From Desulfobacterales bacterium (GTDB lineage: Bacteria > Desulfobacterota > Desulfobulbia > Desulfobulbales > BM004): a stretch of DNA of 61,133 nt. Of this stretch, positions 1 through 61,133 are shown piece by piece. The notes below the pieces were generated by a model, which saw only the letters and a list, made by a program, of their open reading frames with translations, was not told where the DNA came from and ran no database searches. The position numbers and the translations under genes were made by a program. Positions within the stretch are counted from its first letter, which is position 1. Each line of letters starts with the position of its first letter. The stretch is from the NCBI GenBank assembly GCA_021647905.1, contig JAKITW010000008.1, positions 1 to 61,133 of the forward strand, in the 5' to 3' direction.

Positions 1-406
1 CCAGGAAGCTGTAATGGAAGGTCAGTCCGGCGATCCACAGCCACTTGCTGGACTCGTGGGTCAGTTTCGGACCACCGTGGATCTCGGCCTTGGTGTTGCG
101 GAACAGAGAGCGAAACAGGAATATCTCCAGCATCATCCGGACGACCACCTGGCCGGTGGTTGTGGGACAGTCATACTTGTCCTGCTTGATTCCGGGAACG
201 GAATGGCTCTGACCGCAGGTTGTCGGGATCCGGAAGGGCACCGGCGACTTGGCCCAGCCCAGAACCTTGTAGACAAACCCTCCCAGAAACATCGCAAAGG
301 CCAGATAGGGGAAGACCACCCCAAAGAGATACTGCAGGCCGGACACCTGTGCGCCCAGGAATGCAATCAACGCCAAGCCGATTACTGCAAGGAATGAATG
401 CTTCAT
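1..406 (-). CDS. dsrM: DsrM, N-terminal part (gene continues at the other end of the window)
   Basis: This is the first 135 codons of the membrane cytochrome b subunit of the DsrMKJOP complex, which links membrane quinone to dissimilatory sulfite reduction. It begins with ATG at 406 (MKHSFLAVIGL) after a GAGG-containing ribosome site and opens with a hydrophobic helix. The reading frame runs off base 1 and resumes at 61006 because bases 1-127 are identical to 61007-61133. Joined across that point the protein is 342 aa, the normal size for DsrM. It lies 35 bp downstream of the RsbRD-like gene. Identification rests on the sequence plus the intact dsrKJOP genes that follow. Confidence 0.93.
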   Translation of the reverse strand, partial: MKHSFLAVIGLALIAFLGAQVSGLQYLFGVVFPYLAFAMFLGGFVYKVLGWAKSPVPFRIPTTCGQSHSVPGIKQDKYDCPTTTGQVVVRMMLEIFLFRSLFRNTKAEIHGGPKLTHESSKWLWIAGLTFHYSFL

Positions 407-441
407 TTATCGTTACCTCGCTTCATGTTGAACTCTTAAGG

Positions 442-981
442 TTACTTATGTTTTGCCGCGGACCCTTTGCGCTCTTGCCGGAGAAACGCGGACGGGCAGA
501 CCATGTCATCGGTCAGCACATGGTTCCCGCTCTTCAGTTCGTTCAGGCGGACCTGGAACAGCCGCTCCCGGCTGGCCATATATAAATCAAAGGCCATAAG
601 CGCCAGGGAATCGACCCGGGCCTCGAACCCGGCCAGGTCGGCCGGCACTGTTGCGTCCCGCAGTTCCTTCCGTAACTCGTGCCGGACTATTTGCTTCAAC
701 CCGAACACAAAGGAGACGGCGTCGGAGGGAGAAAAGTCCTGAACAGCCCGGATCTTGATGATCTCCTCCAGGGGGGCCGCGGCCGTAGCCAGGTCACTGC
801 CTGACACAAGCACCTGCAAGATTTTACCGATCCCGGCGGTTACCGTATATCCAATGGGATTGGCAAAACGGTTCTGTTGACTGTTGAGAAATTCAGGGGC
901 CCCGTAAGTGGCCAGCACCAGCTTGATCCACTTTGCTCCGAGGTCTGCTCTCTTTTCGTCCAGCAAGGTATCCAGGCTCAT
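442..981 (-). CDS. RsbRD N-terminal-domain-like protein leading the dsrMKJOP operon
   Basis: A soluble, mostly helical 179-aa protein (MSLDTLLDEKRADLGAKWIK...) that resembles the RsbRD N-terminal domain, the sensor-like module of stressosome proteins. From recall, genes of this type precede dsrM in several sulfate reducers. The middle is rich in charged helices and there are no membrane segments. The sequence ends in a basic tail (QERKGSAAKHK). It is the first gene of the dsr operon, 35 bp before dsrM, with a candidate promoter and palindromic operator just upstream. A sensory or assembly role for the Dsr complex is inference; no STAS domain or catalytic motif is visible. Confidence 0.7.
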   Translation of the reverse strand: MSLDTLLDEKRADLGAKWIKLVLATYGAPEFLNSQQNRFANPIGYTVTAGIGKILQVLVSGSDLATAAAPLEEIIKIRAVQDFSPSDAVSFVFGLKQIVRHELRKELRDATVPADLAGFEARVDSLALMAFDLYMASRERLFQVRLNELKSGNHVLTDDMVCPSAFLRQERKGSAAKHK

Positions 982-1025
982 TTTTTTATGTTGGGGCTGT
1001 CCCCAAGAGGACGGGTGGATATGAT

Positions 1026-1047
1026 TGAATAGTCATTCATAATTGTA
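1026..1047 (-). promoter_or_regulatory. Candidate dsr operon operator and -10 box
   Basis: A palindrome with arms TGAAT and ATTCA and a 4-base centre occupies 1026-1039. On the minus strand it directly follows a TACAAT box (1047-1042). A weak TTGTAA lies upstream with a 19-bp spacer, so the -35 is uncertain. The same palindrome class is found before nuoA and before the carbonic anhydrase gene. A repressor bound here would cover the start of transcription of the rsbRD-dsr operon. Confidence 0.5.
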
Positions 1048-1406
1048 AGCGGATTTTCTATCATGTTTACAATGAATTTTCAACAAGAAAATAGTTGGGC
1101 CGTAATAAAGTCAACCCGAAAAAAAATCGGAAATTGGTTCGACCCCCGGGCCGGGTTGATCTTGGTCCTGACATTTGGTGCAAATTCAGATGGTTCCGGC
1201 GTCATACCACCTCGGCCCGCCACCGGATTCGATTCGGACGAAGTTTATTCTGCAATTTTATCAATAATCACGGGCTGGAGGCCGTAACCGGACCTGACGT
1301 TTGTGGTATAACGACCAATGAAACAAAAGACATGGGGCAGCCGGAGCAACCTGGATACCGGTGGCGGCGGCAGGAGTTGGATCAAAAACGGAAAAACTCT
1401 TGATGG
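1048..1406. other. Intergenic region between hisA and the dsr operon
   Basis: About 360 bases without a convincing gene. The part nearest the dsr operon is AT-rich and would hold the upstream promoter region. The rest contains short open frames without ribosome sites or protein-like composition. I see no repeat family, RNA gene or clear terminator in it. Confidence 0.5.
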
Positions 1407-2207
1407 TCAGGCAACCGGAGCGGCCGGGGATGCATCGTGGGCCTGCCAGCGGTTATGCAGCGCCAGGGCCTCGGCATAGGTAATCCCGGTGCCGCCGAAG
1501 ATGTCCAGGCTGCTGCCCACGGTCACGTCAAGCCGCCCGTGGCTCAGTTCGCGGATCCGTTCAAGGTCGTCGATATTACGGACCCCGCCGGCATAGGTTG
1601 CCGGAATCGGGCAGCAGCGCCCCAGCTCTTCGACCAGGTCCTCGGCAATACCGGCGCACTTGCCCTCGACATCGGCGGCGTGAATCAGAAATTCGAAACA
1701 GTACTTGGAAAAATAGGAAAGGGTCTGGGAATTGATCACCACTTCGGTGAACCTCTGCCAGCGGTCGGTCACCACATAATAGAGCCCGTCCCGTCTGCGG
1801 CAGCTCAGGTCAAGGACCAGCCGTTCCCGGCCCACCAGGTCACGGAGTTCACGCAGCCGGTGTTCGTGGACCATGCCGCCCTGGAACACATAGGAGGTGA
1901 CGATCACCGCCCCGGCGCCCCGGTCGAGCCAGGCAACGGCATTGTCCGCCTTGATGCCGCCGCCGATCTGCAGGCCCCCTGGAAAGGCCTGCAGGGCCTC
2001 CCGGGCCGCCTGCTCGTTACCGGGACCGAGCATGATCAGATGACCGCCGGCCAGGCCGTCCCGGCGATACATGCCGGCATAGTGGGCCGCGGACAGATCA
2101 GCGACAAAGTTGGTCTGGAGTTCCCGGGGCGAGTCCTCGCGCAGGGTCGAGCCGACAATCTGTTTAACCTTGCCGTGATGGAGATCGATGCAGGGCCTGA
2201 ATCGCAT
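1407..2207 (-). CDS. hisA: HisA, eukaryotic-type ProFAR isomerase
   Basis: Predicted phosphoribosylformimino-5-aminoimidazole carboxamide ribotide isomerase (histidine biosynthesis), 266 aa. The N-terminal motif RPCIDLHHGKVKQIVG carries the catalytic-type Asp. The wording of this motif and of LQIGGGI, VLDLSCRR and TYAGGVR resembles the yeast HIS6/plant isomerase branch more than ordinary bacterial HisA. The start at 2207 is chosen because a GAGGAAGG ribosome site lies just upstream; a frame open to 2270 lacks one. It is a (beta/alpha)8 barrel family with phosphate-binding Gly loops (GGGI and GG near the C-terminus). hisB lies 28 kb away, so the his genes are dispersed. Confidence 0.85.
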   Translation of the reverse strand: MRFRPCIDLHHGKVKQIVGSTLREDSPRELQTNFVADLSAAHYAGMYRRDGLAGGHLIMLGPGNEQAAREALQAFPGGLQIGGGIKADNAVAWLDRGAGAVIVTSYVFQGGMVHEHRLRELRDLVGRERLVLDLSCRRRDGLYYVVTDRWQRFTEVVINSQTLSYFSKYCFEFLIHAADVEGKCAGIAEDLVEELGRCCPIPATYAGGVRNIDDLERIRELSHGRLDVTVGSSLDIFGGTGITYAEALALHNRWQAHDASPAAPVA

Positions 2208-2419
2208 GCCTTCCTCAAAAACGGTTGGCAGCCGCGGCGGTCGCTGTTTCTTCGATGCCGGCGGCGGCATTGGCTTGTCAGCCGATACAGATCACCGTAA
2301 TCCGCATTTCCTGCACCGGTCGTTGCGAGAAGTCGGCAAGGGGCGTGGATACGAGGCAACACAAAGCAGACGCAGTACTTCCCTGGCTCGCCGCCGGAGT
2401 GCCGGTGAAAAATGCGGGG

Positions 2420-3124
2420 TTAACCCTCCTGAACCGTCATGCTGGACGGATCCAAGGCCAACACCTTACCAGGAACCACGCAGGCGGTCTCGTCCTTTAT
2501 GACGTGAAGGTTGATTCCCGGGGCCTCGGGCTTGAGCACGATAACCGTTTCAAACAGGTCGGCGATATCGTGACAGGGCGCCGGTATCCCCTCCTTGCTG
2601 ACCCGTTGGTCGGCCCGATGGCTCAATGCCGAAAACCAGACCTGCAGGTTCATCGAGGACATCAGGTCCTTGATATCAGCCACCTCGTCAAAATCAGCCG
2701 CGGAAAAATCAAAACCATCCACCACCACGCAGTCCGGCCGGAAGATATCCTGGTAGACCAGGTCGTTCAACCGCTCCTCCAGCTTGGGCCGGCTGAATAC
2801 GGCCTCCTTAAAGGTCATGATCATCCGGTTGCGCTGAACATACTCCGCCAGTTCGGCGGCACGGTCGGCCGGCAGGTCGCCGGTGACATGCAGGAACATG
2901 TCATCATACCAGGCCCTGGCCTTTTCCAGCCCTTCACCCACACTGACATGCAGAACATTGCGGCCATGGAAGATGTTGTCCAGGGCGATCTGGACCAGGA
3001 TGGCGGTCTTGCCCAGGCCGGCCCGGGCGATCACCACGCCCATCCGGCAGCCGGTCGAGTCCTCTCCCTGCTTCCGGTTCAATATACGCAGCGTTTTATT
3101 CATTACCAGGTCTTTATCTAACAT
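2420..3124 (-). CDS. RecA/KaiC-like P-loop ATPase of unknown role
   Basis: A 234-aa cytoplasmic protein with a Walker A-like loop (ARAGLGKTA, about residues 33-41) and a Walker B strand (CVVVDGFDF, about residue 132). The layout (P-loop, helix and strand with HVSVGEGLEKA, later SALSHRA) is that of a RecA/DnaB/KaiC-type ATPase core without extra domains. The start is supported by a GAGGAGT ribosome site. It sits between fusA and hisA on the same strand, 26 bp after fusA, so it is probably cotranscribed with fusA. I do not recognise a specific named family; a regulatory or chaperone-like ATPase is possible. Confidence 0.6.
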   Translation of the reverse strand: MLDKDLVMNKTLRILNRKQGEDSTGCRMGVVIARAGLGKTAILVQIALDNIFHGRNVLHVSVGEGLEKARAWYDDMFLHVTGDLPADRAAELAEYVQRNRMIMTFKEAVFSRPKLEERLNDLVYQDIFRPDCVVVDGFDFSAADFDEVADIKDLMSSMNLQVWFSALSHRADQRVSKEGIPAPCHDIADLFETVIVLKPEAPGINLHVIKDETACVVPGKVLALDPSSMTVQEG

Positions 3125-3150
3125 GGCGTGACTCCTCTGATAAGTAAAAC

Positions 3151-5232
3151 TTATTTCTTGTTCTTTTCTTCCTGGTACGCCTTGATTACGTCCTCGGCAA
3201 CACTCTTGGGCACCGGCTTATAGGCACTGAACTCCATGGTAAACTCGGCCTTGCCCTGGGTCAGGGAGCGGAGCACCGTGGAATAGCCGAACATCTCCGC
3301 CAGCGGGACCTCGGCCTCCACCACGGTGTAGTTACTTTCCTCGGTGGTACCGATAATGATCCCCCGGCGCTGGTTCAGGCTGCCCATCACCGCGCCCTGG
3401 AACTCGGACGGTCCTTCCGCCGCCACCTTCATGATCGGCTCCATGATCACCGGCCTGGCCTTGAGGTATCCTTCCTTAAAGGCGCCCACTGCCGCCAGTT
3501 GGAAGGCCACATCCGAGGAGTCCACCGCATGGGCGGCGCCGTCGTTGATCACGCAACGGACCCCGGTGACCGGCGCGCCGGCCAGGGTGCCCTTCTGCAG
3601 GCTCTTGGTGAAACCCTTGTCGCAAGAGGAGATGAATTCCCGCGGAATGGCCCCGCCGACGATCTTATCGACAAACTCATACTCACCCTCTTCCAGGGGC
3701 TCCATGTAGCCGGCCACCCGGCCGAACTGGCCCGAACCGCCGGTCTGCTTCTTGTGGATGTAATTGAACTCGGCCCGCCGGGTGATGGTCTCGCGATAGG
3801 CCACCCGCGGCCGGCCCGCCTCCACCTCGGCCATGTACTCCCGCTTCATCCGCTCGATGTACACATCGAGATGAAGCTCGCCCATGCCCGAGATGATCGT
3901 TTCATTGGTCTCCGGATCGACAAAGGTCTTAAAGGTGGGATCCTCCTTGGTGAACCGGTTCAAGGCCTTGGACATGTTGCCCTGGGACTTGTTGTCCACC
4001 GGAATGATAGCCAGGGAAATGACCGGCTCCGGCACATGCATCGAACTCATGGACATCGAGACTTCGGGCGAGGTGAAGGTGTCGCCCGAGGCGCAATCAA
4101 TGCCGAACAGGGCAACGATATCGCCGGGTCCGGCCTGCTCGATCTCCTCCATCTCATTGGCATGCATCCGGACCAGCCGTCCGATCTTGACCTTCTTGCC
4201 GGTACGGCTGTTGACAATGGTGTCACCCTTTTTCATCGCCCCCTGGTAGGTACGGACATAGGTCAACTGGCCGTAGCGGCCATCCTCGAGTTTAAAGGCC
4301 AGGGAGATCAAGGGTTTTTCCGGATCAGGGACAACCGTGAATTCCTGCTCGTCGTTGGCCATATCCAGGGCGGTGTTCTCGATATCCGCGGGAGCGGGCA
4401 GATAGTTGATCACCGCGTCGAGAAGGGGCTGGACCCCCTTGTTCTTGTAGGCCGAACCCACCAGCACCGGGGCCAGCTCCAGGGCCAGGGTTCCCTGCCG
4501 TACCGCCGCGATGATCATCTCCTCGGTGGGGGTGCCCTCAAGCGCTGCTTCCATCAGTTCATCGGAGAACATGGAGGCGGCATCCAGCAACTCCTCCCGC
4601 CGGGCCTCGGCCTCGGCCAGCAGATCGGCCGGGATCTCGTCGTAACGGATGGTTTCCCCCTGATCGCCGTCAAAATAGATCGCCTTCATCTTGACCAGGT
4701 CGATCACCCCGTTGAGGTCGCTTTCCAGCCCGATGGGGAGCTGCATCATCACCGCGTTGAGGCCCAGCTTCTCCCGGACCTGGCGGGCCACCCGCCCGGG
4801 GTTGGCGCCGGTCCGGTCGCATTTGTTGATAAAGACGATCCGCGGCACCTTGTAGCGGGTCATCTGCCGGTTCACCGTAATACTCTGGGACTGGACCCCG
4901 CCCACCGAACAAAGGATCAGGACCGCGCCGTCCAGGACCCGCAAGGCCCGCTCCACCTCGATGGTAAAGTCGACATGACCCGGGGTGTCGATGATATTGA
5001 CCGTATGGTCCTGCCAGGAGCAGTAGGTGGCTGCCGACTGGATGGTGATCCCGCGTTCCTTTTCCAGGTCCATGGAGTCCATGGTCGCGCCGACACCGTC
5101 CTTGCCCCGCACCTCATGGATGGCGTGAATCCGCTGGGTATAGTACAGAATGCGCTCGGTCAGGGTCGTTTTGCCCGAATCGATATGGGCGCTGATCCCG
5201 ATATTACGAACCTTGTCGATATTCCACTTCAT
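3151..5232 (-). CDS. fusA: Elongation factor G (mitochondrial/spirochaete-delta-type EF-G1)
   Basis: Translational GTPase that drives ribosome translocation, 693 aa. G motifs are intact: [10 protein letters not shown] (G1), RGITI (G2), DTPGH (G3), NKCD (G4), GSAYKN (G5), followed by domains II-V, with the C-terminal domain ending [12 protein letters not shown]. The sequence [18 protein letters not shown] together with [16 protein letters not shown] is typical of the mitochondrial EF-G1/spdEFG1 clade rather than canonical E. coli-like EF-G. The start at 5232 ([10 protein letters not shown]) fits the family and has GAGGA upstream; the frame is open to 5316 but that extension is unlike EF-G. A 101-bp MITE lies 105 bp upstream of the start codon. 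Confidence 0.95.
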
Positions 5233-5337
5233 TTTTCCGTCCTCAACCTTTCCGTGTTCCTTCTCGCGCAATCCGTTGAGACCCAGGTTCTCCTGTTCCC
5301 CTCTTCCGGATGCCACATTATACCTTATTCAAGATTT

Positions 5338-5438
5338 GTCGGTCTCGCAACAACCCGCTCGACGGACGTGATTCGTCTTGTAACTTGTTGATTTTATTGG
5401 GTGGCATTTGAAGCCTTTCGGGTTGTTACGAGTTCATC
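5338..5438 (+). mobile_element. 101-bp MITE, copy A
   Basis: Starts gtcggtctcgcaacaacccg and ends in the imperfect inverted copy of that sequence (inverted end gatgaactcgtaacaacccg, 15 of 20 matching). It is flanked on both sides by AAGATTT (5331-5337 and 5439-5445), a target-site duplication. No coding capacity. It lies in the leader or upstream region of fusA. Confidence 0.9.
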
Positions 5439-5486
5439 AAGATTTCCTCAAACCCCGGGCTTGATCCGCCGGGTCTTGCCATCTGC

Positions 5487-5518
5487 CAAAAAATGACGGC
5501 CCCTGTCAGAGGGGCCGT
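5487..5518 (-). terminator. Rho-independent terminator (minus strand)
   Basis: Stem of ACGGCCCC (5496-5503) with GGGGCCGT (5511-5518). On the minus strand it is followed by CA and six T. It would stop transcription coming from the tRNA-Phe side before fusA. Confidence 0.7.
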
Positions 5519-5686
5519 TTGCGGCGGGTAATACCCGGAGCTTCCGCCACTGTCAAGCAAAAAAAAACGCTGCCGCCGGCCCGCTTTCCGCAATGGCGGG
5601 GCAAACGATAAAAAAAGGGACTGATCACCGGGCATGGATGGTCGTCAAGACCGGCGATCCTGTTGTTCGCGGGTAAAATCACGGAC

Positions 5687-5728
5687 AAAAAAAGGAGCTG
5701 CAGACAGGCTGCAGCTCCTCCATTTTTT
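5687..5728 (-). terminator. tRNA-Phe terminator
   Basis: A perfect 11-bp stem (AGGAGCTGCAG at 5693-5703, complement at 5709-5719) with a 5-base loop. A T run follows on the minus strand directly downstream of tRNA-Phe. A second A/T run on the other side makes it potentially bidirectional. Confidence 0.85.
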
Positions 5729-5733
5729 TGCAG

Positions 5734-5809
5734 TGGTGCCGAGACCAGGATTTGAACCAGGGACACCCGGATTTTCAGTCCGGTGCTCTACCGACTGAGC
5801 TATCTCGGC
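5734..5809 (-). tRNA. tRNA-Phe (GAA)
   Basis: Read on the minus strand from 5809, the sequence has the acceptor GCCGAGA, D-arm TAGCTCAG, anticodon loop with GAA, T-loop TTCAAAT, the matching acceptor strand TCTCGGC, an A discriminator and an encoded CCA. The 76-nt length is normal. Confidence 0.97.
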
Positions 5810-5830
5810 TCCATCGTGAATGGAGACGCA

Positions 5831-5859
5831 ACTATATGGAAGGGTGTTTTGTTTGTCAA
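5831..5859 (-). promoter_or_regulatory. tRNA-Phe promoter
   Basis: TTGACA (complement of 5854-5859), a 17-bp spacer, then TATAGT (complement of 5831-5836). This is a near-consensus sigma70 promoter 22 bp from the tRNA. MITE copy B begins only 8 bp upstream of the -35 box. Confidence 0.8.
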
Positions 5860-5867
5860 GTTATTTT

Positions 5868-5968
5868 GTCGGTCTCGCAACAACCCGCGAGACGGACGTG
5901 TGTCACCTTGTAACTTGTTGATTTCATTGGGTGGCATTTGAAGCGTTTGGGGTTGTTACAGGTCCATC
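5868..5968 (+). mobile_element. 101-bp MITE, copy B (older subfamily)
   Basis: Same length and ends as the other copies but with several internal changes (CGCGAGACGG and GTGTGTCACC near the middle). Target duplication TATTTT at 5862-5867 and 5969-5974. It sits directly upstream of the tRNA-Phe -35 box. Confidence 0.85.
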
Positions 5969-6060
5969 TATTTTGATGAACTCCCGGGAGGTCGGAATTC
6001 ATCGAAAAATACACTGTAATTTCCAGCCGCGGCCCGTTGCCCGTGGAGTGACAACGACAA

Positions 6061-6528
6061 TTAGGACGAGTACTCCTTGCGTTTGACCAGGACCACGGTG
6101 GCGGCCAGGTGATCATGCCAGGCACGCCGGTCCTTGTCCAGGGCGGCCCAGAGAAAACCAGCGCCAAGGGGAAGGGTTGAGACCAGGTAACCGACCCAGC
6201 GTAAAAACGCACCCCCCAGGGTCGCCGGCTGCCCGTCCGGGACAACCCGGATCCCCATGGCCAGCTTGCCCGGGGTCTGCCCGCCCCAGGCGGGCAACAG
6301 GGTAAAGTAGGCCATGCTCAGGACAATATAGGCCAGCAGAAAAATCGGCAGGCAAAGAAAGAGGGCAATGATACTACCGAGCAGGGCCCGGGCACCAAGA
6401 CCGTTCAACCCGGCGACCACCAGGGCAAATACCGCCCCATGGCCCAGGGTGAGCAAGGCGCAATCGATCAAAAGGGCCATGGTCCGCTCGGCAAAGGTCG
6501 CTGCAACAGGGTCCGGCCGGTTACTCAT
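6061..6528 (-). CDS. RDD-family membrane protein
   Basis: A 155-aa integral membrane protein with the RDD-family layout. The motif FAERTMALLIDCALL at the start contains the family Arg-Asp pair, three hydrophobic segments follow, and GQTPGKLAMGIRVV sits near the middle. The start at 6528 overlaps the end of the preceding zinc-ribbon gene by 8 bases (GATGAGTAA), so the two are translationally coupled. The function of RDD proteins is mostly unknown, with some linked to transport. The tail WHDHLAATVVLVKRK is typical of the family. Confidence 0.8.
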   Translation of the reverse strand: MSNRPDPVAATFAERTMALLIDCALLTLGHGAVFALVVAGLNGLGARALLGSIIALFLCLPIFLLAYIVLSMAYFTLLPAWGGQTPGKLAMGIRVVPDGQPATLGGAFLRWVGYLVSTLPLGAGFLWAALDKDRRAWHDHLAATVVLVKRKEYSS

Positions 6529-7315
6529 CGTCAATTTCCAGGGTAAGACCGGAGTCCGGCGCCTTTGCTTCCGGGTCGGACCCCGGGTCGGCAACCGGCT
6601 TTTCCCCTTCATCATCCAATGCCAGGGTCAGGCCGGGTTCTTCGCCAGCCAGCGGGTCGGTAACGGAATCACCCCCTGAATCTTCAAAAAGATCCAGGTC
6701 GGTAAACAGGTCTTCAAACTCTTCCTCCTCGGCAACGGCCAGGTCGGGCTGGTCATCAACCGGACTCGCCGGGTCCCGGCCCAGGTCCAGATCATCCAGG
6801 CCGGCCAGGTCGAGCAGCACCTCATCCTCCCCGGCCCTGTCTGCCGATGTCACCGGGGGCTCTTCATCGGCCGGAAGATCAATGGCCGGTTCTGACTCAT
6901 CCTCCAGAACAAGGGAAATCCGCTCCCCGGAAGCAACGGCGCCGCCGTCATCCTCCGGCTCGGCCGTTGCTTCCGGGACAACCCCTTCATCCGCCCCGGT
7001 TTCAACGGCCAGCTCAAGATCAATATCCGCCTCCGGCTCTATCTCCCTGCCACCGGCCGCAACCTCTTCCTCCTCCGGTTCAAGCTGGAAATCAACCTCC
7101 TCCCCTGACAGGGCCCCGGCAAGATCATCCCCCTCCGGTTCGAGCGCCCCGCCGCGATCGACCATGCCGTCAACCGTGGCAGCGAGAAAAAAGGGGGCGG
7201 TTACGGAAACACCGGTTCCCTGCAGCTGGTTGTCCGGCCCGGGAAACTCGCGGCCGCAACTGGCGCAGGAAGAGAGATCGTCAAAGGAGATATAGGCACA
7301 TTTTGGGCAGCGCAT
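6521..7315 (-). CDS. Zinc-ribbon protein with long acidic low-complexity tail
   Basis: 264 aa. The N-terminus MRCPKCAYISFDDLSSCASCG holds two CxxC pairs of a zinc ribbon. Almost all the rest is a Glu/Asp/Ala/Pro-rich segment with no globular pattern, with repeated acidic blocks such as LDLAGLDDLDL and EEEEFEDLF. It is translationally coupled to the RDD-family membrane protein gene that follows, a pairing that suggests the two act together at the membrane. The specific function is unknown. The skewed composition makes sequence-based family assignment unreliable beyond the ribbon. Confidence 0.75.
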   Translation of the reverse strand: MRCPKCAYISFDDLSSCASCGREFPGPDNQLQGTGVSVTAPFFLAATVDGMVDRGGALEPEGDDLAGALSGEEVDFQLEPEEEEVAAGGREIEPEADIDLELAVETGADEGVVPEATAEPEDDGGAVASGERISLVLEDESEPAIDLPADEEPPVTSADRAGEDEVLLDLAGLDDLDLGRDPASPVDDQPDLAVAEEEEFEDLFTDLDLFEDSGGDSVTDPLAGEEPGLTLALDDEGEKPVADPGSDPEAKAPDSGLTLEIDDE

Positions 7316-7434
7316 CGAAAGATCCTCGTTCCAGGGTGTACGGTTGATCTTCGCCTCAAGGAGCCGGCACAGCGGTATCGATGCTTTTTGTATACAATAA
7401 CAACGGGAAAGGATAAAGAAAAAAAGGCAACGCC

Positions 7435-8814
7435 TTACTCCGCGCCCTTGAATTCAGCGACCAGGGCCTGGATCGAGGCCTTGGCATCGCCGAAGTACAT
7501 CCGGGTATTGGGATAGAAGAAGAGCGCGTTCTGGATCCCGGCAAACCCGGCGGCCATGGAGCGCTTGAGCACGATTACCGTCTTGGCCCGGTGGGTCTCG
7601 ATAATCGGCATCCCGTAGATCGGGCTCGATTCGTCGTCCAGGGCGGCCGGGTTGACCACGTCGTTGGCACCGATGACCACGGCCACGTCCACGGAATCCA
7701 TATTGGGGTTGATGTCATCCATCTCCACCAGTTGATCATAGGGGACATTGGCCTCGGCCAGGAGCACGTTCATGTGGCCCGGCATCCGGCCGGCCACCGG
7801 ATGAATGGCGTACTGGACCTCGGTGCCGTTCTTCTCCAGCAGCTCGCCCAGTTCGCGGACCACATGCTGGGCCTGGGCCACGGCCAGGCCGTATCCGGGG
7901 ACAAAGACCACGGAATCAGCCGCCTCCAGGATGTAGTAGACATCCTCGGCCGTGGCCGGCCGGACCTCGCCCTGGGGGCCGTCGCCCGACTTCTTGGCAA
8001 CAGCGCCGAATCCGGAGAAAAGCACGTTGGCCAGCGACCTGTTCATCGCCTTGCACATGATCTTGGTGAGGATGATCCCGCTGGCCCCCACCAGGGCGCC
8101 GGCCACGATCAGGATGTTGTTATGGATCACGAAACCGGCGGCACAGGCGGCCAGGCCGGAGTAGCTGTTCAACAGGGAAATAATCACCGGCATGTCAGCG
8201 CCGCCGATGGGGATAACCGAGGTGATGCCAAAGAGCAGGGCCACCCCGACCACCACCAGGAAGTAGGTATACCCTGCCTCCGGACCATTGGCGAACATGA
8301 CGCCGGCGCCCACCGCGGTGAGCAGGACCAGGCCGTTGATGATATGCTGGCCGGAAAAGACCAGCGCCTTGCTGGTGATGGTGCCGCTCAGCTTGCCGAA
8401 TGCCACCATGCTGCCGGAAAAGGTGACCCCGCCGATAAAGGCGGACAGAACGGTGACAATGGCGATGAAGACCGACAGCTCGGGATGCTGGTGGTACTCG
8501 CCCCAGGCCAGCAGCAGGCTGGCAATACCGCCGAATCCGTTGAACAGGGCGACCATCTCCGGCATGGAGGTCATCCGCACCCGGTAGGCGGCCACCAGAC
8601 CGATCACCGTGCCGATGGCCATGCCCAGGGCGATCCACTTATAATCCAGGCCCGAGTTCATCAGGGTGACCACAATGGCCAGCAGCATGCCCAGCGACGA
8701 GATCATGTTGCCGCGCCGGGCCGTGGCCGGGGAGCTGAGCATCTTCAGGCCGAAGATGAACAGCCCGGCCGAAATGACGTAGGTGAAGTTGATTAACAGC
8801 TCAGTGGTACTCAT
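7435..8814 (-). CDS. pntB: NAD(P) transhydrogenase subunit beta
   Basis: 459 aa, full length. The N-terminal half has about nine membrane helices (domain II). The C-terminal half is the NADP(H)-binding domain III with GYGLAVAQAQH, HPVAGRMPGHMNVLLAEA and VVIGANDVVNPAA motifs. Proton-driven hydride transfer from NADH to NADP+ supplies NADPH. It overlaps the upstream subunit by 4 bp. The final gene of a three-gene operon. Confidence 0.96.
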   Translation of the reverse strand: MSTTELLINFTYVISAGLFIFGLKMLSSPATARRGNMISSLGMLLAIVVTLMNSGLDYKWIALGMAIGTVIGLVAAYRVRMTSMPEMVALFNGFGGIASLLLAWGEYHQHPELSVFIAIVTVLSAFIGGVTFSGSMVAFGKLSGTITSKALVFSGQHIINGLVLLTAVGAGVMFANGPEAGYTYFLVVVGVALLFGITSVIPIGGADMPVIISLLNSYSGLAACAAGFVIHNNILIVAGALVGASGIILTKIMCKAMNRSLANVLFSGFGAVAKKSGDGPQGEVRPATAEDVYYILEAADSVVFVPGYGLAVAQAQHVVRELGELLEKNGTEVQYAIHPVAGRMPGHMNVLLAEANVPYDQLVEMDDINPNMDSVDVAVVIGANDVVNPAALDDESSPIYGMPIIETHRAKTVIVLKRSMAAGFAGIQNALFFYPNTRMYFGDAKASIQALVAEFKGAE

Positions 8815-9104
8815 TGTCCGCCTCCCCCCTCTTTCTTCTTGAACATCTCCAGCATCCGGTCGGTTACGGCATAGCCGCCCACCACGTTAATGGTGGCAAA
8901 GGCCACCGCCAGGGTGCCGAGTACAATGGCCACGGTGACGTTGCCGGTCTTTACCGAGGCCAGGGAGCCGACCAGGGTAATGCCGGAGATGGCGTTGGAG
9001 CCGGACATCAGCGGAGTATGCAGGATCGAGGGCACCTTGGCGATGAGTTCGAACCCCAGAAAAATCGTCAGGACAAAGACAAAGGTCAGAAAAACGGCTT
9101 CCAT
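8811..9104 (-). CDS. pntAB: NAD(P) transhydrogenase subunit alpha, part 2
   Basis: A 97-aa membrane subunit with three hydrophobic helices (EAVFLTFVFVLTIFLGFELI first) and the conserved HTPLMSGSNAISGI segment. It corresponds to the C-terminal membrane part of the fused PntA of enterobacteria. It lies between the soluble NAD-binding subunit and pntB, with an ATGA overlap to pntB. Confidence 0.95.
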   Translation of the reverse strand: MEAVFLTFVFVLTIFLGFELIAKVPSILHTPLMSGSNAISGITLVGSLASVKTGNVTVAIVLGTLAVAFATINVVGGYAVTDRMLEMFKKKEGGGGQ

Positions 9105-9117
9105 TGATAAACCTCTT

Positions 9118-10251
9118 TTATTTCATGATGCTCTTGTAGGTTTCACTGAAGATCTCACCGTTATGGGTGATCAGCGCCCCCTTCATGATATCGTCGTCAA
9201 GATTGAGCTTAAAGGTCTTGCCCTCCTGGTCCCAGAAATGGGCAATGAAATTACCCAGGTTGGACGAGTACATCTGGCTGGCAGTGGCCGCCACCCGGCC
9301 GGGCAGGTTGCCCAGGCCGATGATATTGACGCCCTCCACCTCAATGACCTTGTCCGGCTCGGAGCCCTCGACATTGCCGCCGGTCTCCACCGCCATATCA
9401 ACGATAACGCTGCCGGGCCGCATCCGGGCGATCATCTCCCGGTCAACGATCCTGGGCGCCGGCCGGCCAAAGAGCTGGGCCGTGGTGATCACCACATCGG
9501 CCTGGACGCAGGCCTTGGCCATGCCCTCCTTCTGTTGCCGGATCTGTTCCGGGGTCAGGGCCTTGGCATAGCCGTCCTTGGTCTGGCCGGTCTCGCCGAG
9601 ATCGATCTTAACGAATTTGGCGCCCAGGGATTTGACCTGTTCCTCCACCACCGGCCGGGTATCGAACGCCTCCACCCGGGCCCCGAGCCGCCGGGCGGTG
9701 GCAATGGCCTGGAGTCCGGCCACGCCGACGCCGATAATAAAGACCCGGGCCGGCTTGATGGTGCCGGCCGGGGTGGTCATCATCGGGAAAATCTTGTCAA
9801 GCTGTTCCGCGGCCAGGATAACGGATACATAGCCGCCCAGATTGGCCTGGGAGCTTAAGACGTCCATCTTCTGGGCAATGGTGGACCGGGGCAGCATCTC
9901 CAGGCTGACCGCGTTGACGCCCGCCGCCTTGAGTTTTTCCAGCAGATCCGGCTCATTGAACGGGTCCAGGTAGCTGACATGGAGACAGCCCTTTTTCATG
10001 TCCGCCACCTCTTGCAGCGGCGGCTTGCGCAGCCGGAGGATAATATCCGCCGAACCGAGCAGGGCGAGACGATCCCGGTTAACCGTGGCGCCGGCCTTTT
10101 CATAGTCCGCATCCTGGTAGCGGCAGGTCAGCCCCAGGCCTGACTCGATTTCCACCCCGGCGCCAAGCTTGACCAGTTTGTCCACGGTGGCCGGTATGAG
10201 CGGAACCCGTTTCTCTCCCGGATGGGTTTCCTTCATTGCAGCAATCTTCAT
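9118..10251 (-). CDS. pntAA: NAD(P) transhydrogenase subunit alpha, part 1
   Basis: 377-aa soluble NAD(H)-binding domain I, related to alanine dehydrogenase. Motifs KETHPGEKRVPLIPATV at the start and the dinucleotide fold VFIIGVGVAGLQAIATARRLGA in the centre are clear. The start at 10251 (MKIAAMKE) fits the family; the frame is open further upstream without homology. The three-subunit arrangement is the common one outside enterobacteria. Confidence 0.95.
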   Translation of the reverse strand: MKIAAMKETHPGEKRVPLIPATVDKLVKLGAGVEIESGLGLTCRYQDADYEKAGATVNRDRLALLGSADIILRLRKPPLQEVADMKKGCLHVSYLDPFNEPDLLEKLKAAGVNAVSLEMLPRSTIAQKMDVLSSQANLGGYVSVILAAEQLDKIFPMMTTPAGTIKPARVFIIGVGVAGLQAIATARRLGARVEAFDTRPVVEEQVKSLGAKFVKIDLGETGQTKDGYAKALTPEQIRQQKEGMAKACVQADVVITTAQLFGRPAPRIVDREMIARMRPGSVIVDMAVETGGNVEGSEPDKVIEVEGVNIIGLGNLPGRVAATASQMYSSNLGNFIAHFWDQEGKTFKLNLDDDIMKGALITHNGEIFSETYKSIMK

Positions 10252-10620
10252 AACTGCGGCTCCTTTACTAGATTCTGTAGCAATGGCAGGCCAACGGTCT
10301 CGGGATCGAACCCGCAACCGACCTGCCCGTCATAAGAAGTGTGCCAGCGGACCGGACCGGCCCCAGGATCCTTATCATTCATGGATGGTAAAAAAATCCC
10401 GCAGCACTACCCCCTTTCGGCGACAGTTCGTGCCTCCAGGGCATAATTGCGGGAAACATTCCCTCCCTTAAAGCTGCATTGTTGTAACACGGAAGAGATG
10501 AGTTATCAACCCCGGACAGAAATCTCAGGGGTTGTGCGAATTACCATATTCCAGCGATAATTGCACCGGTTTATATGGGGGGCGCTCTGAAATTGTTGTC
10601 CCTGCCAGGGGGTGGCCGGC
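10252..10620. other. Intergenic region upstream of pntAA with a tRNA-like fragment
   Basis: No gene is seen. On the minus strand 10293-10339 reads like the 3' half of a tRNA (AGGTCGG, then GGGTTCGATCCCG as a T-arm), but no 5' half or matching acceptor follows, so it is at best a remnant. A weak AACCCC/GGGGTT stem lies near 10.5 kb. I could not pick a convincing pnt promoter. Confidence 0.35.
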
Positions 10621-11838
10621 TTACACTGAACCGAACCGGGCCGCGAGTTGGCGGACATTTTTCTTCAGGGCAAAGCGGTCCCGGACCAGACTGCGGCCGG
10701 CCCGGGCCAGGCGCCCGGCCCGGGCCGGCTCCGCGTAGATCTGTTCCAGGGCCGCGGCCAGGGCCGCGGGATCGGCCGGTTCCACCAGGTAGCCGGTCTT
10801 GTCCGGCTGGATCAACTCGGGAATCCCGGAGAGGTTTGAGGCCAGCACCGGCAACTCGCAGGCCAGGGCCTCCATCAGGGAGACCGGGATGCCCTCCATC
10901 TTGCCGGCCGGGGTGACGATGCTGGGCTGGACATAACAGTGGGCCGAAGGCAATATCCCGGCCACTTCCTCCTGGGGCAGGGGGCCTGCCAGTTCGACTA
11001 AAGAGCCGAGCCGTTCCCGGGCGATCAGCCGGGCCAGGTTCCGGGCTTCCCCGCCGCCGCCGATGATCCGGCAGCGGAACGGAACCCCGCGGTCGCGGAG
11101 CAGACCACAGGCCCGGATCAGATAGGAATATCCCTTGTAGGGCTGCAGGCTGCCGATGCTGAGCAGTTCGAACCGTTGGCCCGGCCGGTGGGTGCCCTGC
11201 CGCGCGGCATACTGTTCCGGCTCAATGCCGCAGTGGATCACCTCAATCTTTTCCCGGACCCAGGGACCCACTGTCCGGGCCAGGTAGTCGCGGTTATATT
11301 CGGAGATGGCGACCACAAAGGAGGCCTCCCGGAGCTTCACGCCGAGCATGGTGGTATCAACAAAGATATCATGGGCATGGACCGTGATGCTGTAACTGAT
11401 CCCGGTCAACCGGTGAATCAACCAGGCCACCAGGGCCGGATGGGTGGCATAATGGGCATGGATATGCTCGATCCCCTGCTCCTGCATCAAGCGGGCGGCG
11501 TATAACGCCTTGGGGAAAAGGGCCATGGCCCGGGCCAGAAACCTGCGGCTGGGCAGATTGCCGCGCACGGTGCGGGCGAACAGAGCGGCAACCACGGCCG
11601 GCCGGTGCGCCAAGGTGCCCAGCCCGGCCTCCAGGACCCTGGGCGAGAGAAAGGGAAGAAAACGGGCCCGGCCGAGCCAGGACTCCGCCTCCTGGTGGAC
11701 CACCGGCTGTTGTTGCCGAATCAACGGGTAGAGAAAAATGGACTCGCCTTGCCGGACAAGCTCGCTCATCTCCCGTAAAATAAAGGTTTCCGGAAGATGG
11801 GGGAACCGGGACACCAGGTAGGCGATTTTTTTTCCCAT
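10621..11838 (-). CDS. Glycosyltransferase, family 4 type
   Basis: 405-aa GT-B-fold glycosyltransferase. The N-terminus MGKKIAYLVSRFPHLPETFI is typical of group 1 enzymes that start with a Rossmann strand. The C-terminal donor-binding half has SIGSLQPYKGYSYLI and PVSLMEALACELPVLAS, with the EX7E-type region around GIPVSLMEALACELP. It would transfer an activated sugar to an exopolysaccharide or lipid-linked acceptor; the substrate cannot be told. A lone gene with its own sigma70-like promoter at 11900-11928. Confidence 0.88.
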   Translation of the reverse strand: MGKKIAYLVSRFPHLPETFILREMSELVRQGESIFLYPLIRQQQPVVHQEAESWLGRARFLPFLSPRVLEAGLGTLAHRPAVVAALFARTVRGNLPSRRFLARAMALFPKALYAARLMQEQGIEHIHAHYATHPALVAWLIHRLTGISYSITVHAHDIFVDTTMLGVKLREASFVVAISEYNRDYLARTVGPWVREKIEVIHCGIEPEQYAARQGTHRPGQRFELLSIGSLQPYKGYSYLIRACGLLRDRGVPFRCRIIGGGGEARNLARLIARERLGSLVELAGPLPQEEVAGILPSAHCYVQPSIVTPAGKMEGIPVSLMEALACELPVLASNLSGIPELIQPDKTGYLVEPADPAALAAALEQIYAEPARAGRLARAGRSLVRDRFALKKNVRQLAARFGSV

Positions 11839-11899
11839 GGGAATCAGCGGGCATGGAGACTGTTATGGAATTCGTTCGGGGGGGGTATTACCCTGCCTT

Positions 11900-11928
11900 C
11901 GTATAGAATAGGGCCTGGTGATTGTCAA
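11900..11928 (-). promoter_or_regulatory. Promoter of the glycosyltransferase gene
   Basis: Minus-strand TTGACA (complement of 11923-11928), 17-bp spacer, TATACG (complement of 11900-11905). It lies 62 bp before the start codon. Confidence 0.7.
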
Positions 11929-11962
11929 GAAAAAATACGGAGATCCGGCCAACCGTTAATCC

Positions 11963-11991
11963 TTGACAGGTCCCGGGATCCGCTATTAGAT
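11963..11991 (+). promoter_or_regulatory. Promoter of the membrane-anchored gene at 12106
   Basis: TTGACA (11963-11968), 17-bp spacer, TTAGAT (11986-11991). It points toward the plus-strand gene beginning at 12106 and is back to back with the glycosyltransferase promoter. Confidence 0.6.
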
Positions 11992-12105
11992 AGTGTCTGA
12001 CCGGCAAGAAGGATTCTTGGAGTCTCCCCATGGTTGCCGGCCTGCATCGCCCGCTGCCCGCGGGATTTTTTCAAAGCCGTCCCTTAAGCCTGGAGAGTAC
12101 TTGTG

Positions 12106-13191
12106 ATGCGAAAACTTTTTTTTCTCCTGTTGACCCTGTTGATTCTTGCCGTCGCATCCCTGGGCGTGCTCTATCTGGCCTCCGGCCCCCTGCTCGACCT
12201 CGGGACCAGGAAGGCCATTGCAATGATCGCCGCCAAGGGGGCTGACTACGGCATCGAGCTGACCAGCGTTGATTTTGCCCGGGCCGAACTGATCTCCTAT
12301 GACCAGGCGGCCTGGCAGAATGTCTCGGCCCGGGTGAAGTTGAAGAAAAACAGCTATTTCCCCGAAGACCAGGCCATCTCCCTGAGAGTGGACCGGGTAA
12401 ATCTCCGTCTGGTCGATATCAGCACCCGTTCCTTTCTCCTCCAGGCCAGGGGAATAACCGTAATTCCGCAGGCTGAAACCGCCAATGCCGGGACAGGCGG
12501 CCTGCACGCCGCGCCGTCGCGCCTTGACGGCGACGAACTGGTTGTCCGCTTTTCCCTGGATCCCCTGAATCCGGGGCGGGCCCGGGCTCAGGTGGCTGCG
12601 CTGGTTGCCGCTTGCCGCGATATGGTCAAGACCGGGACCTGCTCCCTGCCGGTCTTTTTCACCGGTTCGGTCACCTTTCCGATCCAGCGGAAGAGCCATA
12701 CCGCCCGGATCATGATCAAGGAAGGGCCGCAGGGGTCTTCCCTGAGCATGAACGAACTTGACCTGGTCAGGATCTCCCAGGAGATGACCTTGAAACGGCC
12801 CCTGTCCCAGGCGGAAATAAGCCTGCTCGCCGCCAACCCGGTCAGGGCGCCCCGGCTCCTGCGGATCCGGGACCATGCCCGCTACACCGCTCAGCAGGCC
12901 GCGGCCCGGAGCGCCTCTGTGCCGGAGGATGCCTTCCGTCATGTGCTGTGGAGTTTTATCCTTACCCGGGAGTATGGGCCGGCCTTTGCCAAGCAGGTAA
13001 CCGATGCCCATGAACAGGGGATGTCCGGCAACACCCGGGAGGAGACAATAATGGATCGCAACAACAATGCGGTGGGCCGGAGCTATGCCCGGCACCAGGC
13101 CGGGGAAGACAGCATCCTCGCCCGGGTGCTGGCCGATCCGGCGGTGATTCGCGACCCGGGAGAGGTGGCTGGGAAACGGTTGCGCCGATAA
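12106..13191 (+). CDS. Membrane-anchored protein with C-terminal DUF6973-like domain
   Basis: 361 aa, not a family I can name with certainty. A single N-terminal membrane anchor (LFFLLLTLLILAVASLGVLYL) is followed by a long beta-rich extracytoplasmic region. The C-terminus has DAFRHVLWSFILT, DAHEQ and MDRNNNAVGR. These spaced His, Asp and Asn residues match my recollection of DUF6973, a small domain found in exported proteins and some toxins. The start at 12106 follows GGAGAG; GTG three bases earlier is an alternative. It stands alone between a promoter and a perfect terminator. An exported hydrolase-like role is only a guess. Confidence 0.6.
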   Translation: MRKLFFLLLTLLILAVASLGVLYLASGPLLDLGTRKAIAMIAAKGADYGIELTSVDFARAELISYDQAAWQNVSARVKLKKNSYFPEDQAISLRVDRVNLRLVDISTRSFLLQARGITVIPQAETANAGTGGLHAAPSRLDGDELVVRFSLDPLNPGRARAQVAALVAACRDMVKTGTCSLPVFFTGSVTFPIQRKSHTARIMIKEGPQGSSLSMNELDLVRISQEMTLKRPLSQAEISLLAANPVRAPRLLRIRDHARYTAQQAAARSASVPEDAFRHVLWSFILTREYGPAFAKQVTDAHEQGMSGNTREETIMDRNNNAVGRSYARHQAGEDSILARVLADPAVIRDPGEVAGKRLRR

Positions 13192-13214
13192 TACATCCTT
13201 GCTCGACCCGCGAT

Positions 13215-13259
13215 AAAAAAACCAGGGCAGGCGTTTCACCGCCTGCCCTGGTTTTTTTT
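13215..13259. terminator. Bidirectional rho-independent terminator
   Basis: A 14-bp perfect stem (13220-13233 with 13240-13253) bounded by six A on the left and eight T on the right. It serves the plus-strand gene ending at 13191 and the minus-strand cytochrome gene ending at 13284. Confidence 0.92.
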
Positions 13260-13283
13260 TGCGTTTACGGCCAGCGCCAACCC

Positions 13284-13613
13284 TTACTGCCGCCCGGCCC
13301 CTTCCAGGGACTCGATATACATCTTCAATGAGCGCATCTCCACCGAGCGACCGTCGATTTTCCGGCCTGCCAACACCCCGGTAATACATTTATTGATCAT
13401 CTTGACCAATTTGGGATTGGCAGAGGCCTTTTCAAGCCCCTTGCCGTCGGCATGGCAGGAGTTGCATGATTTGTCGTTGGCGGATCCGCCCAGGGCCGGA
13501 TCATTGAAGAGCTGTTTGCCCAGGTCCACCGACGACCTGGCGGCCAGGGCCGAGCCGGCCAGCAGAAGGGAACCGGCGAGCAGCAGACTGATCACAAAAA
13601 ACTTGTTGTTCAT
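13284..13613 (-). CDS. Small exported c-type cytochrome
   Basis: 109 aa with a cleavable signal peptide (NNKFFVISLLLAGSLLLAGSALAA) and one heme site CNSCH about residue 48. A distal Met (several candidates such as KMINK or MRSLKM) could be the second ligand. It resembles small class I-type cytochromes and would carry electrons in the periplasm. The start at 13613 is supported by AGGAGG. Two tandem MITE copies lie directly upstream, between it and any promoter in the 13.9-kb spacer. Confidence 0.82.
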   Translation of the reverse strand: MNNKFFVISLLLAGSLLLAGSALAARSSVDLGKQLFNDPALGGSANDKSCNSCHADGKGLEKASANPKLVKMINKCITGVLAGRKIDGRSVEMRSLKMYIESLEGAGRQ

Positions 13614-13647
13614 GACGTTCCTCCTTTTTTTGAAGTCATTCACCTTT

Positions 13648-13748
13648 GTCGGTCTCGCAACAACCTGCTCGACGGACGTGATTCGTCTTGTAACTTGTTG
13701 ATTTTATTGGGTGGCATTTGAAGCCTTTTGGGTTGTTACGAGTTCATC
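13648..13748 (+). mobile_element. 101-bp MITE, copy C1 (tandem)
   Basis: Full-length copy flanked by ACCTTT at 13642-13647 and 13749-13754; the right duplication is also the left one of copy C2. It shares a CCT in place of CCC near its start with C2, so the pair probably arose by duplication or by insertion of one next to the other. Confidence 0.9.
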
Positions 13749-13754
13749 ACCTTT

Positions 13755-13855
13755 GTCGGTCTCGCAACAACCTGCTCGACGGACGTGATTCGTCTTGTAA
13801 CTTGTTGATTTTATTGGGTGGCATTTGAAGCCTTTCGGGTTGTTACGAGTTCATC
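13755..13855 (+). mobile_element. 101-bp MITE, copy C2 (tandem)
   Basis: Full-length copy in the same orientation as C1, separated only by the 6-bp ACCTTT and followed by a third ACCTTT at 13856-13861. Confidence 0.9.
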
Positions 13856-13861
13856 ACCTTT

Positions 13862-14060
13862 GCCCGGTGACACAAATCAACACCAGCTTGTACAGATGCC
13901 ACAAAAATCAAAATGACACAATACCAGGAGGTTACGAGGAAAATGTCAGGTAGCAACCTGCCAGAAACCTAGGAATATACCCCCTTTACCACTAGGAAAA
14001 ATGTTTCATACGGCCTTATTGCAGGAAAATCTGACAGGAAAAAGCTAGGGCGCAAACAAA
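13862..14060. other. Intergenic region between the cytochrome gene and the nuo terminator
   Basis: About 200 bases of AT-richer sequence with no gene I can support. It probably contains the original promoter of the cytochrome gene, now separated from it by two MITE copies. Confidence 0.4.
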
Positions 14061-14095
14061 CAAAAAAAGGCGCAGAAATCGAATTCCTGCGCCTT
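14061..14095 (-). terminator. Terminator of the nuo operon
   Basis: Stem AAGGCGCAG (14067-14075) with CTGCGCCTT (14087-14095). On the minus strand it is followed by a run of seven T. It lies 25 bp downstream of nuoN. Confidence 0.88.
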
Positions 14096-14119
14096 GAAAG
14101 GGATTCAAGATTAAAAAAC

Positions 14120-15544
14120 TTACATCATGATGCTCTTGACCGCGCTCTGGGCGATCTCCACCATCCCGGCCGGGGCCACGCCCATGGCAATGATGATCAG
14201 CATCAGGGCCAGGCTGACCAGCTTGGTGGAAAAGTCCACGGTCAGCGGTCCCCGTTCCTCCTGATCGGTGCAGAAGCTGACCCGGACCACCGACAGGTAG
14301 TAATAGATGGCAATGGCGGTGTTCAGGGCCGCCAGGATGACCACGGTCAGGAAACCGTTCTCCAGGGCGTTTGTCAACAGCATGAATTTACCCATGAACC
14401 CGACAAAGGGCGGGATTCCGGCCAGGGCGAACATGCCCACGGTCAGGGTCAGGGACAGAATCGGCGACCGTTTGTAGAGCCCGGTGAGATCGCTGACCAG
14501 GATATTCTCGCCCTGGCTCGACACCTTGCAGATCACCAGGAAGCAGGCCAGGTTCATCACCATATAACCGGTAATATAGTAGATGGCAAAGGCATAGCCC
14601 GACTCTTTCAGGGTGATCATACCCAGGATCACGAAACCGGCATGGGCGATCGCGGAAAAGCCCAGCATCCGCTTGATGTCTTTCTGGACCAGGGCCGACA
14701 GGTTGCCGTAAAACATGGAACAGACCGCCAGGACCGCAAGTACCGAGGCCACGCTGTCGCCGGCTGGCTCGGCCATCCCGGTCACCCGGATCAGCAGGGC
14801 CACGGCGCCCAGTTTCGGTATTGCGGCGATAAAGGTGGTGGTCTCGTTGGAGGCGCCCTGGTAGATATCCGGCAGCCAGAAATGAAAGGGGAGTACCCCG
14901 AGCTTGAAGAAAAAACCGCCCATTACCATCAACAGACCGACCACCACCGCCGGGGTGGGACCGATGTTTGCAATGGCCGGCACGATCTCGTTCAGGTAGG
15001 TGGAACCGGTCAGGCCGAAGAGATAGCTCATCCCGAAAAGCATCACCCCGGTGGCAACCACGCCGAACAGGATGTACTTGATGCCCGCCTCCATCTGGGT
15101 ACGCAGGCCGGCATGATCATCACGCATCGGCACCAGGATATACAAGGCGAACGAGGAGAGTTCCAGGGCAACGACAATGGAGAGCAGCTCAACGCAGCTC
15201 ACCAGCATCACCAGTCCCAGGGTGCTCAACAGAAGAAAGAGATAGTATTCGGTCCGGGTATTCTCGCGGATCCCCTTCAACTCGGTGCTGAACAGGAGCA
15301 GCAGGGCCAGCCCGCCCAGGATCAACAGCTTGAACAGCTGCGAAAATAAATCAATCCGATAGGCCCGGTAAAACAATTCCCCATTCATGTCCAGGCTCAG
15401 ATAACAGGCCAGCACGCTGATCACCACCAGCCCGGTGGTGATGTTGCGGACTCGGCGCGGGGCCGGGTTGCCCAGGCTCAGCAGAAAAACCACCAGGCAG
15501 CTGAAGAGGAGAAATAACTCGGGGAGGAACAGTGCCATTTTCAT
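14120..15544 (-). CDS. nuoN: NADH-quinone oxidoreductase subunit N
   Basis: 474-aa antiporter-like membrane subunit of complex I, about 14 helices. The family segment FKLGVLPFHFWLPDIYQGA and the transmembrane Lys-containing helices (QKDIKRMLGFSAIAHAGF) are present. Last gene of the nuo operon; ribosome site GGAAGGA before the start. MITE copy D separates it from nuoM, so the intercistronic gap is about 150 bp while other gaps in this operon are mostly overlaps or short. Confidence 0.96.
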   Translation of the reverse strand: MKMALFLPELFLLFSCLVVFLLSLGNPAPRRVRNITTGLVVISVLACYLSLDMNGELFYRAYRIDLFSQLFKLLILGGLALLLLFSTELKGIRENTRTEYYLFLLLSTLGLVMLVSCVELLSIVVALELSSFALYILVPMRDDHAGLRTQMEAGIKYILFGVVATGVMLFGMSYLFGLTGSTYLNEIVPAIANIGPTPAVVVGLLMVMGGFFFKLGVLPFHFWLPDIYQGASNETTTFIAAIPKLGAVALLIRVTGMAEPAGDSVASVLAVLAVCSMFYGNLSALVQKDIKRMLGFSAIAHAGFVILGMITLKESGYAFAIYYITGYMVMNLACFLVICKVSSQGENILVSDLTGLYKRSPILSLTLTVGMFALAGIPPFVGFMGKFMLLTNALENGFLTVVILAALNTAIAIYYYLSVVRVSFCTDQEERGPLTVDFSTKLVSLALMLIIIAMGVAPAGMVEIAQSAVKSIMM

Positions 15545-15585
15545 TGTCTATCCTTCCAGGATTACAATTAATTCCTTACAAGTTT

Positions 15586-15686
15586 GTCGGTCTCGCAACA
15601 ACCCGCTCGACGGACGTGATTCGTCTTGTAACTTGTTGATTTTATTGGGTGGCATTTGAAGCCTTTCGGGTTATTACGAGTTCATC
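15586..15686 (+). mobile_element. 101-bp MITE, copy D, inside the nuo operon
   Basis: Full-length copy with target duplication AAGTTT at 15580-15585 and 15687-15692. The right duplication ends one base from the nuoM stop codon, so insertion fell in the nuoM-nuoN gap without damaging either gene. One distinguishing base change near the right end (GTTATTACG). Confidence 0.9.
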
Positions 15687-15693
15687 AAGTTTC

Positions 15694-17223
15694 CTAAGGG
15701 ACCAGGGTGGCCAGCATCGCGGCGGATTGCTGGATTTTCGCCACCTCCACCTGACCGATCAGGTGGGCGACGCTGGTATGCATGATGTCCATAAACGGCT
15801 TTGGCGCCAGACCGATCCAGAAGACAAAGAGCAGCAACGGGGCCAGGGTCAGGATCTCCCGGGCGGAGAGGTCGCTGAGATGGGACTGGTCCGGGTTGTT
15901 GACGCCGCCCCAGGCCACCCGCTGCAGCATCCGGAACATATAGGCGGCGGCCAGGAGCGCGCCGGGGATGGTGCAGGCGGCCAGGATCTTGTTATGGGTA
16001 AAGGCGCCGGCCAGGATCAGGAATTCGCCGACAAAACCGTTGGTACCTGGAAAGGCCAGGGACGACAGCGAGAAGAATGCCAGGAAAGTGACATAGACCG
16101 GCATGTACTGACCCACCCCGGCGGCAACGGCCAGTTCCCGGCTGTGGGTCCGCTCGTAGATCATCCCGACGCAGAGGAACAGGGCCCCAGTGGTGACCCC
16201 GTGGTTGATCATCTGCAGGAGGGCCCCTTCGATTCCCTGGGTATTGAAAACAAAGATCCCCAAGGTGATAAAACCCATATGACCGACACTGGAGTAGGCA
16301 ATCAGTTTTTTCATGTCCTGCTGGGCCAGGGCGGTAAAGCCGCCGTAAAGGATGCCGGCCACCGACAGCCAGAGTACATAGGGCATGAGGGCCAGGCTGG
16401 CCTCCGGGGTAATCGGCAGGCAGAACCTCAAGAAACCGTAGGTGCCCATTTTCAGGAGTACGCTGGCCAGGATCACCGAGCCGGCGGTTGGCGCCTCAAC
16501 ATGGGCCGCCGGCAACCAGGTATGGAAGGGGAACATCGGCACCTTGATGGCAAAGGCCAGGAAAAAGGCCAGGAACACCCAGAACTGGAAGGCGGAAGAG
16601 TAGCCATTGCCCATCATCATCGGGATGGAGAAGGTGCCGTTTTCAAGGTACAGGGCGATGATCGCCACAAGCAGCATCACCGAGCCGGCCAGGGTATAGA
16701 GGAAGAACTTGATCGAGGCGTATACCTTGCGCGGTCCGCCCCAGATGGCGATGAGCAGGTACATCGGGATCAGCATCGCCTCCCAGAGGATATAGAAGAG
16801 AACAAAGTCCAGGGCCATGAACACCCCGAGCATCGAGGTCTCCATGATCAGCAGGCAGAACATGAACGGCCGCACCCGGGTCTTGATGTAGCGCCAGGAA
16901 CCCAATACGCACAGCGGCATGAGCAGGGTGGTCATCAGTACCAGGAGCAGGCTGATCCCGTCCACCCCCAGGGTATAGTTTATCTTCAGCATCGGAATCC
17001 AGGCGTGGTGCTCGCCGAACTGGAACATGGCGGTCCCGGTATTAAAGTCCCGGTACAGGATCAGGGAGATCGCCGCGGTTACCAGAGTGACCAGCAGGGT
17101 CCAGAATTTGGCGCCCCCGTCGCTGGGAAGAAGGAAGAGCAGCATACTACCCGCGAGCGGCAGAAAAATCAGCACGCTCAGAATGGGGAACCCCAAACTA
17201 TTCATGATCAGAAAATCTTGCAT
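15694..17223 (-). CDS. nuoM: NADH-quinone oxidoreductase subunit M
   Basis: 509-aa proton-pumping antiporter-like subunit. KVPMFPFHTWLPAAHVEAPTAGSVILA, the conserved Glu of LWEAMLIPMY and the Lys-bearing QQDMKKLIAYSSVGHMGF are intact. It follows the second MrpD/NuoL-like gene by 27 bp and precedes nuoN. Confidence 0.96.
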   Translation of the reverse strand: MQDFLIMNSLGFPILSVLIFLPLAGSMLLFLLPSDGGAKFWTLLVTLVTAAISLILYRDFNTGTAMFQFGEHHAWIPMLKINYTLGVDGISLLLVLMTTLLMPLCVLGSWRYIKTRVRPFMFCLLIMETSMLGVFMALDFVLFYILWEAMLIPMYLLIAIWGGPRKVYASIKFFLYTLAGSVMLLVAIIALYLENGTFSIPMMMGNGYSSAFQFWVFLAFFLAFAIKVPMFPFHTWLPAAHVEAPTAGSVILASVLLKMGTYGFLRFCLPITPEASLALMPYVLWLSVAGILYGGFTALAQQDMKKLIAYSSVGHMGFITLGIFVFNTQGIEGALLQMINHGVTTGALFLCVGMIYERTHSRELAVAAGVGQYMPVYVTFLAFFSLSSLAFPGTNGFVGEFLILAGAFTHNKILAACTIPGALLAAAYMFRMLQRVAWGGVNNPDQSHLSDLSAREILTLAPLLLFVFWIGLAPKPFMDIMHTSVAHLIGQVEVAKIQQSAAMLATLVP

Positions 17224-17250
17224 TCCCTCTATCCTTGAAAACTTATTAGG

Positions 17251-19032
17251 TTAGCCGAGCACGTAAGCGACAATCAACACCGCGATGATCGATACCGTGT
17301 AGAAAATATTGTACTGCAGCTGGCCGCTCTGCAGGACCCGGACCCGGTCGCCGGTCCGGCGAACCGTGCGGGCAATGCCGTCCACCACCCCATCGATGCC
17401 GTGCCAGTCAAACCAGGACCAGAAGCGGGCCGTGGTCATGAGTGGAATAAGGCCGGCCCACTGGTAGGCCATGCTAACCCCGTTATCGACCAGTTGAATC
17501 GGTTTGCTGGCCAGCCAGTAAACGCCGCGGCCGCCCATCCGGTAAAACCAGTCCATGTCGATGCTGATCGTCGGCTCCGGCGTCAGCTTCTTGAGCAGCA
17601 GGAAGAAGCCCAGGGCCGTGAACAGCAGGATCTGCATGGTTTCCGACAGATGATAGGCCGTATACGGATTCCAGAGGACCGGATAGGGCAGCATGTTATA
17701 GAGATAGGGGGTGTAACAGCCGATGAAGATGCAGAGAAATGCGGCTATCGCCATGGCCACGTTCATATTGAGCGGCGGCTCCTTGGCCCTTTCCCATACT
17801 TTCTTGCTGCAGTTGTTCTTACCGAACCAGATATAGTAGGGCACCTTCAGGCCGGTATGGAGGAAGGTCCCGGCGCCGGCCAGGGTCAGGCCGAACCCGG
17901 CCCAGTAGATGTGCTCCTCAAAACCAGCGGCAATGATCATCGATTTGGAAACAAAGCCGGAAAACAGGGGAAAGGCGGAGATCGACAGGCCGCCGATCAG
18001 GGTGAAGACAAAGGTCATGGGCATCTTTTTGTACAGGCCGCCCAGTTCGGTGAACTTGCTGGTGCCGGTCATCTGCAGCACGGAACCGCAGCCCATGAAC
18101 AACAGTCCCTTGTAGAGGATATGGGCAAAGGCATGGGCGCAGGTGCCGTTGATTGCCATCTCAGTGCCAATGCCGACGCCGGCGACCATGTAGCCGACCT
18201 GTGAGATAATATGATAGGCGAGCAGCCGGCGGCAGTCGTTTTCAAGCACGGCATAGACCACGCCATAGAGCGCCATGAACACGCCCAGGGGCAGCAGGAT
18301 CTCCAGGCCGGCGCAGCCGCGGGCCAGGGCATAGACCGCGGTCTTGGTGGTAAAGGCGCACATGAAGACCGCCCCGCCCACCGTTGCCTCACCATAGGCG
18401 TCCGGCAGCCAGGCATGCAGCGGCGGCACTGCGGCATTCAACATAAAGCCGCACATGATCAGATAGGTGTAAAGTTCGGGGTTATTGACATTGAGCAGGG
18501 TAAAGGAAAGATCACCGCCAGTGGCCCGGTAGCGCAGGATAATGCCGGCCAGCAGAATAAGGCCGCCCGCGGTGTGGACCAGCAGGTAACGGTAACCAGC
18601 GGGCATTGATTCCGGTCTTCTTCTGAACCAGACCAGGAAAACAGAGGCAAAGGCCATCAGTTCCCAGAACAGGAAGAGGACCATGAAATCGGCGCAGTAA
18701 ATCACCCCCAGAGCCCCGGCCACGTAGAGCCAGGCCGCGATGTGCTGGGCGTCTTCTTCAACGTGCATTCCGTAGATAGTGCCGATGATGGCCATCAGGG
18801 TCATGATATAGCCGAATACCTGGCTCAGCTTGTCCACCCGGCCGAAAACCAGGCGCCAGTCCAGAAACTGAAATATCCCGTAGGTACCGTGATGACCACT
18901 GAGATGGATTACCGAGGCAAAGGCCAGCACCGGCACCAGGACAAGATAGGGCTTTCTGAGCGGCCCCCGAAACAGCGGCAGCAGCAGGGCACCGATGATC
19001 ATGATAAATGCAGGATGGATAAAATCAGTCAT
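17251..19032 (-). CDS. MrpD/NuoL-like antiporter subunit 2
   Basis: 593-aa membrane protein of the NuoL/NuoM/MrpD family with about 14 helices plus a C-terminal extension. Motifs: FWELMAFASVFLVWFRR (key Glu), AAVPPLHAWLPDAYGEA and the Lys/His helices (HILYKGLLFMGCG). It occupies the place where nuoL would normally lie. From memory, such proteins are annotated in Desulfobacterota as Na+/H+ antiporter subunit D. The long C-terminal extension with TM helix (FYTVSIIAVLIVAYVLG) could play the part of the NuoL lateral helix, which is inference. It overlaps the small upstream gene by 8 bp. Confidence 0.85.
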   Translation of the reverse strand: MTDFIHPAFIMIIGALLLPLFRGPLRKPYLVLVPVLAFASVIHLSGHHGTYGIFQFLDWRLVFGRVDKLSQVFGYIMTLMAIIGTIYGMHVEEDAQHIAAWLYVAGALGVIYCADFMVLFLFWELMAFASVFLVWFRRRPESMPAGYRYLLVHTAGGLILLAGIILRYRATGGDLSFTLLNVNNPELYTYLIMCGFMLNAAVPPLHAWLPDAYGEATVGGAVFMCAFTTKTAVYALARGCAGLEILLPLGVFMALYGVVYAVLENDCRRLLAYHIISQVGYMVAGVGIGTEMAINGTCAHAFAHILYKGLLFMGCGSVLQMTGTSKFTELGGLYKKMPMTFVFTLIGGLSISAFPLFSGFVSKSMIIAAGFEEHIYWAGFGLTLAGAGTFLHTGLKVPYYIWFGKNNCSKKVWERAKEPPLNMNVAMAIAAFLCIFIGCYTPYLYNMLPYPVLWNPYTAYHLSETMQILLFTALGFFLLLKKLTPEPTISIDMDWFYRMGGRGVYWLASKPIQLVDNGVSMAYQWAGLIPLMTTARFWSWFDWHGIDGVVDGIARTVRRTGDRVRVLQSGQLQYNIFYTVSIIAVLIVAYVLG

Positions 19033-19273
19033 AATAGTCCTCGCGGGTCATGATACCCAGATGGCCGTACCATTTTGACAGAATAATGATAAGCGCACAG
19101 CCGACAAAACCGAACACCGACCAGAAACCGGGCAGGTGTTCTATCCTGGTGTGGGCGTGGGTCTTGTCGACAAAGATATCAATAACCACCAGCAAGGCCA
19201 ACACCCCGTAGCAACAGCGGATTACAATCTTCAGCCGATCACGAAAAAAGTCGATTAATTTTACCAGATTCAT
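19025..19273 (-). CDS. Small two-helix membrane protein in the nuo operon
   Basis: 82 aa with two hydrophobic segments (CCYGVLALLVVIDIFVD and FWSVFGFVGCALIIILSKW) and charged ends. It is tightly packed between the two MrpD/NuoL-like genes (4 bp gap on one side, overlap on the other), so it is translated with them. I do not recognise a named family. Its position argues for an accessory subunit or assembly factor for the duplicated antiporter modules. Confidence 0.7.
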   Translation of the reverse strand: MNLVKLIDFFRDRLKIVIRCCYGVLALLVVIDIFVDKTHAHTRIEHLPGFWSVFGFVGCALIIILSKWYGHLGIMTREDYYD

Positions 19274-19277
19274 GACA

Positions 19278-20771
19278 TCACCAAATTGATGGGATTGCTA
19301 GTTTAACAAAGGACATGAAGAAGTCAGGATAGATGCCAATAAGAACGGAAATAATTGCAGTTAAGAACAGTGGCGCCACCATGGAGATGGGTGCCTCCTT
19401 CACTCCTTCATAAACCTCGCCCGGCGGCCGCTTGCCAAAGAAGGCCCTATAGGTGATCGGCGCGAAATAGGCCACATTGAGCAGGGTGGACGCCAGCAGC
19501 ACCAGGATGAAGGCTATATAGTGGCTGGAATGCATCTCCAGGGTGCCCATCAGCAGTTTCCATTTGGTGACAAAACCAGCCACCGGCGGGGCCCCGATCA
19601 TGGTCAGCGAGGCCAGGCCGAAGGCGGCAAAGGTAAAGGGCATGCTCTTTCCCAGGCCGTTCATCTCGGAGATATTTTTTTTGTGGGTGGCAACGTAGAT
19701 GGCGCCGGCGCAGAAGAACAGGGTGATCTTGGCAAAGGCGTGATTGGCGATATGGATGATGCCGCCCTGGACGGCGCTGGGGGTAAGGAGGGCCACCCCC
19801 AGTATTATATATGACAACTGGCTGACCGTTGAATAGGCGAGCCGCATCTTGAGATTGTCCTTGGTCAGGGCGATGACCGAGGCCAGAATAATGGTAAAGG
19901 AGACATAATAGGCAGTCGGGATGCCCAGGTGCAGGCGGGCCATGGTATCGACACCAAACACATAGAGCATGACCCGGGTAGTGGCGAACACCCCGATCTT
20001 GACCACGGCCACGGCATGCAGCAGGGCGGAAACCGGGGTCGGCGCGACCATGGCGCCGGGCAGCCAGTGATGGAACGGCATGATGCCGTTTTTTGCGAAG
20101 CCCACCAGGCAGCAGATAAAGATAATCGTTACCAGGGTCGGGTCGGCGGAGGCCGGGAAGATGCCGGTATGGATGTTGGTCGGGAATTCCAGGGTCCCAC
20201 ACACCACGTAGGTAAGGACCAGGGCCGGCAACAGCATCATTTTGGCGGTGCCGGCCAGGTAGACCAGATATTTTTTGGCGCCGTCATAGCCCTCCTCATC
20301 CTGGTGGTGACCGACCAGGGGGTAGGTGCAGATGCTGACGATTTCATAAAAAAGATAGAGGGTGAAAAAATTGCCGGCCATGGCGCCGCCGACAGCGCCG
20401 AACAGGGCCAGGGCGAAACAGGAGGCAAAACGGGACTGGGCATGTTCATTGAGTCCCCTCATATAGCCGGCCGAGTAGAATACCGTCACGATCCACAGGA
20501 AGGAGGCAACCACGGCAAAGACCATGCCAAAGGCGTCCACCCCGAATTTGACGCTGACGCCCGGCAGGATACGGAACAGCGTATATTCAATGCGGTTGCC
20601 GGCCCATATGTCGGGGATCATCGAGGCGACGATGGAGAACATGACAACCGCGCAGACAAAAGACCAGAACTCACGCAGGTTGGGTCTCCGGCGGGAAAAT
20701 ATGATAAGTAAAACGCAGGCCAGGGCCGCAAGTATGGCAAGCACCGGTCTTATGGAGATAATGGTTTGCAT
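19278..20771 (-). CDS. MrpD/NuoL-like antiporter subunit 1
   Basis: 497-aa antiporter-like membrane protein. FLYEIVSICTYPLV-type Glu helix (LFYEIVSICTYPLVGHH), GIMPFHHWLPGAMVAPTPVSALLHAVAVVKIG and the Lys helix TKDNLKMRLAYSTVSQLSYI are all present. It follows nuoK and is therefore a fourth antiporter-type subunit in addition to MrpD-like 2, NuoM and NuoN. MrpD of Na+/H+ antiporters is the closest general family. Whether it pumps protons or sodium cannot be told from sequence. Confidence 0.88.
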   Translation of the reverse strand: MQTIISIRPVLAILAALACVLLIIFSRRRPNLREFWSFVCAVVMFSIVASMIPDIWAGNRIEYTLFRILPGVSVKFGVDAFGMVFAVVASFLWIVTVFYSAGYMRGLNEHAQSRFASCFALALFGAVGGAMAGNFFTLYLFYEIVSICTYPLVGHHQDEEGYDGAKKYLVYLAGTAKMMLLPALVLTYVVCGTLEFPTNIHTGIFPASADPTLVTIIFICCLVGFAKNGIMPFHHWLPGAMVAPTPVSALLHAVAVVKIGVFATTRVMLYVFGVDTMARLHLGIPTAYYVSFTIILASVIALTKDNLKMRLAYSTVSQLSYIILGVALLTPSAVQGGIIHIANHAFAKITLFFCAGAIYVATHKKNISEMNGLGKSMPFTFAAFGLASLTMIGAPPVAGFVTKWKLLMGTLEMHSSHYIAFILVLLASTLLNVAYFAPITYRAFFGKRPPGEVYEGVKEAPISMVAPLFLTAIISVLIGIYPDFFMSFVKLAIPSIW

Positions 20772-20789
20772 AGTGGTCTGCCCTCGTCC

Positions 20790-21116
20790 TTATCCTTTGA
20801 GTTCCACCACGTCCTCGGTTTCAACGGACCGGTAGTTGCGGTAAACGGCGATGATGATGCTGAGCGCAATGGCGGCCTCGGCCGCGGCAATCCCCATGAT
20901 GAACAGGGTAAAGATCTGGCCCACCGTCGGGTCCGGCGCCAGAAAGCGGTTAAAGGCCATGAAGTTGATCGAGGCGCCGCATAAAACGAGTTCCGCGGCA
21001 ATCAACATCCCGATCAGGGTCCGCCGCTGGACCATGCCGTACATCCCCATGCCGAACATCAGGGCGCCGAGGATCAGGTAGATGTCCAGGCTGTTGCTTA
21101 AACTCATGATTGTCAT
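20790..21116 (-). CDS. nuoK: NADH-quinone oxidoreductase subunit K
   Basis: 108 aa with three helices; the helix RRTLIGMLIAAELVLCGASINF carries the conserved Glu, and a second Glu lies in MGIAAAEAAIALSI. The start overlaps the end of nuoJ by 4 bp. Part of the proton channel core. Confidence 0.96.
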   Translation of the reverse strand: MTIMSLSNSLDIYLILGALMFGMGMYGMVQRRTLIGMLIAAELVLCGASINFMAFNRFLAPDPTVGQIFTLFIMGIAAAEAAIALSIIIAVYRNYRSVETEDVVELKG

Positions 21117-21652
21117 GATTCCCTCCCGCCCAGTCCGCGGCCGGGCCGACCGAGAACCAATGCGCCGATAATCGCCACCAGCAGAACCACGGAGATGAGT
21201 TCAAAGACCATGCTGTAGGTGGTGAGCAGAGATGTACCGATCTCCAGCATTGAGCCGTTGTTCAACTTGGCCGGGGCCGCGGCCCACGGGGTCATGGCGG
21301 CCAGGGCGGTCAGCCCCCAGAAGAACAGGACCCCGACCAGGAAGCTGGCCCCGCCGGCCAGCAGGCCCGAACCGCCGGGCCGCTCGCCGGGGTCCGGATC
21401 GGCCAGCATGATCGCAAAGGCAATGGTCACGCAGACCGCGCCGACATAGATCAGCATCTCCATCATGGCGACAAAGGGGCTGTTCAGATAGTAGTAAATA
21501 CCGGCCACCCCGATAAAACAGAGGGCAAGCCCGGTTACCGCCCGGATCAGCCGCACCGAATTGGTGGCAATCACCGCGCCGAGCACGGTAACCCCGATCA
21601 CTGCCAGGAACACCAGTTCCGATAGCCCTTCCGCCGTGTACACAGACACCAT
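21113..21652 (-). CDS. nuoJ: NADH-quinone oxidoreductase subunit J
   Basis: 179 aa with five hydrophobic helices and the conserved YYYLNSPFVAMMEMLIYVGAV segment. It begins at the last base of nuoI and overlaps nuoK, as expected for a coupled operon. Confidence 0.95.
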   Translation of the reverse strand: MVSVYTAEGLSELVFLAVIGVTVLGAVIATNSVRLIRAVTGLALCFIGVAGIYYYLNSPFVAMMEMLIYVGAVCVTIAFAIMLADPDPGERPGGSGLLAGGASFLVGVLFFWGLTALAAMTPWAAAPAKLNNGSMLEIGTSLLTTYSMVFELISVVLLVAIIGALVLGRPGRGLGGRES

Positions 21653-22092
21653 CAGCTTCTTTCCTTTAGTCTTTTGATGAGATCAAACACATACGCCTCT
21701 CGGCTCGGCCCGGCCAGGTTGAACTCCTTGGAAAAGTCGATCGCGCCCGGCTTGCAGCTTTCAACACAGAGACCACAGAGGCTGCACTTGGTAAAATCAA
21801 GGGTGTATTCGGTCAGGACCTTTTTTTTGGACCCCTCCGGTTTCTTGCCGGCCAGGGTGATACATCCCGAGGGGCAGGCCTTCTGGCACATCCCGCAGAC
21901 AATGCATTTGGGTCCGCCGGTCTCCTCGTTCTTGACCAGGTCGATATGTCCCCGGAACCGCGGGGTCATCTTCACGTATTCGCGGGGATACTGCATGGTC
22001 ACCACCGGCTGGAAAAATGCCTTGATGGTGATGCCCAGGCCCACGGCCAGACTCTTGGTCCCGCCTAAAACATCGCTCCAGTAGTTGCTCAT
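21652..22092 (-). CDS. nuoI: NADH-quinone oxidoreductase subunit I
   Basis: 146-aa peripheral subunit with two [4Fe-4S] motifs, CIVCGMCQKACPSGC and CSLCGLCVESCKP. The start at 22092 (MSNYWSDVLGG) lies 3 bp after the nuoH stop; a longer open frame upstream only reads nuoH in another frame. It passes electrons to NuoB. With NuoEFG missing it would be the entry-side cluster protein, consistent with a ferredoxin or other donor. Confidence 0.95.
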   Translation of the reverse strand: MSNYWSDVLGGTKSLAVGLGITIKAFFQPVVTMQYPREYVKMTPRFRGHIDLVKNEETGGPKCIVCGMCQKACPSGCITLAGKKPEGSKKKVLTEYTLDFTKCSLCGLCVESCKPGAIDFSKEFNLAGPSREAYVFDLIKRLKERS

Positions 22093-22094
22093 AG

Positions 22095-23096
22095 TTACAA
22101 CACCTTTAATATGGCGGCCGTCAGCAGGAGAATCGACAGGGAGAAGGGGATCAGCACCTTCCAGGAAAGGTTCAGCAGGCCGTAAATGGTGGTACGGGGA
22201 TAGGTCCAGCGGATCCAGACCACGGTAAAGATCAGGAGATAGAGCTTGATCAGGAACCAGTGCACCCCGGGGAAGAGGCCGAACGGGCATTGCCAGCCGC
22301 CCAGGAACAGGATGGTGGCCAGGGCGCAGCCGACAATGATGTTGGCATACTCACCCATGAAAAAGACCCCGAAGCCCATGCCCGGATACTCGGTATAGGC
22401 CCCGGCGATCAGTTCACTCTCCGCCTCGGCCATGTCGAACGGGGCCCGGTTGGTCTCGGCCAGGGAGCAGATAAAGAAGATCAGAAAGGAGATCGGCATG
22501 ATCGCGGCCAGGAGAAAGTTCTTGCCCAGCGGCAGGATATTCCAGTTCCAGAAGCCGCCGGCCTGCTGGGCCACGATCTCGTTCATGTTCAGGGTGCCGG
22601 TGATCATCACAATGGTAATGGTGGTGACCAGCATCGGGATCTCATAGGCCACGTTCTGGGACACGGCCCGGGCCGCGGAGATCACCGCATACTTGTTGCC
22701 CGAACCCCAGCCGCCGATCAAGAGGCCGAGCACGTTGACCGAGGCAAAGGCAAAGACCATCAACAGGCCCAGATCGATCTTCCGGGCCACCAGTACGTCG
22801 CTGAAAGGGATGGTGACAAAACTCATCACCGCCGGAATCAGGATCAACAGCGGCGCCACCCGGAAGAGGATCGGATCGACATGGTCGGGCACAAAAAGCT
22901 GCTTGCTCATCAGCTTGACGCCGTCAACCACGGTCTGCAGGAGGCCGTAGGGGCCGACCTCCTTCGGGCCGATCCGCCGCTGGATGTGGCCGGCGCCCTT
23001 CCGTTCAACCCAGACCAGGAAGGCGGCGTTAAAGGCGATGAAGCCGATAACCACCAACAGGGATATGAGCAGCCGTACAACAGGGTTTGCAGTCAT
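22095..23096 (-). CDS. nuoH: NADH-quinone oxidoreductase subunit H
   Basis: 333-aa membrane subunit that forms the quinone entry chamber with NuoB and NuoD. Family segments: VWVERKGAGHIQRRIGPKEVG, AETNRAPFDMAEAESELIAG and the C-terminal RWTYPRTTIYGL. About eight helices. Confidence 0.97.
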   Translation of the reverse strand: MTANPVVRLLISLLVVIGFIAFNAAFLVWVERKGAGHIQRRIGPKEVGPYGLLQTVVDGVKLMSKQLFVPDHVDPILFRVAPLLILIPAVMSFVTIPFSDVLVARKIDLGLLMVFAFASVNVLGLLIGGWGSGNKYAVISAARAVSQNVAYEIPMLVTTITIVMITGTLNMNEIVAQQAGGFWNWNILPLGKNFLLAAIMPISFLIFFICSLAETNRAPFDMAEAESELIAGAYTEYPGMGFGVFFMGEYANIIVGCALATILFLGGWQCPFGLFPGVHWFLIKLYLLIFTVVWIRWTYPRTTIYGLLNLSWKVLIPFSLSILLLTAAILKVL

Positions 23097-23107
23097 AAAA
23101 GAACTCC

Positions 23108-24226
23108 TTACCGATCGATCTCCGGAATTACCAGGTCAAGACTACCCATCAGGGCAAGGGCATCGGCCAGGATCATTCCCTCGGCCGCCTCGCCGAACAG
23201 GCTCAGGTTGGAAAAGGTTGGCGAACGCAGTTTCATCCGATAGGGGGTATTGGTCCCGTCGCTGACCACCCGCATCCCGAAAGAGCCCCGGGCCGCCTCC
23301 ACGTTGCCGTAGTAATCGCCCTTTTCCGGTTTAATCAGTTTGGGCTTTTTCTTCGGCATGATCGGGCCGTCGGGCAGTTTGGCAATGGCCTGCTCGATAA
23401 TCCGCATGCTCTGCTCCATCTCGTCCATCCGCACCATGTAGCGGGCCATGGAATCGCACTCGGGATAGACCGGGATATCGAAGTCAAACTCCGGATAGAC
23501 CGAATATGGTTCGTGCTTGCGCACGTCGAAGTTGACCCCGGAACCGCGCAGCACCGGCCCGGTGGCCCCGTACTTGCGGCACATCTCCGCGGAGAGGATG
23601 CCGATGCCTTCCAGCCGTTTGCGCAGGATGATATTCTTGGTGACCAGGTCGTGGTACATCGGTATCCTGGACCTGAGCCGCTTGATGAACTCGATGCAGC
23701 CGGTGAGGAAGCTGTCGTCCACGTCGTTGTAGACCCCGCCGAAACGGAAATAGCAGAAGGTGAGCCGGGCCCCGGTCACCGATTCCAGCAGGTCAAGGAT
23801 AATTTCCCGGTCATCGAATGCATAGAGCAGCGGGGTAAAGCCGCCCAGGTCGAGGACAAAGGCGCCGAACCAGAGGAGATGGCTGGCGAGCCGGTTCATC
23901 TCCACGGTGATCACCCGCAGATACTCGGCCCGTTCCGGCACCTCGATCCCGGCGGCCCGTTCCACGGTAAGGGCGTAGCCGTGGTTGTAGGACAGGGCGC
24001 CGAGGTAATCCAGCCGGCCGGTGTTGGGCCAGAACTGAGCCCAGGTGCGGGTTTCCCCCATTTTTTCATGCATCCGGTGGATGTACCCGAGTACCGGCAC
24101 GGCCTTGACGATATACTCGCCGTCCATGGTGAGCACCACCCGGAGCACCCCGTGGGTGGCCGGATGCTGGGGCCCGAGGTTGAGCTCAAAGGTCTCCAGG
24201 GTGTGGTCGATGACTGTGGTACTCAT
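23108..24226 (-). CDS. nuoD: NADH-quinone oxidoreductase subunit D
   Basis: 372-aa 49-kDa-type subunit descended from [NiFe] hydrogenase large subunit. NLGPQHPATHGVLRVVLTMDGE and RGSGVNFDVRKHEPYSVY are intact; the quinone-site His and Tyr motifs are present (HPATHG). The start overlaps nuoC by 4 bp. NuoC and NuoD are separate, not fused. Confidence 0.97.
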   Translation of the reverse strand: MSTTVIDHTLETFELNLGPQHPATHGVLRVVLTMDGEYIVKAVPVLGYIHRMHEKMGETRTWAQFWPNTGRLDYLGALSYNHGYALTVERAAGIEVPERAEYLRVITVEMNRLASHLLWFGAFVLDLGGFTPLLYAFDDREIILDLLESVTGARLTFCYFRFGGVYNDVDDSFLTGCIEFIKRLRSRIPMYHDLVTKNIILRKRLEGIGILSAEMCRKYGATGPVLRGSGVNFDVRKHEPYSVYPEFDFDIPVYPECDSMARYMVRMDEMEQSMRIIEQAIAKLPDGPIMPKKKPKLIKPEKGDYYGNVEAARGSFGMRVVSDGTNTPYRMKLRSPTFSNLSLFGEAAEGMILADALALMGSLDLVIPEIDR

Positions 24227-24750
24227 GCTTTGAAATCCTTGAGTAAGGGATGGAAATCAGCGTCTTCGGGCAGGAGCAAGGGGACAAGGTAGGGATGACC
24301 GGTGAACTTGATGCCGAAGAAATCGTGGGTTTCACGCTCATGCCAGTCCGCCCCGGGATAGACTCCGGAAATGGTGGGCACCTCGGGGGTCTGCCGCAAG
24401 AGCCGCACCCGGACCGTTACCCGGCAGAGTTCCTCCATATGATTGAAGTCGTAGACCACCTCCATCTGCGGCGGCGGGGGTGGTGGCGGCGGGGTCTCCT
24501 CCTCGGCCGGCGCCTGGTCGTCCGTTTTTTTGCTGACCGGTTTTTTCCTGGCCTTGTCAAAGCTCAGCAGATCGACCCCGGTGATCGCCTCGATGAAAAA
24601 ACCTTCCTTATCCAAGACTTCTACTGCGGCAACCAGTTGCTCCGGCTCCACCAGGATATCCAGATGATAGCCCTTGGCCGGATAGTCGGTGGCAGTGACC
24701 GCAATGGTCTCAACGCTGGCGATGGCGTTCTGTATTCTTTCAAGGATCAT
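24223..24750 (-). CDS. nuoC: NADH-quinone oxidoreductase subunit C with proline-rich insert
   Basis: 175-aa 30-kDa-type subunit. The C-terminal hallmark GVYPGADWHERETHDFFGI is intact. Between residues about 67 and 92 there is an unusual charged then poly-proline stretch (KKPVSKKTDDQAPAEEE then eight consecutive Pro) that interrupts the fold before MEVVYDF. The insert keeps frame and lies in a loop region, so the protein is probably functional. Consecutive prolines would require elongation factor P for efficient translation (known biology). Confidence 0.93.
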   Translation of the reverse strand: MILERIQNAIASVETIAVTATDYPAKGYHLDILVEPEQLVAAVEVLDKEGFFIEAITGVDLLSFDKARKKPVSKKTDDQAPAEEETPPPPPPPPQMEVVYDFNHMEELCRVTVRVRLLRQTPEVPTISGVYPGADWHERETHDFFGIKFTGHPYLVPLLLPEDADFHPLLKDFKA

Positions 24751-24752
24751 GA

Positions 24753-25256
24753 TCAGCCGGCCTCCACCCGGGGCCAGCTCTTGCGCCGGAACCCGGTTAT
24801 CTTTTCTTCCAGTTCCATGATCCCCTCGAGCAGGGCCTCGGGCCGGGGCGGACAGCCGGGGATGTAGATGTCCACGTCCAGGAACTGGTCGGCGCCCTCG
24901 ACGATCCCGTACTGGCCGTCAAACTTGAAGGGGCCGCCGGATATGGCGCAGTTGCCCATGGCAATGACCCATTTGGGTTCCGGCATCTGGTCGTAAAGGG
25001 TTTTTACCGCAGGCGCCATTTTCTTGGAAATGGTCCCGGCCACGATCATCACGTCGCATTGCCGGGGCGAGGGCCGGAAGACCTCGGCCCCGAAGCGGGC
25101 AAGGTCGAAACGGGCGGCGCCGGCGGCCATCATCTCAATGGCGCAGCAGGCCAGGCCGAAGGTCATTGGCCAGAGGGAGTTCGCCCTGCCCAGGGCAAGG
25201 AGTTTGTCGAGCAGGGCAAACTGAACTATTGGCGCTTGTACGATTTCCTTTCCCAC
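24753..25256 (-). CDS. nuoB: NADH-quinone oxidoreductase subunit B
   Basis: 167 aa. The ligands of cluster N2 are visible: the tandem Cys in [12 protein letters not shown], a Cys in MGNCAISGG and the Cys of [13 protein letters not shown]. It binds the terminal [4Fe-4S] cluster next to quinone. It overlaps nuoA by about 31 bp. Confidence 0.97.
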
Positions 25257-25642
25257 TTAAACACTCCCTTGGTCCAAGCATAGATTATCGCCAGAGACAG
25301 GATCCCGACAAAGATCACTATCTCGACAAAGGCACGGGTATCCGAGATGACGGCGGGATCCAGTTTCTGGTAGGCGACTGCCACTGGAAACAGAAAGAGC
25401 ACATCAACATCAAAGGCCAGAAACATCAGGGCATAGAGGTAGTAGACGATCCCGAAGCGGACCCAGGCGGTACCGATGGGGCTGACCCCGCATTCGATTA
25501 ACTGGGTTGTCTTGTTGCTGATGCTGCGGGTGGAACGATAGGAGAGGAAGAAAGCGATGATGAAGGGACCGATGGCAAAGGCGACCCCGCCTAGAAAAAA
25601 AGCGGCCACATAGAGGTGATCCAACAGCGGCGGTTGTTCCAC
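25226..25642 (-). CDS. nuoA: NADH-quinone oxidoreductase subunit A
   Basis: 138 aa with three helices and the signature [20 protein letters not shown] followed by the acidic-residue helix [16 protein letters not shown]. First gene of the operon; a promoter and two operator-like palindromes precede it. The N-terminal [10 protein letters not shown] start has a GGAG ribosome site. Confidence 0.96.
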
Positions 25643-25698
25643 GGACAGGCTCCTTACAGGTTAGGTTCGCAGGAGGGCTCCCAGCATATACGGGCTGA

Positions 25699-25770
25699 TT
25701 TTTAATGCACTCGCGACCCCTTGTCAAGAAAATACTGAATGAAGATTCAGGATTTCTGAATGGTCATTCA
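25699..25770 (-). promoter_or_regulatory. nuo operon promoter with two tandem palindromic operators
   Basis: Minus-strand TTGACA (complement of 25722-25727), 17-bp spacer, TAAAAA. Upstream of it lie two TGAAT-N4-ATTCA palindromes, 25736-25749 (centre GAAG) and 25757-25770 (TGAATGGTCATTCA). Their centres are exactly 21 bp apart, two helical turns, so two dimers could bind on the same face. Placement upstream of the -35 box would fit activation or cooperative repression. Confidence 0.6.
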
Positions 25771-25888
25771 TGAAAAAAACATACCAAGATCAGGCTGTTT
25801 CCCCGGACCTGCGAGGAAAGAGCTGATTGGCCGGGATTTAAGTTTGCCAAAAAAAGGGGGGTGTCGGAGCGGTATGTCCGGGAAGCAG

Positions 25889-25919
25889 AAAAAAGGCCCC
25901 GGCAAACTCCCCCGGGGCT
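25889..25919 (-). terminator. Terminator of the aminotransferase gene
   Basis: GC-rich stem (GGCCCCGG at 25895-25902 with its complement at 25912-25919) followed by a T run on the minus strand, 15 bp after the gene's stop codon. Confidence 0.8.
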
Positions 25920-25933
25920 GGAGCCGATTCGGT

Positions 25934-27142
25934 TCAGCCGAGCCGGGCCAGGGCGGCCCGCAGCCGGTTCATGCCCTTGGCAATGGTTTCCATGGAGACG
26001 GCAAAGGAGAAGCGGATAAAGGGGTCGGCGCCAAAGGCGATCCCCGGGACGCTGGCGATTCGCGCCTCATCCAGGAGATAATCGGCCAGGTCAAGGGAGT
26101 TGTTGATCGGCCGGCCGTTGAAGCTGCGGCCGTAGTAGGCGGAAAAGTTGGGAAACAGGTAAAAGGCGCCCCTGGGTATGACGCAGGAGACATTGTCAAG
26201 CGAGGTCAGTCGCTTGACAAAAAAATCACGCCGGGGCAGAAAGGCGTCCCGCATCATGGCCGGGAAATCCTGGGGGCCGGTCAGGGCCGCCAGGGCCGCC
26301 TTCTGGGCCACTGACGAGGGATTGGAGGTGGACTGGCTCTGGACCTTGTTCATCGCGGCAATTATCGGTTGCGGGCCGACTGTATAGCCGATCCGCCAGC
26401 CGGTCATGGCAAAGGATTTTGAGACTCCGTTCAGGATCAGGGTCTGGTCCTTCAGGCGTGGCTCCACCTCCAGAATATGGGGCAGGGGATCGTTGCCATA
26501 GGTGATGGTGTCGTAGATATCATCGCTGATAATGATCCAGCCCCGTTCCAGGGCCATCCTGGCCACCGCCTCCAGGGCCCTGGCGCTGAATATCGAACCA
26601 ATGGGATTGGAGGGACTGTTCAGGATGATCGCCCGGGTCCGGTTGGTGGCGAACTTTTCGAGCATGGCCGGGTCGAGGTCGAAACCATCCGCCTCGGCCA
26701 GGGGAACGAACACCGGGGTGCCGCCGGCCAGTTGGACGATGGGCGGGTAGGAGACCCAGTAGGGGGTGGGGATCAATACCTCGTCCCCGGGATTGATCAG
26801 GACCTGGGCCATGTTGTAGAGGCCGTGCTTGCCGCCGCAGCATACCTGGACCTGATCCGGTTCGTAGGTCCAGCCGTGGTCAACGGCCAGCCGGTCGACC
26901 ACGGCCCGGCGCAGTTCCAGGATGCCGGGTACCGCGGTGTAGCGGGTAAAGCCGGCGTCAATGGCAGCCTTGCCCGCCTCGCAGACATGGGGCGGAGTGC
27001 CGAAGTCCGGCTCACCGACACTGAAGTTGAGAATATCGGCCCCCGCGGCCTTGAGGGCCTTGGCCTTGGCATTCACCGCCAGGGTCGGTGAAGGTTTGAT
27101 CTGGGCCACCCGCTCTGCCAAAGTTAATGAAAAAGACTCCAT
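25934..27142 (-). CDS. PLP-dependent aspartate-type aminotransferase
   Basis: 402-aa class I aminotransferase (fold type I). The PLP Lys lies in LNGVSKSFAMTGWRIGY; NSPSNPIGS and the C-terminal Arg in PFIRFSFA bind substrate carboxylates. The N-terminal LAERVAQIKPSPTLAVNAKAKAL is typical of the AspC/AAT Ib subgroup (aspartate or prephenate aminotransferase). The lone gene has its own terminator. Aspartate/2-oxoglutarate is the most likely activity; aromatic amino-acid transamination is an alternative. Confidence 0.88.
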   Translation of the reverse strand: MESFSLTLAERVAQIKPSPTLAVNAKAKALKAAGADILNFSVGEPDFGTPPHVCEAGKAAIDAGFTRYTAVPGILELRRAVVDRLAVDHGWTYEPDQVQVCCGGKHGLYNMAQVLINPGDEVLIPTPYWVSYPPIVQLAGGTPVFVPLAEADGFDLDPAMLEKFATNRTRAIILNSPSNPIGSIFSARALEAVARMALERGWIIISDDIYDTITYGNDPLPHILEVEPRLKDQTLILNGVSKSFAMTGWRIGYTVGPQPIIAAMNKVQSQSTSNPSSVAQKAALAALTGPQDFPAMMRDAFLPRRDFFVKRLTSLDNVSCVIPRGAFYLFPNFSAYYGRSFNGRPINNSLDLADYLLDEARIASVPGIAFGADPFIRFSFAVSMETIAKGMNRLRAALARLG

Positions 27143-27273
27143 CCGGCATCACCTTTGCGTGAGTTTATCTGAAATTCGCCACAACGTACCCCCTTGCCAC
27201 GGCCGGAGTGACGCCTTTCCTTGATTATTGTTTCGTTATGGTTGCAGCCTGAAATTCGGTCCGGCCGTGCCGG

Positions 27274-28041
27274 TCAATAATGCACCTCTTTGAGAAACAG
27301 GCCGCGGGCCGGTGCGGTCGGTCCTGCCGCGGCCCGGTTCCTGGCCGCGATAACCGACATGAATTCATCCGGGCTTCGCTGGCCCCGGCCGACCTGCAAC
27401 AGGGTGCCGACGATGTTGCGCACCATGTGGCGCAGGAACCCGTCACCGGTTATCTCGAACCGGAACCGCCCGGCCACCGGCGGGTTGATCAACCGGACAC
27501 TGAATATTTCCCGCACCGGGCCGCGCCCCTGTTTCCGGCTCGGGTCCCGGGAACCGGCGGCCTCGAAACTGGAGAAATCATGGCTGCCGACAAGGAGCCG
27601 GGCACAGGCCCGCATGGCCTCACGATCGAGCCGGCCGGGGACATGGGCGCTGTAAAGCCGTTGGCAGGGCATCTGGACCGGGCCGGTACAGATATCATAG
27701 TAATAGGTCTTGGCCCGGGCGCTCCGGCGGGCATGGAAATCATCCCCTGCCTCACCGGCCTCAATCACCCGGATATCAACCGGTAACATGCTGTTTAAAC
27801 CCATCCGAAACCCGGTGCAAGGAATAATTGCCCTGGTATGAAAACTGGCAACCATTCCCAGGGCATGAACCCCGGCATCGGTACGGCCGGCCCCGTGCAG
27901 GGTGATTGGCGCCGAGGTCATGGTATTGATGGCCGCCTCGATCATCCCCTGCACGGTCTTCTGGTCGCGCTGCTTCTGCCAGCCGGCGTAGTTGGTGCCG
28001 TCAAAGGCGAGCAGCAGCCTGATGTTTCGCGCCCTGCTCAC
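27274..28041 (-). CDS. truA: tRNA pseudouridine(38-40) synthase
   Basis: 255 aa. The catalytic Asp lies in GRTDAGVHALG; FDGTNYAGWQKQ at the start and FLRHMVRNIVGTLLQVG near the end are TruA hallmarks. It modifies the anticodon stem of many tRNAs. It overlaps argC by 4 bp, so the pair is cotranscribed. Confidence 0.95.
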   Translation of the reverse strand: MSRARNIRLLLAFDGTNYAGWQKQRDQKTVQGMIEAAINTMTSAPITLHGAGRTDAGVHALGMVASFHTRAIIPCTGFRMGLNSMLPVDIRVIEAGEAGDDFHARRSARAKTYYYDICTGPVQMPCQRLYSAHVPGRLDREAMRACARLLVGSHDFSSFEAAGSRDPSRKQGRGPVREIFSVRLINPPVAGRFRFEITGDGFLRHMVRNIVGTLLQVGRGQRSPDEFMSVIAARNRAAAGPTAPARGLFLKEVHY

Positions 28042-29078
28042 GGAAATAAGGGCACTGTTGCCAGCCCTTCGGTTTCCGGAAAACCGCAGACCAGGTTCAT
28101 GTTCTGCACCGCCTGACCGGCCGCGCCCTTGACCAGGTTATCAATGGCGGCCAGGACGATGATCCGGCCGGTGCGCTTATCCACCCGGCAGGCGAGATCG
28201 CAGAAATTGCCGCCCCGCACATACTGGGTAGCCGGCAGGGCGCCCGGTGCGCAGATCCGGACAAAGTAGTGGTCAAGGTAGAAATCGGCATAGAGCGCCA
28301 GGGCCTCTTCCGTGGTCAGCGGCTTGTTCAGCGTTGCATAAACCGTGCTCAGGATCCCACGGCACATGGGCACCAGGTGCGGGGTAAAGGAGATTCGTAC
28401 CGGCCGGCCGCTCAGTATACCCAGTTCCTGCTCGATCTCCGGGGTATGCCGGTGTACCCCGCCCACCTTATAGGCCTGGAAACCGTTGCTCAGCTCACAG
28501 AACAGGCTGCCGACCTGGGCGCTCCGGCCAGCGCCCGAGGCGCCGGACTTGGAATCGGCGATAATGGTGGCCGGATCGATAAGCCCGGCCTTGAGCAGCG
28601 GGGCCAGGCCGAGGATGATACTGGTGGGGTAACACCCCGGGTTGGCGACCAGCCGGGCGGCGCGGATCGCCTCCCGGTGCAGTTCCGGCAGGCCGTACAC
28701 TGCTTCGGCCAGGTATTGCTTGGCCGCGTGCGGCTGGTACCACTCTTCATATACCGCGGGATCGTGGATCCGGAAGTCGGCGGACAGATCCACCACCTTG
28801 CATCCGGCATCCAACAGAGCGGGAACGATATTCATCGCGGTCTGGTGCGGTACCGCGGTAAAAAAGAGATCCGCGGCCTTGGCCAGGGATGCCGGCTCGG
28901 CATCAACACAGGCGAGGTCAACGATGTTTTTAAGATTGGGATAGACCGCGCTTAAGGGCTGTCCCTTATATCGGCGGGAGGTGACAACGGTCAGCTCGAC
29001 CCCGGAATGAAGGGCCAGGATTCGCGCCAGCTCCACCCCGGTGTAACCGGACGCACCGATTATTCCGACCTTGACCAT
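28038..29078 (-). CDS. argC: N-acetyl-gamma-glutamyl-phosphate reductase
   Basis: 346-aa enzyme of arginine biosynthesis. KVGIIGASGYTGVELARIL is the NADP-binding start; the catalytic Cys lies in NPGCYPTS, and HRHTPEIEQELG carries the active His. The start at 29078 has AAGGAG upstream. A tripartite repeat remnant and the rpsI terminator lie just upstream. Confidence 0.95.
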   Translation of the reverse strand: MVKVGIIGASGYTGVELARILALHSGVELTVVTSRRYKGQPLSAVYPNLKNIVDLACVDAEPASLAKAADLFFTAVPHQTAMNIVPALLDAGCKVVDLSADFRIHDPAVYEEWYQPHAAKQYLAEAVYGLPELHREAIRAARLVANPGCYPTSIILGLAPLLKAGLIDPATIIADSKSGASGAGRSAQVGSLFCELSNGFQAYKVGGVHRHTPEIEQELGILSGRPVRISFTPHLVPMCRGILSTVYATLNKPLTTEEALALYADFYLDHYFVRICAPGALPATQYVRGGNFCDLACRVDKRTGRIIVLAAIDNLVKGAAGQAVQNMNLVCGFPETEGLATVPLFP

Positions 29079-29133
29079 TTCCTTGATCTCCTTAATAGAG
29101 TTTATCGCGGTCCGCATCCCGGCCCGTTCCCGG

Positions 29134-29195
29134 GTAACTGATCACAGGGGGTGTAACTTCACGGTATCACTACCCCTCAAACCTGTGATTGCCTT
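29134..29195 (-). repeat. Partial copy of the tripartite inverted repeat (R3d)
   Basis: About 62 bp that matches the distal part of copy R3c at 50.15 kb (GTAACTGATCAC, then a similar spacer with ACTACCCC, then AACCTGT). ATCACAGG and CCTGTGAT within it can pair. The inverted-repeat core of the family is missing, so it is a truncated copy. It lies upstream of argC. Confidence 0.5.
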
Positions 29196-29206
29196 TCCCG
29201 GGGTGG

Positions 29207-29247
29207 AAACAAAAACAGGGAAAGACAAACACTCTTGTCTTCCCCTG
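29207..29247 (-). terminator. Terminator of the rplM-rpsI operon
   Basis: Stem formed by 29216-29228 and 29235-29247 (CAGGG...AAGACAA type) with a loop of about six bases and TTTTTG on the minus strand, about 50 bp after rpsI. Confidence 0.85.
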
Positions 29248-29293
29248 GAGTCCGTAGCCGGATAAGCACGGCGGCAAACCGATCGGTATGCCC

Positions 29294-29686
29294 TTAGCGC
29301 TTGGAAAACTGGAACTTTGCCCTGGCCCCCTTCTGGCCGTACTTCTTCCGTTCCTTGGTACGCGGGTCGCGGGTCAGCAGGCCGGCCTTTTTCAGGGTCA
29401 GCCGGAACTCAGGGTTGACTTCGAGCAGGGCCCGGGAAATCCCGTGGCGCAGGGCCTCGGCCTGGGCCGCCTTGCCGCCGCCGCGCAGGGTGGCGACCAC
29501 ATCGAACTGGGTCTCGGTTTCAGTGGTGGCAAAGGGTTTCTCCACCTTCTGCCGGGTGTAGCCGGCGCCGAAATAGTCCTCAACGGATTTCTTGTTAACG
29601 ACAATCCGGCCATTGCCCGGTTTAACCCAGACCCGGGCCACGGCGTTCTTTCTCTTCCCGGTCGCGTAATGCCTCTGTTCAGCCAT
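29294..29686 (-). CDS. rpsI: 30S ribosomal protein S9
   Basis: 130 aa, normal length. YATGKRKNAVARVWVKPGNG at the start and the basic end YGQKGARAKFQFSKR, whose C-terminal Arg reaches the P-site tRNA, identify it. Follows rplM by about 50 bp. Confidence 0.98.
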   Translation of the reverse strand: MAEQRHYATGKRKNAVARVWVKPGNGRIVVNKKSVEDYFGAGYTRQKVEKPFATTETETQFDVVATLRGGGKAAQAEALRHGISRALLEVNPEFRLTLKKAGLLTRDPRTKERKKYGQKGARAKFQFSKR

Positions 29687-29735
29687 TCCTTTATCTCTCC
29701 AAATATGCAGTTGCCCGCTCGATCTCTACAAAAGC

Positions 29736-30164
29736 CTAGATGGCCAGCGCCACCGGTTGCTGGGCCTCATGGGGATGCTCGCCGCCGGCATAGACCTTGA
29801 GTTTCTTCAACTGGGCCCGGCCCAGGGTGTTCTTGGGAAGCATCCCCTTGACCGCGGCCCGGATGAGTTCTTCCGGTTTCTTTTCCAGCACCTCTTTGGC
29901 GGTCTGCTCGGTAAGGCCGCCCATGTACCCGCTGTGGCGATAATACATCTTGTCGGTGAGCTTTTTGCCGGTCAGTCTGATCTTCTCGGCATTGACCACC
30001 ACGATGAAATCACCCACATCCATGAAGGGCGAATAATTGGGTTTATGCTTGCCCCGCAGGCGGGTGGCGATCTCGGTAGCCAGGCGGCCGAGGACCTTGT
30101 CTTCAGCGTCGACTATGTACCAGTTTTTTACGATTTCCTTGACCGGGGTCAAATGGGTCTTCAT
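29736..30164 (-). CDS. rplM: 50S ribosomal protein L13
   Basis: 142 aa, normal length. [31 protein letters not shown] and [20 protein letters not shown] are family motifs. First gene of the rplM-rpsI operon, with a clear sigma70 promoter at 30242-30270. Confidence 0.98.
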
Positions 30165-30241
30165 GGGCCAGTATCCTCAATATTCCATCAAAAAGTCACG
30201 GTGCCACCGTCCAGGCATCCCGAACGATTGGCAAGGGTGTT

Positions 30242-30270
30242 TTTATAAAGCGAAACGCGCCCGGAGTCAA
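30242..30270 (-). promoter_or_regulatory. rplM-rpsI promoter
   Basis: Minus-strand TTGACT (complement of 30265-30270), exactly 17 bp, TATAAA (complement of 30242-30247). The predicted leader is about 70 nt. Confidence 0.85.
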
Positions 30271-30298
30271 CAAAAAAAGGCTCGAACGAGTCGAACCT
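30271..30298 (-). terminator. tRNA-Gly terminator
   Basis: Stem AGGCTCGA (30278-30285) with TCGAACCT (30291-30298), one wobble pair, followed on the minus strand by seven T, just downstream of the tRNA. Confidence 0.8.
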
Positions 30299-30314
30299 TC
30301 ATTCTGTAAAAAAA

Positions 30315-30389
<75 letters not shown>

Positions 30390-30423
30390 CCGGATGCAAT
30401 CCAAGAGCTACAAAACGTCGCGA

Positions 30424-30452
30424 CTATAACCGAGGCCGCGGCTGGTTGTCAA
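30424..30452 (-). promoter_or_regulatory. tRNA-Gly promoter
   Basis: TTGACA (complement of 30447-30452), 17-bp spacer, TTATAG (complement of 30424-30429), 35 bp before the tRNA. Confidence 0.8.
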
Positions 30453-30623
30453 TAAAAATTCGCCGGCCGGTTAACCCGGTATATCTCAGCGCCGGGCCCG
30501 CGCCAGACAAGATAATTCCGGCCTGGTACCTACCCGGTGATGAGTTACGAAACAACCCCCCGTATCTTCCGGCGGCCGCCCTGGTACAGCCGCTGATTTT
30601 GTCCGATGATCGCAAAAAGGCTA

Positions 30624-30652
30624 TTGCCTCTGAATCCGACAACTTGTATAGA
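30624..30652 (+). promoter_or_regulatory. Candidate hisB promoter
   Basis: TTGCCT (30624-30629), 17 bp, TATAGA (30647-30652), about 80 bp before hisB. The remainder of the 30390-30732 spacer shows no gene. Confidence 0.55.
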
Positions 30653-30732
30653 TATACTATTCGGAGCACCACTGTCGCCCCTGTGCGGTGCCTGGTCCCA
30701 TACCTTATATACTATAGCCAACGAGGAACCCC

Positions 30733-31332
30733 ATGGAGAACGCGGCCGTCCGGACCGGCCAGGTCCATCGAAAGACCAAGGAAACCGAGATCAGTCTGTC
30801 CCTGACCCTGGACGGCCGGGGCAAGGCCGATATTGCCAGCGGTATCGGCTTTATGGATCATATGCTGACCCTGTTTGCGGTGCATGGTTTTTTCGACCTG
30901 ACAGTGAGCGGCAGCGGGGATACCGAGGTGGATGACCACCACATGGTGGAGGATCTGGGTATCTGCCTGGGTCAGGCCCTGAAAAAGGCGCTGGGCGATT
31001 TCAGCGGTATCCGCCGCTACGGCACGGCCCTGGTGCCCATGGACGAAACCCTGGCCCGGGTGGTGCTGGACATCTCCAACCGTCCCTATCTCTACTGTGA
31101 CGTGCCTGTTCCTGTCCAGAAAGTCGGCAGTTTCGACACCCAGCTGACCAAGGAGTTCCTGCGGGCCCTGGCCCTGCACGGCGGCCTGACCCTGCACGCG
31201 GAACTCCTGCATGGCGAAAACAGCCACCATATTATCGAGGCCGTGTTCAAGGCCCTGGGCCGGGCCCTGGCCCAGGCAACCGGCCCGGAGCCGCGGGCCC
31301 GGGGGGCACTCTCCTCAAAGGGGACACTGTAG
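30733..31332 (+). CDS. hisB: Imidazoleglycerol-phosphate dehydratase
   Basis: 199-aa monofunctional dehydratase of histidine biosynthesis. The Mn-binding motifs are intact: GFMDHMLTLFAVHG, DDHHMVEDLGICLGQAL and GENSHHIIEAVFKALGRAL. No HisB phosphatase domain is fused. Ribosome site GAGGA upstream. A stand-alone plus-strand gene. Confidence 0.97.
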   Translation: MENAAVRTGQVHRKTKETEISLSLTLDGRGKADIASGIGFMDHMLTLFAVHGFFDLTVSGSGDTEVDDHHMVEDLGICLGQALKKALGDFSGIRRYGTALVPMDETLARVVLDISNRPYLYCDVPVPVQKVGSFDTQLTKEFLRALALHGGLTLHAELLHGENSHHIIEAVFKALGRALAQATGPEPRARGALSSKGTL

Positions 31333-31434
31333 GCCGGGTGCTGATCAGCGGGGTTGCCGGTTTTCCGCCCCTGGCAGACGGTTACCAAATCTCAAAGTTA
31401 GGATTCGGCCCCAGGGCCGACAGGAGGATTTACC

Positions 31435-32043
31435 GTGAAAAACAACCTGCTGGTCGCCATCGTTATCCTTATCCTGACGGTTGCCTGCGCGCCCATTACC
31501 CCGCAACCGGTTCAAGAGAGCAAGATATTTACGCCTGACATCAAGACCATTGCCTTCATGCCCCCTGAGGCGGCGGTGCCCGGGCCCCGGCTCGCGGCCG
31601 GGGTCGAGGTGCTCTCGGCCCTGCTCACTGAATATACCCGGAGCCATCCTGATACCAGGATGGTCGATCCGGTGCTGCTGGACAGTTCCCGGCTCGAAAC
31701 CGGCAGCCGCGAAACCCTGGCCCGCGGCATCGGCCGGGAGATGGGCAGCGATGCGGTGCTGATCACCACCTTGCACCGCTATTTCCAGCGCGTCGGCAGC
31801 GCCATGTCCGTCCAACGGTCGGCCTCGGTTGCCTTTGAGATGAAACTGGTGGCAGTGTCCAGCGGCCGGGTCCTCTGGTTCGGCACCTTTGACGAAACCC
31901 AGCAGCCCGTACTTGAGAACCTCTTTCTTCTCCGCCGGGCCGCGGCCCGCGGATTCAGATTCATCACTGCCGAGGAACTGGCCCGGGAGGGGGTGGCCGG
32001 AAAACTCGGAGAATGCCCCTTTCTGGGAGATGATAACAAATAA
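31435..32043 (+). CDS. Predicted lipoprotein
   Basis: 202 aa beginning with GTG after an AGGAGG site. The signal peptide ends in a lipobox (LTVAC), so the mature protein should be lipid-anchored at Cys18. The remainder has a mixed fold with IGREMGSDAVLITTLHRYFQR and VAFEMKLVAVSSGRVLWFG, reminiscent of periplasmic lipoproteins that contain a TolB-N/CsgG-like nucleotide-binding-fold segment. That similarity is a weak impression. The product's role is unknown. Confidence 0.75.
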   Translation: MKNNLLVAIVILILTVACAPITPQPVQESKIFTPDIKTIAFMPPEAAVPGPRLAAGVEVLSALLTEYTRSHPDTRMVDPVLLDSSRLETGSRETLARGIGREMGSDAVLITTLHRYFQRVGSAMSVQRSASVAFEMKLVAVSSGRVLWFGTFDETQQPVLENLFLLRRAAARGFRFITAEELAREGVAGKLGECPFLGDDNK

Positions 32044-32065
32044 CCAGCATGGCTGGACCATATTT

Positions 32066-32166
32066 GTCGGTCTCGCAACAACCCGCTCGACGGACGTGAT
32101 TCGTCTTGTAACTTGTTGATTTTATTGGGTGGCATTTGAAGCCTTTCGGGTTGTTACGAGTTCATC
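32066..32166 (+). mobile_element. 101-bp MITE, copy E1
   Basis: Full length, target duplication ATATTT at 32060-32065 and 32167-32172. Its right duplication directly abuts a truncated older copy (E2). Confidence 0.9.
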
Positions 32167-32172
32167 ATATTT

Positions 32173-32229
32173 GTCGGTCTCGCAACAACCAGCGAGACGG
32201 ACGTGTGTCATGTTGCAAGTTGTTGACTA
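32173..32229 (+). mobile_element. Truncated MITE copy E2
   Basis: Matches the first half of the older subfamily (as copy B: AGCGAGACGG and GTGTGTCA) and then stops after TTGTTGAC. The right half is missing. It ends 18 bp before the DUF89 start codon. Confidence 0.75.
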
Positions 32230-32247
32230 TCTCCTCCACTCTCCACC

Positions 32248-33147
32248 ATGCAGACCTCGCCTGAATGCACCCCTTGTCTCCTGCGGCAGATCCGCTATGC
32301 GGCAAGGCTTGCCACCGACGACCCGGAACTGGAAAAAAAGGTCATTGCCCAGGCATCGGCCCTGCTCCCCTCCCTTGATCCGGAAATTTCGCCGCCGGAA
32401 AACGCGATTGCCATCTATGGGATGATCAGCCGGGTATCCGGCAATTGCGACCCCTTTGCCGCCCTGAAGCGGGCATCCAATGAATCCGCTACCGCCTTGC
32501 GGCCGGAACTGGAGCAGCGGATCGTGGCGGCCGCCGACCCCCTGCTTGCCGCGATCAGGCTGGCGGTTGCCGGCAATATCATCGATTACGGCAGCCACCA
32601 TGATTTTGACATTGAGACGACCGTCAACAACTGCCTGGACCGGGAGTTGGTCCGGGACCATTACCAGAAATTCCGGCACGACCTGTCCCGGGTACCTGAA
32701 GGCGGGACCATCCTCTACCTGGGGGACAACTGCGGCGAACTGGTCTTTGACGGGATGGTGATCAAGATGCTCGCGGACATGGGCAAACGGGTGGTGCTGG
32801 CATTAAAGGAAAAAGCGATCATCAACGACGCCCTGGTAACGGACGGCCGGGAACTGGGCCTGGATGAGCACTGCATCATCATCAGCAACGGCACCGCCTG
32901 CCCGGGCACCCCGCTTAAAAACTGCAGCGCGGAGTTGCAGCATTTTTTCAGGACCGCCGACCTGATCATCAGCAAGGGCCAGGGCAATTTCGAGACCCTG
33001 TCCGACACCCCGGGACCGGTCTACTTCCTGCTCACGGTAAAATGTCCGGTGGTGGCCCGCCACCTGGCCGGACCGGGGTTCGACTGCCCGCAACTTACCG
33101 GAAAGGGCGAGCCGGTGCTGCTTCGGCACCGGCGGTGGCAGGGGTAA
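32248..33147 (+). CDS. DUF89/ARMT1-like metal-dependent phosphatase-family protein
   Basis: 299 aa. The N-terminal CTPCLLRQIRYAARLA and the metal-site motifs YLGDNCGELVFDGMVI, NDALVTDGRELGLD and DLIISKGQGNFETLSD fit DUF89, a family that dephosphorylates damaged sugar phosphates or modifies metabolites. The start fits the family's N-terminal Cys motif, yet no purine-rich ribosome site is visible between it and the truncated MITE just upstream. Its translation may be weak or leaderless. Confidence 0.88.
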   Translation: MQTSPECTPCLLRQIRYAARLATDDPELEKKVIAQASALLPSLDPEISPPENAIAIYGMISRVSGNCDPFAALKRASNESATALRPELEQRIVAAADPLLAAIRLAVAGNIIDYGSHHDFDIETTVNNCLDRELVRDHYQKFRHDLSRVPEGGTILYLGDNCGELVFDGMVIKMLADMGKRVVLALKEKAIINDALVTDGRELGLDEHCIIISNGTACPGTPLKNCSAELQHFFRTADLIISKGQGNFETLSDTPGPVYFLLTVKCPVVARHLAGPGFDCPQLTGKGEPVLLRHRRWQG

Positions 33148-33175
33148 AAAAGGGGGATGATTACCTGGTTCTGCG

Positions 33176-33337
33176 TTATACCCGCAGTTCGGGCCGCCGG
33201 GCCGACTCTTTCCGGATGCGGCTGCCGGGCCGCCTGTTCATGACCTTGCGGGCCGTCTCGTGCTCGCCGGCCTCGGCAAAGGTGATCGCCATCATGATTC
33301 TGTCCCACGCGCTGATATTTTCCATTTGAGTCTTCAT
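33176..33337 (-). CDS. Small conserved-looking protein with AITFAEAGEHETAR motif
   Basis: A 53-aa gene on the minus strand: ATG at 33337 after a strong GAGGAG ribosome site. The sequence MKTQMENISAWDRIMMAITF then AEAGEHETARKVMN is followed by a basic tail and a TAA stop. The motif AITFAEAGE is familiar from small unannotated proteins of sulfate reducers (recall, not checked). It is followed on the same strand by the DUF89 gene's opposite strand, so it has no downstream partner. The composition, ribosome site and compact start support a real gene. Confidence 0.65.
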   Translation of the reverse strand: MKTQMENISAWDRIMMAITFAEAGEHETARKVMNRRPGSRIRKESARRPELRV

Positions 33338-33365
33338 TGTATTTCTCCTCATTAAAGTCAGTATT

Positions 33366-33466
33366 GTCGGTCTCGCAACAACCCGCTCGACGGACGTGAT
33401 TCGTCTTGTAACTTGTTGATTTTATTGGGTGGCATTTGAAGCCTTTCGGGTTGTTACGAGTTCATC
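33366..33466 (+). mobile_element. 101-bp MITE, copy F
   Basis: Full length, target duplication AGTATT at 33360-33365 and 33467-33472. It separates two small minus-strand genes that were about 30 bp apart before insertion. Confidence 0.9.
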
Positions 33467-33650
33467 AGTATTGAACCGGGTTAATTCCCTGGCTCGTTGT
33501 TTTGCCCTTAACTTTTGCAGATACTGTGCCATTTTTACAAAAATCGCATATCAGATTGAAATATAAGACTATATCATCGTCAGGGAGGAAAACGGTCACC
33601 CCGCGACAAGTGTTGCAAAGTTTAACGTTATTTTCAGATATTCCCGCCAT
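33465..33650 (-). CDS. Small Cys-pair protein (possible zinc ribbon)
   Basis: 61 aa with two CxxC pairs, KLCNTCRG and LICDFCKNG, spaced like a zinc ribbon. No obvious ribosome site precedes it. Its stop codon overlaps the MITE F target duplication, but the same TGA would exist without the element. A partly similar stretch (ELCNTYLAG) is encoded about 85 bp upstream near 33.7 kb, suggesting an ancient local duplication. Function unknown. Confidence 0.45.
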   Translation of the reverse strand: MAGISENNVKLCNTCRGVTVFLPDDDIVLYFNLICDFCKNGTVSAKVKGKTTSQGINPVQY

Positions 33651-33817
33651 ACCAATAAAAACAAATGGTTACGGGCCATTGCGCCCCGCGAGGTAAGTGT
33701 TGCAAAGTTCAACAACTATCAGCGGCCCGGGGCTCGGCCGGAAAATTTGATGATTCCGGACAACATCGGTCGTTATGTGGGTGAAACGGACACTGCTTTA
33801 AGAAAGGGAAAGGGAGA

Positions 33818-34342
33818 CTATTTGGTGCGCGGAGACCCGACCAACCGCTCGACCAGCCAGCCGTTTGCCAGTGAGAAGAGGATGATATAGAGCGACAGAA
33901 TCACGGTGTAGCGCAGGCCGAAATAGTAGATCAGCACCGGTATAAAAGGAATCTTGACGTTGCGGTTGTAGAGGATCACCGCCAGAAAGGCCTGCCGGGC
34001 CCCGTGGCGGCGGAACTCGCTCAGCATCGGGTAGAGCATATAGGGCGGGCCGGAGACAAAGATTCCGCCGACCACTGCGTAGAGCCAGCCCTGCCAGCCC
34101 GAGTCCCGGCCCAGGTGCCTGCGGATCCAGGCCGGATCGAGGAGCAGGTTGATCAAGAACAACATCACAAAGACCAGGCCGAGAATCGGGATGATCTTGC
34201 CCGCCATCTGGCCGAACTCGACCAGGGCCCGGCCTGCCAGCTCCGGTTTGATCGCACCGGTTACTCCGTAGATGGCGAGCATGGCCAGAAAGAACTTAGG
34301 CCCGCTGCCAAGGCCCTTTTTTTTTTCAGCCGGCCCGGTCAT
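33818..34342 (-). CDS. Permease half 2 (DUF318/YraQ-like)
   Basis: 174 aa with about four hydrophobic helices (FFLAMLAIYGVTGAIKPEL first). The segment GGIFVSGPPYMLYPMLSEFRR with its central Gly-Pro pair, and ILYNRNVKIPFIPVLIYYFG, resemble the C-terminal half of COG0701 permeases. The start (MTGPAEKKKGLG) overlaps the stop of the upstream half by an ATGA. The two halves together equal one full-length permease. The substrate is unknown. Confidence 0.72.
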   Translation of the reverse strand: MTGPAEKKKGLGSGPKFFLAMLAIYGVTGAIKPELAGRALVEFGQMAGKIIPILGLVFVMLFLINLLLDPAWIRRHLGRDSGWQGWLYAVVGGIFVSGPPYMLYPMLSEFRRHGARQAFLAVILYNRNVKIPFIPVLIYYFGLRYTVILSLYIILFSLANGWLVERLVGSPRTK

Positions 34343-34749
34343 GGCAGCAGACCGATGGTGGCCACCGTGGCCACGGCCACCAGAATCGCAAAGATGAAAT
34401 TGACCCCGTTGCGGATCAGCGCGAACCGGCGGCCGAGAAAGGATGCCTCCAGGGGCAGCATCACCAGCCCCACCGTGGTCCAGGCCATGACAAAGGCGGT
34501 CACCGCCAGCAGGCTCACCCCCTTGTCCAGCAACTCGCCGCCAGCCACATAACTGGTAATGGGAATCCCGAAGGAGATGCTGCCTGCTGCTGCCCCGATC
34601 AGCGGGTCGGCCAGGTAGTTGCCGGTGAACCATTGCGAGTAATGGCGGGCCAGGATCGGGTCGACCAGGCTGATCAGCAGCAGCACCCCGGCCAGGATCG
34701 GCAGGGCGGTCTTGAATACCGCCAGGGTTGCAAGGAGTGGTTTCTTCAT
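34339..34749 (-). CDS. Permease half 1 (DUF318/YraQ-like)
   Basis: 136 aa, four helices; AAAGSISFGIPITSYVAGGELL and VMAWTTVGLVMLPLEA match the N-terminal half of COG0701 permeases. The repeat symmetry of the two genes (Gly-Pro turn followed by a helix) fits a transporter assembled from two chains. Divergent from tetR, so probably under its control. Weak ribosome site. Confidence 0.72.
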   Translation of the reverse strand: MKKPLLATLAVFKTALPILAGVLLLISLVDPILARHYSQWFTGNYLADPLIGAAAGSISFGIPITSYVAGGELLDKGVSLLAVTAFVMAWTTVGLVMLPLEASFLGRRFALIRNGVNFIFAILVAVATVATIGLLP

Positions 34750-34837
34750 TCAGGTTACCAGGGATCCGGGTTCAGGGAATCACTGCCCACTATATCCCTC
34801 TGCCCGGGATCAAAACAACATAAATCAGTTCCACTCC

Positions 34838-34884
34838 TTGACAACCGCCGCCACTGGCCCTATATTAGAATGAACGTTCGTTCT
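34838..34884 (+). promoter_or_regulatory. tetR promoter with overlapping operator
   Basis: TTGACA (34838-34843), 17 bp, TATATT (34861-34866), followed immediately by agaatgaacgttcgttct (34867-34884), an 18-bp palindrome with 16 matching positions. This is the expected layout for autorepression by TetR and control of the divergent permease genes. A shorter palindrome GAACGCTCGTTC follows the tetR stop at 35527-35538. Confidence 0.8.
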
Positions 34885-34921
34885 AGTGATAGGAACATGC
34901 ATAACGTTGCAAGGAGTGACC

Positions 34922-35509
34922 ATGGGTTCGGATGCAGCAAAAAAAAGTTCCCAGGACACCAGGAGCCTGACCCTGGAGACCGCCCTGGGTTTATTCACCG
35001 GCAAGGGATATTTCAATACCTCGATGCAGGATATCCGCCGGGAGGCCCGGGTGAGCATCGGTTCCATCTATCACCACTTCAAGTCCAAGGAGGCCCTGGC
35101 CAAGGCCCTGTACCAGGATCTGCTCGACCGGATGGAACAGATGATGGCCGAGATCATGGACCGCCACCAATCGATCCATGATCGGGCCCGGGCGGTGATC
35201 ACCACCCTGTTTGACATGGTGGAGACCTCGCCCCAGGCAGTGCAGTTTATCCTCTATGCCAAGCACCGGGAGTTTCTGCCCTGTGAAAAGCCGGTCTGCG
35301 CCTCCCGGCCCTTTGAGATGATGCGGGACATGGTTGCCAAGGGAATAGAACGCGGCGAGATATGTGATCTTGACCCGACAGTGGCCACGGCCGCCCTGTT
35401 CGGCGGGGCGATCCGTTTGATCCACCTAAAACTGGACGGCGCGGTGCAGGGCCCCCTGGATCGTTTTCTCGACCAGACCTGGGAGTGCGCCTGGTCATCG
35501 GTGACCTGA
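34922..35509 (+). CDS. TetR-family transcriptional regulator
   Basis: 195 aa. N-terminal helix-turn-helix: FTGKGYFNTSMQDIRREARV then SIGSIYHHFKSKEALAKAL, the standard TetR DNA-binding pattern. The C-terminal ligand domain is unclassified (VQFILYAKHREFLP, CASRPFEMMRDM). Start at 34922 with AAGGAGTGACC ribosome site. Divergent from the permease pair; the operator lies in its promoter. The ligand is unknown. Confidence 0.9.
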   Translation: MGSDAAKKSSQDTRSLTLETALGLFTGKGYFNTSMQDIRREARVSIGSIYHHFKSKEALAKALYQDLLDRMEQMMAEIMDRHQSIHDRARAVITTLFDMVETSPQAVQFILYAKHREFLPCEKPVCASRPFEMMRDMVAKGIERGEICDLDPTVATAALFGGAIRLIHLKLDGAVQGPLDRFLDQTWECAWSSVT

Positions 35510-35567
35510 TTTTCAGTCACCCGGCCGAACGCTCGTTCTAGAAGCAGAGGGTCTGCTTGCCAAGGGC

Positions 35568-35842
35568 GTAAGGTTTCGGTAAACCCCGTACGTTTGAGGT
35601 TGGACCGGGAAAGGGGTTTTCTTATACCGAACGGTGTAGCGGACCCTGAGCCGCAGCCGTGACGGCAAAAGCGGAAATTGAAACAACTTCCGCATGATAT
35701 GCTTATGGCTTTCGAGTCGCCGTTGCGGCGAAGCGAGTTCCTGCTTGATAGCCTGTTTATGAACAGCCGGCCCTTCTCAATGGAGCGGCCGTTGGTAGAA
35801 GAAGACCCCTTTCCCGACAGGAGGGGGTTACTGAATGTTTAC
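35568..35842 (+). mobile_element. 275-bp element R2, copy a
   Basis: Begins GTAAGGTTTCGGTAA and ends in a partly inverted copy (GTTAC...GTTTAC). The flanks are direct 8-bp duplications CCAAGGGC at 35560-35567 and 35843-35850, evidence of transposition. About 96 percent identical to copy b at 46.4 kb by eye. A short open frame (KQLPHDMLMAFESPLRRSE) is kept in both copies, but no transposase is present. It lies between tetR and the selenoprotein gene. Confidence 0.8.
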
Positions 35843-35895
35843 CCAAGGGCGGCCTTGAAAATATGAGTAAATTTGTGAGTAAAGGAGGTTAAGCC

Positions 35896-36204
35896 ATGTT
35901 GGAAATAACGGAACAGGCGGCAGAAAAGCTGCAGGAGTATCTCCGCGCCAACCGGATCGAATCCGCGGTGCGGGTGGCCTACAAGGGTGGCGGCTGATCC
36001 GGCCCCAGTCTCAATCTGGCTCTGGATGAGCCGAAAAAAGAAGACAAGGTCTATGAGATCGATGAAATCACCTTTGTGGTGGACAACGGTCTGTTGAATC
36101 GCTGCGGATCGATCAAGGTCGATTATATTGCCGACAGCCCATACCCGGGGTTTGCGCTTATTCCGGCCATCCCCCTGGGCTCTGGCAACGCCTGCGCAAT
36201 CTAA
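35896..36204 (+). CDS. HesB/IscA-like selenoprotein (in-frame UGA read as Sec)
   Basis: 102 aa if TGA at 35995-35997 is read as selenocysteine. ATG at 35896 follows AAAGGAGG. The N-terminus LEITEQAAEKLQEYLRANRI matches IscA/HesB iron-sulfur proteins. The UGA falls exactly where IscA has the first of its three Cys, in YKGGGUSGPSLNLAL. The second half (VYEIDEITFVVDNGLLNRCG, ending GSGNACAI) keeps the fold but has a single Cys at the C-terminus. HesB-like selenoproteins are known in Desulfobacterota. A short stem (CCAG with CUGG) just after the UGA is a candidate SECIS. A conventional reading would give two fragments with no ribosome site for the second. Confidence 0.85.
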
Positions 36205-36237
36205 CAACCAATAAAAAAACTCACAGGAGAGTTTGCC

Positions 36238-36453
36238 ATGCCTATTTATGAATTTCGTTGCAATGACTGCAACACCCTTTTTGAAAAAATCATCTTTGGC
36301 TCTGCGGACCGGGAAAAGGTGGTCTGCGGCAAATGCGGCAGCAACAAGGTGAAAAAGACCATTTCCGCCACCAGCTACCGGCTTGCAGCGGGCGGAAGTT
36401 CCACCCCGTTCGGCACCGGCCCCGGCGGCTGCGGTTCCGGCGGTTTTTCCTGA
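36238..36453 (+). CDS. FmdB-family zinc-ribbon protein
   Basis: 71 aa. MPIYEFRCNDCNTLFEKI plus VCGKCGSNKVKK provide two CxxC pairs of a zinc ribbon, as in FmdB proteins (a regulatory name from formamidase operons, function unclear). A Gly/Ser-rich tail follows. It lies 33 bp after the selenoprotein gene and shares its strand, so they are likely cotranscribed. Confidence 0.88.
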   Translation: MPIYEFRCNDCNTLFEKIIFGSADREKVVCGKCGSNKVKKTISATSYRLAAGGSSTPFGTGPGGCGSGGFS

Positions 36454-36625
36454 GCAGGCTAAGAAAGACGGCCCGTGCGGCCGTTATAAATCAAATCCCC
36501 CCCTGAAGGCTCTCAACTGGAGTATCCCGCCCGGATGTCTTGCAAGCGCCGGGCCGGATTATCCGGTTGCGGGCCTTCGTTTTTTATATACAGCTCAACC
36601 GGCTTTCCGCCCTTCAGGCCCATAT

Positions 36626-37006
36626 CTACCCCTCACCATCCCGGCGGCTGTTCCGCCAGGCCCGGCGCAGGGTCGCCTCCAGCCGCGGCTGGATCGCCGC
36701 CAGCAGATCCTGCCGTTCCAGATAGGGACAGGGTTTGTCATAGGGGAAGCGGCGGCATTGATCCGGCCGGACCATGTGGATGGTGCACCGTTTGACCAGC
36801 CGGTCCCCGGCCTGGAAGATGCACGCCCCGTCCTGATTCAGTTTAAATGTGTTTTTTCTGTTCTCCAGAAACCGGCGGCGCACCTCGCCGTCGCTGATCC
36901 CGAAATACCGGGCCAACCGGTTGATATCAGCGGCGGTCAGCAGGAGGCTGGCGCCGGGCGACCGGTAGCAGCAATAGCCGGGGCAGTAATTGCAATAGAG
37001 CATCAA
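36626..37006 (-). CDS. YkgJ-family cysteine-cluster protein
   Basis: 126 aa. Cys residues in YCNYCPGYCCYR and the later CIFQAGDRLVKRCTIHMVRPDQCRRFPY give the YkgJ arrangement (CxxxC...C...C) thought to bind zinc or an iron-sulfur cluster. It follows the yceD gene on the same strand. Function unassigned. Confidence 0.82.
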   Translation of the reverse strand: MMLYCNYCPGYCCYRSPGASLLLTAADINRLARYFGISDGEVRRRFLENRKNTFKLNQDGACIFQAGDRLVKRCTIHMVRPDQCRRFPYDKPCPYLERQDLLAAIQPRLEATLRRAWRNSRRDGEG

Positions 37007-37022
37007 CAGGCCTTGACCCTAA

Positions 37023-37535
37023 TTATTTTTTCAGTTTTCCCAGCACGTTGAAAGGCGACGCCCCCTGGTCCTGTCCGCAGGTGCAGGGGCCCTGGTTGAG
37101 GTTGGCCCCGCATTGGGCACAGAGCCCGCGGCAGCCCTTGCCGCAGACCCGTTTTGCCGGAACCAGCAGGAGTACCTGCTCAGCCAGGACATCAAGGAGA
37201 TCAAAGACCGGCTCCTCCAGAAAGATGGTATCCATCTCGGTCTTGCCGCACTGGTGTTCCTCGGGCAGTCCGCCGGGATCAGGGAACAGTTCGAGGTCAA
37301 CCGTAAAGGCGCCGGCCAGCGGCACGGAATAGGACGCCATGCAGCGGTCGCAGTCAAGGGCTAGAAAGGCCTTGATCTCACCCTCCAGAAACACCCGCTC
37401 ATTCCCTTTTCGTCTTACGAAAACATGGGCTCTGACCGGCGCGGTCCGGTCCAGTTCCGGGCCCGGGAACCAGGAGTGGTCGTTGATCTCATACTGCAAT
37501 CCCGTCTTTGGTATCTCGCCAAATCGTATCTTCAT
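37023..37535 (-). CDS. YceD/DUF177 protein
   Basis: 170 aa starting at MKIRFGEIPKTG. The CxxC pair LDCDRCMASY and the C-terminal CRGLCAQCGANLNQGPCTC are typical of DUF177 proteins linked to 23S rRNA accumulation and ribosome assembly. Such genes usually precede rpmF, but here a YkgJ gene follows instead. A frame open to 37610 is rejected because it would begin inside the tripartite repeat. A weak ribosome site is seen. Confidence 0.88.
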   Translation of the reverse strand: MKIRFGEIPKTGLQYEINDHSWFPGPELDRTAPVRAHVFVRRKGNERVFLEGEIKAFLALDCDRCMASYSVPLAGAFTVDLELFPDPGGLPEEHQCGKTEMDTIFLEEPVFDLLDVLAEQVLLLVPAKRVCGKGCRGLCAQCGANLNQGPCTCGQDQGASPFNVLGKLKK

Positions 37536-37579
37536 CCGTTGCCCTGCCTGTGCCCTGACCCATCGGTCGCTGGAAATCG

Positions 37580-37735
37580 GTAAGCGTTCACCAGCACCCC
37601 GTCTTCGCACGATCAGGCCGGTTCACATAGGCATACTATGGATTCGCCGGCCTGCTTGCACGAATCCGTGGCACTGGTAAACGCTTACAGGACGGTGGTT
37701 TCCGTAAATCTGTAGCCCCTGGTGAACGGTTACGG
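37580..37735 (+). repeat. Tripartite inverted repeat, copy R3a
   Basis: Inverted pair: GTAAGCGTTCACCAGCACC at 37580-37598 with GGCACTGGTAAACGCTTAC at 37670-37688 (16 of 19). After a spacer of about 30 bp a third half-site GGTGAACGGTTACGG ends at 37735. Inside the core lies a second imperfect hairpin around the CCGG motifs. Upstream of yceD. The rest of the 37736-37916 spacer holds no gene. Confidence 0.75.
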
Positions 37736-37916
37736 AAATCGTGCCTTTAAACCATCTCGTTATGATATCTGGTGGGGCCGGGGTTGGTCGAGTCTTTTAG
37801 TGAGGTGATGGGTAATAGGAAAAACCGGAATCCGTGAGCGTTCGTCAGTGGTCCGAATGCGCGAAGGGAACGAATTCGATACCCTATAACCCACGACCTG
37901 TCACCTATGACCTCTC

Positions 37917-39326
37917 CTATGGCAGATCCACGTAATAGCCGCGTTTGCCGCGCACGACCAGGAAGCGTAACGGCTCCCGGCCCATGTGCGCCTCAACGAT
38001 CCGGCCGAAATCAGCAATCCTTGTAATCCGCTCGCCGGCGATCTCCATCACCAGGTCGCCGGGCCTGATCCCGGCCCGGGCCGCGCTGGAGTCAGGAATC
38101 ACCTTGCGCACCATGGCACCCTGGCGGGAGTCCTTTACCACCAGGCCGAAGACCCGCTCGCCGTAGCGAAGGCCATAGTCCCTGGGCGGCTCGGTCAACG
38201 TTACCTCCACCGCCTGGGTATCCATGCCGCGCAGCAGATGCAGGCGGGCCCTGTCCCCCTGGGTATAGGTCTCCAGGATGGAGACAAACTCAGCCGGCGA
38301 GGCGACCGGCACCTCGTCCAGGGCCAGGATTACGTCACCGAACCTGATCCCGGCCCGGGCCGCGGGCGAGCCGGGGTCCACCTCCTTGACCAGGATTCCG
38401 CCCTCGCCGTGGGACTCGCTGAACTTTTTGCCCACTGACTGGGACACGATGCCGATATATGCCTTGCGGACCCTCCCGTAGCGGATCAGGTCAGAGGCGA
38501 TCTTCTTGGCAGTGTCAATGGGGATGGCAAAACCGATCCCCTGGGCCTGGCTGGCAATGGCGGTGTTGATCCCGATCAACTCGCCGTTGATATTGATCAA
38601 CGGGCCGCCGGAGTTGCCGGGATTGATCAGGGCGTCGGTCTGGATGAACACCGCGACAAAGCCGTTCCCCACCGGGATCCGCCGCCGCTGGGCGCTGATA
38701 ATGCCGGTGGTCACCGAATGGCCCAGCCCCAGCGGGTTGCCGATGGCGATTACCGTCTCGCCGATCATCAGGTTATCGGAACGGCCCGGCGGAATAAAGG
38801 GATACTCCTTGGCAGCGACCACCTTGAGTACTGCCAGGTCCAGTCGTTCGGCCATACCCACCAGTTCGGCCTCCAGTTCCTTTTGGGAATCGGGCAGGGC
38901 CACAAAGATCCTGGACGCCTTTTCAATCACATGGGCATTGGTAAGGATGTAGCCTTGGGGGTCGATGATCACCCCGCTCCCCAGGGACTGGGTGGTATAG
39001 GTCCGCGGCGGGACCAGGCTGCGGAAGAACTCCTCGAAAAAGGGGTCGGAAAAACCGAAAAAGGGCGAGCTTCTCCGCTTGATGATCTGCTCGGTGCGGA
39101 TATTGACCACCGCCGGCCCGGCAATGGCGATCGCCTCCACCACCGGGGTCCGGCGCTCAAAGGCCGGGACCGGCGTTCCCTGGAGGATGAAAGATAAAAC
39201 CAGAATAACCAGCATGGCCGGGCCATATTTCCCCGGCCACAACGAAGCAATGAAAGAGGTCACTCCGGCATGGCAGGGCCGGCGCCTGGTGACGACTTTC
39301 GAATAAACCAGTTGAAAAAACCGCAC
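37917..39326 (-). CDS. Periplasmic HtrA/Do-like serine protease with two PDZ domains
   Basis: 469 aa including a long N-terminal region with one hydrophobic signal/anchor (MLVILVLSFILQGTPVPA). The trypsin-like triad is in place: His in ILTNAHVI, Asp in RLDLAVLKV and Ser in GNSGGPLINI. Two PDZ repeats follow, each with ARAGIRxGDxI pattern (AARAGIRFGDVILALDEV and AARAGIRPGDLVMEIAGE). Role: degradation or chaperoning of misfolded envelope proteins. The DegP/DegQ distinction cannot be made. The true start may be downstream of the first Met. Confidence 0.92.
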   Translation of the reverse strand: MRFFQLVYSKVVTRRRPCHAGVTSFIASLWPGKYGPAMLVILVLSFILQGTPVPAFERRTPVVEAIAIAGPAVVNIRTEQIIKRRSSPFFGFSDPFFEEFFRSLVPPRTYTTQSLGSGVIIDPQGYILTNAHVIEKASRIFVALPDSQKELEAELVGMAERLDLAVLKVVAAKEYPFIPPGRSDNLMIGETVIAIGNPLGLGHSVTTGIISAQRRRIPVGNGFVAVFIQTDALINPGNSGGPLININGELIGINTAIASQAQGIGFAIPIDTAKKIASDLIRYGRVRKAYIGIVSQSVGKKFSESHGEGGILVKEVDPGSPAARAGIRFGDVILALDEVPVASPAEFVSILETYTQGDRARLHLLRGMDTQAVEVTLTEPPRDYGLRYGERVFGLVVKDSRQGAMVRKVIPDSSAARAGIRPGDLVMEIAGERITRIADFGRIVEAHMGREPLRFLVVRGKRGYYVDLP

Positions 39327-39485
39327 GGGATGACTCCTGGTTCAGCTGAACATGAAAAAAACAGTTCTCACTGAGCCCACGCAGTACCCAGGGTTTGACA
39401 AAAAAACAACCCCTCTCCGGCAGATCCGCGCCGCTGTGAGAGATAAAAACCTTGCCTTAAGCTATAGGGTGCAGCGTCCTGAATG

Positions 39486-41057
39486 TCAAGCCGCGCCGGG
39501 CGACCGGCTGCAATCTTCCGGCCGGCAAAGCACGAAAATCTGGCCCGGGATCCAGGCGCCCCGCTCCTTGCGGATCCCGGTATCCCGCCGGTATTCGATG
39601 ATAAACCCATGCCGGTCGCAGAGGCGTTCGATATAGGCGGCGGACTGGGCATAGCGGCCGGACTGGCGCAGGACATAATCAGACTGCGTACAGGTCTCGA
39701 TGGAGAAGACAAACCGGGCCCAGGGGCGGCACCGCTTGCGCAGCGCGGCAAACAGGGGGTCCACCTTGCCCAGGTAGACCAGGAGATCAGCGGCAAGGAA
39801 GAGGTCGTACCGTTCTTCTCTTTTTTCCAGAAAAGAGACCAGTTCCTCGCAGTGCAGTTGATCGTAGATGTTTTTGGCCTTGGCCCGGGCCAGCATCTTT
39901 TCCGAGAGATCCACTCCGACCAGGGAATCAACCCGGCCGCGGAAGGGGGCGCCGGACAGGCCGGGGCCGCAGCCCAGGTCCAGGGCGCGGCTAAAACGGG
40001 GCGGAACATCGACCAGTTGAGCCAGTGCCCGGGCCATCCGTTCCGGGACCAGGTAGCCCAGTTCCCCCTGCAGGCTCTGATCGAAACGCGGCGCATAGCC
40101 GTCGAACAGGTCGACCACGTACTGGCGCGGTGCCGACTCGGTGGTATGGCCGGTGAGGGCCGCCAGGATATGGTGGGTGGCCGGGGTGTCATTGCCCAGG
40201 TCCAGGGAGCGTTGATAGCAGCTGATCGCCTTGTCGATGCTGCCCATGATATGGTAGACCCCGGCCAGGTTGCAGAGGGCCGTGCCATAGCCGGGGTCAA
40301 GCTCCAGAGCCCGGTTAAAGCAGGAAACCGCCTGGTCCAGTTCGCCCAGTTCCTTCATGATGCTGCCCAGGTTATAGTGGGCATGGACATCATCGGGGTT
40401 GTTTGCCAGGGCGGCCCGATAGCTGGCCGCCGCCTCTTCGAGCCGGTCCAGTTCCCTGAGGGTGATCCCGAGGTTGAAGTGACTGTCCCCATCGTCGGGG
40501 TTTATTCGAATAGCGGCCCGATAGCTGGCCGCCGCCTCTTCGAGCCGGCCGGCATGGTAAAGGGCCACCCCGAGATTATAGTGACCCGGCCCGAATCCGG
40601 GCTCCACGGCCAGGGCCCGGCGATAACAGTCAATTGCCGCCCCGGGCTGGTTGCCGAGAAAAAAAATAACCCCGAGGTTATGCAGGGCGTCGGCATGGCC
40701 GGGGTCCAGGGCGATTACCCGCTGGTAGGCCTCAATGGCGCCATCCCGGTCGCCGATATCCCGGCAGACATTGCCCAGGCTGTAACGGGTCGGGAGATGA
40801 TCCGGCACCAGCCGCAGGACCGACCGGTAGTGCTGTCGCGCCTGTTCAAGCTCCCCCTGGCTGTGATGGATAATCCCGAGGTTGTAGCGGGCCTCGAAAT
40901 TGTCCGGGTCCAGGGCCAGGACCCGGTGGTAGAGATCCAGGGCCCCATCCAGGTCCCCGTTGCCGTGGCAGCGAAACGCCTGATGAAAGAGTCGGGCAAT
41001 GGCGGAGGGGTTGCTTTTCGGGCGGCGGTTGTGGCTGTCAGGAGTCGAACCGTACAT
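39486..41057 (-). CDS. TPR-repeat protein fused to an S-adenosylmethionine-dependent methyltransferase
   Basis: 523 aa. The first ~310 residues contain about eight consecutive tetratricopeptide repeats (ALDPDNFEARYNLGIIHHSQG pattern repeated every 34). The last ~200 are a class I methyltransferase with ALDLGCGPGLSGAP as the SAM loop, VDLSEKMLARAKAKN as motif II and LFLAADLLVYLGKVDPLFA. This domain pair is known from proteins that methylate small or partner molecules, but the substrate is unknown. The repeats likely dock a partner protein. Confidence 0.88.
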   Translation of the reverse strand: MYGSTPDSHNRRPKSNPSAIARLFHQAFRCHGNGDLDGALDLYHRVLALDPDNFEARYNLGIIHHSQGELEQARQHYRSVLRLVPDHLPTRYSLGNVCRDIGDRDGAIEAYQRVIALDPGHADALHNLGVIFFLGNQPGAAIDCYRRALAVEPGFGPGHYNLGVALYHAGRLEEAAASYRAAIRINPDDGDSHFNLGITLRELDRLEEAAASYRAALANNPDDVHAHYNLGSIMKELGELDQAVSCFNRALELDPGYGTALCNLAGVYHIMGSIDKAISCYQRSLDLGNDTPATHHILAALTGHTTESAPRQYVVDLFDGYAPRFDQSLQGELGYLVPERMARALAQLVDVPPRFSRALDLGCGPGLSGAPFRGRVDSLVGVDLSEKMLARAKAKNIYDQLHCEELVSFLEKREERYDLFLAADLLVYLGKVDPLFAALRKRCRPWARFVFSIETCTQSDYVLRQSGRYAQSAAYIERLCDRHGFIIEYRRDTGIRKERGAWIPGQIFVLCRPEDCSRSPGAA

Positions 41058-41180
41058 CGCTTACAGGTGATTTTGAATAAAAGCAGAGGGCCAGACAAAA
41101 CGCCCTGCCCGATGGACACGGGCAAGGCGTTGTTCTTCAGTTGCAGCGTTTCAAGACAATGCCGTCAAAAACAGTATCGG

Positions 41181-41984
41181 TTATTGACCCGGGGCCAGGG
41201 TTCCGACATGGTTGACCAGTTCGGCATCGGTCAACTCCTTTAACACCGGGCTCTGCATGATCCGGTTGATGTCGGTCTCACCGTTGACATTGGTGATCAC
41301 CAGCATGCCGCGGCCACGGCCGTAGTTGTTGTTAAAGTCATAGACCCCGCCGACCACCGCCAGCTCGCCGGCGGCGATCTGCTGACTGTAAAGCCCCATG
41401 GCGTATTGCACCTGGTGATCGACATTGATCTCCACGTTGCGGTTCCAGCGGGTCCTGAACTGGCCGTTGTCACCAGCCGTCAGCACCGGCTTCAGGGTGT
41501 CCAGTTCGGCCTTGATTCCCTTGGTCTCGCCGGAGTAATCGCCCATGGCCGCCTTGACCGCACCGCAGCTTGAATGGCCCATAACCAGCAGAATCCTGGT
41601 GGGCAGGTGCAGGACCCCGTAATCCACCGAACCCTCGGAGTTGACGATCTGGTTGCCGATATTGCGGATGATAAAGATCTTGTTATACGGGTCCATGCCG
41701 AATAACGGGGTCTGCACCCGGGAGTCGGCGCAGGTGATCACGGTCAGGTTCGGGGTCTGTCCCTCCTGGTAGGCATCAAAATAATGGCTGTCGTGGTGGC
41801 CCCGGAACTGGTCGTTGCCGCTGATCACCGCCTTGATGGTTTCGCTCGAATTCATCTGCTTGGCCGTGGTGCCGCCGTGCCCGCCGCCGTGTTCTCCGCC
41901 GGAGGCAAAGGCGGCCGGCGTCATGGCCAGCAAGGCGGCCAGGCCCAGACCCACAATTCCTTTCAGGTACGATTTCTTGCTCAT
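41181..41984 (-). CDS. Exported beta-class carbonic anhydrase
   Basis: 267 aa. The signal peptide (LGLAALLAMTPAAFA) is followed by a His/Gly-rich start (SGGEHGGGHGGTT). Zinc ligands are in CADSR and, 50-60 residues on, HSSCGAV (beta-class Cys-His-Cys set). So it should interconvert CO2 and bicarbonate in the periplasm. Ribosome site AAGGAG before the start at 41984. The frame open to 42269 has no ribosome site. The promoter contains a TGAAT-N4-ATTCA palindrome. Confidence 0.93.
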   Translation of the reverse strand: MSKKSYLKGIVGLGLAALLAMTPAAFASGGEHGGGHGGTTAKQMNSSETIKAVISGNDQFRGHHDSHYFDAYQEGQTPNLTVITCADSRVQTPLFGMDPYNKIFIIRNIGNQIVNSEGSVDYGVLHLPTRILLVMGHSSCGAVKAAMGDYSGETKGIKAELDTLKPVLTAGDNGQFRTRWNRNVEINVDHQVQYAMGLYSQQIAAGELAVVGGVYDFNNNYGRGRGMLVITNVNGETDINRIMQSPVLKELTDAELVNHVGTLAPGQ

Positions 41985-42101
41985 CGGGTGTCTCCTTTGT
42001 CTAAAGGATGAAATTAAAGCGCAAGCCCATTCCCGTCCGGGAGGTGCCGCGGTCTCCTGCCGGGCATTGAGCCGGATGCGGGGGAATACGAGGGGGCCGA
42101 G

Positions 42102-42157
42102 TGAATGACCATTCAGCGATCCAACCAAACATAGAATAGGAACCCGGCCGGTGTCAA
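42102..42157 (-). promoter_or_regulatory. Carbonic anhydrase promoter with palindromic operator
   Basis: Minus-strand TTGACA (complement of 42152-42157), then a TCTATG-like -10 near 42131-42136, then TGAATGGTCATTCA (complement of 42102-42115), whose centre would lie about 10-15 bases after the start of transcription. The operator is identical on the opposite strand to the nuo site at 25757. The layout suggests repression. Confidence 0.55.
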
Positions 42158-42196
42158 GTCGAAAAAAGGTGACCGGCCCCGGGGTTATCGGTGAGC

Positions 42197-42724
42197 TTAC
42201 GGGGTGGGCGACGATATTGGGGACAGGGGTGCGCCCACTTCGATGCGGGCGACCTCCATGGTGGTGCAATCCAGGACCGCGAAACAGGGCTGGCCGTCCT
42301 TGCCGAGCAACTCGCCGGGGTTGACCAGCAAACTGGTGCCGATTTTCTCCACCCGGTAGATATGGTTATGGCCGCAGCAGACCACGTCGAACAGCCCCTG
42401 GGCCGCCAGGCCGCGGGCGACCTGGGGATAATGGTGAAAGGCGATTTTTTTACCGCCCGCCTCGACCACCCCCATCACCCCGTGGTGGTTGATCCCAGGG
42501 AAACGGGTGCCGCATTCCTGGGAAATGAGGTGCTGGTCGCCGACATTGTTGCCGTAGATCAGATGGACCGCACCGCCGAACCCGGCCAGTTCGGGAAGCA
42601 TGAACGGCGAGATCAGGTCGCCGCAATGGATCAGCACATTGATACTGTAGGCATTGCAGTAGACCACCGCGGCGGTAAGGTTGGGGATATAATCGTGGGT
42701 ATCGGAAAGAATGGCGATCTTCAT
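42197..42724 (-). CDS. YfcE/MJ0936-type metallophosphoesterase
   Basis: 175 aa. Metal ligands: DTHD at the start (ILSDTHDYIPN), GDL (HCGDLIS), GNN (YGNNVGD) and CCGHNHIY. Family members hydrolyse phosphodiesters. The substrate is unknown. It is followed by the YgjP gene's opposite neighbour on the same strand, 27 bp away, suggesting an operon. Confidence 0.93.
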   Translation of the reverse strand: MKIAILSDTHDYIPNLTAAVVYCNAYSINVLIHCGDLISPFMLPELAGFGGAVHLIYGNNVGDQHLISQECGTRFPGINHHGVMGVVEAGGKKIAFHHYPQVARGLAAQGLFDVVCCGHNHIYRVEKIGTSLLVNPGELLGKDGQPCFAVLDCTTMEVARIEVGAPLSPISSPTP

Positions 42725-42751
42725 GGTTTTTCAGATTGTAAATATAGGCTC

Positions 42752-43321
42752 TTAATCCAGCCCGAGCCCATACTGCCGAAGCCGGCGCCGTCGGGCCCGG
42801 GCATCGGGCATGATCTTCTCCAGGGCCTGCCAGAAGCCGGGCTGATGGTTATGGATCCTGGTGTGGACCAACTCGTGCAGCAGTACATAATCGCGCAGTT
42901 CCCGGGGCAGGACGGCAAGCTTGATATTCAGGCTGATATTGTTGCTTGCCGAACAGCTTCCCCAGCGGGTCTTCTGTTTGCGGATGGTGACTTTTTCATA
43001 ATCGAATCCGTACAGCAGGGCCAGTTCCGCCAACCGGGCGGTCAGTTGTCGCGCCGCGGCTCCAGGGTCATTCACCCTGAGCCGTTGCCGCATTGCCTCC
43101 TGCCTGGGGGCGATCTCCGCCATCCGGGCAAGATGGTTGCGGATCCACTCCCCTTGTTCCGTCACCACTGCCTTGGCCCGGTCCAGCGAGACCCCGCGCG
43201 GCACTGCCACCCGGACCCGGCCCGGGCCGCGCACTGAGATATTAATCCGCCGGGCCCTGGAACTTGCCGCAAAAAGCACCAGGCCGATGCCCTTGATGTC
43301 GAGTTCTCTGTCCTGGTTCAT
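42752..43321 (-). CDS. YgjP-like (DUF45) metallopeptidase
   Basis: 189 aa starting at MNQDRELDIKG. The active-site helix LLHELVHTRIHNHQPGFW contains HELVH plus the third His, and KQKTRWGSCSASNNISLN matches the family. An upstream start at 43369 is possible but lacks support. Probably cytoplasmic; substrate unknown. Confidence 0.9.
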   Translation of the reverse strand: MNQDRELDIKGIGLVLFAASSRARRINISVRGPGRVRVAVPRGVSLDRAKAVVTEQGEWIRNHLARMAEIAPRQEAMRQRLRVNDPGAAARQLTARLAELALLYGFDYEKVTIRKQKTRWGSCSASNNISLNIKLAVLPRELRDYVLLHELVHTRIHNHQPGFWQALEKIMPDARARRRRLRQYGLGLD

Positions 43322-43373
43322 GGTTATCTGCCAGAGGCGGTAATATGGAATATTAGCCCGATCCGTCACGGAT

Positions 43374-43679
43374 TCAGCAAAGCCGGAAGCAAGGGCGGCT
43401 CAGGCGGCTGCCCCGGCATCGCGGACAACGGCCGGGCCGGGTAAACCGGCGCCGGTCGTGAAAGACAAAGCCGCAGCCCTGGCAGCGACTGGGGGTCACT
43501 GCCAGGGTGCGGCCGTGGGCTTGAACGGAATGGGCGATGTGTTCCAGGTGTCCGGCAACCTCCTTTTCCCGGATGCCCAGGGCCTGGGAGATATCAAGGG
43601 CGGTCGCCTCCTGGACGAGCAGCAGGTCGATGATCTGTTGACGGACGGTCTGTTGCCGTTCCAGGACCGGAGTATCCAT
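43374..43679 (-). CDS. HTH plus zinc-ribbon transcriptional regulator (COG3357-like)
   Basis: 101 aa. An N-terminal winged-helix-like segment (QQIIDLLLVQEATALDISQALG) precedes a zinc ribbon (CQGCGFVFHDRR...CPRCRG). The pair fits COG3357-type predicted regulators. Followed by the YgjP gene 52 bp away. The target is unknown. Confidence 0.8.
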   Translation of the reverse strand: MDTPVLERQQTVRQQIIDLLLVQEATALDISQALGIREKEVAGHLEHIAHSVQAHGRTLAVTPSRCQGCGFVFHDRRRFTRPGRCPRCRGSRLSRPCFRLC

Positions 43680-43729
43680 GATTTCTCCACGATCCCAGCC
43701 CCTGCCGGTCCAGCCCGGCGGGGCCGGAT

Positions 43730-43883
43730 GTAAGCGTTCACCAGCACCTCATCTTCGCCCATCTGGGCCTGCTCGAATAGCGCCAGTATGCTTCGCTGTC
43801 CCAAATGAACGAATCTAAGGCACTGGTAAACGCTTACGGGCATGAGGTTACCGTAATTCCATACCCCCGGTGAACGGTTACGG
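43730..43883 (+). repeat. Tripartite inverted repeat, copy R3b
   Basis: Ends GTAAGCGTTCACCAGCACC (43730-43748) and GGCACTGGTAAACGCTTAC (43819-43837), then third half-site GGTGAACGGTTACGG (43869-43883). Same layout and termini as R3a. It lies upstream of the HTH gene and directly abuts the tandem repeat R4. Confidence 0.75.
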
Positions 43884-44087
43884 CCGGATAAGAGCCTCTA
43901 CAGTTCAAACGAGGTGTGTACAGCCACTCGAACCCTACGCCCCACCCACGCTTTTCGCAGATGTTAAGGCCAGAGGCTCCAGCCCGGCGGGGCCGGATAA
44001 GAGCCTCTACAGTTCGAACAAGGTGTGTACAGCCACTCGAACCCTGCGCCCCACCCACGCTTTTCGCAGATGTTAAGGCCAGAGGCT

Positions 44088-44089
<2 letters not shown>
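43882..44089. repeat. 109-bp tandem repeat (two units) after glnB
   Basis: Units begin GGCCGGATAAGAGCCTCTAC at 43882 and 43991, so the period is 109 bp with only a few differences. Each unit is bounded by AGAGCCTC and GAGGCTCT, which can pair as a long hairpin. The last unit ends inside the glnB stop codon region (44088-44090). The 20-base prefix CCAGCCCGGCGGGGCCGGAT before unit 2 also occurs before R3b at 43.71 kb. Confidence 0.75.
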
Positions 44090-44459
<370 letters not shown>

Positions 44460-44493
44460 CTATGGACATATCGCATTGATGCCGGTCAATTAT

Positions 44494-44594
44494 GTCGGTC
44501 TCGCAACAACCCGCTCGACGGACGTGATTCGTCTTGTAACTTGTTGATTTTATTGGATGGCATTTGAAGCCTTTCGGGTTGTTACGAGTTCATC
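44494..44594 (+). mobile_element. 101-bp MITE, copy G, at the amt stop codon
   Basis: Full length, target duplication AATTAT at 44488-44493 and 44595-44600. The right duplication contains the amt stop codon (TAA on the minus strand, 44597-44599), so the element entered exactly at the end of amt and left it intact. Confidence 0.9.
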
Positions 44595-44596
44595 AA

Positions 44597-45928
44597 TTAT
44601 CCTTCGGTGTTAATAAAACCATACCCGCGCTCGCCGTGCAACGAATAGTCAAGGCCGATGGCCTCGCCCTGCTCATCGATCCGGAAGCCCACTGTTTTTT
44701 CAACGATAAAGCAGATAACATAGGTGGCTACCAGGGAGAGGGCGATGGTCGCGCCCAGGCCCACCAGCTGGACGCCGAACTGATCCAGAACGCCCCAGCC
44801 GCCGGCTCCGGCCGCGGCCGCGGCATCAGCCATCCAGCTGTCGCGGATGAAGAAGGACAGCATCAGCACTCCCATGCCGCTGCCCACCCCGTGGATGCCG
44901 AAACAGTCGAGGCTGTCGTCATAGCCCAAGCGGCCCTTGGCCATCAGGGCCAGGTAACAGGCACCGGAGGAAAGCGCACCCAGGATGATGGCACCGCCGG
45001 GCTGGACCACCCCGGCGGCCGGGGTGATCACCACCAGGCCGGCCAGGATGCCGGAAACAAAACCAAGGGAGGTTGCCTTGCGGAAATGGACAACCTCGAT
45101 CAGCAGCCAGGCCAGGGCGCCGCTGGCGGCCGAAACCTGGGTCATGGTCAGGGCCCGGGCCGTATCCAGGCCGCTCTGCACGGTGGAACCGGCATTAAAG
45201 CCGAACCAGCCCACCCAGAGCAGACCGGCGCCCATCATGGTCATCACCAGGTTATTGGGCTGCATGGCCCGTTGGGGCCAGCCCTTGCGCCGGCCGAGGA
45301 ACAGGGCCGCCACCAGGGCGCTGGTCCCGGCCGAGACATGGATCACCAGGCCGCCGGCCAGGTCGATAACCCCGGCGGCACCGTAGTTGAAGAGCCAGCC
45401 GTCCGAGGCCCAGACCCAGTGACATAGCGGGGCGTAGACCATGAGAAACCAGAGGACGATGAACAGGATGTAACCCCGGAAATAGACGCGCTCGGCCAGG
45501 GCGCCGCTGATCAGGGCCGGGGTGATGATGGCGAACTTGCCCTGGAACATGGCAAGGATATACTCGGGGATGCCGTTGACAATGGAGTCGTCAATGCCGC
45601 GGAGCAGGAAATAGTCGCTGTTCCAGCCGATAACCCCGCCGAAGATGCTCTGGCCGAAGGTAAGCGAATAGCCGCACACCACCCAGAGTACGCCGATGAC
45701 CGCCATGGAGACATAGCTGTGCATCATGGTGCCCAGGACGTTCTTGGTCCGGACCAGGCCGCCGTAAAACATGGCCAGCCCCGGCACCATCAACAGCACC
45801 AGGGCCGTTGATGTCAGCATCCAGGCGGTTGTGCCGGTATCGATTCCGTTCCCCGCGGCCCGGGCCAGCCCGGGCAGGAAAACGGCAAGCGCAAACCCTC
45901 CGTAAATGATCGGTTTTCTTATCTGCAT
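44597..45928 (-). CDS. amt: Ammonium transporter
   Basis: 443 aa with a signal-like first helix (FALAVFLPGLARAAG) and about 11 further helices. Amt signatures: PGLAMFYGGLVRTKNVLGTM, GVIDLAGGLVIHVSAGTSALVAA with the pore His, and DCFGIHGVGSGMGVLMLSFF with the second His. The start at 45928 has GGGGGA ribosome site; the frame open to 46084 is not homologous. A sigma54 promoter lies upstream. Confidence 0.95.
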   Translation of the reverse strand: MQIRKPIIYGGFALAVFLPGLARAAGNGIDTGTTAWMLTSTALVLLMVPGLAMFYGGLVRTKNVLGTMMHSYVSMAVIGVLWVVCGYSLTFGQSIFGGVIGWNSDYFLLRGIDDSIVNGIPEYILAMFQGKFAIITPALISGALAERVYFRGYILFIVLWFLMVYAPLCHWVWASDGWLFNYGAAGVIDLAGGLVIHVSAGTSALVAALFLGRRKGWPQRAMQPNNLVMTMMGAGLLWVGWFGFNAGSTVQSGLDTARALTMTQVSAASGALAWLLIEVVHFRKATSLGFVSGILAGLVVITPAAGVVQPGGAIILGALSSGACYLALMAKGRLGYDDSLDCFGIHGVGSGMGVLMLSFFIRDSWMADAAAAAGAGGWGVLDQFGVQLVGLGATIALSLVATYVICFIVEKTVGFRIDEQGEAIGLDYSLHGERGYGFINTEG

Positions 45929-45988
45929 GATTTTCCCCCTCTCCTGATATCCCTTGAGTGTGACCGTGTGCACGGTCCTGGTATATTC

Positions 45989-46082
45989 ACTGGTCACGCA
46001 ACAAGATGCGGGGCCAGCGTATGGCAGGTTGTTGCTTTTGTTCAGTGGCATTTGCCGCGGTTGGGATTGTTGCGAGTTCATC
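45989..46082 (+). mobile_element. Diverged MITE-related copy in the amt leader
   Basis: About 94 bp that shares GGTC.CGCAACAA at the left, GTTGTTG and TTCAGTGGCATTTG in the middle, and ATTGTTGCGAGTTCATC at the right end with the MITE consensus. No target duplication remains. It lies between the sigma54 promoter and the amt start, so it is transcribed in the amt leader. Confidence 0.6.
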
Positions 46083-46112
46083 ATGGTTGACGGGTTGACG
46101 TGCCCACGGGGA

Positions 46113-46128
46113 AGCAGGTTCTGTGCCA
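46113..46128 (-). promoter_or_regulatory. Candidate sigma54 promoter of amt-glnB
   Basis: Minus-strand TGGCACAGAACCTGCT matches the sigma54 consensus TGGCAC-N5-TTGCW with one mismatch in the -12 element. Location upstream of amt-glnB agrees with known nitrogen-control biology (NtrC/sigma54). Confidence 0.7.
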
Positions 46129-46301
46129 GCTTCTTATCCCTTTGATTTTATGGAAAATGAACTCTTGCGTCCCAATCGTGCCCAACAATAACGACAACAT
46201 ATTTGTAAAACCAGGCCCGCAATTTAACAAATATGTTGTTTGCCGAGGGATAAAAAACGAATCAGCCGGGTTGCCGGGCAGGGGTTCGCAGGAAGCGCTG
46301 A

Positions 46302-46391
46302 TCAGCCCCCCTTGCCAACCATCTCAACCCCCTGGCCGATGACCCTGATCCCCTGGTCCGGGAAATCGTGGCCAACTTCCTTGCCGCCCGC
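46302..46391 (+). pseudogene. Possible 3' gene remnant cut by element R2b
   Basis: Protein-like stretch ANHLNPLADDPDPLVREIV then ANFLAAR, ending at the left edge of R2b. Removing one C in the C-run near 46305 would join it to SQEALIS upstream in frame. The repeated DP...VREI pattern resembles a HEAT-like repeat. Neither a start nor an end is identifiable. It could be an intact gene's relic disrupted by the element. Confidence 0.35.
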
Positions 46392-46667
46392 GTAAGGTTT
46401 CGGTAAACCCCGTACGTTTGAGGTTTGACCGGGAAAGGGGTTTTCTTATAGCGAACGGTGTAGCGGACCCTGAGCCGTAGCCGTGACGGCAAAAGCGGAA
46501 TTTGAAACAACTTCGGCATGATATGCTTATGGCTTCCGAATCGCCGTTGCGGCGAAGCGAGTTCCTGCTTGATAGCCTGTTTATGAACAGCCGGCCCTTC
46601 TCAATGGAGCGGCCGTTGGTAGAAGAAGACCCCTTTCCCGACAGGAGGGGGTTTACTGGATGCTTAC
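46392..46667 (+). mobile_element. 275-bp element R2, copy b
   Basis: Nearly identical to copy a at 35.6 kb, with left end GTAAGGTTTCGGTAAACCCC and right end that inverts to GTAAGCATCCAGTAAACCCC. The two ends share GTAAG and GTAAACCCC around a 6-base variable core. No direct duplication is visible around this copy. Located between amt and the PilZ gene in the same orientation as copy a. Confidence 0.75.
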
Positions 46668-46789
46668 ATGGTAATCCGGTTTTCTGTTGCTTTAACTTAT
46701 TGAACTTCTTAAGGTAGGTGTCCAGTTGGAGGCGTAGCCGGGCCGGCGGGTGACAGGGAGAGGCAAAAAAAGCACAGGAGTTTTGGTCG

Positions 46790-47185
46790 ATGATCGAACA
46801 CCGGAAATATACCAGGCTGCCGCTGGAAATGGCGGTCGAGGTCATAACCACGGACCACGGCACCCTGACCGGCAGGACCAGCAACATCAGCTTCGGCGGG
46901 ATGCTGCTCAAAATAAAGGATCAGGAAAAATTACAGGCGGGCGAGAAGATCCACATCCTGCTGATCATCCAGGAGCGGCAAGGGACAGAGGAGCGGGTGC
47001 AGATCGAATTCGAGAGCGCGGTGGTCCACAAAAGCCAGGCCGGCGCAGGGATCAAGTTCATTGCCATGGATATCTCCCAGTACCGCCACTTCAAAAACCT
47101 GATGGTACTGAACAGTCCGGATCCGGACCAGATTCTCGAGGAACTGCGCAAAAATCCCGGCCTGCTGATCAAGGGCGATAATTAA
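46790..47185 (+). CDS. PilZ-domain c-di-GMP-binding protein
   Basis: 131 aa. The Arg-rich start EHRKYTRLPL and the NISFGGMLL (NxSxGG) motif form the c-di-GMP site. No other domain is attached, so it would work as a signalling adaptor. Ribosome site CAGGAG upstream. A lone plus-strand gene among minus-strand neighbours. Confidence 0.88.
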   Translation: MIEHRKYTRLPLEMAVEVITTDHGTLTGRTSNISFGGMLLKIKDQEKLQAGEKIHILLIIQERQGTEERVQIEFESAVVHKSQAGAGIKFIAMDISQYRHFKNLMVLNSPDPDQILEELRKNPGLLIKGDN

Positions 47186-47186
47186 C

Positions 47187-47212
47187 AGGGGTCAGGGGTC
47201 AGGGGTCAGGGA
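47187..47212 (+). repeat. Short tandem GGGGTCA repeat
   Basis: Three consecutive copies of a 7-bp unit GGGGTCA directly after the PilZ gene stop. Such runs can change length by slippage and could form a G-rich structure. Confidence 0.6.
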
Positions 47213-47282
47213 ATAGTATATCCGGCCCACGGTCAAGGCTCCATATTTTTTTCACCGCAAACCACATACCGCATACCGTCCA

Positions 47283-48641
47283 CTATTTTTTTCCGTCCTC
47301 TATTCTCGGTTCTTGGTTTACCGTCCACTGCCCACTGCCCACTGTCCACTGTCTTCTGTCCTCTGCCCTCTGGCCGAAGCGGAACCGGTCCCAGAAATCG
47401 GGAAAGGACTTGGCAACGCATTCCTCGCCCTGGATCCTGATTCCAGGCACCACCAGGCCGGCCACGGCAAAACTCATCGCGATCCGGTGGTCCGCATGGG
47501 TCTTGATCTCGGCCCCGTGCATGGGGGGCGCTTCCGGGCCCAGCCCTTCAATAATCAGGGTATCGTCCAGTTCCTCCACCCGGGCCCCCAGCTTGGCCAG
47601 TTCCACGGCCATCACATGCAGCCGGTCGCACTCCTTGATCCGCAGGTGGGCGATATTGCTGATCACTGTCCGGCCCCGGGCCCGGGAGGCCACCACCGCC
47701 AGGGTCGGCACCACGTCCGGCATATTGCCCATGTCCACCTCAATACCCTGGAGTTCAGTCGGCCCGATCAGGGTAAGCCCGTCCCCGGCCTGCTCCACCG
47801 TACAGCCCATCCGGGCGAGCAGGGCAATAAAACCGGTGTCGCCCTGGAGCGACTGGGCCGGCACGTTGGTCACCGTGACCCGGCCGCCGGTGACCGCGGC
47901 CGCGGCCCAGAAATAGGAGGCATTGGAGGCATCACCCTCCACTGGATATTTCCGGGCCTGGTATCGGCCCCTGGGAATCACGAACTCGTTGAGTTCCCGG
48001 CTGGATGAGACCTGGACCCCGAAATCAGCCATCACCGCCATGGTCATGGTCACATAGGGCTTGGACAACACCTCGCCGGCCACGGTCAGGATCGCCTCCT
48101 TGCGGGCATAGGGCGCCACCAGGAGAAGCGAGGAGAGGTACTGGCTGCTTTTTCCCTCGGGCAGCAGGGTCCGGCCGCCGGCCAACCCCTTGGCCTTGAT
48201 CTCAAGCGGCGGGCAGCCGGTATCCCTGATGCTGCGCACCTCCACCCCCCAGCCGCGCAGGGCCTCCAGCAGCGGCTGGATCGGCCGCTCCGCCATCCGT
48301 TTATCACCGGTGATCCGGATAATGCCGTTGCCCAGGGCGGCCATTGAGGTGAGAAAGCGGGTGGCAGTACCGTTGTTGCCCAGGAAGATCTCCTGATCCG
48401 GGGCGTTGATCCGGCCGCCGGCGCCCCGGACCAGCCAGCAATTGCCAGACTCTTCAATGGTGATCCCAAAGGCGCGCAGGGCCGCGGCCGTATACCGGGT
48501 GTCCTCGCTGGCCAGGGGGCCGATCAACTGGCTGTCGCCATCGGCCAGGGCCGCAACGATAAGGGCCCGCTGGGTGAGGCTCTTGGAGCCGGGAACTTCG
48601 ACAACCGCGTCAATAGTGGAAACAGGACGGATCTCTTTCAT
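47283..48641 (-). CDS. aroA: 3-phosphoshikimate 1-carboxyvinyltransferase (EPSP synthase)
   Basis: 452 aa. PGSKSLTQRALIVAALA at the start, LGNNGTATRFLTSMAALG and the DASNASYFWAAAA segment are enzyme hallmarks (shikimate pathway, EPSP formation). The core ends near FWDRFRFGQ; the last ~28 residues (EDRRQWTVGSGQWTVNQEP onwards) are translated from a low-complexity run of CAGTGGAC-type repeats and are not part of the family. The core is otherwise intact, so activity is likely retained. Confidence 0.95.
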   Translation of the reverse strand: MKEIRPVSTIDAVVEVPGSKSLTQRALIVAALADGDSQLIGPLASEDTRYTAAALRAFGITIEESGNCWLVRGAGGRINAPDQEIFLGNNGTATRFLTSMAALGNGIIRITGDKRMAERPIQPLLEALRGWGVEVRSIRDTGCPPLEIKAKGLAGGRTLLPEGKSSQYLSSLLLVAPYARKEAILTVAGEVLSKPYVTMTMAVMADFGVQVSSSRELNEFVIPRGRYQARKYPVEGDASNASYFWAAAAVTGGRVTVTNVPAQSLQGDTGFIALLARMGCTVEQAGDGLTLIGPTELQGIEVDMGNMPDVVPTLAVVASRARGRTVISNIAHLRIKECDRLHVMAVELAKLGARVEELDDTLIIEGLGPEAPPMHGAEIKTHADHRIAMSFAVAGLVVPGIRIQGEECVAKSFPDFWDRFRFGQRAEDRRQWTVGSGQWTVNQEPRIEDGKK

Positions 48642-48661
48642 GGTAAATGTTCGACCCCTTG

Positions 48662-49180
48662 CTAGGGATTGTTCTTCTGATTCCAGAGGGTAACGATTTC
48701 GTCAGCCACCTGGTCCGGAGAGATATGGTCGGTATCGATCGCATGATGGCAGGCCTTGGCATACATCGGCGTACGTCGCTCCAGGACCTCGGCCACCTCC
48801 TCGGTAAAGGTCTTGCCGGCAACCAGGGCCGGCCTTTCCGTGCCGCCCTTGATCCGGCTGACAATCACCTCCACCGAGGCCTGCAGCCAGCAGATAAGGC
48901 CATTCCTGCCCAGGACCTCGATATTTTCCGGCCGCTCAATGACACCGCCGCCGGTATCGACAATACAGTTGTCCTTGCGCGCCATTTCCCGGGCCACCTC
49001 CGATTCCATGTCCCGGAATCCGGCCCAGCCCTGTTTCTCAACGATCCGCGGGATCGACATGGACGCCTTTCTGACAATCTCCGCATCCATGCTGAAAACC
49101 GGCATATTCAGGCGAACGGCCAGCCTTGCCGCCACCACGCTTTTCCCGGTTCCGCGATAGCCGATCAAGACGATATTCAT
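48662..49180 (-). CDS. aroK: Shikimate kinase
   Basis: 172 aa. P-loop GYRGTGKSVVA, DTGGGVI and the RPALVAG lid region are intact. It overlaps the start of aroE by 4 bp and is 20 bp before aroA. Confidence 0.95.
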   Translation of the reverse strand: MNIVLIGYRGTGKSVVAARLAVRLNMPVFSMDAEIVRKASMSIPRIVEKQGWAGFRDMESEVAREMARKDNCIVDTGGGVIERPENIEVLGRNGLICWLQASVEVIVSRIKGGTERPALVAGKTFTEEVAEVLERRTPMYAKACHHAIDTDHISPDQVADEIVTLWNQKNNP

Positions 49181-50046
49181 GGGGTCAATTTCTCCATCAC
49201 CACCCTCCGCATGACCTCAACCGGGGCATCCACCCCGGTAAAACGCTCAAACTGCAGCACCGCCTGGTTGATGAACATCTCCACCCCCTGGATCACCTTC
49301 AGCCCCCTGGCCTTGGCCTCGGTCAGCAGTCTGGTCCGGAGCGGGGTGTAGACCACATCGAACACCACCTGTTCCGGCCGGAACAGTTCGGCCGGCACCA
49401 GGGTTGCGTTCACCTTGGGATGCATGCCCACCGGCGTACAGTTGATGATCAGATCCGCCTCCTGGACGTTTTGCCGGACCGTGTCCTCATTGAGCAGATC
49501 GGCCACAATGGTCACATCGGTTCCCTTTTCAAGATCGCCGCCGAGCTGGCCCAGCAACTCCTGGCTGATGTCCAGCAGGGTGAGCCGGCCGATGCCGCCC
49601 TGGTGGCCCAGGGTAAAGGCGATTGCCCGGGCCGCGCCGCCGGCCCCCAGCATCAGGACCTTGCGGCCGGCAAGATCCACCCCGGCATCGACAATCGCCT
49701 TCATGGCGCCGGGTCCGTCGGTATTAAGACCCAGAAGTCGGCCGTCCTGACTGATCACCGTGTTGATTGAACCGATGTGGCGATCGACCTCGGCAATCTC
49801 ATCCACATAATCCATGACCTCGATTTTATGGGGGATGGTTACGCTCATCCCCCTAAAATTCTCCAGGGCCCGCATCCCGGCCAGGGCATGCTCGACATCC
49901 TCCACCCGGAACCCCACATAGACATAATCCAGGTCCAGGGCGGCAAAGGCGGCATTATGGATGGCCGGGGAAAGGCTGTGCCCCACCGGGTTGCCGATGA
50001 TCGCGCACACCTTTGTCGCCGGACTGATTGTTGTTCGTTCCTTCAT
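49177..50046 (-). CDS. aroE: Shikimate 5-dehydrogenase
   Basis: 289 aa from the start at 50046 (MKERTTISPATKVCAIIG). NPVGHSLSPAIHNAAF binds shikimate; MLGAGGAARAIAF is the NADP fold; NTDGPGAMKAI and the QGVEMFINQAV region agree with AroE. The start at 50046 is preferred over 50058. Coupled to aroK. Confidence 0.95.
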   Translation of the reverse strand: MKERTTISPATKVCAIIGNPVGHSLSPAIHNAAFAALDLDYVYVGFRVEDVEHALAGMRALENFRGMSVTIPHKIEVMDYVDEIAEVDRHIGSINTVISQDGRLLGLNTDGPGAMKAIVDAGVDLAGRKVLMLGAGGAARAIAFTLGHQGGIGRLTLLDISQELLGQLGGDLEKGTDVTIVADLLNEDTVRQNVQEADLIINCTPVGMHPKVNATLVPAELFRPEQVVFDVVYTPLRTRLLTEAKARGLKVIQGVEMFINQAVLQFERFTGVDAPVEVMRRVVMEKLTP

Positions 50047-50146
50047 GGCTCCACCCACTCCTTACACTGGTCGACCCCGGAAGAATCGCCCGCCGCCCCT
50101 GTGGCGGCAACAAATACTCTTCCAGGGCATCATTTGTTATGTCGTA

Positions 50147-50303
50147 ACTGATCACGGGGCGTATAACTCTGTGATATTACTACCCCCAAACCTGTAAGTG
50201 ACCACAGGTGCCGCAGATTTGCGCAAGCGCGACCGGCCGCTATAGCCCGCCTATGCGGGCAGGAGCGATCGTGCGAAGATGGGGTGCCTGTGATCACTTA
50301 CGT
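50147..50303 (-). repeat. Tripartite inverted repeat, copy R3c (reversed)
   Basis: Inverted pair GTAAGTGACCACAGGTGCC (50191-) with GGTGCCTGTGATCACTTAC (to 50303), plus third half-site GTAACTGATCACGGGG starting at 50147 on the opposite side. Core sequence matches the reversed R3a core (GATCGTGCGAAGA). The arms differ from R3a/b (TGATCAC instead of CGTTCACC) but match each other and the third half-site. Upstream of aroE, between it and aroD. Confidence 0.7.
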
Positions 50304-50329
50304 TATGTCAGGCCGCCGTCTGTCCTGAA

Positions 50330-51073
50330 TTACAGCGCAACGTCTTTGCCAAGCAGAGAGTACAACTCCGACAGCCGCAACTGGCCCGGGGCGGTGCCCG
50401 GCACTGAATCCGGGGCCGCATAGGTCATGTAGCCGCCCCGTTCCAGGGTGGCCAGCCGGCTCAACATTCCGGCCCTGCCCATGGCAAAGGAAATCAAGGG
50501 AAACTCCCATTCCATGGACAACTCCTGCAGGGCAAGGACCCGTTGTGCATCCTGATAATCATGGGCCATGGTGACGATCTTGCCCACCTGGGCCCCGCTC
50601 CGGCACAGGCGGGCAAAGATCTTTTCCAACTCCTCGGTGTCCGGGGTGGTGTTGAAATCGTGCCAGGACAGGATCAGCATGGTGTCGGGCGATTCCCGCT
50701 CGATCTCCCGGAACAGCTGGCGGCGCAGGGCCGGCTCAGCCCTTAGCTCAAGGTCCACATAGGTTGCCCCGGCCCTGACCGCGGTCAGGAGCGGTTTAAT
50801 CCTCTGCTCCTCCGAACCGGTAAAGGCGCCGCCTTCCCAGGCCGGACGGTTGGTGAACAGCAACGGCCGGTTCAGGGCCTTGATCAACGGCGCAACCTCC
50901 GGTTTAACCATGGCATCAAGCCGGATCTCGATCACCTCGGCCAGTGGTTCCGTACCCCGGGCCACCTCAATGGCCTCCTTTGCGGTGGGGCTGGCCACGG
51001 CCACGCAGATCCGCCCCCGGGTCCTGATCGCAAAGGGATCGTTCAGGGAAAAATCTTCACTGGTATTGGTCAT
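50330..51073 (-). CDS. aroD: Type I 3-dehydroquinate dehydratase
   Basis: 247 aa from start 51073. Catalytic residues are visible: Glu in VIEIRLDAM, His in LILSWHDFNTTPD and the Schiff-base Lys in GKIVTMAHDYQD. Third step of the shikimate pathway; together with aroE, aroK and aroA it forms an aro cluster. A type I enzyme, not the smaller type II. Confidence 0.93.
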   Translation of the reverse strand: MTNTSEDFSLNDPFAIRTRGRICVAVASPTAKEAIEVARGTEPLAEVIEIRLDAMVKPEVAPLIKALNRPLLFTNRPAWEGGAFTGSEEQRIKPLLTAVRAGATYVDLELRAEPALRRQLFREIERESPDTMLILSWHDFNTTPDTEELEKIFARLCRSGAQVGKIVTMAHDYQDAQRVLALQELSMEWEFPLISFAMGRAGMLSRLATLERGGYMTYAAPDSVPGTAPGQLRLSELYSLLGKDVAL

Positions 51074-51155
51074 GATTCCATTCCTTTTTCCGGCCAGAAG
51101 CCAAGCGCTATAAAAAGGTACTTCTCCGACAGGCCCTTGGTAGCTGGCCAACTTT

Positions 51156-51256
51156 GTCGGTCTCGCAACAACCCGCTCGACGGACGTGATTCGTCTTGTA
51201 ACTTGTTGATTTTATTGGGTGGCATTTGAAGCCTTTCGGGTTGTTACGAGTTCATC
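51156..51256 (+). mobile_element. 101-bp MITE, copy H
   Basis: Full length, target duplication AACTTT at 51150-51155 and 51257-51262. The right duplication directly abuts a reversed, diverged copy. Confidence 0.9.
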
Positions 51257-51262
51257 AACTTT

Positions 51263-51360
51263 ATGATCCCGTAAAACACCTCAACGTTTTAAATGCCACA
51301 TAACAAAATCACCACGTTGTAACTGACCCACGTCCGTTGAGCGGTTTATGCGAGACCGAC
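51263..51360 (-). mobile_element. Diverged MITE copy K, reversed
   Basis: Read on the minus strand it starts GTCGGTCTCGCATAAACC and follows the consensus (CGGACGTG, GTTACAACGTGGTGATTTTG, GTGGCATTT, then GGGATCAT). About 98 bp, clearly older than the other copies. With copy H it makes an inverted pair separated by 6 bp. Confidence 0.65.
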
Positions 51361-51402
51361 AAACCTATTCCAATCGGAAACAGTTGTCAATCAACCGGGG
51401 CG

Positions 51403-52107
51403 TCACCGGACGAGCCATTCGCGCCAGTCACCGAGACCCGCCTCTTTGAGCCGGGAAAATAGTTCCGTGACAACGCCCCATTCCTCGGGTTCGACCAGGA
51501 AGCCGGGCAACGGCCGGGCCGGGACAAGCTCCTGGCCGGATGCCCGCTCAGTGCCCAGGAGCCGGGCCAGGACCCGGTCCATCCGCCCCCAGTAGCCGCC
51601 CTGCCGAAAGGCCAACTCCTCGATAATCTGGAGCAGCACCGTGTTCACGGTGATCAGAAACGGCAGACTCTCGGCCGCCCCACCGGCAGCACAACGGCTG
51701 AGCGAAGCAAAACTCCGGCAACCGAAAGGCCGGAGCGGATAGATAGCGCAGCAATCCTGCTCAAGAAAAAAACAGGGGCTCAAACACCAGGGGTCCTCGG
51801 CCTCGGCCGGGATCTCCCGCCGGGCCAGACAGGCGGCGGCAAACTGGTTGGTGGTCATCAACGGTCGACCGGAAACCTGCACCTCCCGGTGCTCCTTCAG
51901 TTTTGCGACAAGATCCGGCCGGGCCTGCTCAAGAAAGGCGGCAATGGCCCGGCCCTCAAGGCTGGTCATGGTCACGCTCCGGGTGCAGCAGACAGCACAG
52001 CCCTTTTTACAGGCAAAGGGCAGCCTGCTTACAAACTGCTCATGGATCTCATAAAGCCGGGTAAGCGGTGTCGAACCGGCACGCTTGGTATCGCTGTCCC
52101 GTGGCAT
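51403..52107 (-). CDS. YkgJ-family cysteine-cluster protein
   Basis: 234 aa. Cys pattern CKKGCAVCC (about residues 34-42), then EQDCCAIYPLRPFGCRSF, as in YkgJ proteins. Longer than the YkgJ at 36.6 kb. It follows pyrD and shares its strand with a 16-bp gap. No known enzymatic role. Confidence 0.8.
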   Translation of the reverse strand: MPRDSDTKRAGSTPLTRLYEIHEQFVSRLPFACKKGCAVCCTRSVTMTSLEGRAIAAFLEQARPDLVAKLKEHREVQVSGRPLMTTNQFAAACLARREIPAEAEDPWCLSPCFFLEQDCCAIYPLRPFGCRSFASLSRCAAGGAAESLPFLITVNTVLLQIIEELAFRQGGYWGRMDRVLARLLGTERASGQELVPARPLPGFLVEPEEWGVVTELFSRLKEAGLGDWREWLVR

Positions 52108-52123
52108 GTAAACCTGCCCCGGC

Positions 52124-53047
52124 CTAGAGAATCAGGCCGCCGATGAGTTCACCCACCGACTCCAGCCCCTGTTTCCGGAGATAAGCGGCCAGGCCGTCAA
52201 CTACCTCCTCGCTGGCCCGGGGGCTGAAAAAATTGGCCGTGCCCACCTGCACGGCAGTGGCCCCGGCCAGGAGAAATTCCACCGCGTCCGCGGCAGTGGT
52301 AATACCGCCGATGCCGATCACCGGAATCCGCACCGCCCGGGCGACCTGCCAGACCATCCGCAGGGCAACCGGTTTGATCGCCGGACCGGAAAGACCGCCG
52401 ACAATGTTTGCCAGCCGCGGTTGCCGGGTTTCTCCATCAATGGCCATGCCCAGCAGGGTGTTGATCAGGGAGACCGCATCGGCGCCGCCCGCTTCCACGG
52501 CCCGGGCAATAACCGTGATATCGGTCACATTGGGCGAAAGCTTGACGATCACCGGCCGGGTGAACTCTTTGCGTACCGCCTCGGTTACCGCCCGGGCCGT
52601 GTCCGGGTCAATGCCGAACGCGACTCCCCCCTTTTTGACATTGGGACAGGAGATATTGACCTCCAGGGCCGCCACCAGGGACTCGCGCTCAAGCCGCCGG
52701 GCCAGGGTCCGGTACTCCGCCACCGAGTCTCCGAGGATATTGGCGACCAGCGGGGTCCTGATTTTCTGAAAAAAGGGCAGCTTTTCAGTGATAAACCGTT
52801 CCGCGCCCACATTTTCAAGGCCAATGGCGTTCAGCATGCCGCAGGCGGTCTCCACCACCCGCGGCATGGGGTTGCCGGACCGGGCTTTAAGGGAAATCCC
52901 TTTTACCACCACCGCCCCCAGCCGGTCCAGGTTGACCAGCGCGGCAAACTCCTCTCCATAGCCAAAGGTGCCCGAGGCGGTCAGCACCGGATTCTTCAGG
53001 ATCAGCGAGCCGATCCTGGCCGTGAGGTCTGGTTGCCCTATCGCCAT
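52124..53047 (-). CDS. pyrD: Dihydroorotate dehydrogenase B, catalytic subunit
   Basis: 307 aa class 1B enzyme. The substrate segment EVNISCPNVKKGGVAFGIDP, FMN-binding IPVIGIGGITTAADAVEFLLAGATAVQVG and the N-terminal KNPVLTASGTFGYGEEF are intact. It partners with PyrK (overlap of 10 bp), so NAD+ should be the electron acceptor. Pyrimidine biosynthesis. Confidence 0.95.
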   Translation of the reverse strand: MAIGQPDLTARIGSLILKNPVLTASGTFGYGEEFAALVNLDRLGAVVVKGISLKARSGNPMPRVVETACGMLNAIGLENVGAERFITEKLPFFQKIRTPLVANILGDSVAEYRTLARRLERESLVAALEVNISCPNVKKGGVAFGIDPDTARAVTEAVRKEFTRPVIVKLSPNVTDITVIARAVEAGGADAVSLINTLLGMAIDGETRQPRLANIVGGLSGPAIKPVALRMVWQVARAVRIPVIGIGGITTAADAVEFLLAGATAVQVGTANFFSPRASEEVVDGLAAYLRKQGLESVGELIGGLIL

Positions 53048-53823
53048 GCCACCTCCTGTGCATCAAAAACCGGCCCATGTTTGCACACATGCAGATACCC
53101 GTCTCCCTGCCCGCGGGGCACAGCGCAACCGAGACAGGCACCAAGGCCGCAGGCCATCATGGTTTCCAGGGAAACCTCGCAGGACCAGCCCAGGACGCGA
53201 CATTGCCCGGCCACGGCCCGCATCATCGGATAGGGCCCGCAGACATAGGCCTGCCGCGCCCGGCGGTCCAGCCCGGCCAGCAGGTCCCCCACCAGGCCGT
53301 GATGGCCCAGGGAGCCGTCGTCAGTGGCGGTCCGCACCGCCAGTCCCAGTTGTTCCAGGTCCCTGGCCAGGGCGAGCAACTCGCTCCTGGTGCCGGCCCC
53401 GACCAGAACCAGGATCTCCGGTTTTTCCGGAACCTGGCAGAGCCGCTGGGCCAGAAACAACAGGGGCGCGATCCCCATGCCGCCGCCGATCAGGCAGAGG
53501 GGCTGCTGCCGGGTAATATGAAAACCACGGCCCAACGGACCCACCAGATCCAGTTCCCGGCCCACCGTTGCCCGGGCGAGAATCCCAGTGCCTTTGCCCA
53601 CCACCTTGAACAGGATCTGGACCTGGTCCGGCCCAATGACCTGGTGAATGGAAAAAGGCCGCCGCAGCAGGGGGTCATAGGCGTCCGCCACCCGGACCAT
53701 TACAAACTGGCCGGGCCGGGCCGCCTGGGCGATTCCAGGGGCCCGGACCGTGATCCGGAAGATATCCGGGGTCAGTTGCTCGGTCCTGGTTATGGTTGCA
53801 TTTTCCTGCCCTGGCTGGTCCAT
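53038..53823 (-). CDS. pyrK: Dihydroorotate dehydrogenase B, electron-transfer subunit
   Basis: 261 aa. FAD-binding RxxS-type motif RRPFSIHQV, nucleotide site GGGMGIAPLLFLA and a C-terminal [2Fe-2S] motif CGLGACLGCAV...C. It passes electrons from PyrD to NAD+. The start at 53823 is preferred. Confidence 0.93.
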   Translation of the reverse strand: MDQPGQENATITRTEQLTPDIFRITVRAPGIAQAARPGQFVMVRVADAYDPLLRRPFSIHQVIGPDQVQILFKVVGKGTGILARATVGRELDLVGPLGRGFHITRQQPLCLIGGGMGIAPLLFLAQRLCQVPEKPEILVLVGAGTRSELLALARDLEQLGLAVRTATDDGSLGHHGLVGDLLAGLDRRARQAYVCGPYPMMRAVAGQCRVLGWSCEVSLETMMACGLGACLGCAVPRGQGDGYLHVCKHGPVFDAQEVAWR

Positions 53824-54000
53824 ATGGCCACCATCTCCAGCATGGCCCCGCGTCGCCTGGACGGCAAAAAAAGCAAAGCCTTGATCAAGGATCTATTGTA
53901 CATTTATCCGGATGCGTCGCCGGTCCGGACTTAAGAAGACGCCTCAGATAGTAAAATACCTGCCATCCCCTGTAAACATCAAATGTATAGGATTTTCCCG

Positions 54001-54786
54001 ATGAGCGAAACCCTGGTGCTGGGATACCTGTTCGTCTTTGGCGCAATGCTGGGCAGCTTTCTCAACGTGGTGATTCTGCGGCTGCCGGTTGAGGGAGAAT
54101 CGATTGTCTTTCCGGCCTCCCATTGCCCGGCCTGTCGACAACGGCTTCGTTGGTATGATAATATTCCCATAATAAGCTTTATTCTGCTGGGCCGGAGATG
54201 CAGACACTGCCGCGCCGCGATCTCCTGGCAGTACCCGCTGGTGGAAACGGCCATGGCCCTGCTCACGGTGGGGCTGTTCCGCAAGTTTCACCTCTCGCCG
54301 GCCTTTGCCATCTATCTGCTCTTCTGCGGGGCCCTGCTGGCGATCATGGTCATTGACCTGTATCACCAGATCATCCCCGACGTGATCAGCCTGCCCGGGA
54401 TCATCATCGGCTTTGCCTGCTCGGTTGTCAACCCCATGGTCAGCTGGCAGGAATCCGGCCTGGGCCTGCTCCTGGGCGGCGGGGTCCTCTACAGCATCGC
54501 GGCCGGCTATTACCTGATCACCAAGCGGGACGGCATGGGCGGCGGCGACATCAAGCTGTTGGCGATGATCGGCGCCTTCCTCGGCTGGCAGAGTCTGTTC
54601 TTCGTGATCTTCGCCAGTTCCCTGGTCGGGGCCGTGGTCGGGATCGGGGCGATGTTCAAGCAGAAAAAAGGCGGCCAGACCGTGATCCCCTTTGGTCCCT
54701 TCCTGGCCGGCGCAGCGCTCTTTTATCTCTTTTACGCCGAGCGGATCGACGCCTTGCTCCGCTGGTATTTTCTCCCAGCCGGCTGA
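54001..54786 (+). CDS. Prepilin peptidase (type IV leader peptidase)
   Basis: 261 aa integral membrane aspartyl protease. Catalytic Asp in VIDLYHQIIPD and in GGGDIKLLAMIGAFLGW; N-terminal CPACRQR and CRHCRAA form the zinc site. It cleaves and methylates prepilin-like leader peptides, so the organism should carry type IV pili or type II secretion pseudopilins elsewhere. The start at 54001 (MSETLVLGYL) is preferred over 53983. Confidence 0.9.
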   Translation: MSETLVLGYLFVFGAMLGSFLNVVILRLPVEGESIVFPASHCPACRQRLRWYDNIPIISFILLGRRCRHCRAAISWQYPLVETAMALLTVGLFRKFHLSPAFAIYLLFCGALLAIMVIDLYHQIIPDVISLPGIIIGFACSVVNPMVSWQESGLGLLLGGGVLYSIAAGYYLITKRDGMGGGDIKLLAMIGAFLGWQSLFFVIFASSLVGAVVGIGAMFKQKKGGQTVIPFGPFLAGAALFYLFYAERIDALLRWYFLPAG

Positions 54787-54861
54787 GGGTTGACAGCCCC
54801 GTAAAAACTCCGATGTTACCGCGGTGAATATCTTTTTTTACAATTTCATCAAGGATCCACC

Positions 54862-55386
54862 ATGGGAAAAAACGGCCTGATTATTCTCTACACCGGCAAC
54901 GGCAAGGGTAAAACAACCGCTGCCCTGGGCCAGGCCCTGCGGGCCGCCGGACAGGGGCTCAAGGTATGCATCATCCAGTTCATCAAGGGCCGGGACGATA
55001 CCGGCGAGGTGCGGGCCCTGGCCCGCCTTGGCGATATGATCGAACTGCATACCATGGGCAGCGGTTTTACCTGGGCGGCCAAGGATCCCGGGGAACCGAA
55101 AAAGGCGGCCATTGCCGGCTGGGCCCTGGCCCGGAAAAAAATCATGAGCAATCACTACGATCTGGTGATCCTCGACGAGTTCACCTATGCCCTCAACTTT
55201 GACTATCTCGCTGAACCGGAGGTGCTGGCCGCGTTCAAGGAGCGGCCCCGTAAACTTCATCTGCTGATCACCGGCCGGGATGCCGGCGAGCAGCTGCTGG
55301 CCGCCGCCGACCTGGTCACCGAGATGCGGGAGATCAAACACCCCTTTCAACAGGGAGAAAGGGGTCGCCGGGGTATTGAGTTCTGA
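54862..55386 (+). CDS. cobO: Cob(I)yrinic acid a,c-diamide adenosyltransferase
   Basis: 174 aa BtuR/CobO-type enzyme. P-loop LYTGNGKGKTTAALGQAL near the start and VILDEFTYALNFDYL, typical of the family. It adenosylates corrinoids for B12. Ribosome site AAGGAT. Follows the prepilin peptidase gene by 75 bp. Confidence 0.93.
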   Translation: MGKNGLIILYTGNGKGKTTAALGQALRAAGQGLKVCIIQFIKGRDDTGEVRALARLGDMIELHTMGSGFTWAAKDPGEPKKAAIAGWALARKKIMSNHYDLVILDEFTYALNFDYLAEPEVLAAFKERPRKLHLLITGRDAGEQLLAAADLVTEMREIKHPFQQGERGRRGIEF

Positions 55387-55416
55387 AGGCAGACAGCCGT
55401 GATTGATCCGCCCGGA

Positions 55417-56130
55417 TCAGGGGGTGGACAGATCGGTACGCAGGGTAAGGGAGGCGAGCGGGGTCCGCTGTTGCAGGGCCGTGCCGATTTCCCGGCCAAG
55501 CCGCAGGGCTTCGCCCATCTGCGGCTTGGAGTGGCCGAATTTTTTATAATACCGGCCGATGAAACGGGACCGCTCCGGCCTTTTGCCGGCCAGTTTCAGG
55601 AACACCCCCACCGTGCGCCAGGGCTCGGCAAGGGGATGGGAGAAGACCAGAAAGTTGGGGATCCGGGCCCCGCATTTAACCAGCTTTGCCCTGAGCCCGT
55701 ACCAGTGCATCCGCCAGTAGCCGCGGCAGGATATCAACGGCAGCACGGTTTTACCGGACAGAATCCGCCGGCCGTCACGGTCAAGCATGGCCAGGATCGG
55801 GCCGCTGGGGTTATAGGACCAGGTGGGGCCGCCGACAATGACCAGGTCATAGTCATCCTCCACTGCCGGCGAAAGGGGCTGAATTTCCACCCGCGGGCGG
55901 AACAGGGTGACGATCATCTTCTTGATGGTGGCCCCCACCGTGCCGATGGGAAAACGCAACGGGGTAACCGGCCGCAGCTTTTCCATCACCACCTCGACCC
56001 CCTGGTCCCGCAGGCCCAAGGCCAGCCGCGAAATGAGACTCAGGGTCTGACCGCTGAACGAGTAGAACACGATCAGGACCCGTGGCTTGCGTGTCGTAAG
56101 GCCGTTCCCCATCTGCTTGTCTGTTTTCAT
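55417..56130 (-). CDS. Flavodoxin-like protein
   Basis: 237 aa. VLIVFYSFSGQTLSLISRLA is the FMN phosphate loop and DYDLVIVGGPTWSYNPSGPI the second FMN contact. It resembles flavodoxin-like reductases rather than small flavodoxin, since about 90 extra residues follow. Electron partner unknown; its position directly downstream of the dsr operon, beyond its terminator, may be coincidental. Confidence 0.82.
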   Translation of the reverse strand: MKTDKQMGNGLTTRKPRVLIVFYSFSGQTLSLISRLALGLRDQGVEVVMEKLRPVTPLRFPIGTVGATIKKMIVTLFRPRVEIQPLSPAVEDDYDLVIVGGPTWSYNPSGPILAMLDRDGRRILSGKTVLPLISCRGYWRMHWYGLRAKLVKCGARIPNFLVFSHPLAEPWRTVGVFLKLAGKRPERSRFIGRYYKKFGHSKPQMGEALRLGREIGTALQQRTPLASLTLRTDLSTP

Positions 56131-56223
56131 TCAGGGCCTGTTCGTTATCCAAAATATATCACCGGGCAGGTGCCGGGCCGGTTCCTCATCCGCAATGCAC
56201 CACCAACCTAGTCGAAATCCGTG

Positions 56224-56256
56224 CAAAAAAAAAGCCCTCGACACGTCGAGGGCTTT
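56224..56256 (-). terminator. Terminator of the dsr operon
   Basis: Perfect 9-bp stem GCCCTCGAC (56234-56242) with GTCGAGGGC (56245-56253), loop of two bases, then a run of nine T on the minus strand. It lies 26 bp downstream of dsrP. Confidence 0.93.
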
Positions 56257-56280
56257 CTTTACTGAAAATAACCGCGCGGA

Positions 56281-57441
56281 TTAAACGATCAGTTCTTCTT
56301 CCCTGACCGCCAGGGCGATTTTGTACAGCACGGTCAGGATAAAGAAACCGGTGGCCCATATCCCCAGGGTAATCAACACCTCGCCAAAGGTGAGATAGTA
56401 TGGGGTGATCTCCTCCAGGGGATTGGGGACAAATCCGCCGATTACCAGGCCGATACCCTTATCGATCCACAGGGAGAAGAAAATCATGACACAGGCCAGG
56501 GCCAGGAACCCTTCCTTCAGTTTGAAGTAGGGCACCAGCAGCATCACAATGGCGGAGATCCCCAGGACCACCGAGGTCCACATCCAGGGCACCAGTTGAT
56601 GATGGCCGCGCAGGCCGAAGAAGAGGTAGTTCAGGGTATCCATGTGGCCGGGGATGTTGCTGTAATAGGAGGTGAAGAACTCAAGCAGCACAAAGAAGAC
56701 ATTGATCAGGGCCGCATAGGCGATAATGGTGACCAGTTTCTGGATCGCCTCCTGGCCGGCATCGAATTTGCTCACCCGTTTGATGACCAGGCAGAGCAGG
56801 ATCAACAGGGCCGGGCCGGCGGCAAAGGCCGAGGCGAGAAAACGGGGGGCCAGGATGGCGGTCAGCCAGAAATGGCGGCCCGGCAGACCGGCGTACAGAA
56901 AGGCGGTAACCGTATGGATACTAACAGCCCAGGGAATGGAGATGTAGATAAAGGGCTTGATCCATTTGGGCGGCGGCATTTCTTTTTTATTGGCGGTGAG
57001 CACCACCCAGCCGACAAAGATATTGAGGAAGAGGTAGACGTTCAAGACGATCATGTCCCAGAACAGGATCGAGTGGGGCGTCGGGTGGAGGAGCACGTTC
57101 AAGGCCCGGAGCGGCTGGCCGAGGTCGACCATGATGAACATCAGACACATCGAAACCGAGGCCACGGCCAGGAATTCACCAAGGATGGTGATCTTGCCGA
57201 AGACCTTATAGTTATGCAGATAGTAGGGCAGGACCACCATCACCCCGGAGGCGGCCACCCCGACCAGAAAGGTAAACTGGGCAATGTATACCCCCCAGGA
57301 CACGTCACGGCTCATTCCGGTGTAGCCAAGGCCATAGTTGTACTGCTGGATATAGGAGAGGCCACCGATGCCCATCAGGGCGAGGAGAAAGGCCATCCAC
57401 ACCTTGTATCTACTGCTTCCTACCAGTGCTTTCTCTAACAT
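56281..57441 (-). CDS. dsrP: DsrP, NrfD-like quinone-interacting membrane subunit
   Basis: 386 aa with about ten hydrophobic helices. NrfD-like features: YKVWMAFLLALMGIGGLSYI, GMSRDVSWGVYIAQFTFLVGVAASGVMVVL. It is the quinone-binding partner of DsrO and the last gene of the operon, 7 bp after dsrO. Confidence 0.95.
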   Translation of the reverse strand: MLEKALVGSSRYKVWMAFLLALMGIGGLSYIQQYNYGLGYTGMSRDVSWGVYIAQFTFLVGVAASGVMVVLPYYLHNYKVFGKITILGEFLAVASVSMCLMFIMVDLGQPLRALNVLLHPTPHSILFWDMIVLNVYLFLNIFVGWVVLTANKKEMPPPKWIKPFIYISIPWAVSIHTVTAFLYAGLPGRHFWLTAILAPRFLASAFAAGPALLILLCLVIKRVSKFDAGQEAIQKLVTIIAYAALINVFFVLLEFFTSYYSNIPGHMDTLNYLFFGLRGHHQLVPWMWTSVVLGISAIVMLLVPYFKLKEGFLALACVMIFFSLWIDKGIGLVIGGFVPNPLEEITPYYLTFGEVLITLGIWATGFFILTVLYKIALAVREEELIV

Positions 57442-57448
57442 GACAACC

Positions 57449-58294
57449 TCACACTATGTAAAAGATCGAGGGTTTGGTACCCAGTTCCGGTTTCCGCTGA
57501 ATGGTGAAAGTCGAGGCCAGCACCTTTCTGATTTCGGAATGGGGATCATTCAGATCACCGAAGATCATGGCGCCGCTGTTCCCGGCTTCTTCAACGCATT
57601 TGGGCATCTTCCCCTTGGCCAGCCGCTCCACGCAGAGGTTGCATTTCTCGACCACCCCGCGCATCCGGGTCGGGAAATCCTTGTTCAGATGCTTACGTTC
57701 GATGAAGTAACGGCCGGTCTTGTCATCCTTACCCCGCGGGTCGCGCCAGTTGAAACTCCGCGAACCGTACGGACAGGCGGCCATGCAGAACCGGCAGCCG
57801 ATGCACCGATGGTAGTCCATGGCAACAATTCCGTCGGGCCGTTTAAAAGTGGCCTTGGTCGGACAGGCCCGGACGCAGGGGGGGTTGTCGCAGTGATTGC
57901 ACAACACCATATATTTTCTGTGATGCACCTCATCGCTGCGCAGGTTATGGCTCTTGCTGGTAAAGGCATTGGCATAGCCGGTCTCCCAGATCCACTTGAT
58001 CTCATCCTTTTTATTCCGGAAGTCAGGAACATTGTGGATCCGGTGGCAGGCATTGATGCATTTCTGCGCCAGCCCCTGGTCTTTGGCAAATACCCGGGTG
58101 TCAATCACGAATCCATACCGCCTGCCGACAGGGGCCGCAACTCCGTGGCCGGTCTCTTCTTCAGCTCCTCCCGAAGCAAAGGAAGAAGCGGGCACCTCCC
58201 CTTTCAGTAATACCTGGAGAGCAGCAGGAGCGCCAATGCCCGCGATGGTCGAAATCCCGGCGATCTTTAGAAAATCCCTTCTCTTCATGTCCAT
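57449..58294 (-). CDS. dsrO: DsrO, periplasmic iron-sulfur subunit with Tat signal
   Basis: 281 aa. A Tat signal MKRRDFLKIAGISTIAG is followed by ferredoxin-like clusters: CNHCDNPPCVRACP, CIGCRFCMAACPYG and CNLCVERLAKGKMPKCVE. These would hold several [4Fe-4S] clusters that pass electrons between DsrJ/K and DsrP. The start overlaps the dsrJ stop by one base (TAATG). Second in-frame ATG at 58288. Confidence 0.95.
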   Translation of the reverse strand: MDMKRRDFLKIAGISTIAGIGAPAALQVLLKGEVPASSFASGGAEEETGHGVAAPVGRRYGFVIDTRVFAKDQGLAQKCINACHRIHNVPDFRNKKDEIKWIWETGYANAFTSKSHNLRSDEVHHRKYMVLCNHCDNPPCVRACPTKATFKRPDGIVAMDYHRCIGCRFCMAACPYGSRSFNWRDPRGKDDKTGRYFIERKHLNKDFPTRMRGVVEKCNLCVERLAKGKMPKCVEEAGNSGAMIFGDLNDPHSEIRKVLASTFTIQRKPELGTKPSIFYIV

Positions 58295-58671
58295 TACAAG
58301 TTCTCCTTAGGCGGGAAGTGGCAATCCCAGCAATAAGGTTTTACTGCTGCATATTGATGACACTCATCACAGAATTTCTTCTTATCACTATGGCACTTCA
58401 TGCAGCCCAGCATCAGGCTTTTTTCATACTTCTCGCCGGCCGCGGTAACCTCGGTGCGGTCGCCGTCGCGCAGGACCGTGTCCCGCCACTGGTTGAGCAG
58501 CACCATGTGGCTGGTGCGCATGAAGTGGGTATCCTTGACGCATGCCGTTTTCCCGGCCGGTTTTTCCAGTTTCGGTGCAGGGCCGGCATTACCGGAATTG
58601 TACCAAAGCGGGAAAGTCATCAGGCCGACAAAGATAATGAGCCCGGGAACAATTTTTCCTCCATCGTACAT
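58294..58671 (-). CDS. dsrJ: DsrJ, periplasmic triheme cytochrome c
   Basis: 125 aa from 58671 (MYDGGKIVPGLIIFVGLMTF as signal/anchor). Three CxxCH sites: CMKCH, CDECH and CWDCH. The preceding segment ACVKDTHFMRTSHM is the conserved region that gives DsrJ its unusual heme ligation. It starts 5 bp after the dsrK stop and its ribosome site lies within dsrK. Confidence 0.94.
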   Translation of the reverse strand: MYDGGKIVPGLIIFVGLMTFPLWYNSGNAGPAPKLEKPAGKTACVKDTHFMRTSHMVLLNQWRDTVLRDGDRTEVTAAGEKYEKSLMLGCMKCHSDKKKFCDECHQYAAVKPYCWDCHFPPKENL

Positions 58672-58675
58672 TGTA

Positions 58676-60331
58676 TCAGCCCTCCATCCCTGGCAGAGGT
58701 TCAAAGCGCAGATCGGTCTCGCGCTCTTTTTCGCCATCCATAATCAGTGCGTTGCCCACCAGTTCGGACACCCCGCACACCCCGACATTGGGGTTCCAGT
58801 ACTGCATCAGGGCGAGAAGCGTGGCCCGGTCGATGGCGCAGACACAGGAGAGCATGTTGACCCCGAACCTCTCTTCCACGTATTTGACCGCATTGGCCCG
58901 CGGCAGGCCGCCCCGCATCCGCAGCTCCATGATCTCGCCGGTATTCAGCCCGGTGCCGCTGCCGCAGCAGAAGGTCTGCTCGCGGATGCAATTTTCCGGC
59001 ATCTCATAGAAATTATTGCAGACATTCTTCAGAATGTAGCGGGGCTCATCAATAAGGCCCATGCCCCGGGCCGGGTTGCAGGAGTCATGGAAGGTGACGA
59101 TCCGGTTATCGTTGCGGCTCGGATCGAGCTTGAGCTTGTTATGCTTGATCAGATCGGCGGTGAACTCGCTGATGTGGACCATTTTCAGGGAGGCGGCGTT
59201 GTCAAAACGGGTCCCGGTAATCGGCGACACCGGCACCTCCATCTTGGATCCCTGGAGTTCGTGGTTCATGGTATCCATGTACTGATGGACAACCCGCCAC
59301 ATATGGCCGCACTCGCCGCCGAGGATCCACTTGACGCCGAGCCGGTCGGCCTCGGCAAACATTTTGCCGTTCAGTTTCTTCATCAATTCGTTGTTGGTGA
59401 ACGAGCCGAAGTTACCGCCCTCGGAGGCATAGGTGCTGATGGTGTAATCCAGGCCGATATGATCGAACAGGAGCAGATAGCCCATGAAGGTGAAGATGCC
59501 CGGATCGGCAAACACGTCGGCCGAGGGGATGACAAAAAGGATTTCAGCGCCCTTGCGATTGAAGTTCAGGCTCTTGATACGAATTCCGGTTGCCTCCTCG
59601 ACATCATCGATCAGGTACTCGGCGTTCTCCTTAAAGGTGTGGGGCTGCAGGCCCAGGTGGTTGCCGGTCCGGTTGGAGTTGGCGGCCGGCTCCAGGATCC
59701 AGTTGGTTCCGACCCCGACCAGATGGAGCAATTCCCTGGCCATCATGGTGATCTCGGCGGTATCAATGCCATAGGGGCAGAACACCGAGCAGCGCCGACA
59801 TTCGGTGCATTGATAGAAGTACATGAACCACTCTTTCAATACCGCGAAGGTCATCGGCCGGGCATTGGCGACCCGGCCGAGAACCTTGCCGAACTTGGTA
59901 AAGTCGTTGCGGTACACCGAGCGGATCAGTTCGGCGCGGAGCACCGGCATGTTCTTGGGATCGCCGGTGCCAAGGAAGAAGTGACACTTGTCAGCGCAGG
60001 CGCCGCACCGGACACAACAATCCATGAAGATCTTAAAGGAACGGAACTTGTCCAGCCGGGCCCGCATCCCCTCAAAGATTATCTGCTCCCAGTTGTCCGG
60101 GAGCTTCCAATCGTCGCTCTCGACCTCCCACTCCCGGGGTACGCCGAAGAGGTGTCCCTTCAGGTTCTTGTCGAGATACTCAACGATGCTCTTCTTGGCG
60201 GGGTAGCAGTAATTACCCGGCTTGAAGGTCACCGGGGTGTCCATCCAGTGCTTCCTGGGGATGGCCCCGGTCATCATTGACGGTTCAGTCGCTACACTAA
60301 CCCCTAGTTCGTCTGCTTTTGGATCTGCCAT
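58676..60331 (-). CDS. dsrK: DsrK, cytoplasmic HdrD-like iron-sulfur subunit
   Basis: 551 aa. Two [4Fe-4S] motifs CVRCGACADKCHFFLGTGDP and CTECRRCSVFCPYGID plus the C-terminal CCG-type domains (HDSCNPARGM and CCGSGTGLNTGEIMELR) identify the heterodisulfide-reductase-like catalytic subunit. It transfers electrons to the DsrC trisulfide in the cytoplasm (known family role). Between dsrM and dsrJ. Confidence 0.97.
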   Translation of the reverse strand: MADPKADELGVSVATEPSMMTGAIPRKHWMDTPVTFKPGNYCYPAKKSIVEYLDKNLKGHLFGVPREWEVESDDWKLPDNWEQIIFEGMRARLDKFRSFKIFMDCCVRCGACADKCHFFLGTGDPKNMPVLRAELIRSVYRNDFTKFGKVLGRVANARPMTFAVLKEWFMYFYQCTECRRCSVFCPYGIDTAEITMMARELLHLVGVGTNWILEPAANSNRTGNHLGLQPHTFKENAEYLIDDVEEATGIRIKSLNFNRKGAEILFVIPSADVFADPGIFTFMGYLLLFDHIGLDYTISTYASEGGNFGSFTNNELMKKLNGKMFAEADRLGVKWILGGECGHMWRVVHQYMDTMNHELQGSKMEVPVSPITGTRFDNAASLKMVHISEFTADLIKHNKLKLDPSRNDNRIVTFHDSCNPARGMGLIDEPRYILKNVCNNFYEMPENCIREQTFCCGSGTGLNTGEIMELRMRGGLPRANAVKYVEERFGVNMLSCVCAIDRATLLALMQYWNPNVGVCGVSELVGNALIMDGEKERETDLRFEPLPGMEG

Positions 60332-60383
60332 TTGTCAAATTCCTTCTCAGCTGGTGTTTCGGCTTCCTGCTCAACTGTTTATG

Positions 60384-61133
60384 TCACGATGCTTTGTCTT
60401 CCGTTTCCGGAGGAGCTGGCGGCAATTCCTTTTCAACCGGCAATCCGGCATTCACCATGAACTCGCGGAACTCATCCTCGTACCCGGCATAGGAATGGGG
60501 CTTGATGGAGAGATCGTTCCAGGGATTGATATGCCGTACCTGCCGGCTGTTGTTGGCCAGGTTCCGGGTGGGACTCAGGAACACGCCGCCCAGGTGCATC
60601 AACTTGCTATACGGAAAGTAGACCATCAGAACGCAGACCAGGAACAGATGGGTAAAGAAAAGCGGGTGGATATTTGCAGCCATTTTGGGTGAAAAGGTGG
60701 CCAGCCCCAGGGCGAGGTCCTTGATCGAAACCACGTCAACCCGGACGAAGTAGCGCATCAGGATCCCGGTGGCGGCAATGGCGAAAATCAGAAACAGGGG
60801 GAAGTAGTCGGCGGCAAAGGAGATGTAACGGACCCTGGCATTGACCAGCCGCCGGAGAAAGAGAAAGGTCACTGCGCCGATAAAGAGCAGATCGGTCAGG
60901 TAGAGGGTGGGCGCTCCGATCTGCAACAGGCCGTCGGCAAACTCGATGCCGTGCAAGAAACCGGGAACCGGGTTGACGAACAGCCGCATGTGGCGGATGA
61001 CGATGACCAGGAAGCTGTAATGGAAGGTCAGTCCGGCGATCCACAGCCACTTGCTGGACTCGTGGGTCAGTTTCGGACCACCGTGGATCTCGGCCTTGGT
61101 GTTGCGGAACAGAGAGCGAAACAGGAATATCTC
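60384..61133 (-). CDS. dsrM: DsrM, C-terminal part (continues from the start of the window)
   Basis: Remaining 207 codons after the joint (61006-60384) plus the 127-bp duplicated overlap. Membrane helices and His residues (FLFLRRLVNA, FFTHLFLVCVLMVYFPYSKLMHLGG) are typical of NarI-like diheme cytochrome b subunits. The tail is cytoplasmic and ends KELPPAPPETEDKAS. The gene is 52 bp upstream of dsrK. Confidence 0.93.
   Translation of the reverse strand, partial: EIFLFRSLFRNTKAEIHGGPKLTHESSKWLWIAGLTFHYSFLVIVIRHMRLFVNPVPGFLHGIEFADGLLQIGAPTLYLTDLLFIGAVTFLFLRRLVNARVRYISFAADYFPLFLIFAIAATGILMRYFVRVDVVSIKDLALGLATFSPKMAANIHPLFFTHLFLVCVLMVYFPYSKLMHLGGVFLSPTRNLANNSRQVRHINPWNDLSIKPHSYAGYEDEFREFMVNAGLPVEKELPPAPPETEDKAS

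Follow-up and report, generated by a model that had tools for sequence, protein, structure and literature searches.

An in-frame TGA in a HesB/IscA-like gene

Does the TGA that interrupts a small HesB/IscA-like frame of a Desulfobacterales bacterium end the gene, or is it read through as selenocysteine (Sec)? The frame lies in a 61,133-nucleotide stretch of DNA, hereafter the window. A preliminary description, made from the letters alone, held that it is well initiated, spans 102 codons around the TGA and places the TGA exactly where IscA has a cluster-binding Cys. The features concerned are the following.

35883..35888, + strand: Shine-Dalgarno AGGAGG, 7 nt before the ATG, assigned from sequence
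35896..36204, + strand: hesB/iscA-like gene of the IscA_HesB_Se family, predicted selenoprotein of 102 aa with Sec34
35995..35997, + strand: in-frame UGA, codon 34, predicted Sec codon at the IscA Cys35 position
36018..36032, + strand: apical hairpin of a putative bacterial SECIS, GGCTC-TGGAT-GAGCC, with fixed synonymous sites

These points of the preliminary description were confirmed. The frame starts with ATG and ends with TAA at 36202-36204, giving 102 aa once the TGA is counted as a residue, and residue 34 aligns with Cys35 of Escherichia coli IscA ('rtsgCsgm'; 1r94/1s98; E ~1e-4) as well as with the Cys of Aquifex IscA 1nwb (E 2e-7). The TGA falls within a UxGP motif, here USGPS, UxGP being the motif of HesB-like selenoproteins (PMC13188914). 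Openness past the TGA, taken alone, is weak evidence for read-through; 5.8% of base shuffles were likewise open after it.

With Sec written as Cys, the product scored 115.7 bits on the IscA_HesB_Se model NF038090 (cut-off 85), and 51.9 bits, under the cut-off of 66.35, on TIGR01911 HesB_rel_seleno, a related model of the same wider family. It was also under cut-off on IscA (39.1 bits), ErpA (33.3 bits) and SufA (29.6 bits). The expectation that annotation pipelines would call the gene a truncated pseudogene was too strong, given that an NCBIfam model covers exactly this family. The AlphaFold model of the product (mean pLDDT 89.8; 19 aligned sequences) was closest to IscA with [2Fe-2S] (Foldseek E 6.7e-7) and to SufA structures. 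Its tail has Cys100 only, and the C-terminal C-x-C ligand pair of canonical IscA/ErpA/SufA is absent. The single C-terminal Cys had been described correctly, while Cys70, kept in 18/19 aligned family members, had been overlooked.

A synonymously constrained hairpin 3' of the TGA

The bacterial SECIS is a stem-loop immediately 3' of the UGA (PMC9312934), with a small apical loop that includes a guanosine (PMC1088965). The putative SECIS hairpin begins 23 nt after the T of the UGA and has a G near the 5' side of its loop; its sequence at 36018-36032 is the sole exact copy within the window. GGCTC-N5-GAG[C/T]C was present in all 33 distinct TGA sequences (33/33). Across the distinct TGA genes, codons +8 to +11 after Sec were GCT (36/36), CTG (36/36), GAT (35/36) and GAG (36/36), against background frequencies within their own synonymous sets, in the rest of the same genes, of 0.07, 0.47, 0.67 and 0.45, respectively. 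Conserved residues flanking these four codons vary in codon, and each of the 4/4 Cys-form hesB genes examined carried at least one change within codons +8 to +11. The stem is nearly invariant and offers no compensatory changes, and the structure thus rests on synonymous constraint, not covariation. Such behaviour, frozen in TGA forms and altered in Cys forms, is as would be expected of a bacterial SECIS, and the preliminary description's suggestion to predict a SECIS after the UGA yielded a SECIS-like, synonymously constrained hairpin.

Sec machinery and decoding of the UGA

The window genome assembly comprises 2.73 Mb in 118 contigs (98.4% complete, 1.3% contamination) and, given this assembly, the Sec genes probably belong to the source organism. 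We identified selA on contig C18 (SelA match of 620 bits), one full-length selB on C48 (354 bits), selD on C61 (350 bits; with its own in-frame TGA, a Sec codon, in a U-A-A-K (UxxK) motif), and a canonical tRNA-Sec on C12 with UCA anticodon, G1:C72, G73 and CCA. A candidate second SelB on C6 was judged to be EF-Tu from its 397-aa frame, partial coverage and EF-G-sized neighbouring frame. With selA, selB, selD and tRNA-Sec all present, the objection that the genome might lack Sec machinery, raised in the preliminary description, falls away. Because the canonical Sec pathway is complete, Sec is by far the likelier residue at the UGA.

SerRS, SelA and SelD would produce Sec-tRNA(Sec), and SelB, bound to the hairpin that closely follows the UGA, would deliver Sec-tRNA(Sec) to this codon. 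Translation would then pass the UGA and continue to the TAA, yielding a 102-aa IscA-fold protein in which Sec34 replaces the first cluster-binding Cys. Sec34 together with Cys100, and perhaps Cys70, are putative ligands of a metal or Fe-S cluster, or Sec34 could serve as a reactive selenol. HesB itself probably either binds one of these or works through that selenol, an A-type Fe-S/metal carrier role being the best inference.

The UGA might instead be read partly or wholly as Cys by an opal selC*-type tRNA-Cys, giving a Cys34 protein by dual decoding, which we regard as quite unlikely. A second tRNA-Sec-like gene lies at 757-849 of C61 in the window genome (G000:C61:757-849; L024:757-849), with a UCA anticodon (ARAGORN), an 8-bp acceptor, A1:U72, U73 before CCA and a 4-bp T stem with a bulged A. 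It thus has all the opal selC* tRNA-Cys features given in a review (PMC7609411), including the structural ones (8/4, bulged A, A1:U72, U73, UCA), and natural Cys forms of HesB exist. On C61 this selC* sits between a Cys-form hesB and the Sec-type selD. Near-identical copies were found in genomes G216 (99%) and G217 (94%), where the end of a rhodanese-like gene (named from the G216 sequence) precedes selC* and a SelB-like gene, ~30% identical to the window genome's SelB, comes next. At the C61 locus, only the tail of the rhodanese-like gene is left and selD follows, with no SelB-like neighbour. The window genome differs from the described Desulfobacterales selC* arrangement, with selB* downstream and a CysRS* without anticodon-binding domain (PMC7609411).

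Against dual decoding, the genome also encodes SelA, SelD and the canonical tRNA-Sec, we found only a single full SelB, and no selB* stands beside selC*, unlike in G216 and G217. The genome has two cysteinyl-tRNA synthetases, a separate cysS on C115 and a fusion on C54; no CysRS* without anticodon-binding domain was found in it, and the fused second CysRS keeps CysS_C. It is rather unlikely that Sec-tRNA(Sec) and a selC*-type Cys-tRNA(Cys), retained in the absence of a dedicated selB*, compete at the UGA, such that residue 34 of HesB and other selenoproteins would switch between Sec and Cys with selenium supply.

The C54 fusion (L118:433-2904) joins a PLP-dependent cysteine synthase-like domain to a complete CysRS (PALP, tRNA-synt_1e, DALR_2, CysS_C). 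A literature search for cysteine synthase-CysRS fusions together with selenoproteins returned nothing.

Distribution, lineage and selection

Relatives of hesB were carried by 233 of the 258 genomes (~90%) of the source organism's class and, among the matches listed from these genomes, nearly all had exactly one in-frame TGA. The window genome itself holds three family members: the window gene (TGA), one on C91 (TGA) and one on C61 (Cys). A syntenic orthologue in genome G011 is 60% identical along its full length and keeps the TGA, and dN/dS was ~0.28 before the TGA, 0.30 after it and 0.21 beyond the SECIS region. The frame past the TGA, which had been noted as conserved-looking, is indeed conserved in the orthologue, with similar dN/dS on both sides. 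This conservation of frame and TGA is strong evidence for a functional gene.

Selection also bears on whether the UGA is a regulated stop, in which translation usually yields a 33-aa peptide or the message is terminated, read-through serving only as a signal of selenium status. UGA-SECIS read-through is generally incomplete, and a value of 30-40% in vivo is given in PMC4513850 for the system of that study; but purifying selection downstream of the UGA is as strong as upstream, and the downstream part holds most of the fold plus Cys100, leaving a regulated stop highly improbable. It is hardly credible that the TGA is a decayed or miscalled Cys codon (TGC/TGT). The stop does lie inside a small gene, with a 5.8% chance of openness after it, but the TGA is shared by the orthologue (60% identical) and by nearly all relatives, selection is equal on either side of it and the hairpin is frozen, which together rule out a pseudogene or sequencing error; the full Sec machinery stands against them as well, and the miscalled TGC allowed for in the preliminary description is, with the TGA so widely shared, excluded for practical purposes.

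Sec machinery, constrained hairpin and conserved TGA together support the initial proposal of a selenocysteine HesB/IscA-like protein. Judged from sequence, the window hesB is very probably (probability about 0.93) a functional HesB-like (IscA/A-type carrier) selenoprotein gene whose UGA is read as Sec.

In a maximum-likelihood tree, the window and G011 genes grouped together, separate from every other sequence (support 99/97). A lineage profile gave 198 bits for these two genes and at most 129 for all others in the 258 genomes, having been built from the window and G011 sequences themselves and hence being biased towards both. The profile search found no third lineage member among the 258 genomes of the class. 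A wider contig scan for the lineage returned one locus, in the MAG RIFOXYD12_FULL_57_12, which we took to be the same genome as G011 or a very near one because the two encode identical hesB products. In the window/G011 lineage, G-x-A-C-x-I replaces the Cys-rich tail of the relatives and Cys70 is retained.

The tetR-hesB-fmdB locus

The gene is flanked by a putative regulator, a zinc-ribbon gene and two palindromes, and a repeat lies in its leader.

34872..34883, + strand: palindrome GAACGTTCGTTC before tetR, putative TetR operator
34886..35509, + strand: TetR-family regulator gene (PF00440), syntenic with hesB; the start may be ATG 34922
35527..35538, + strand: palindrome GAACGCTCGTTC between tetR and hesB, putative TetR operator
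35568..35842, + strand: 275-bp MITE-like multicopy repeat between the operator-like site and hesB
36238..36453, + strand: FmdB-type zinc-ribbon gene (TIGR02605, Zn_ribbon_8), probably co-transcribed with hesB

A tetR orthologue, 69% identical, adjoins hesB in the compared loci L068/L072, and the G011 locus has the same gene order (ARMT1-like phosphatase, tetR, hesB, fmdB and a CxxCxxCC protein). The palindrome GAACGNNCGTTC had 2 matches in the 61-kb window versus 0.06 expected and, among 125 loci compared, occurred only in those covering the tetR-hesB region; in the orthologous G011 locus, the same motif stands in the tetR-hesB spacer, almost as far from tetR as in the window. The palindrome is likely a TetR operator controlling tetR and hesB-fmdB. 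Synteny and palindromes suggest that the adjacent TetR repressor probably controls hesB, with the FmdB zinc-ribbon gene co-expressed. A sigma-70 promoter scan found none near hesB.

On the minus strand at 33818-34749, the window has two overlapping half-length membrane-permease-like frames with weak ArsP_1 matches below cut-off. They and tetR are oriented divergently on either side of the 34872 palindrome; in the G011 locus, no such frames separate ARMT1 from tetR.

A MITE-like repeat upstream of hesB

The leader upstream of hesB folds strongly (z -4.6) and matched no Rfam family. We identified it as a MITE-like repeat on account of at least 40 copies in the window genome and exact duplications in 19/27. 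The copies are 95-98% identical to one another and end in GTAAGGTTTCGGTAA.../...TTACTGAATGTTTAC; exact target-site duplications, mostly of 8 bp, accompanied 19 of the 27 copies examined. The copy before hesB is flanked by the 8-bp duplication CCAAGGGC at 35560-35567 and 35843-35850, and a second copy lies in the window at 46391-46667. The orthologous tetR-hesB spacer in G011 is ~90 nt long and without the repeat, and no copy turned up in 11 other genomes of the family. Given the lack of an Rfam family, the at least 40 copies and the target-site duplications, we rejected a riboswitch or known RNA as the identity of the leader.

A copy also precedes the hesB-selC*-selD locus on C61 (L024:1-246). 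After it comes CCAAGGGA, which differs little from the 8-base CCAAGGGC of the window copy. This near-match, despite hesB proteins only ~46% identical, may reflect chance, target preference or an old duplication.

Comparison with known systems

A plain stop-codon rule would have cut this probable selenoprotein in two, whereas reading the TGA as Sec recovers it. It also points to a rare HesB-like lineage with a different ligand set (Sec34, Cys70 and Cys100), which is useful for finding out on which residues the family truly depends. Judging by the tetR-hesB-fmdB locus, the system may be inducible, and the locus offers a way to approach the signal. With a selC*-type tRNA-Cys gene next to hesB(Cys) and selD, competition between Sec and Cys at the UGA can be put to the test.

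The window hesB adds a member to an already established selenoprotein family; the family itself is not new. HesB-like selenoproteins are a published family, described in 2006 or earlier (PMC1794560), and were already among the known selenoproteins in 2005 (PMC1088965). The HesB-like selenoprotein of Methanococcus maripaludis was identified via mutagenesis and 75Se labelling, and nitrogen fixation was not impaired in its disruption mutant (PMC11097638).

The IscA/SufA/ErpA A-type Fe-S carriers (PF01521) share the fold and the position of the first ligand, whereas the window HesB is without their C-terminal C-G-C pair and is predicted to have Sec in place of Cys. The Cys-form HesB paralogue of the same genome (G000:C61:247-588) is a family member too (NF038090, 99.6 bits) and ~46% identical to the window HesB, but has Cys in N-G-C-G-G-P-S, has lost the SECIS codons, has a Cys-rich tail and adjoins selC* and selD. 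Closest are the HesB-like selenoproteins (NF038090, TIGR01911; PMC1794560, PMC13188914), with which the window HesB has in common its length, an IscA-like fold, a predicted Sec in a GG-U-x-G-P-S motif at the IscA Cys35 position, a putative SECIS directly 3' and occurrence in Deltaproteobacteria. Unlike these other members, the window HesB lineage is divergent, and its tail reads G-N-A-C-A-I, with one Cys, in place of a Cys-rich tail such as GGGCSSSSCGSSCG.
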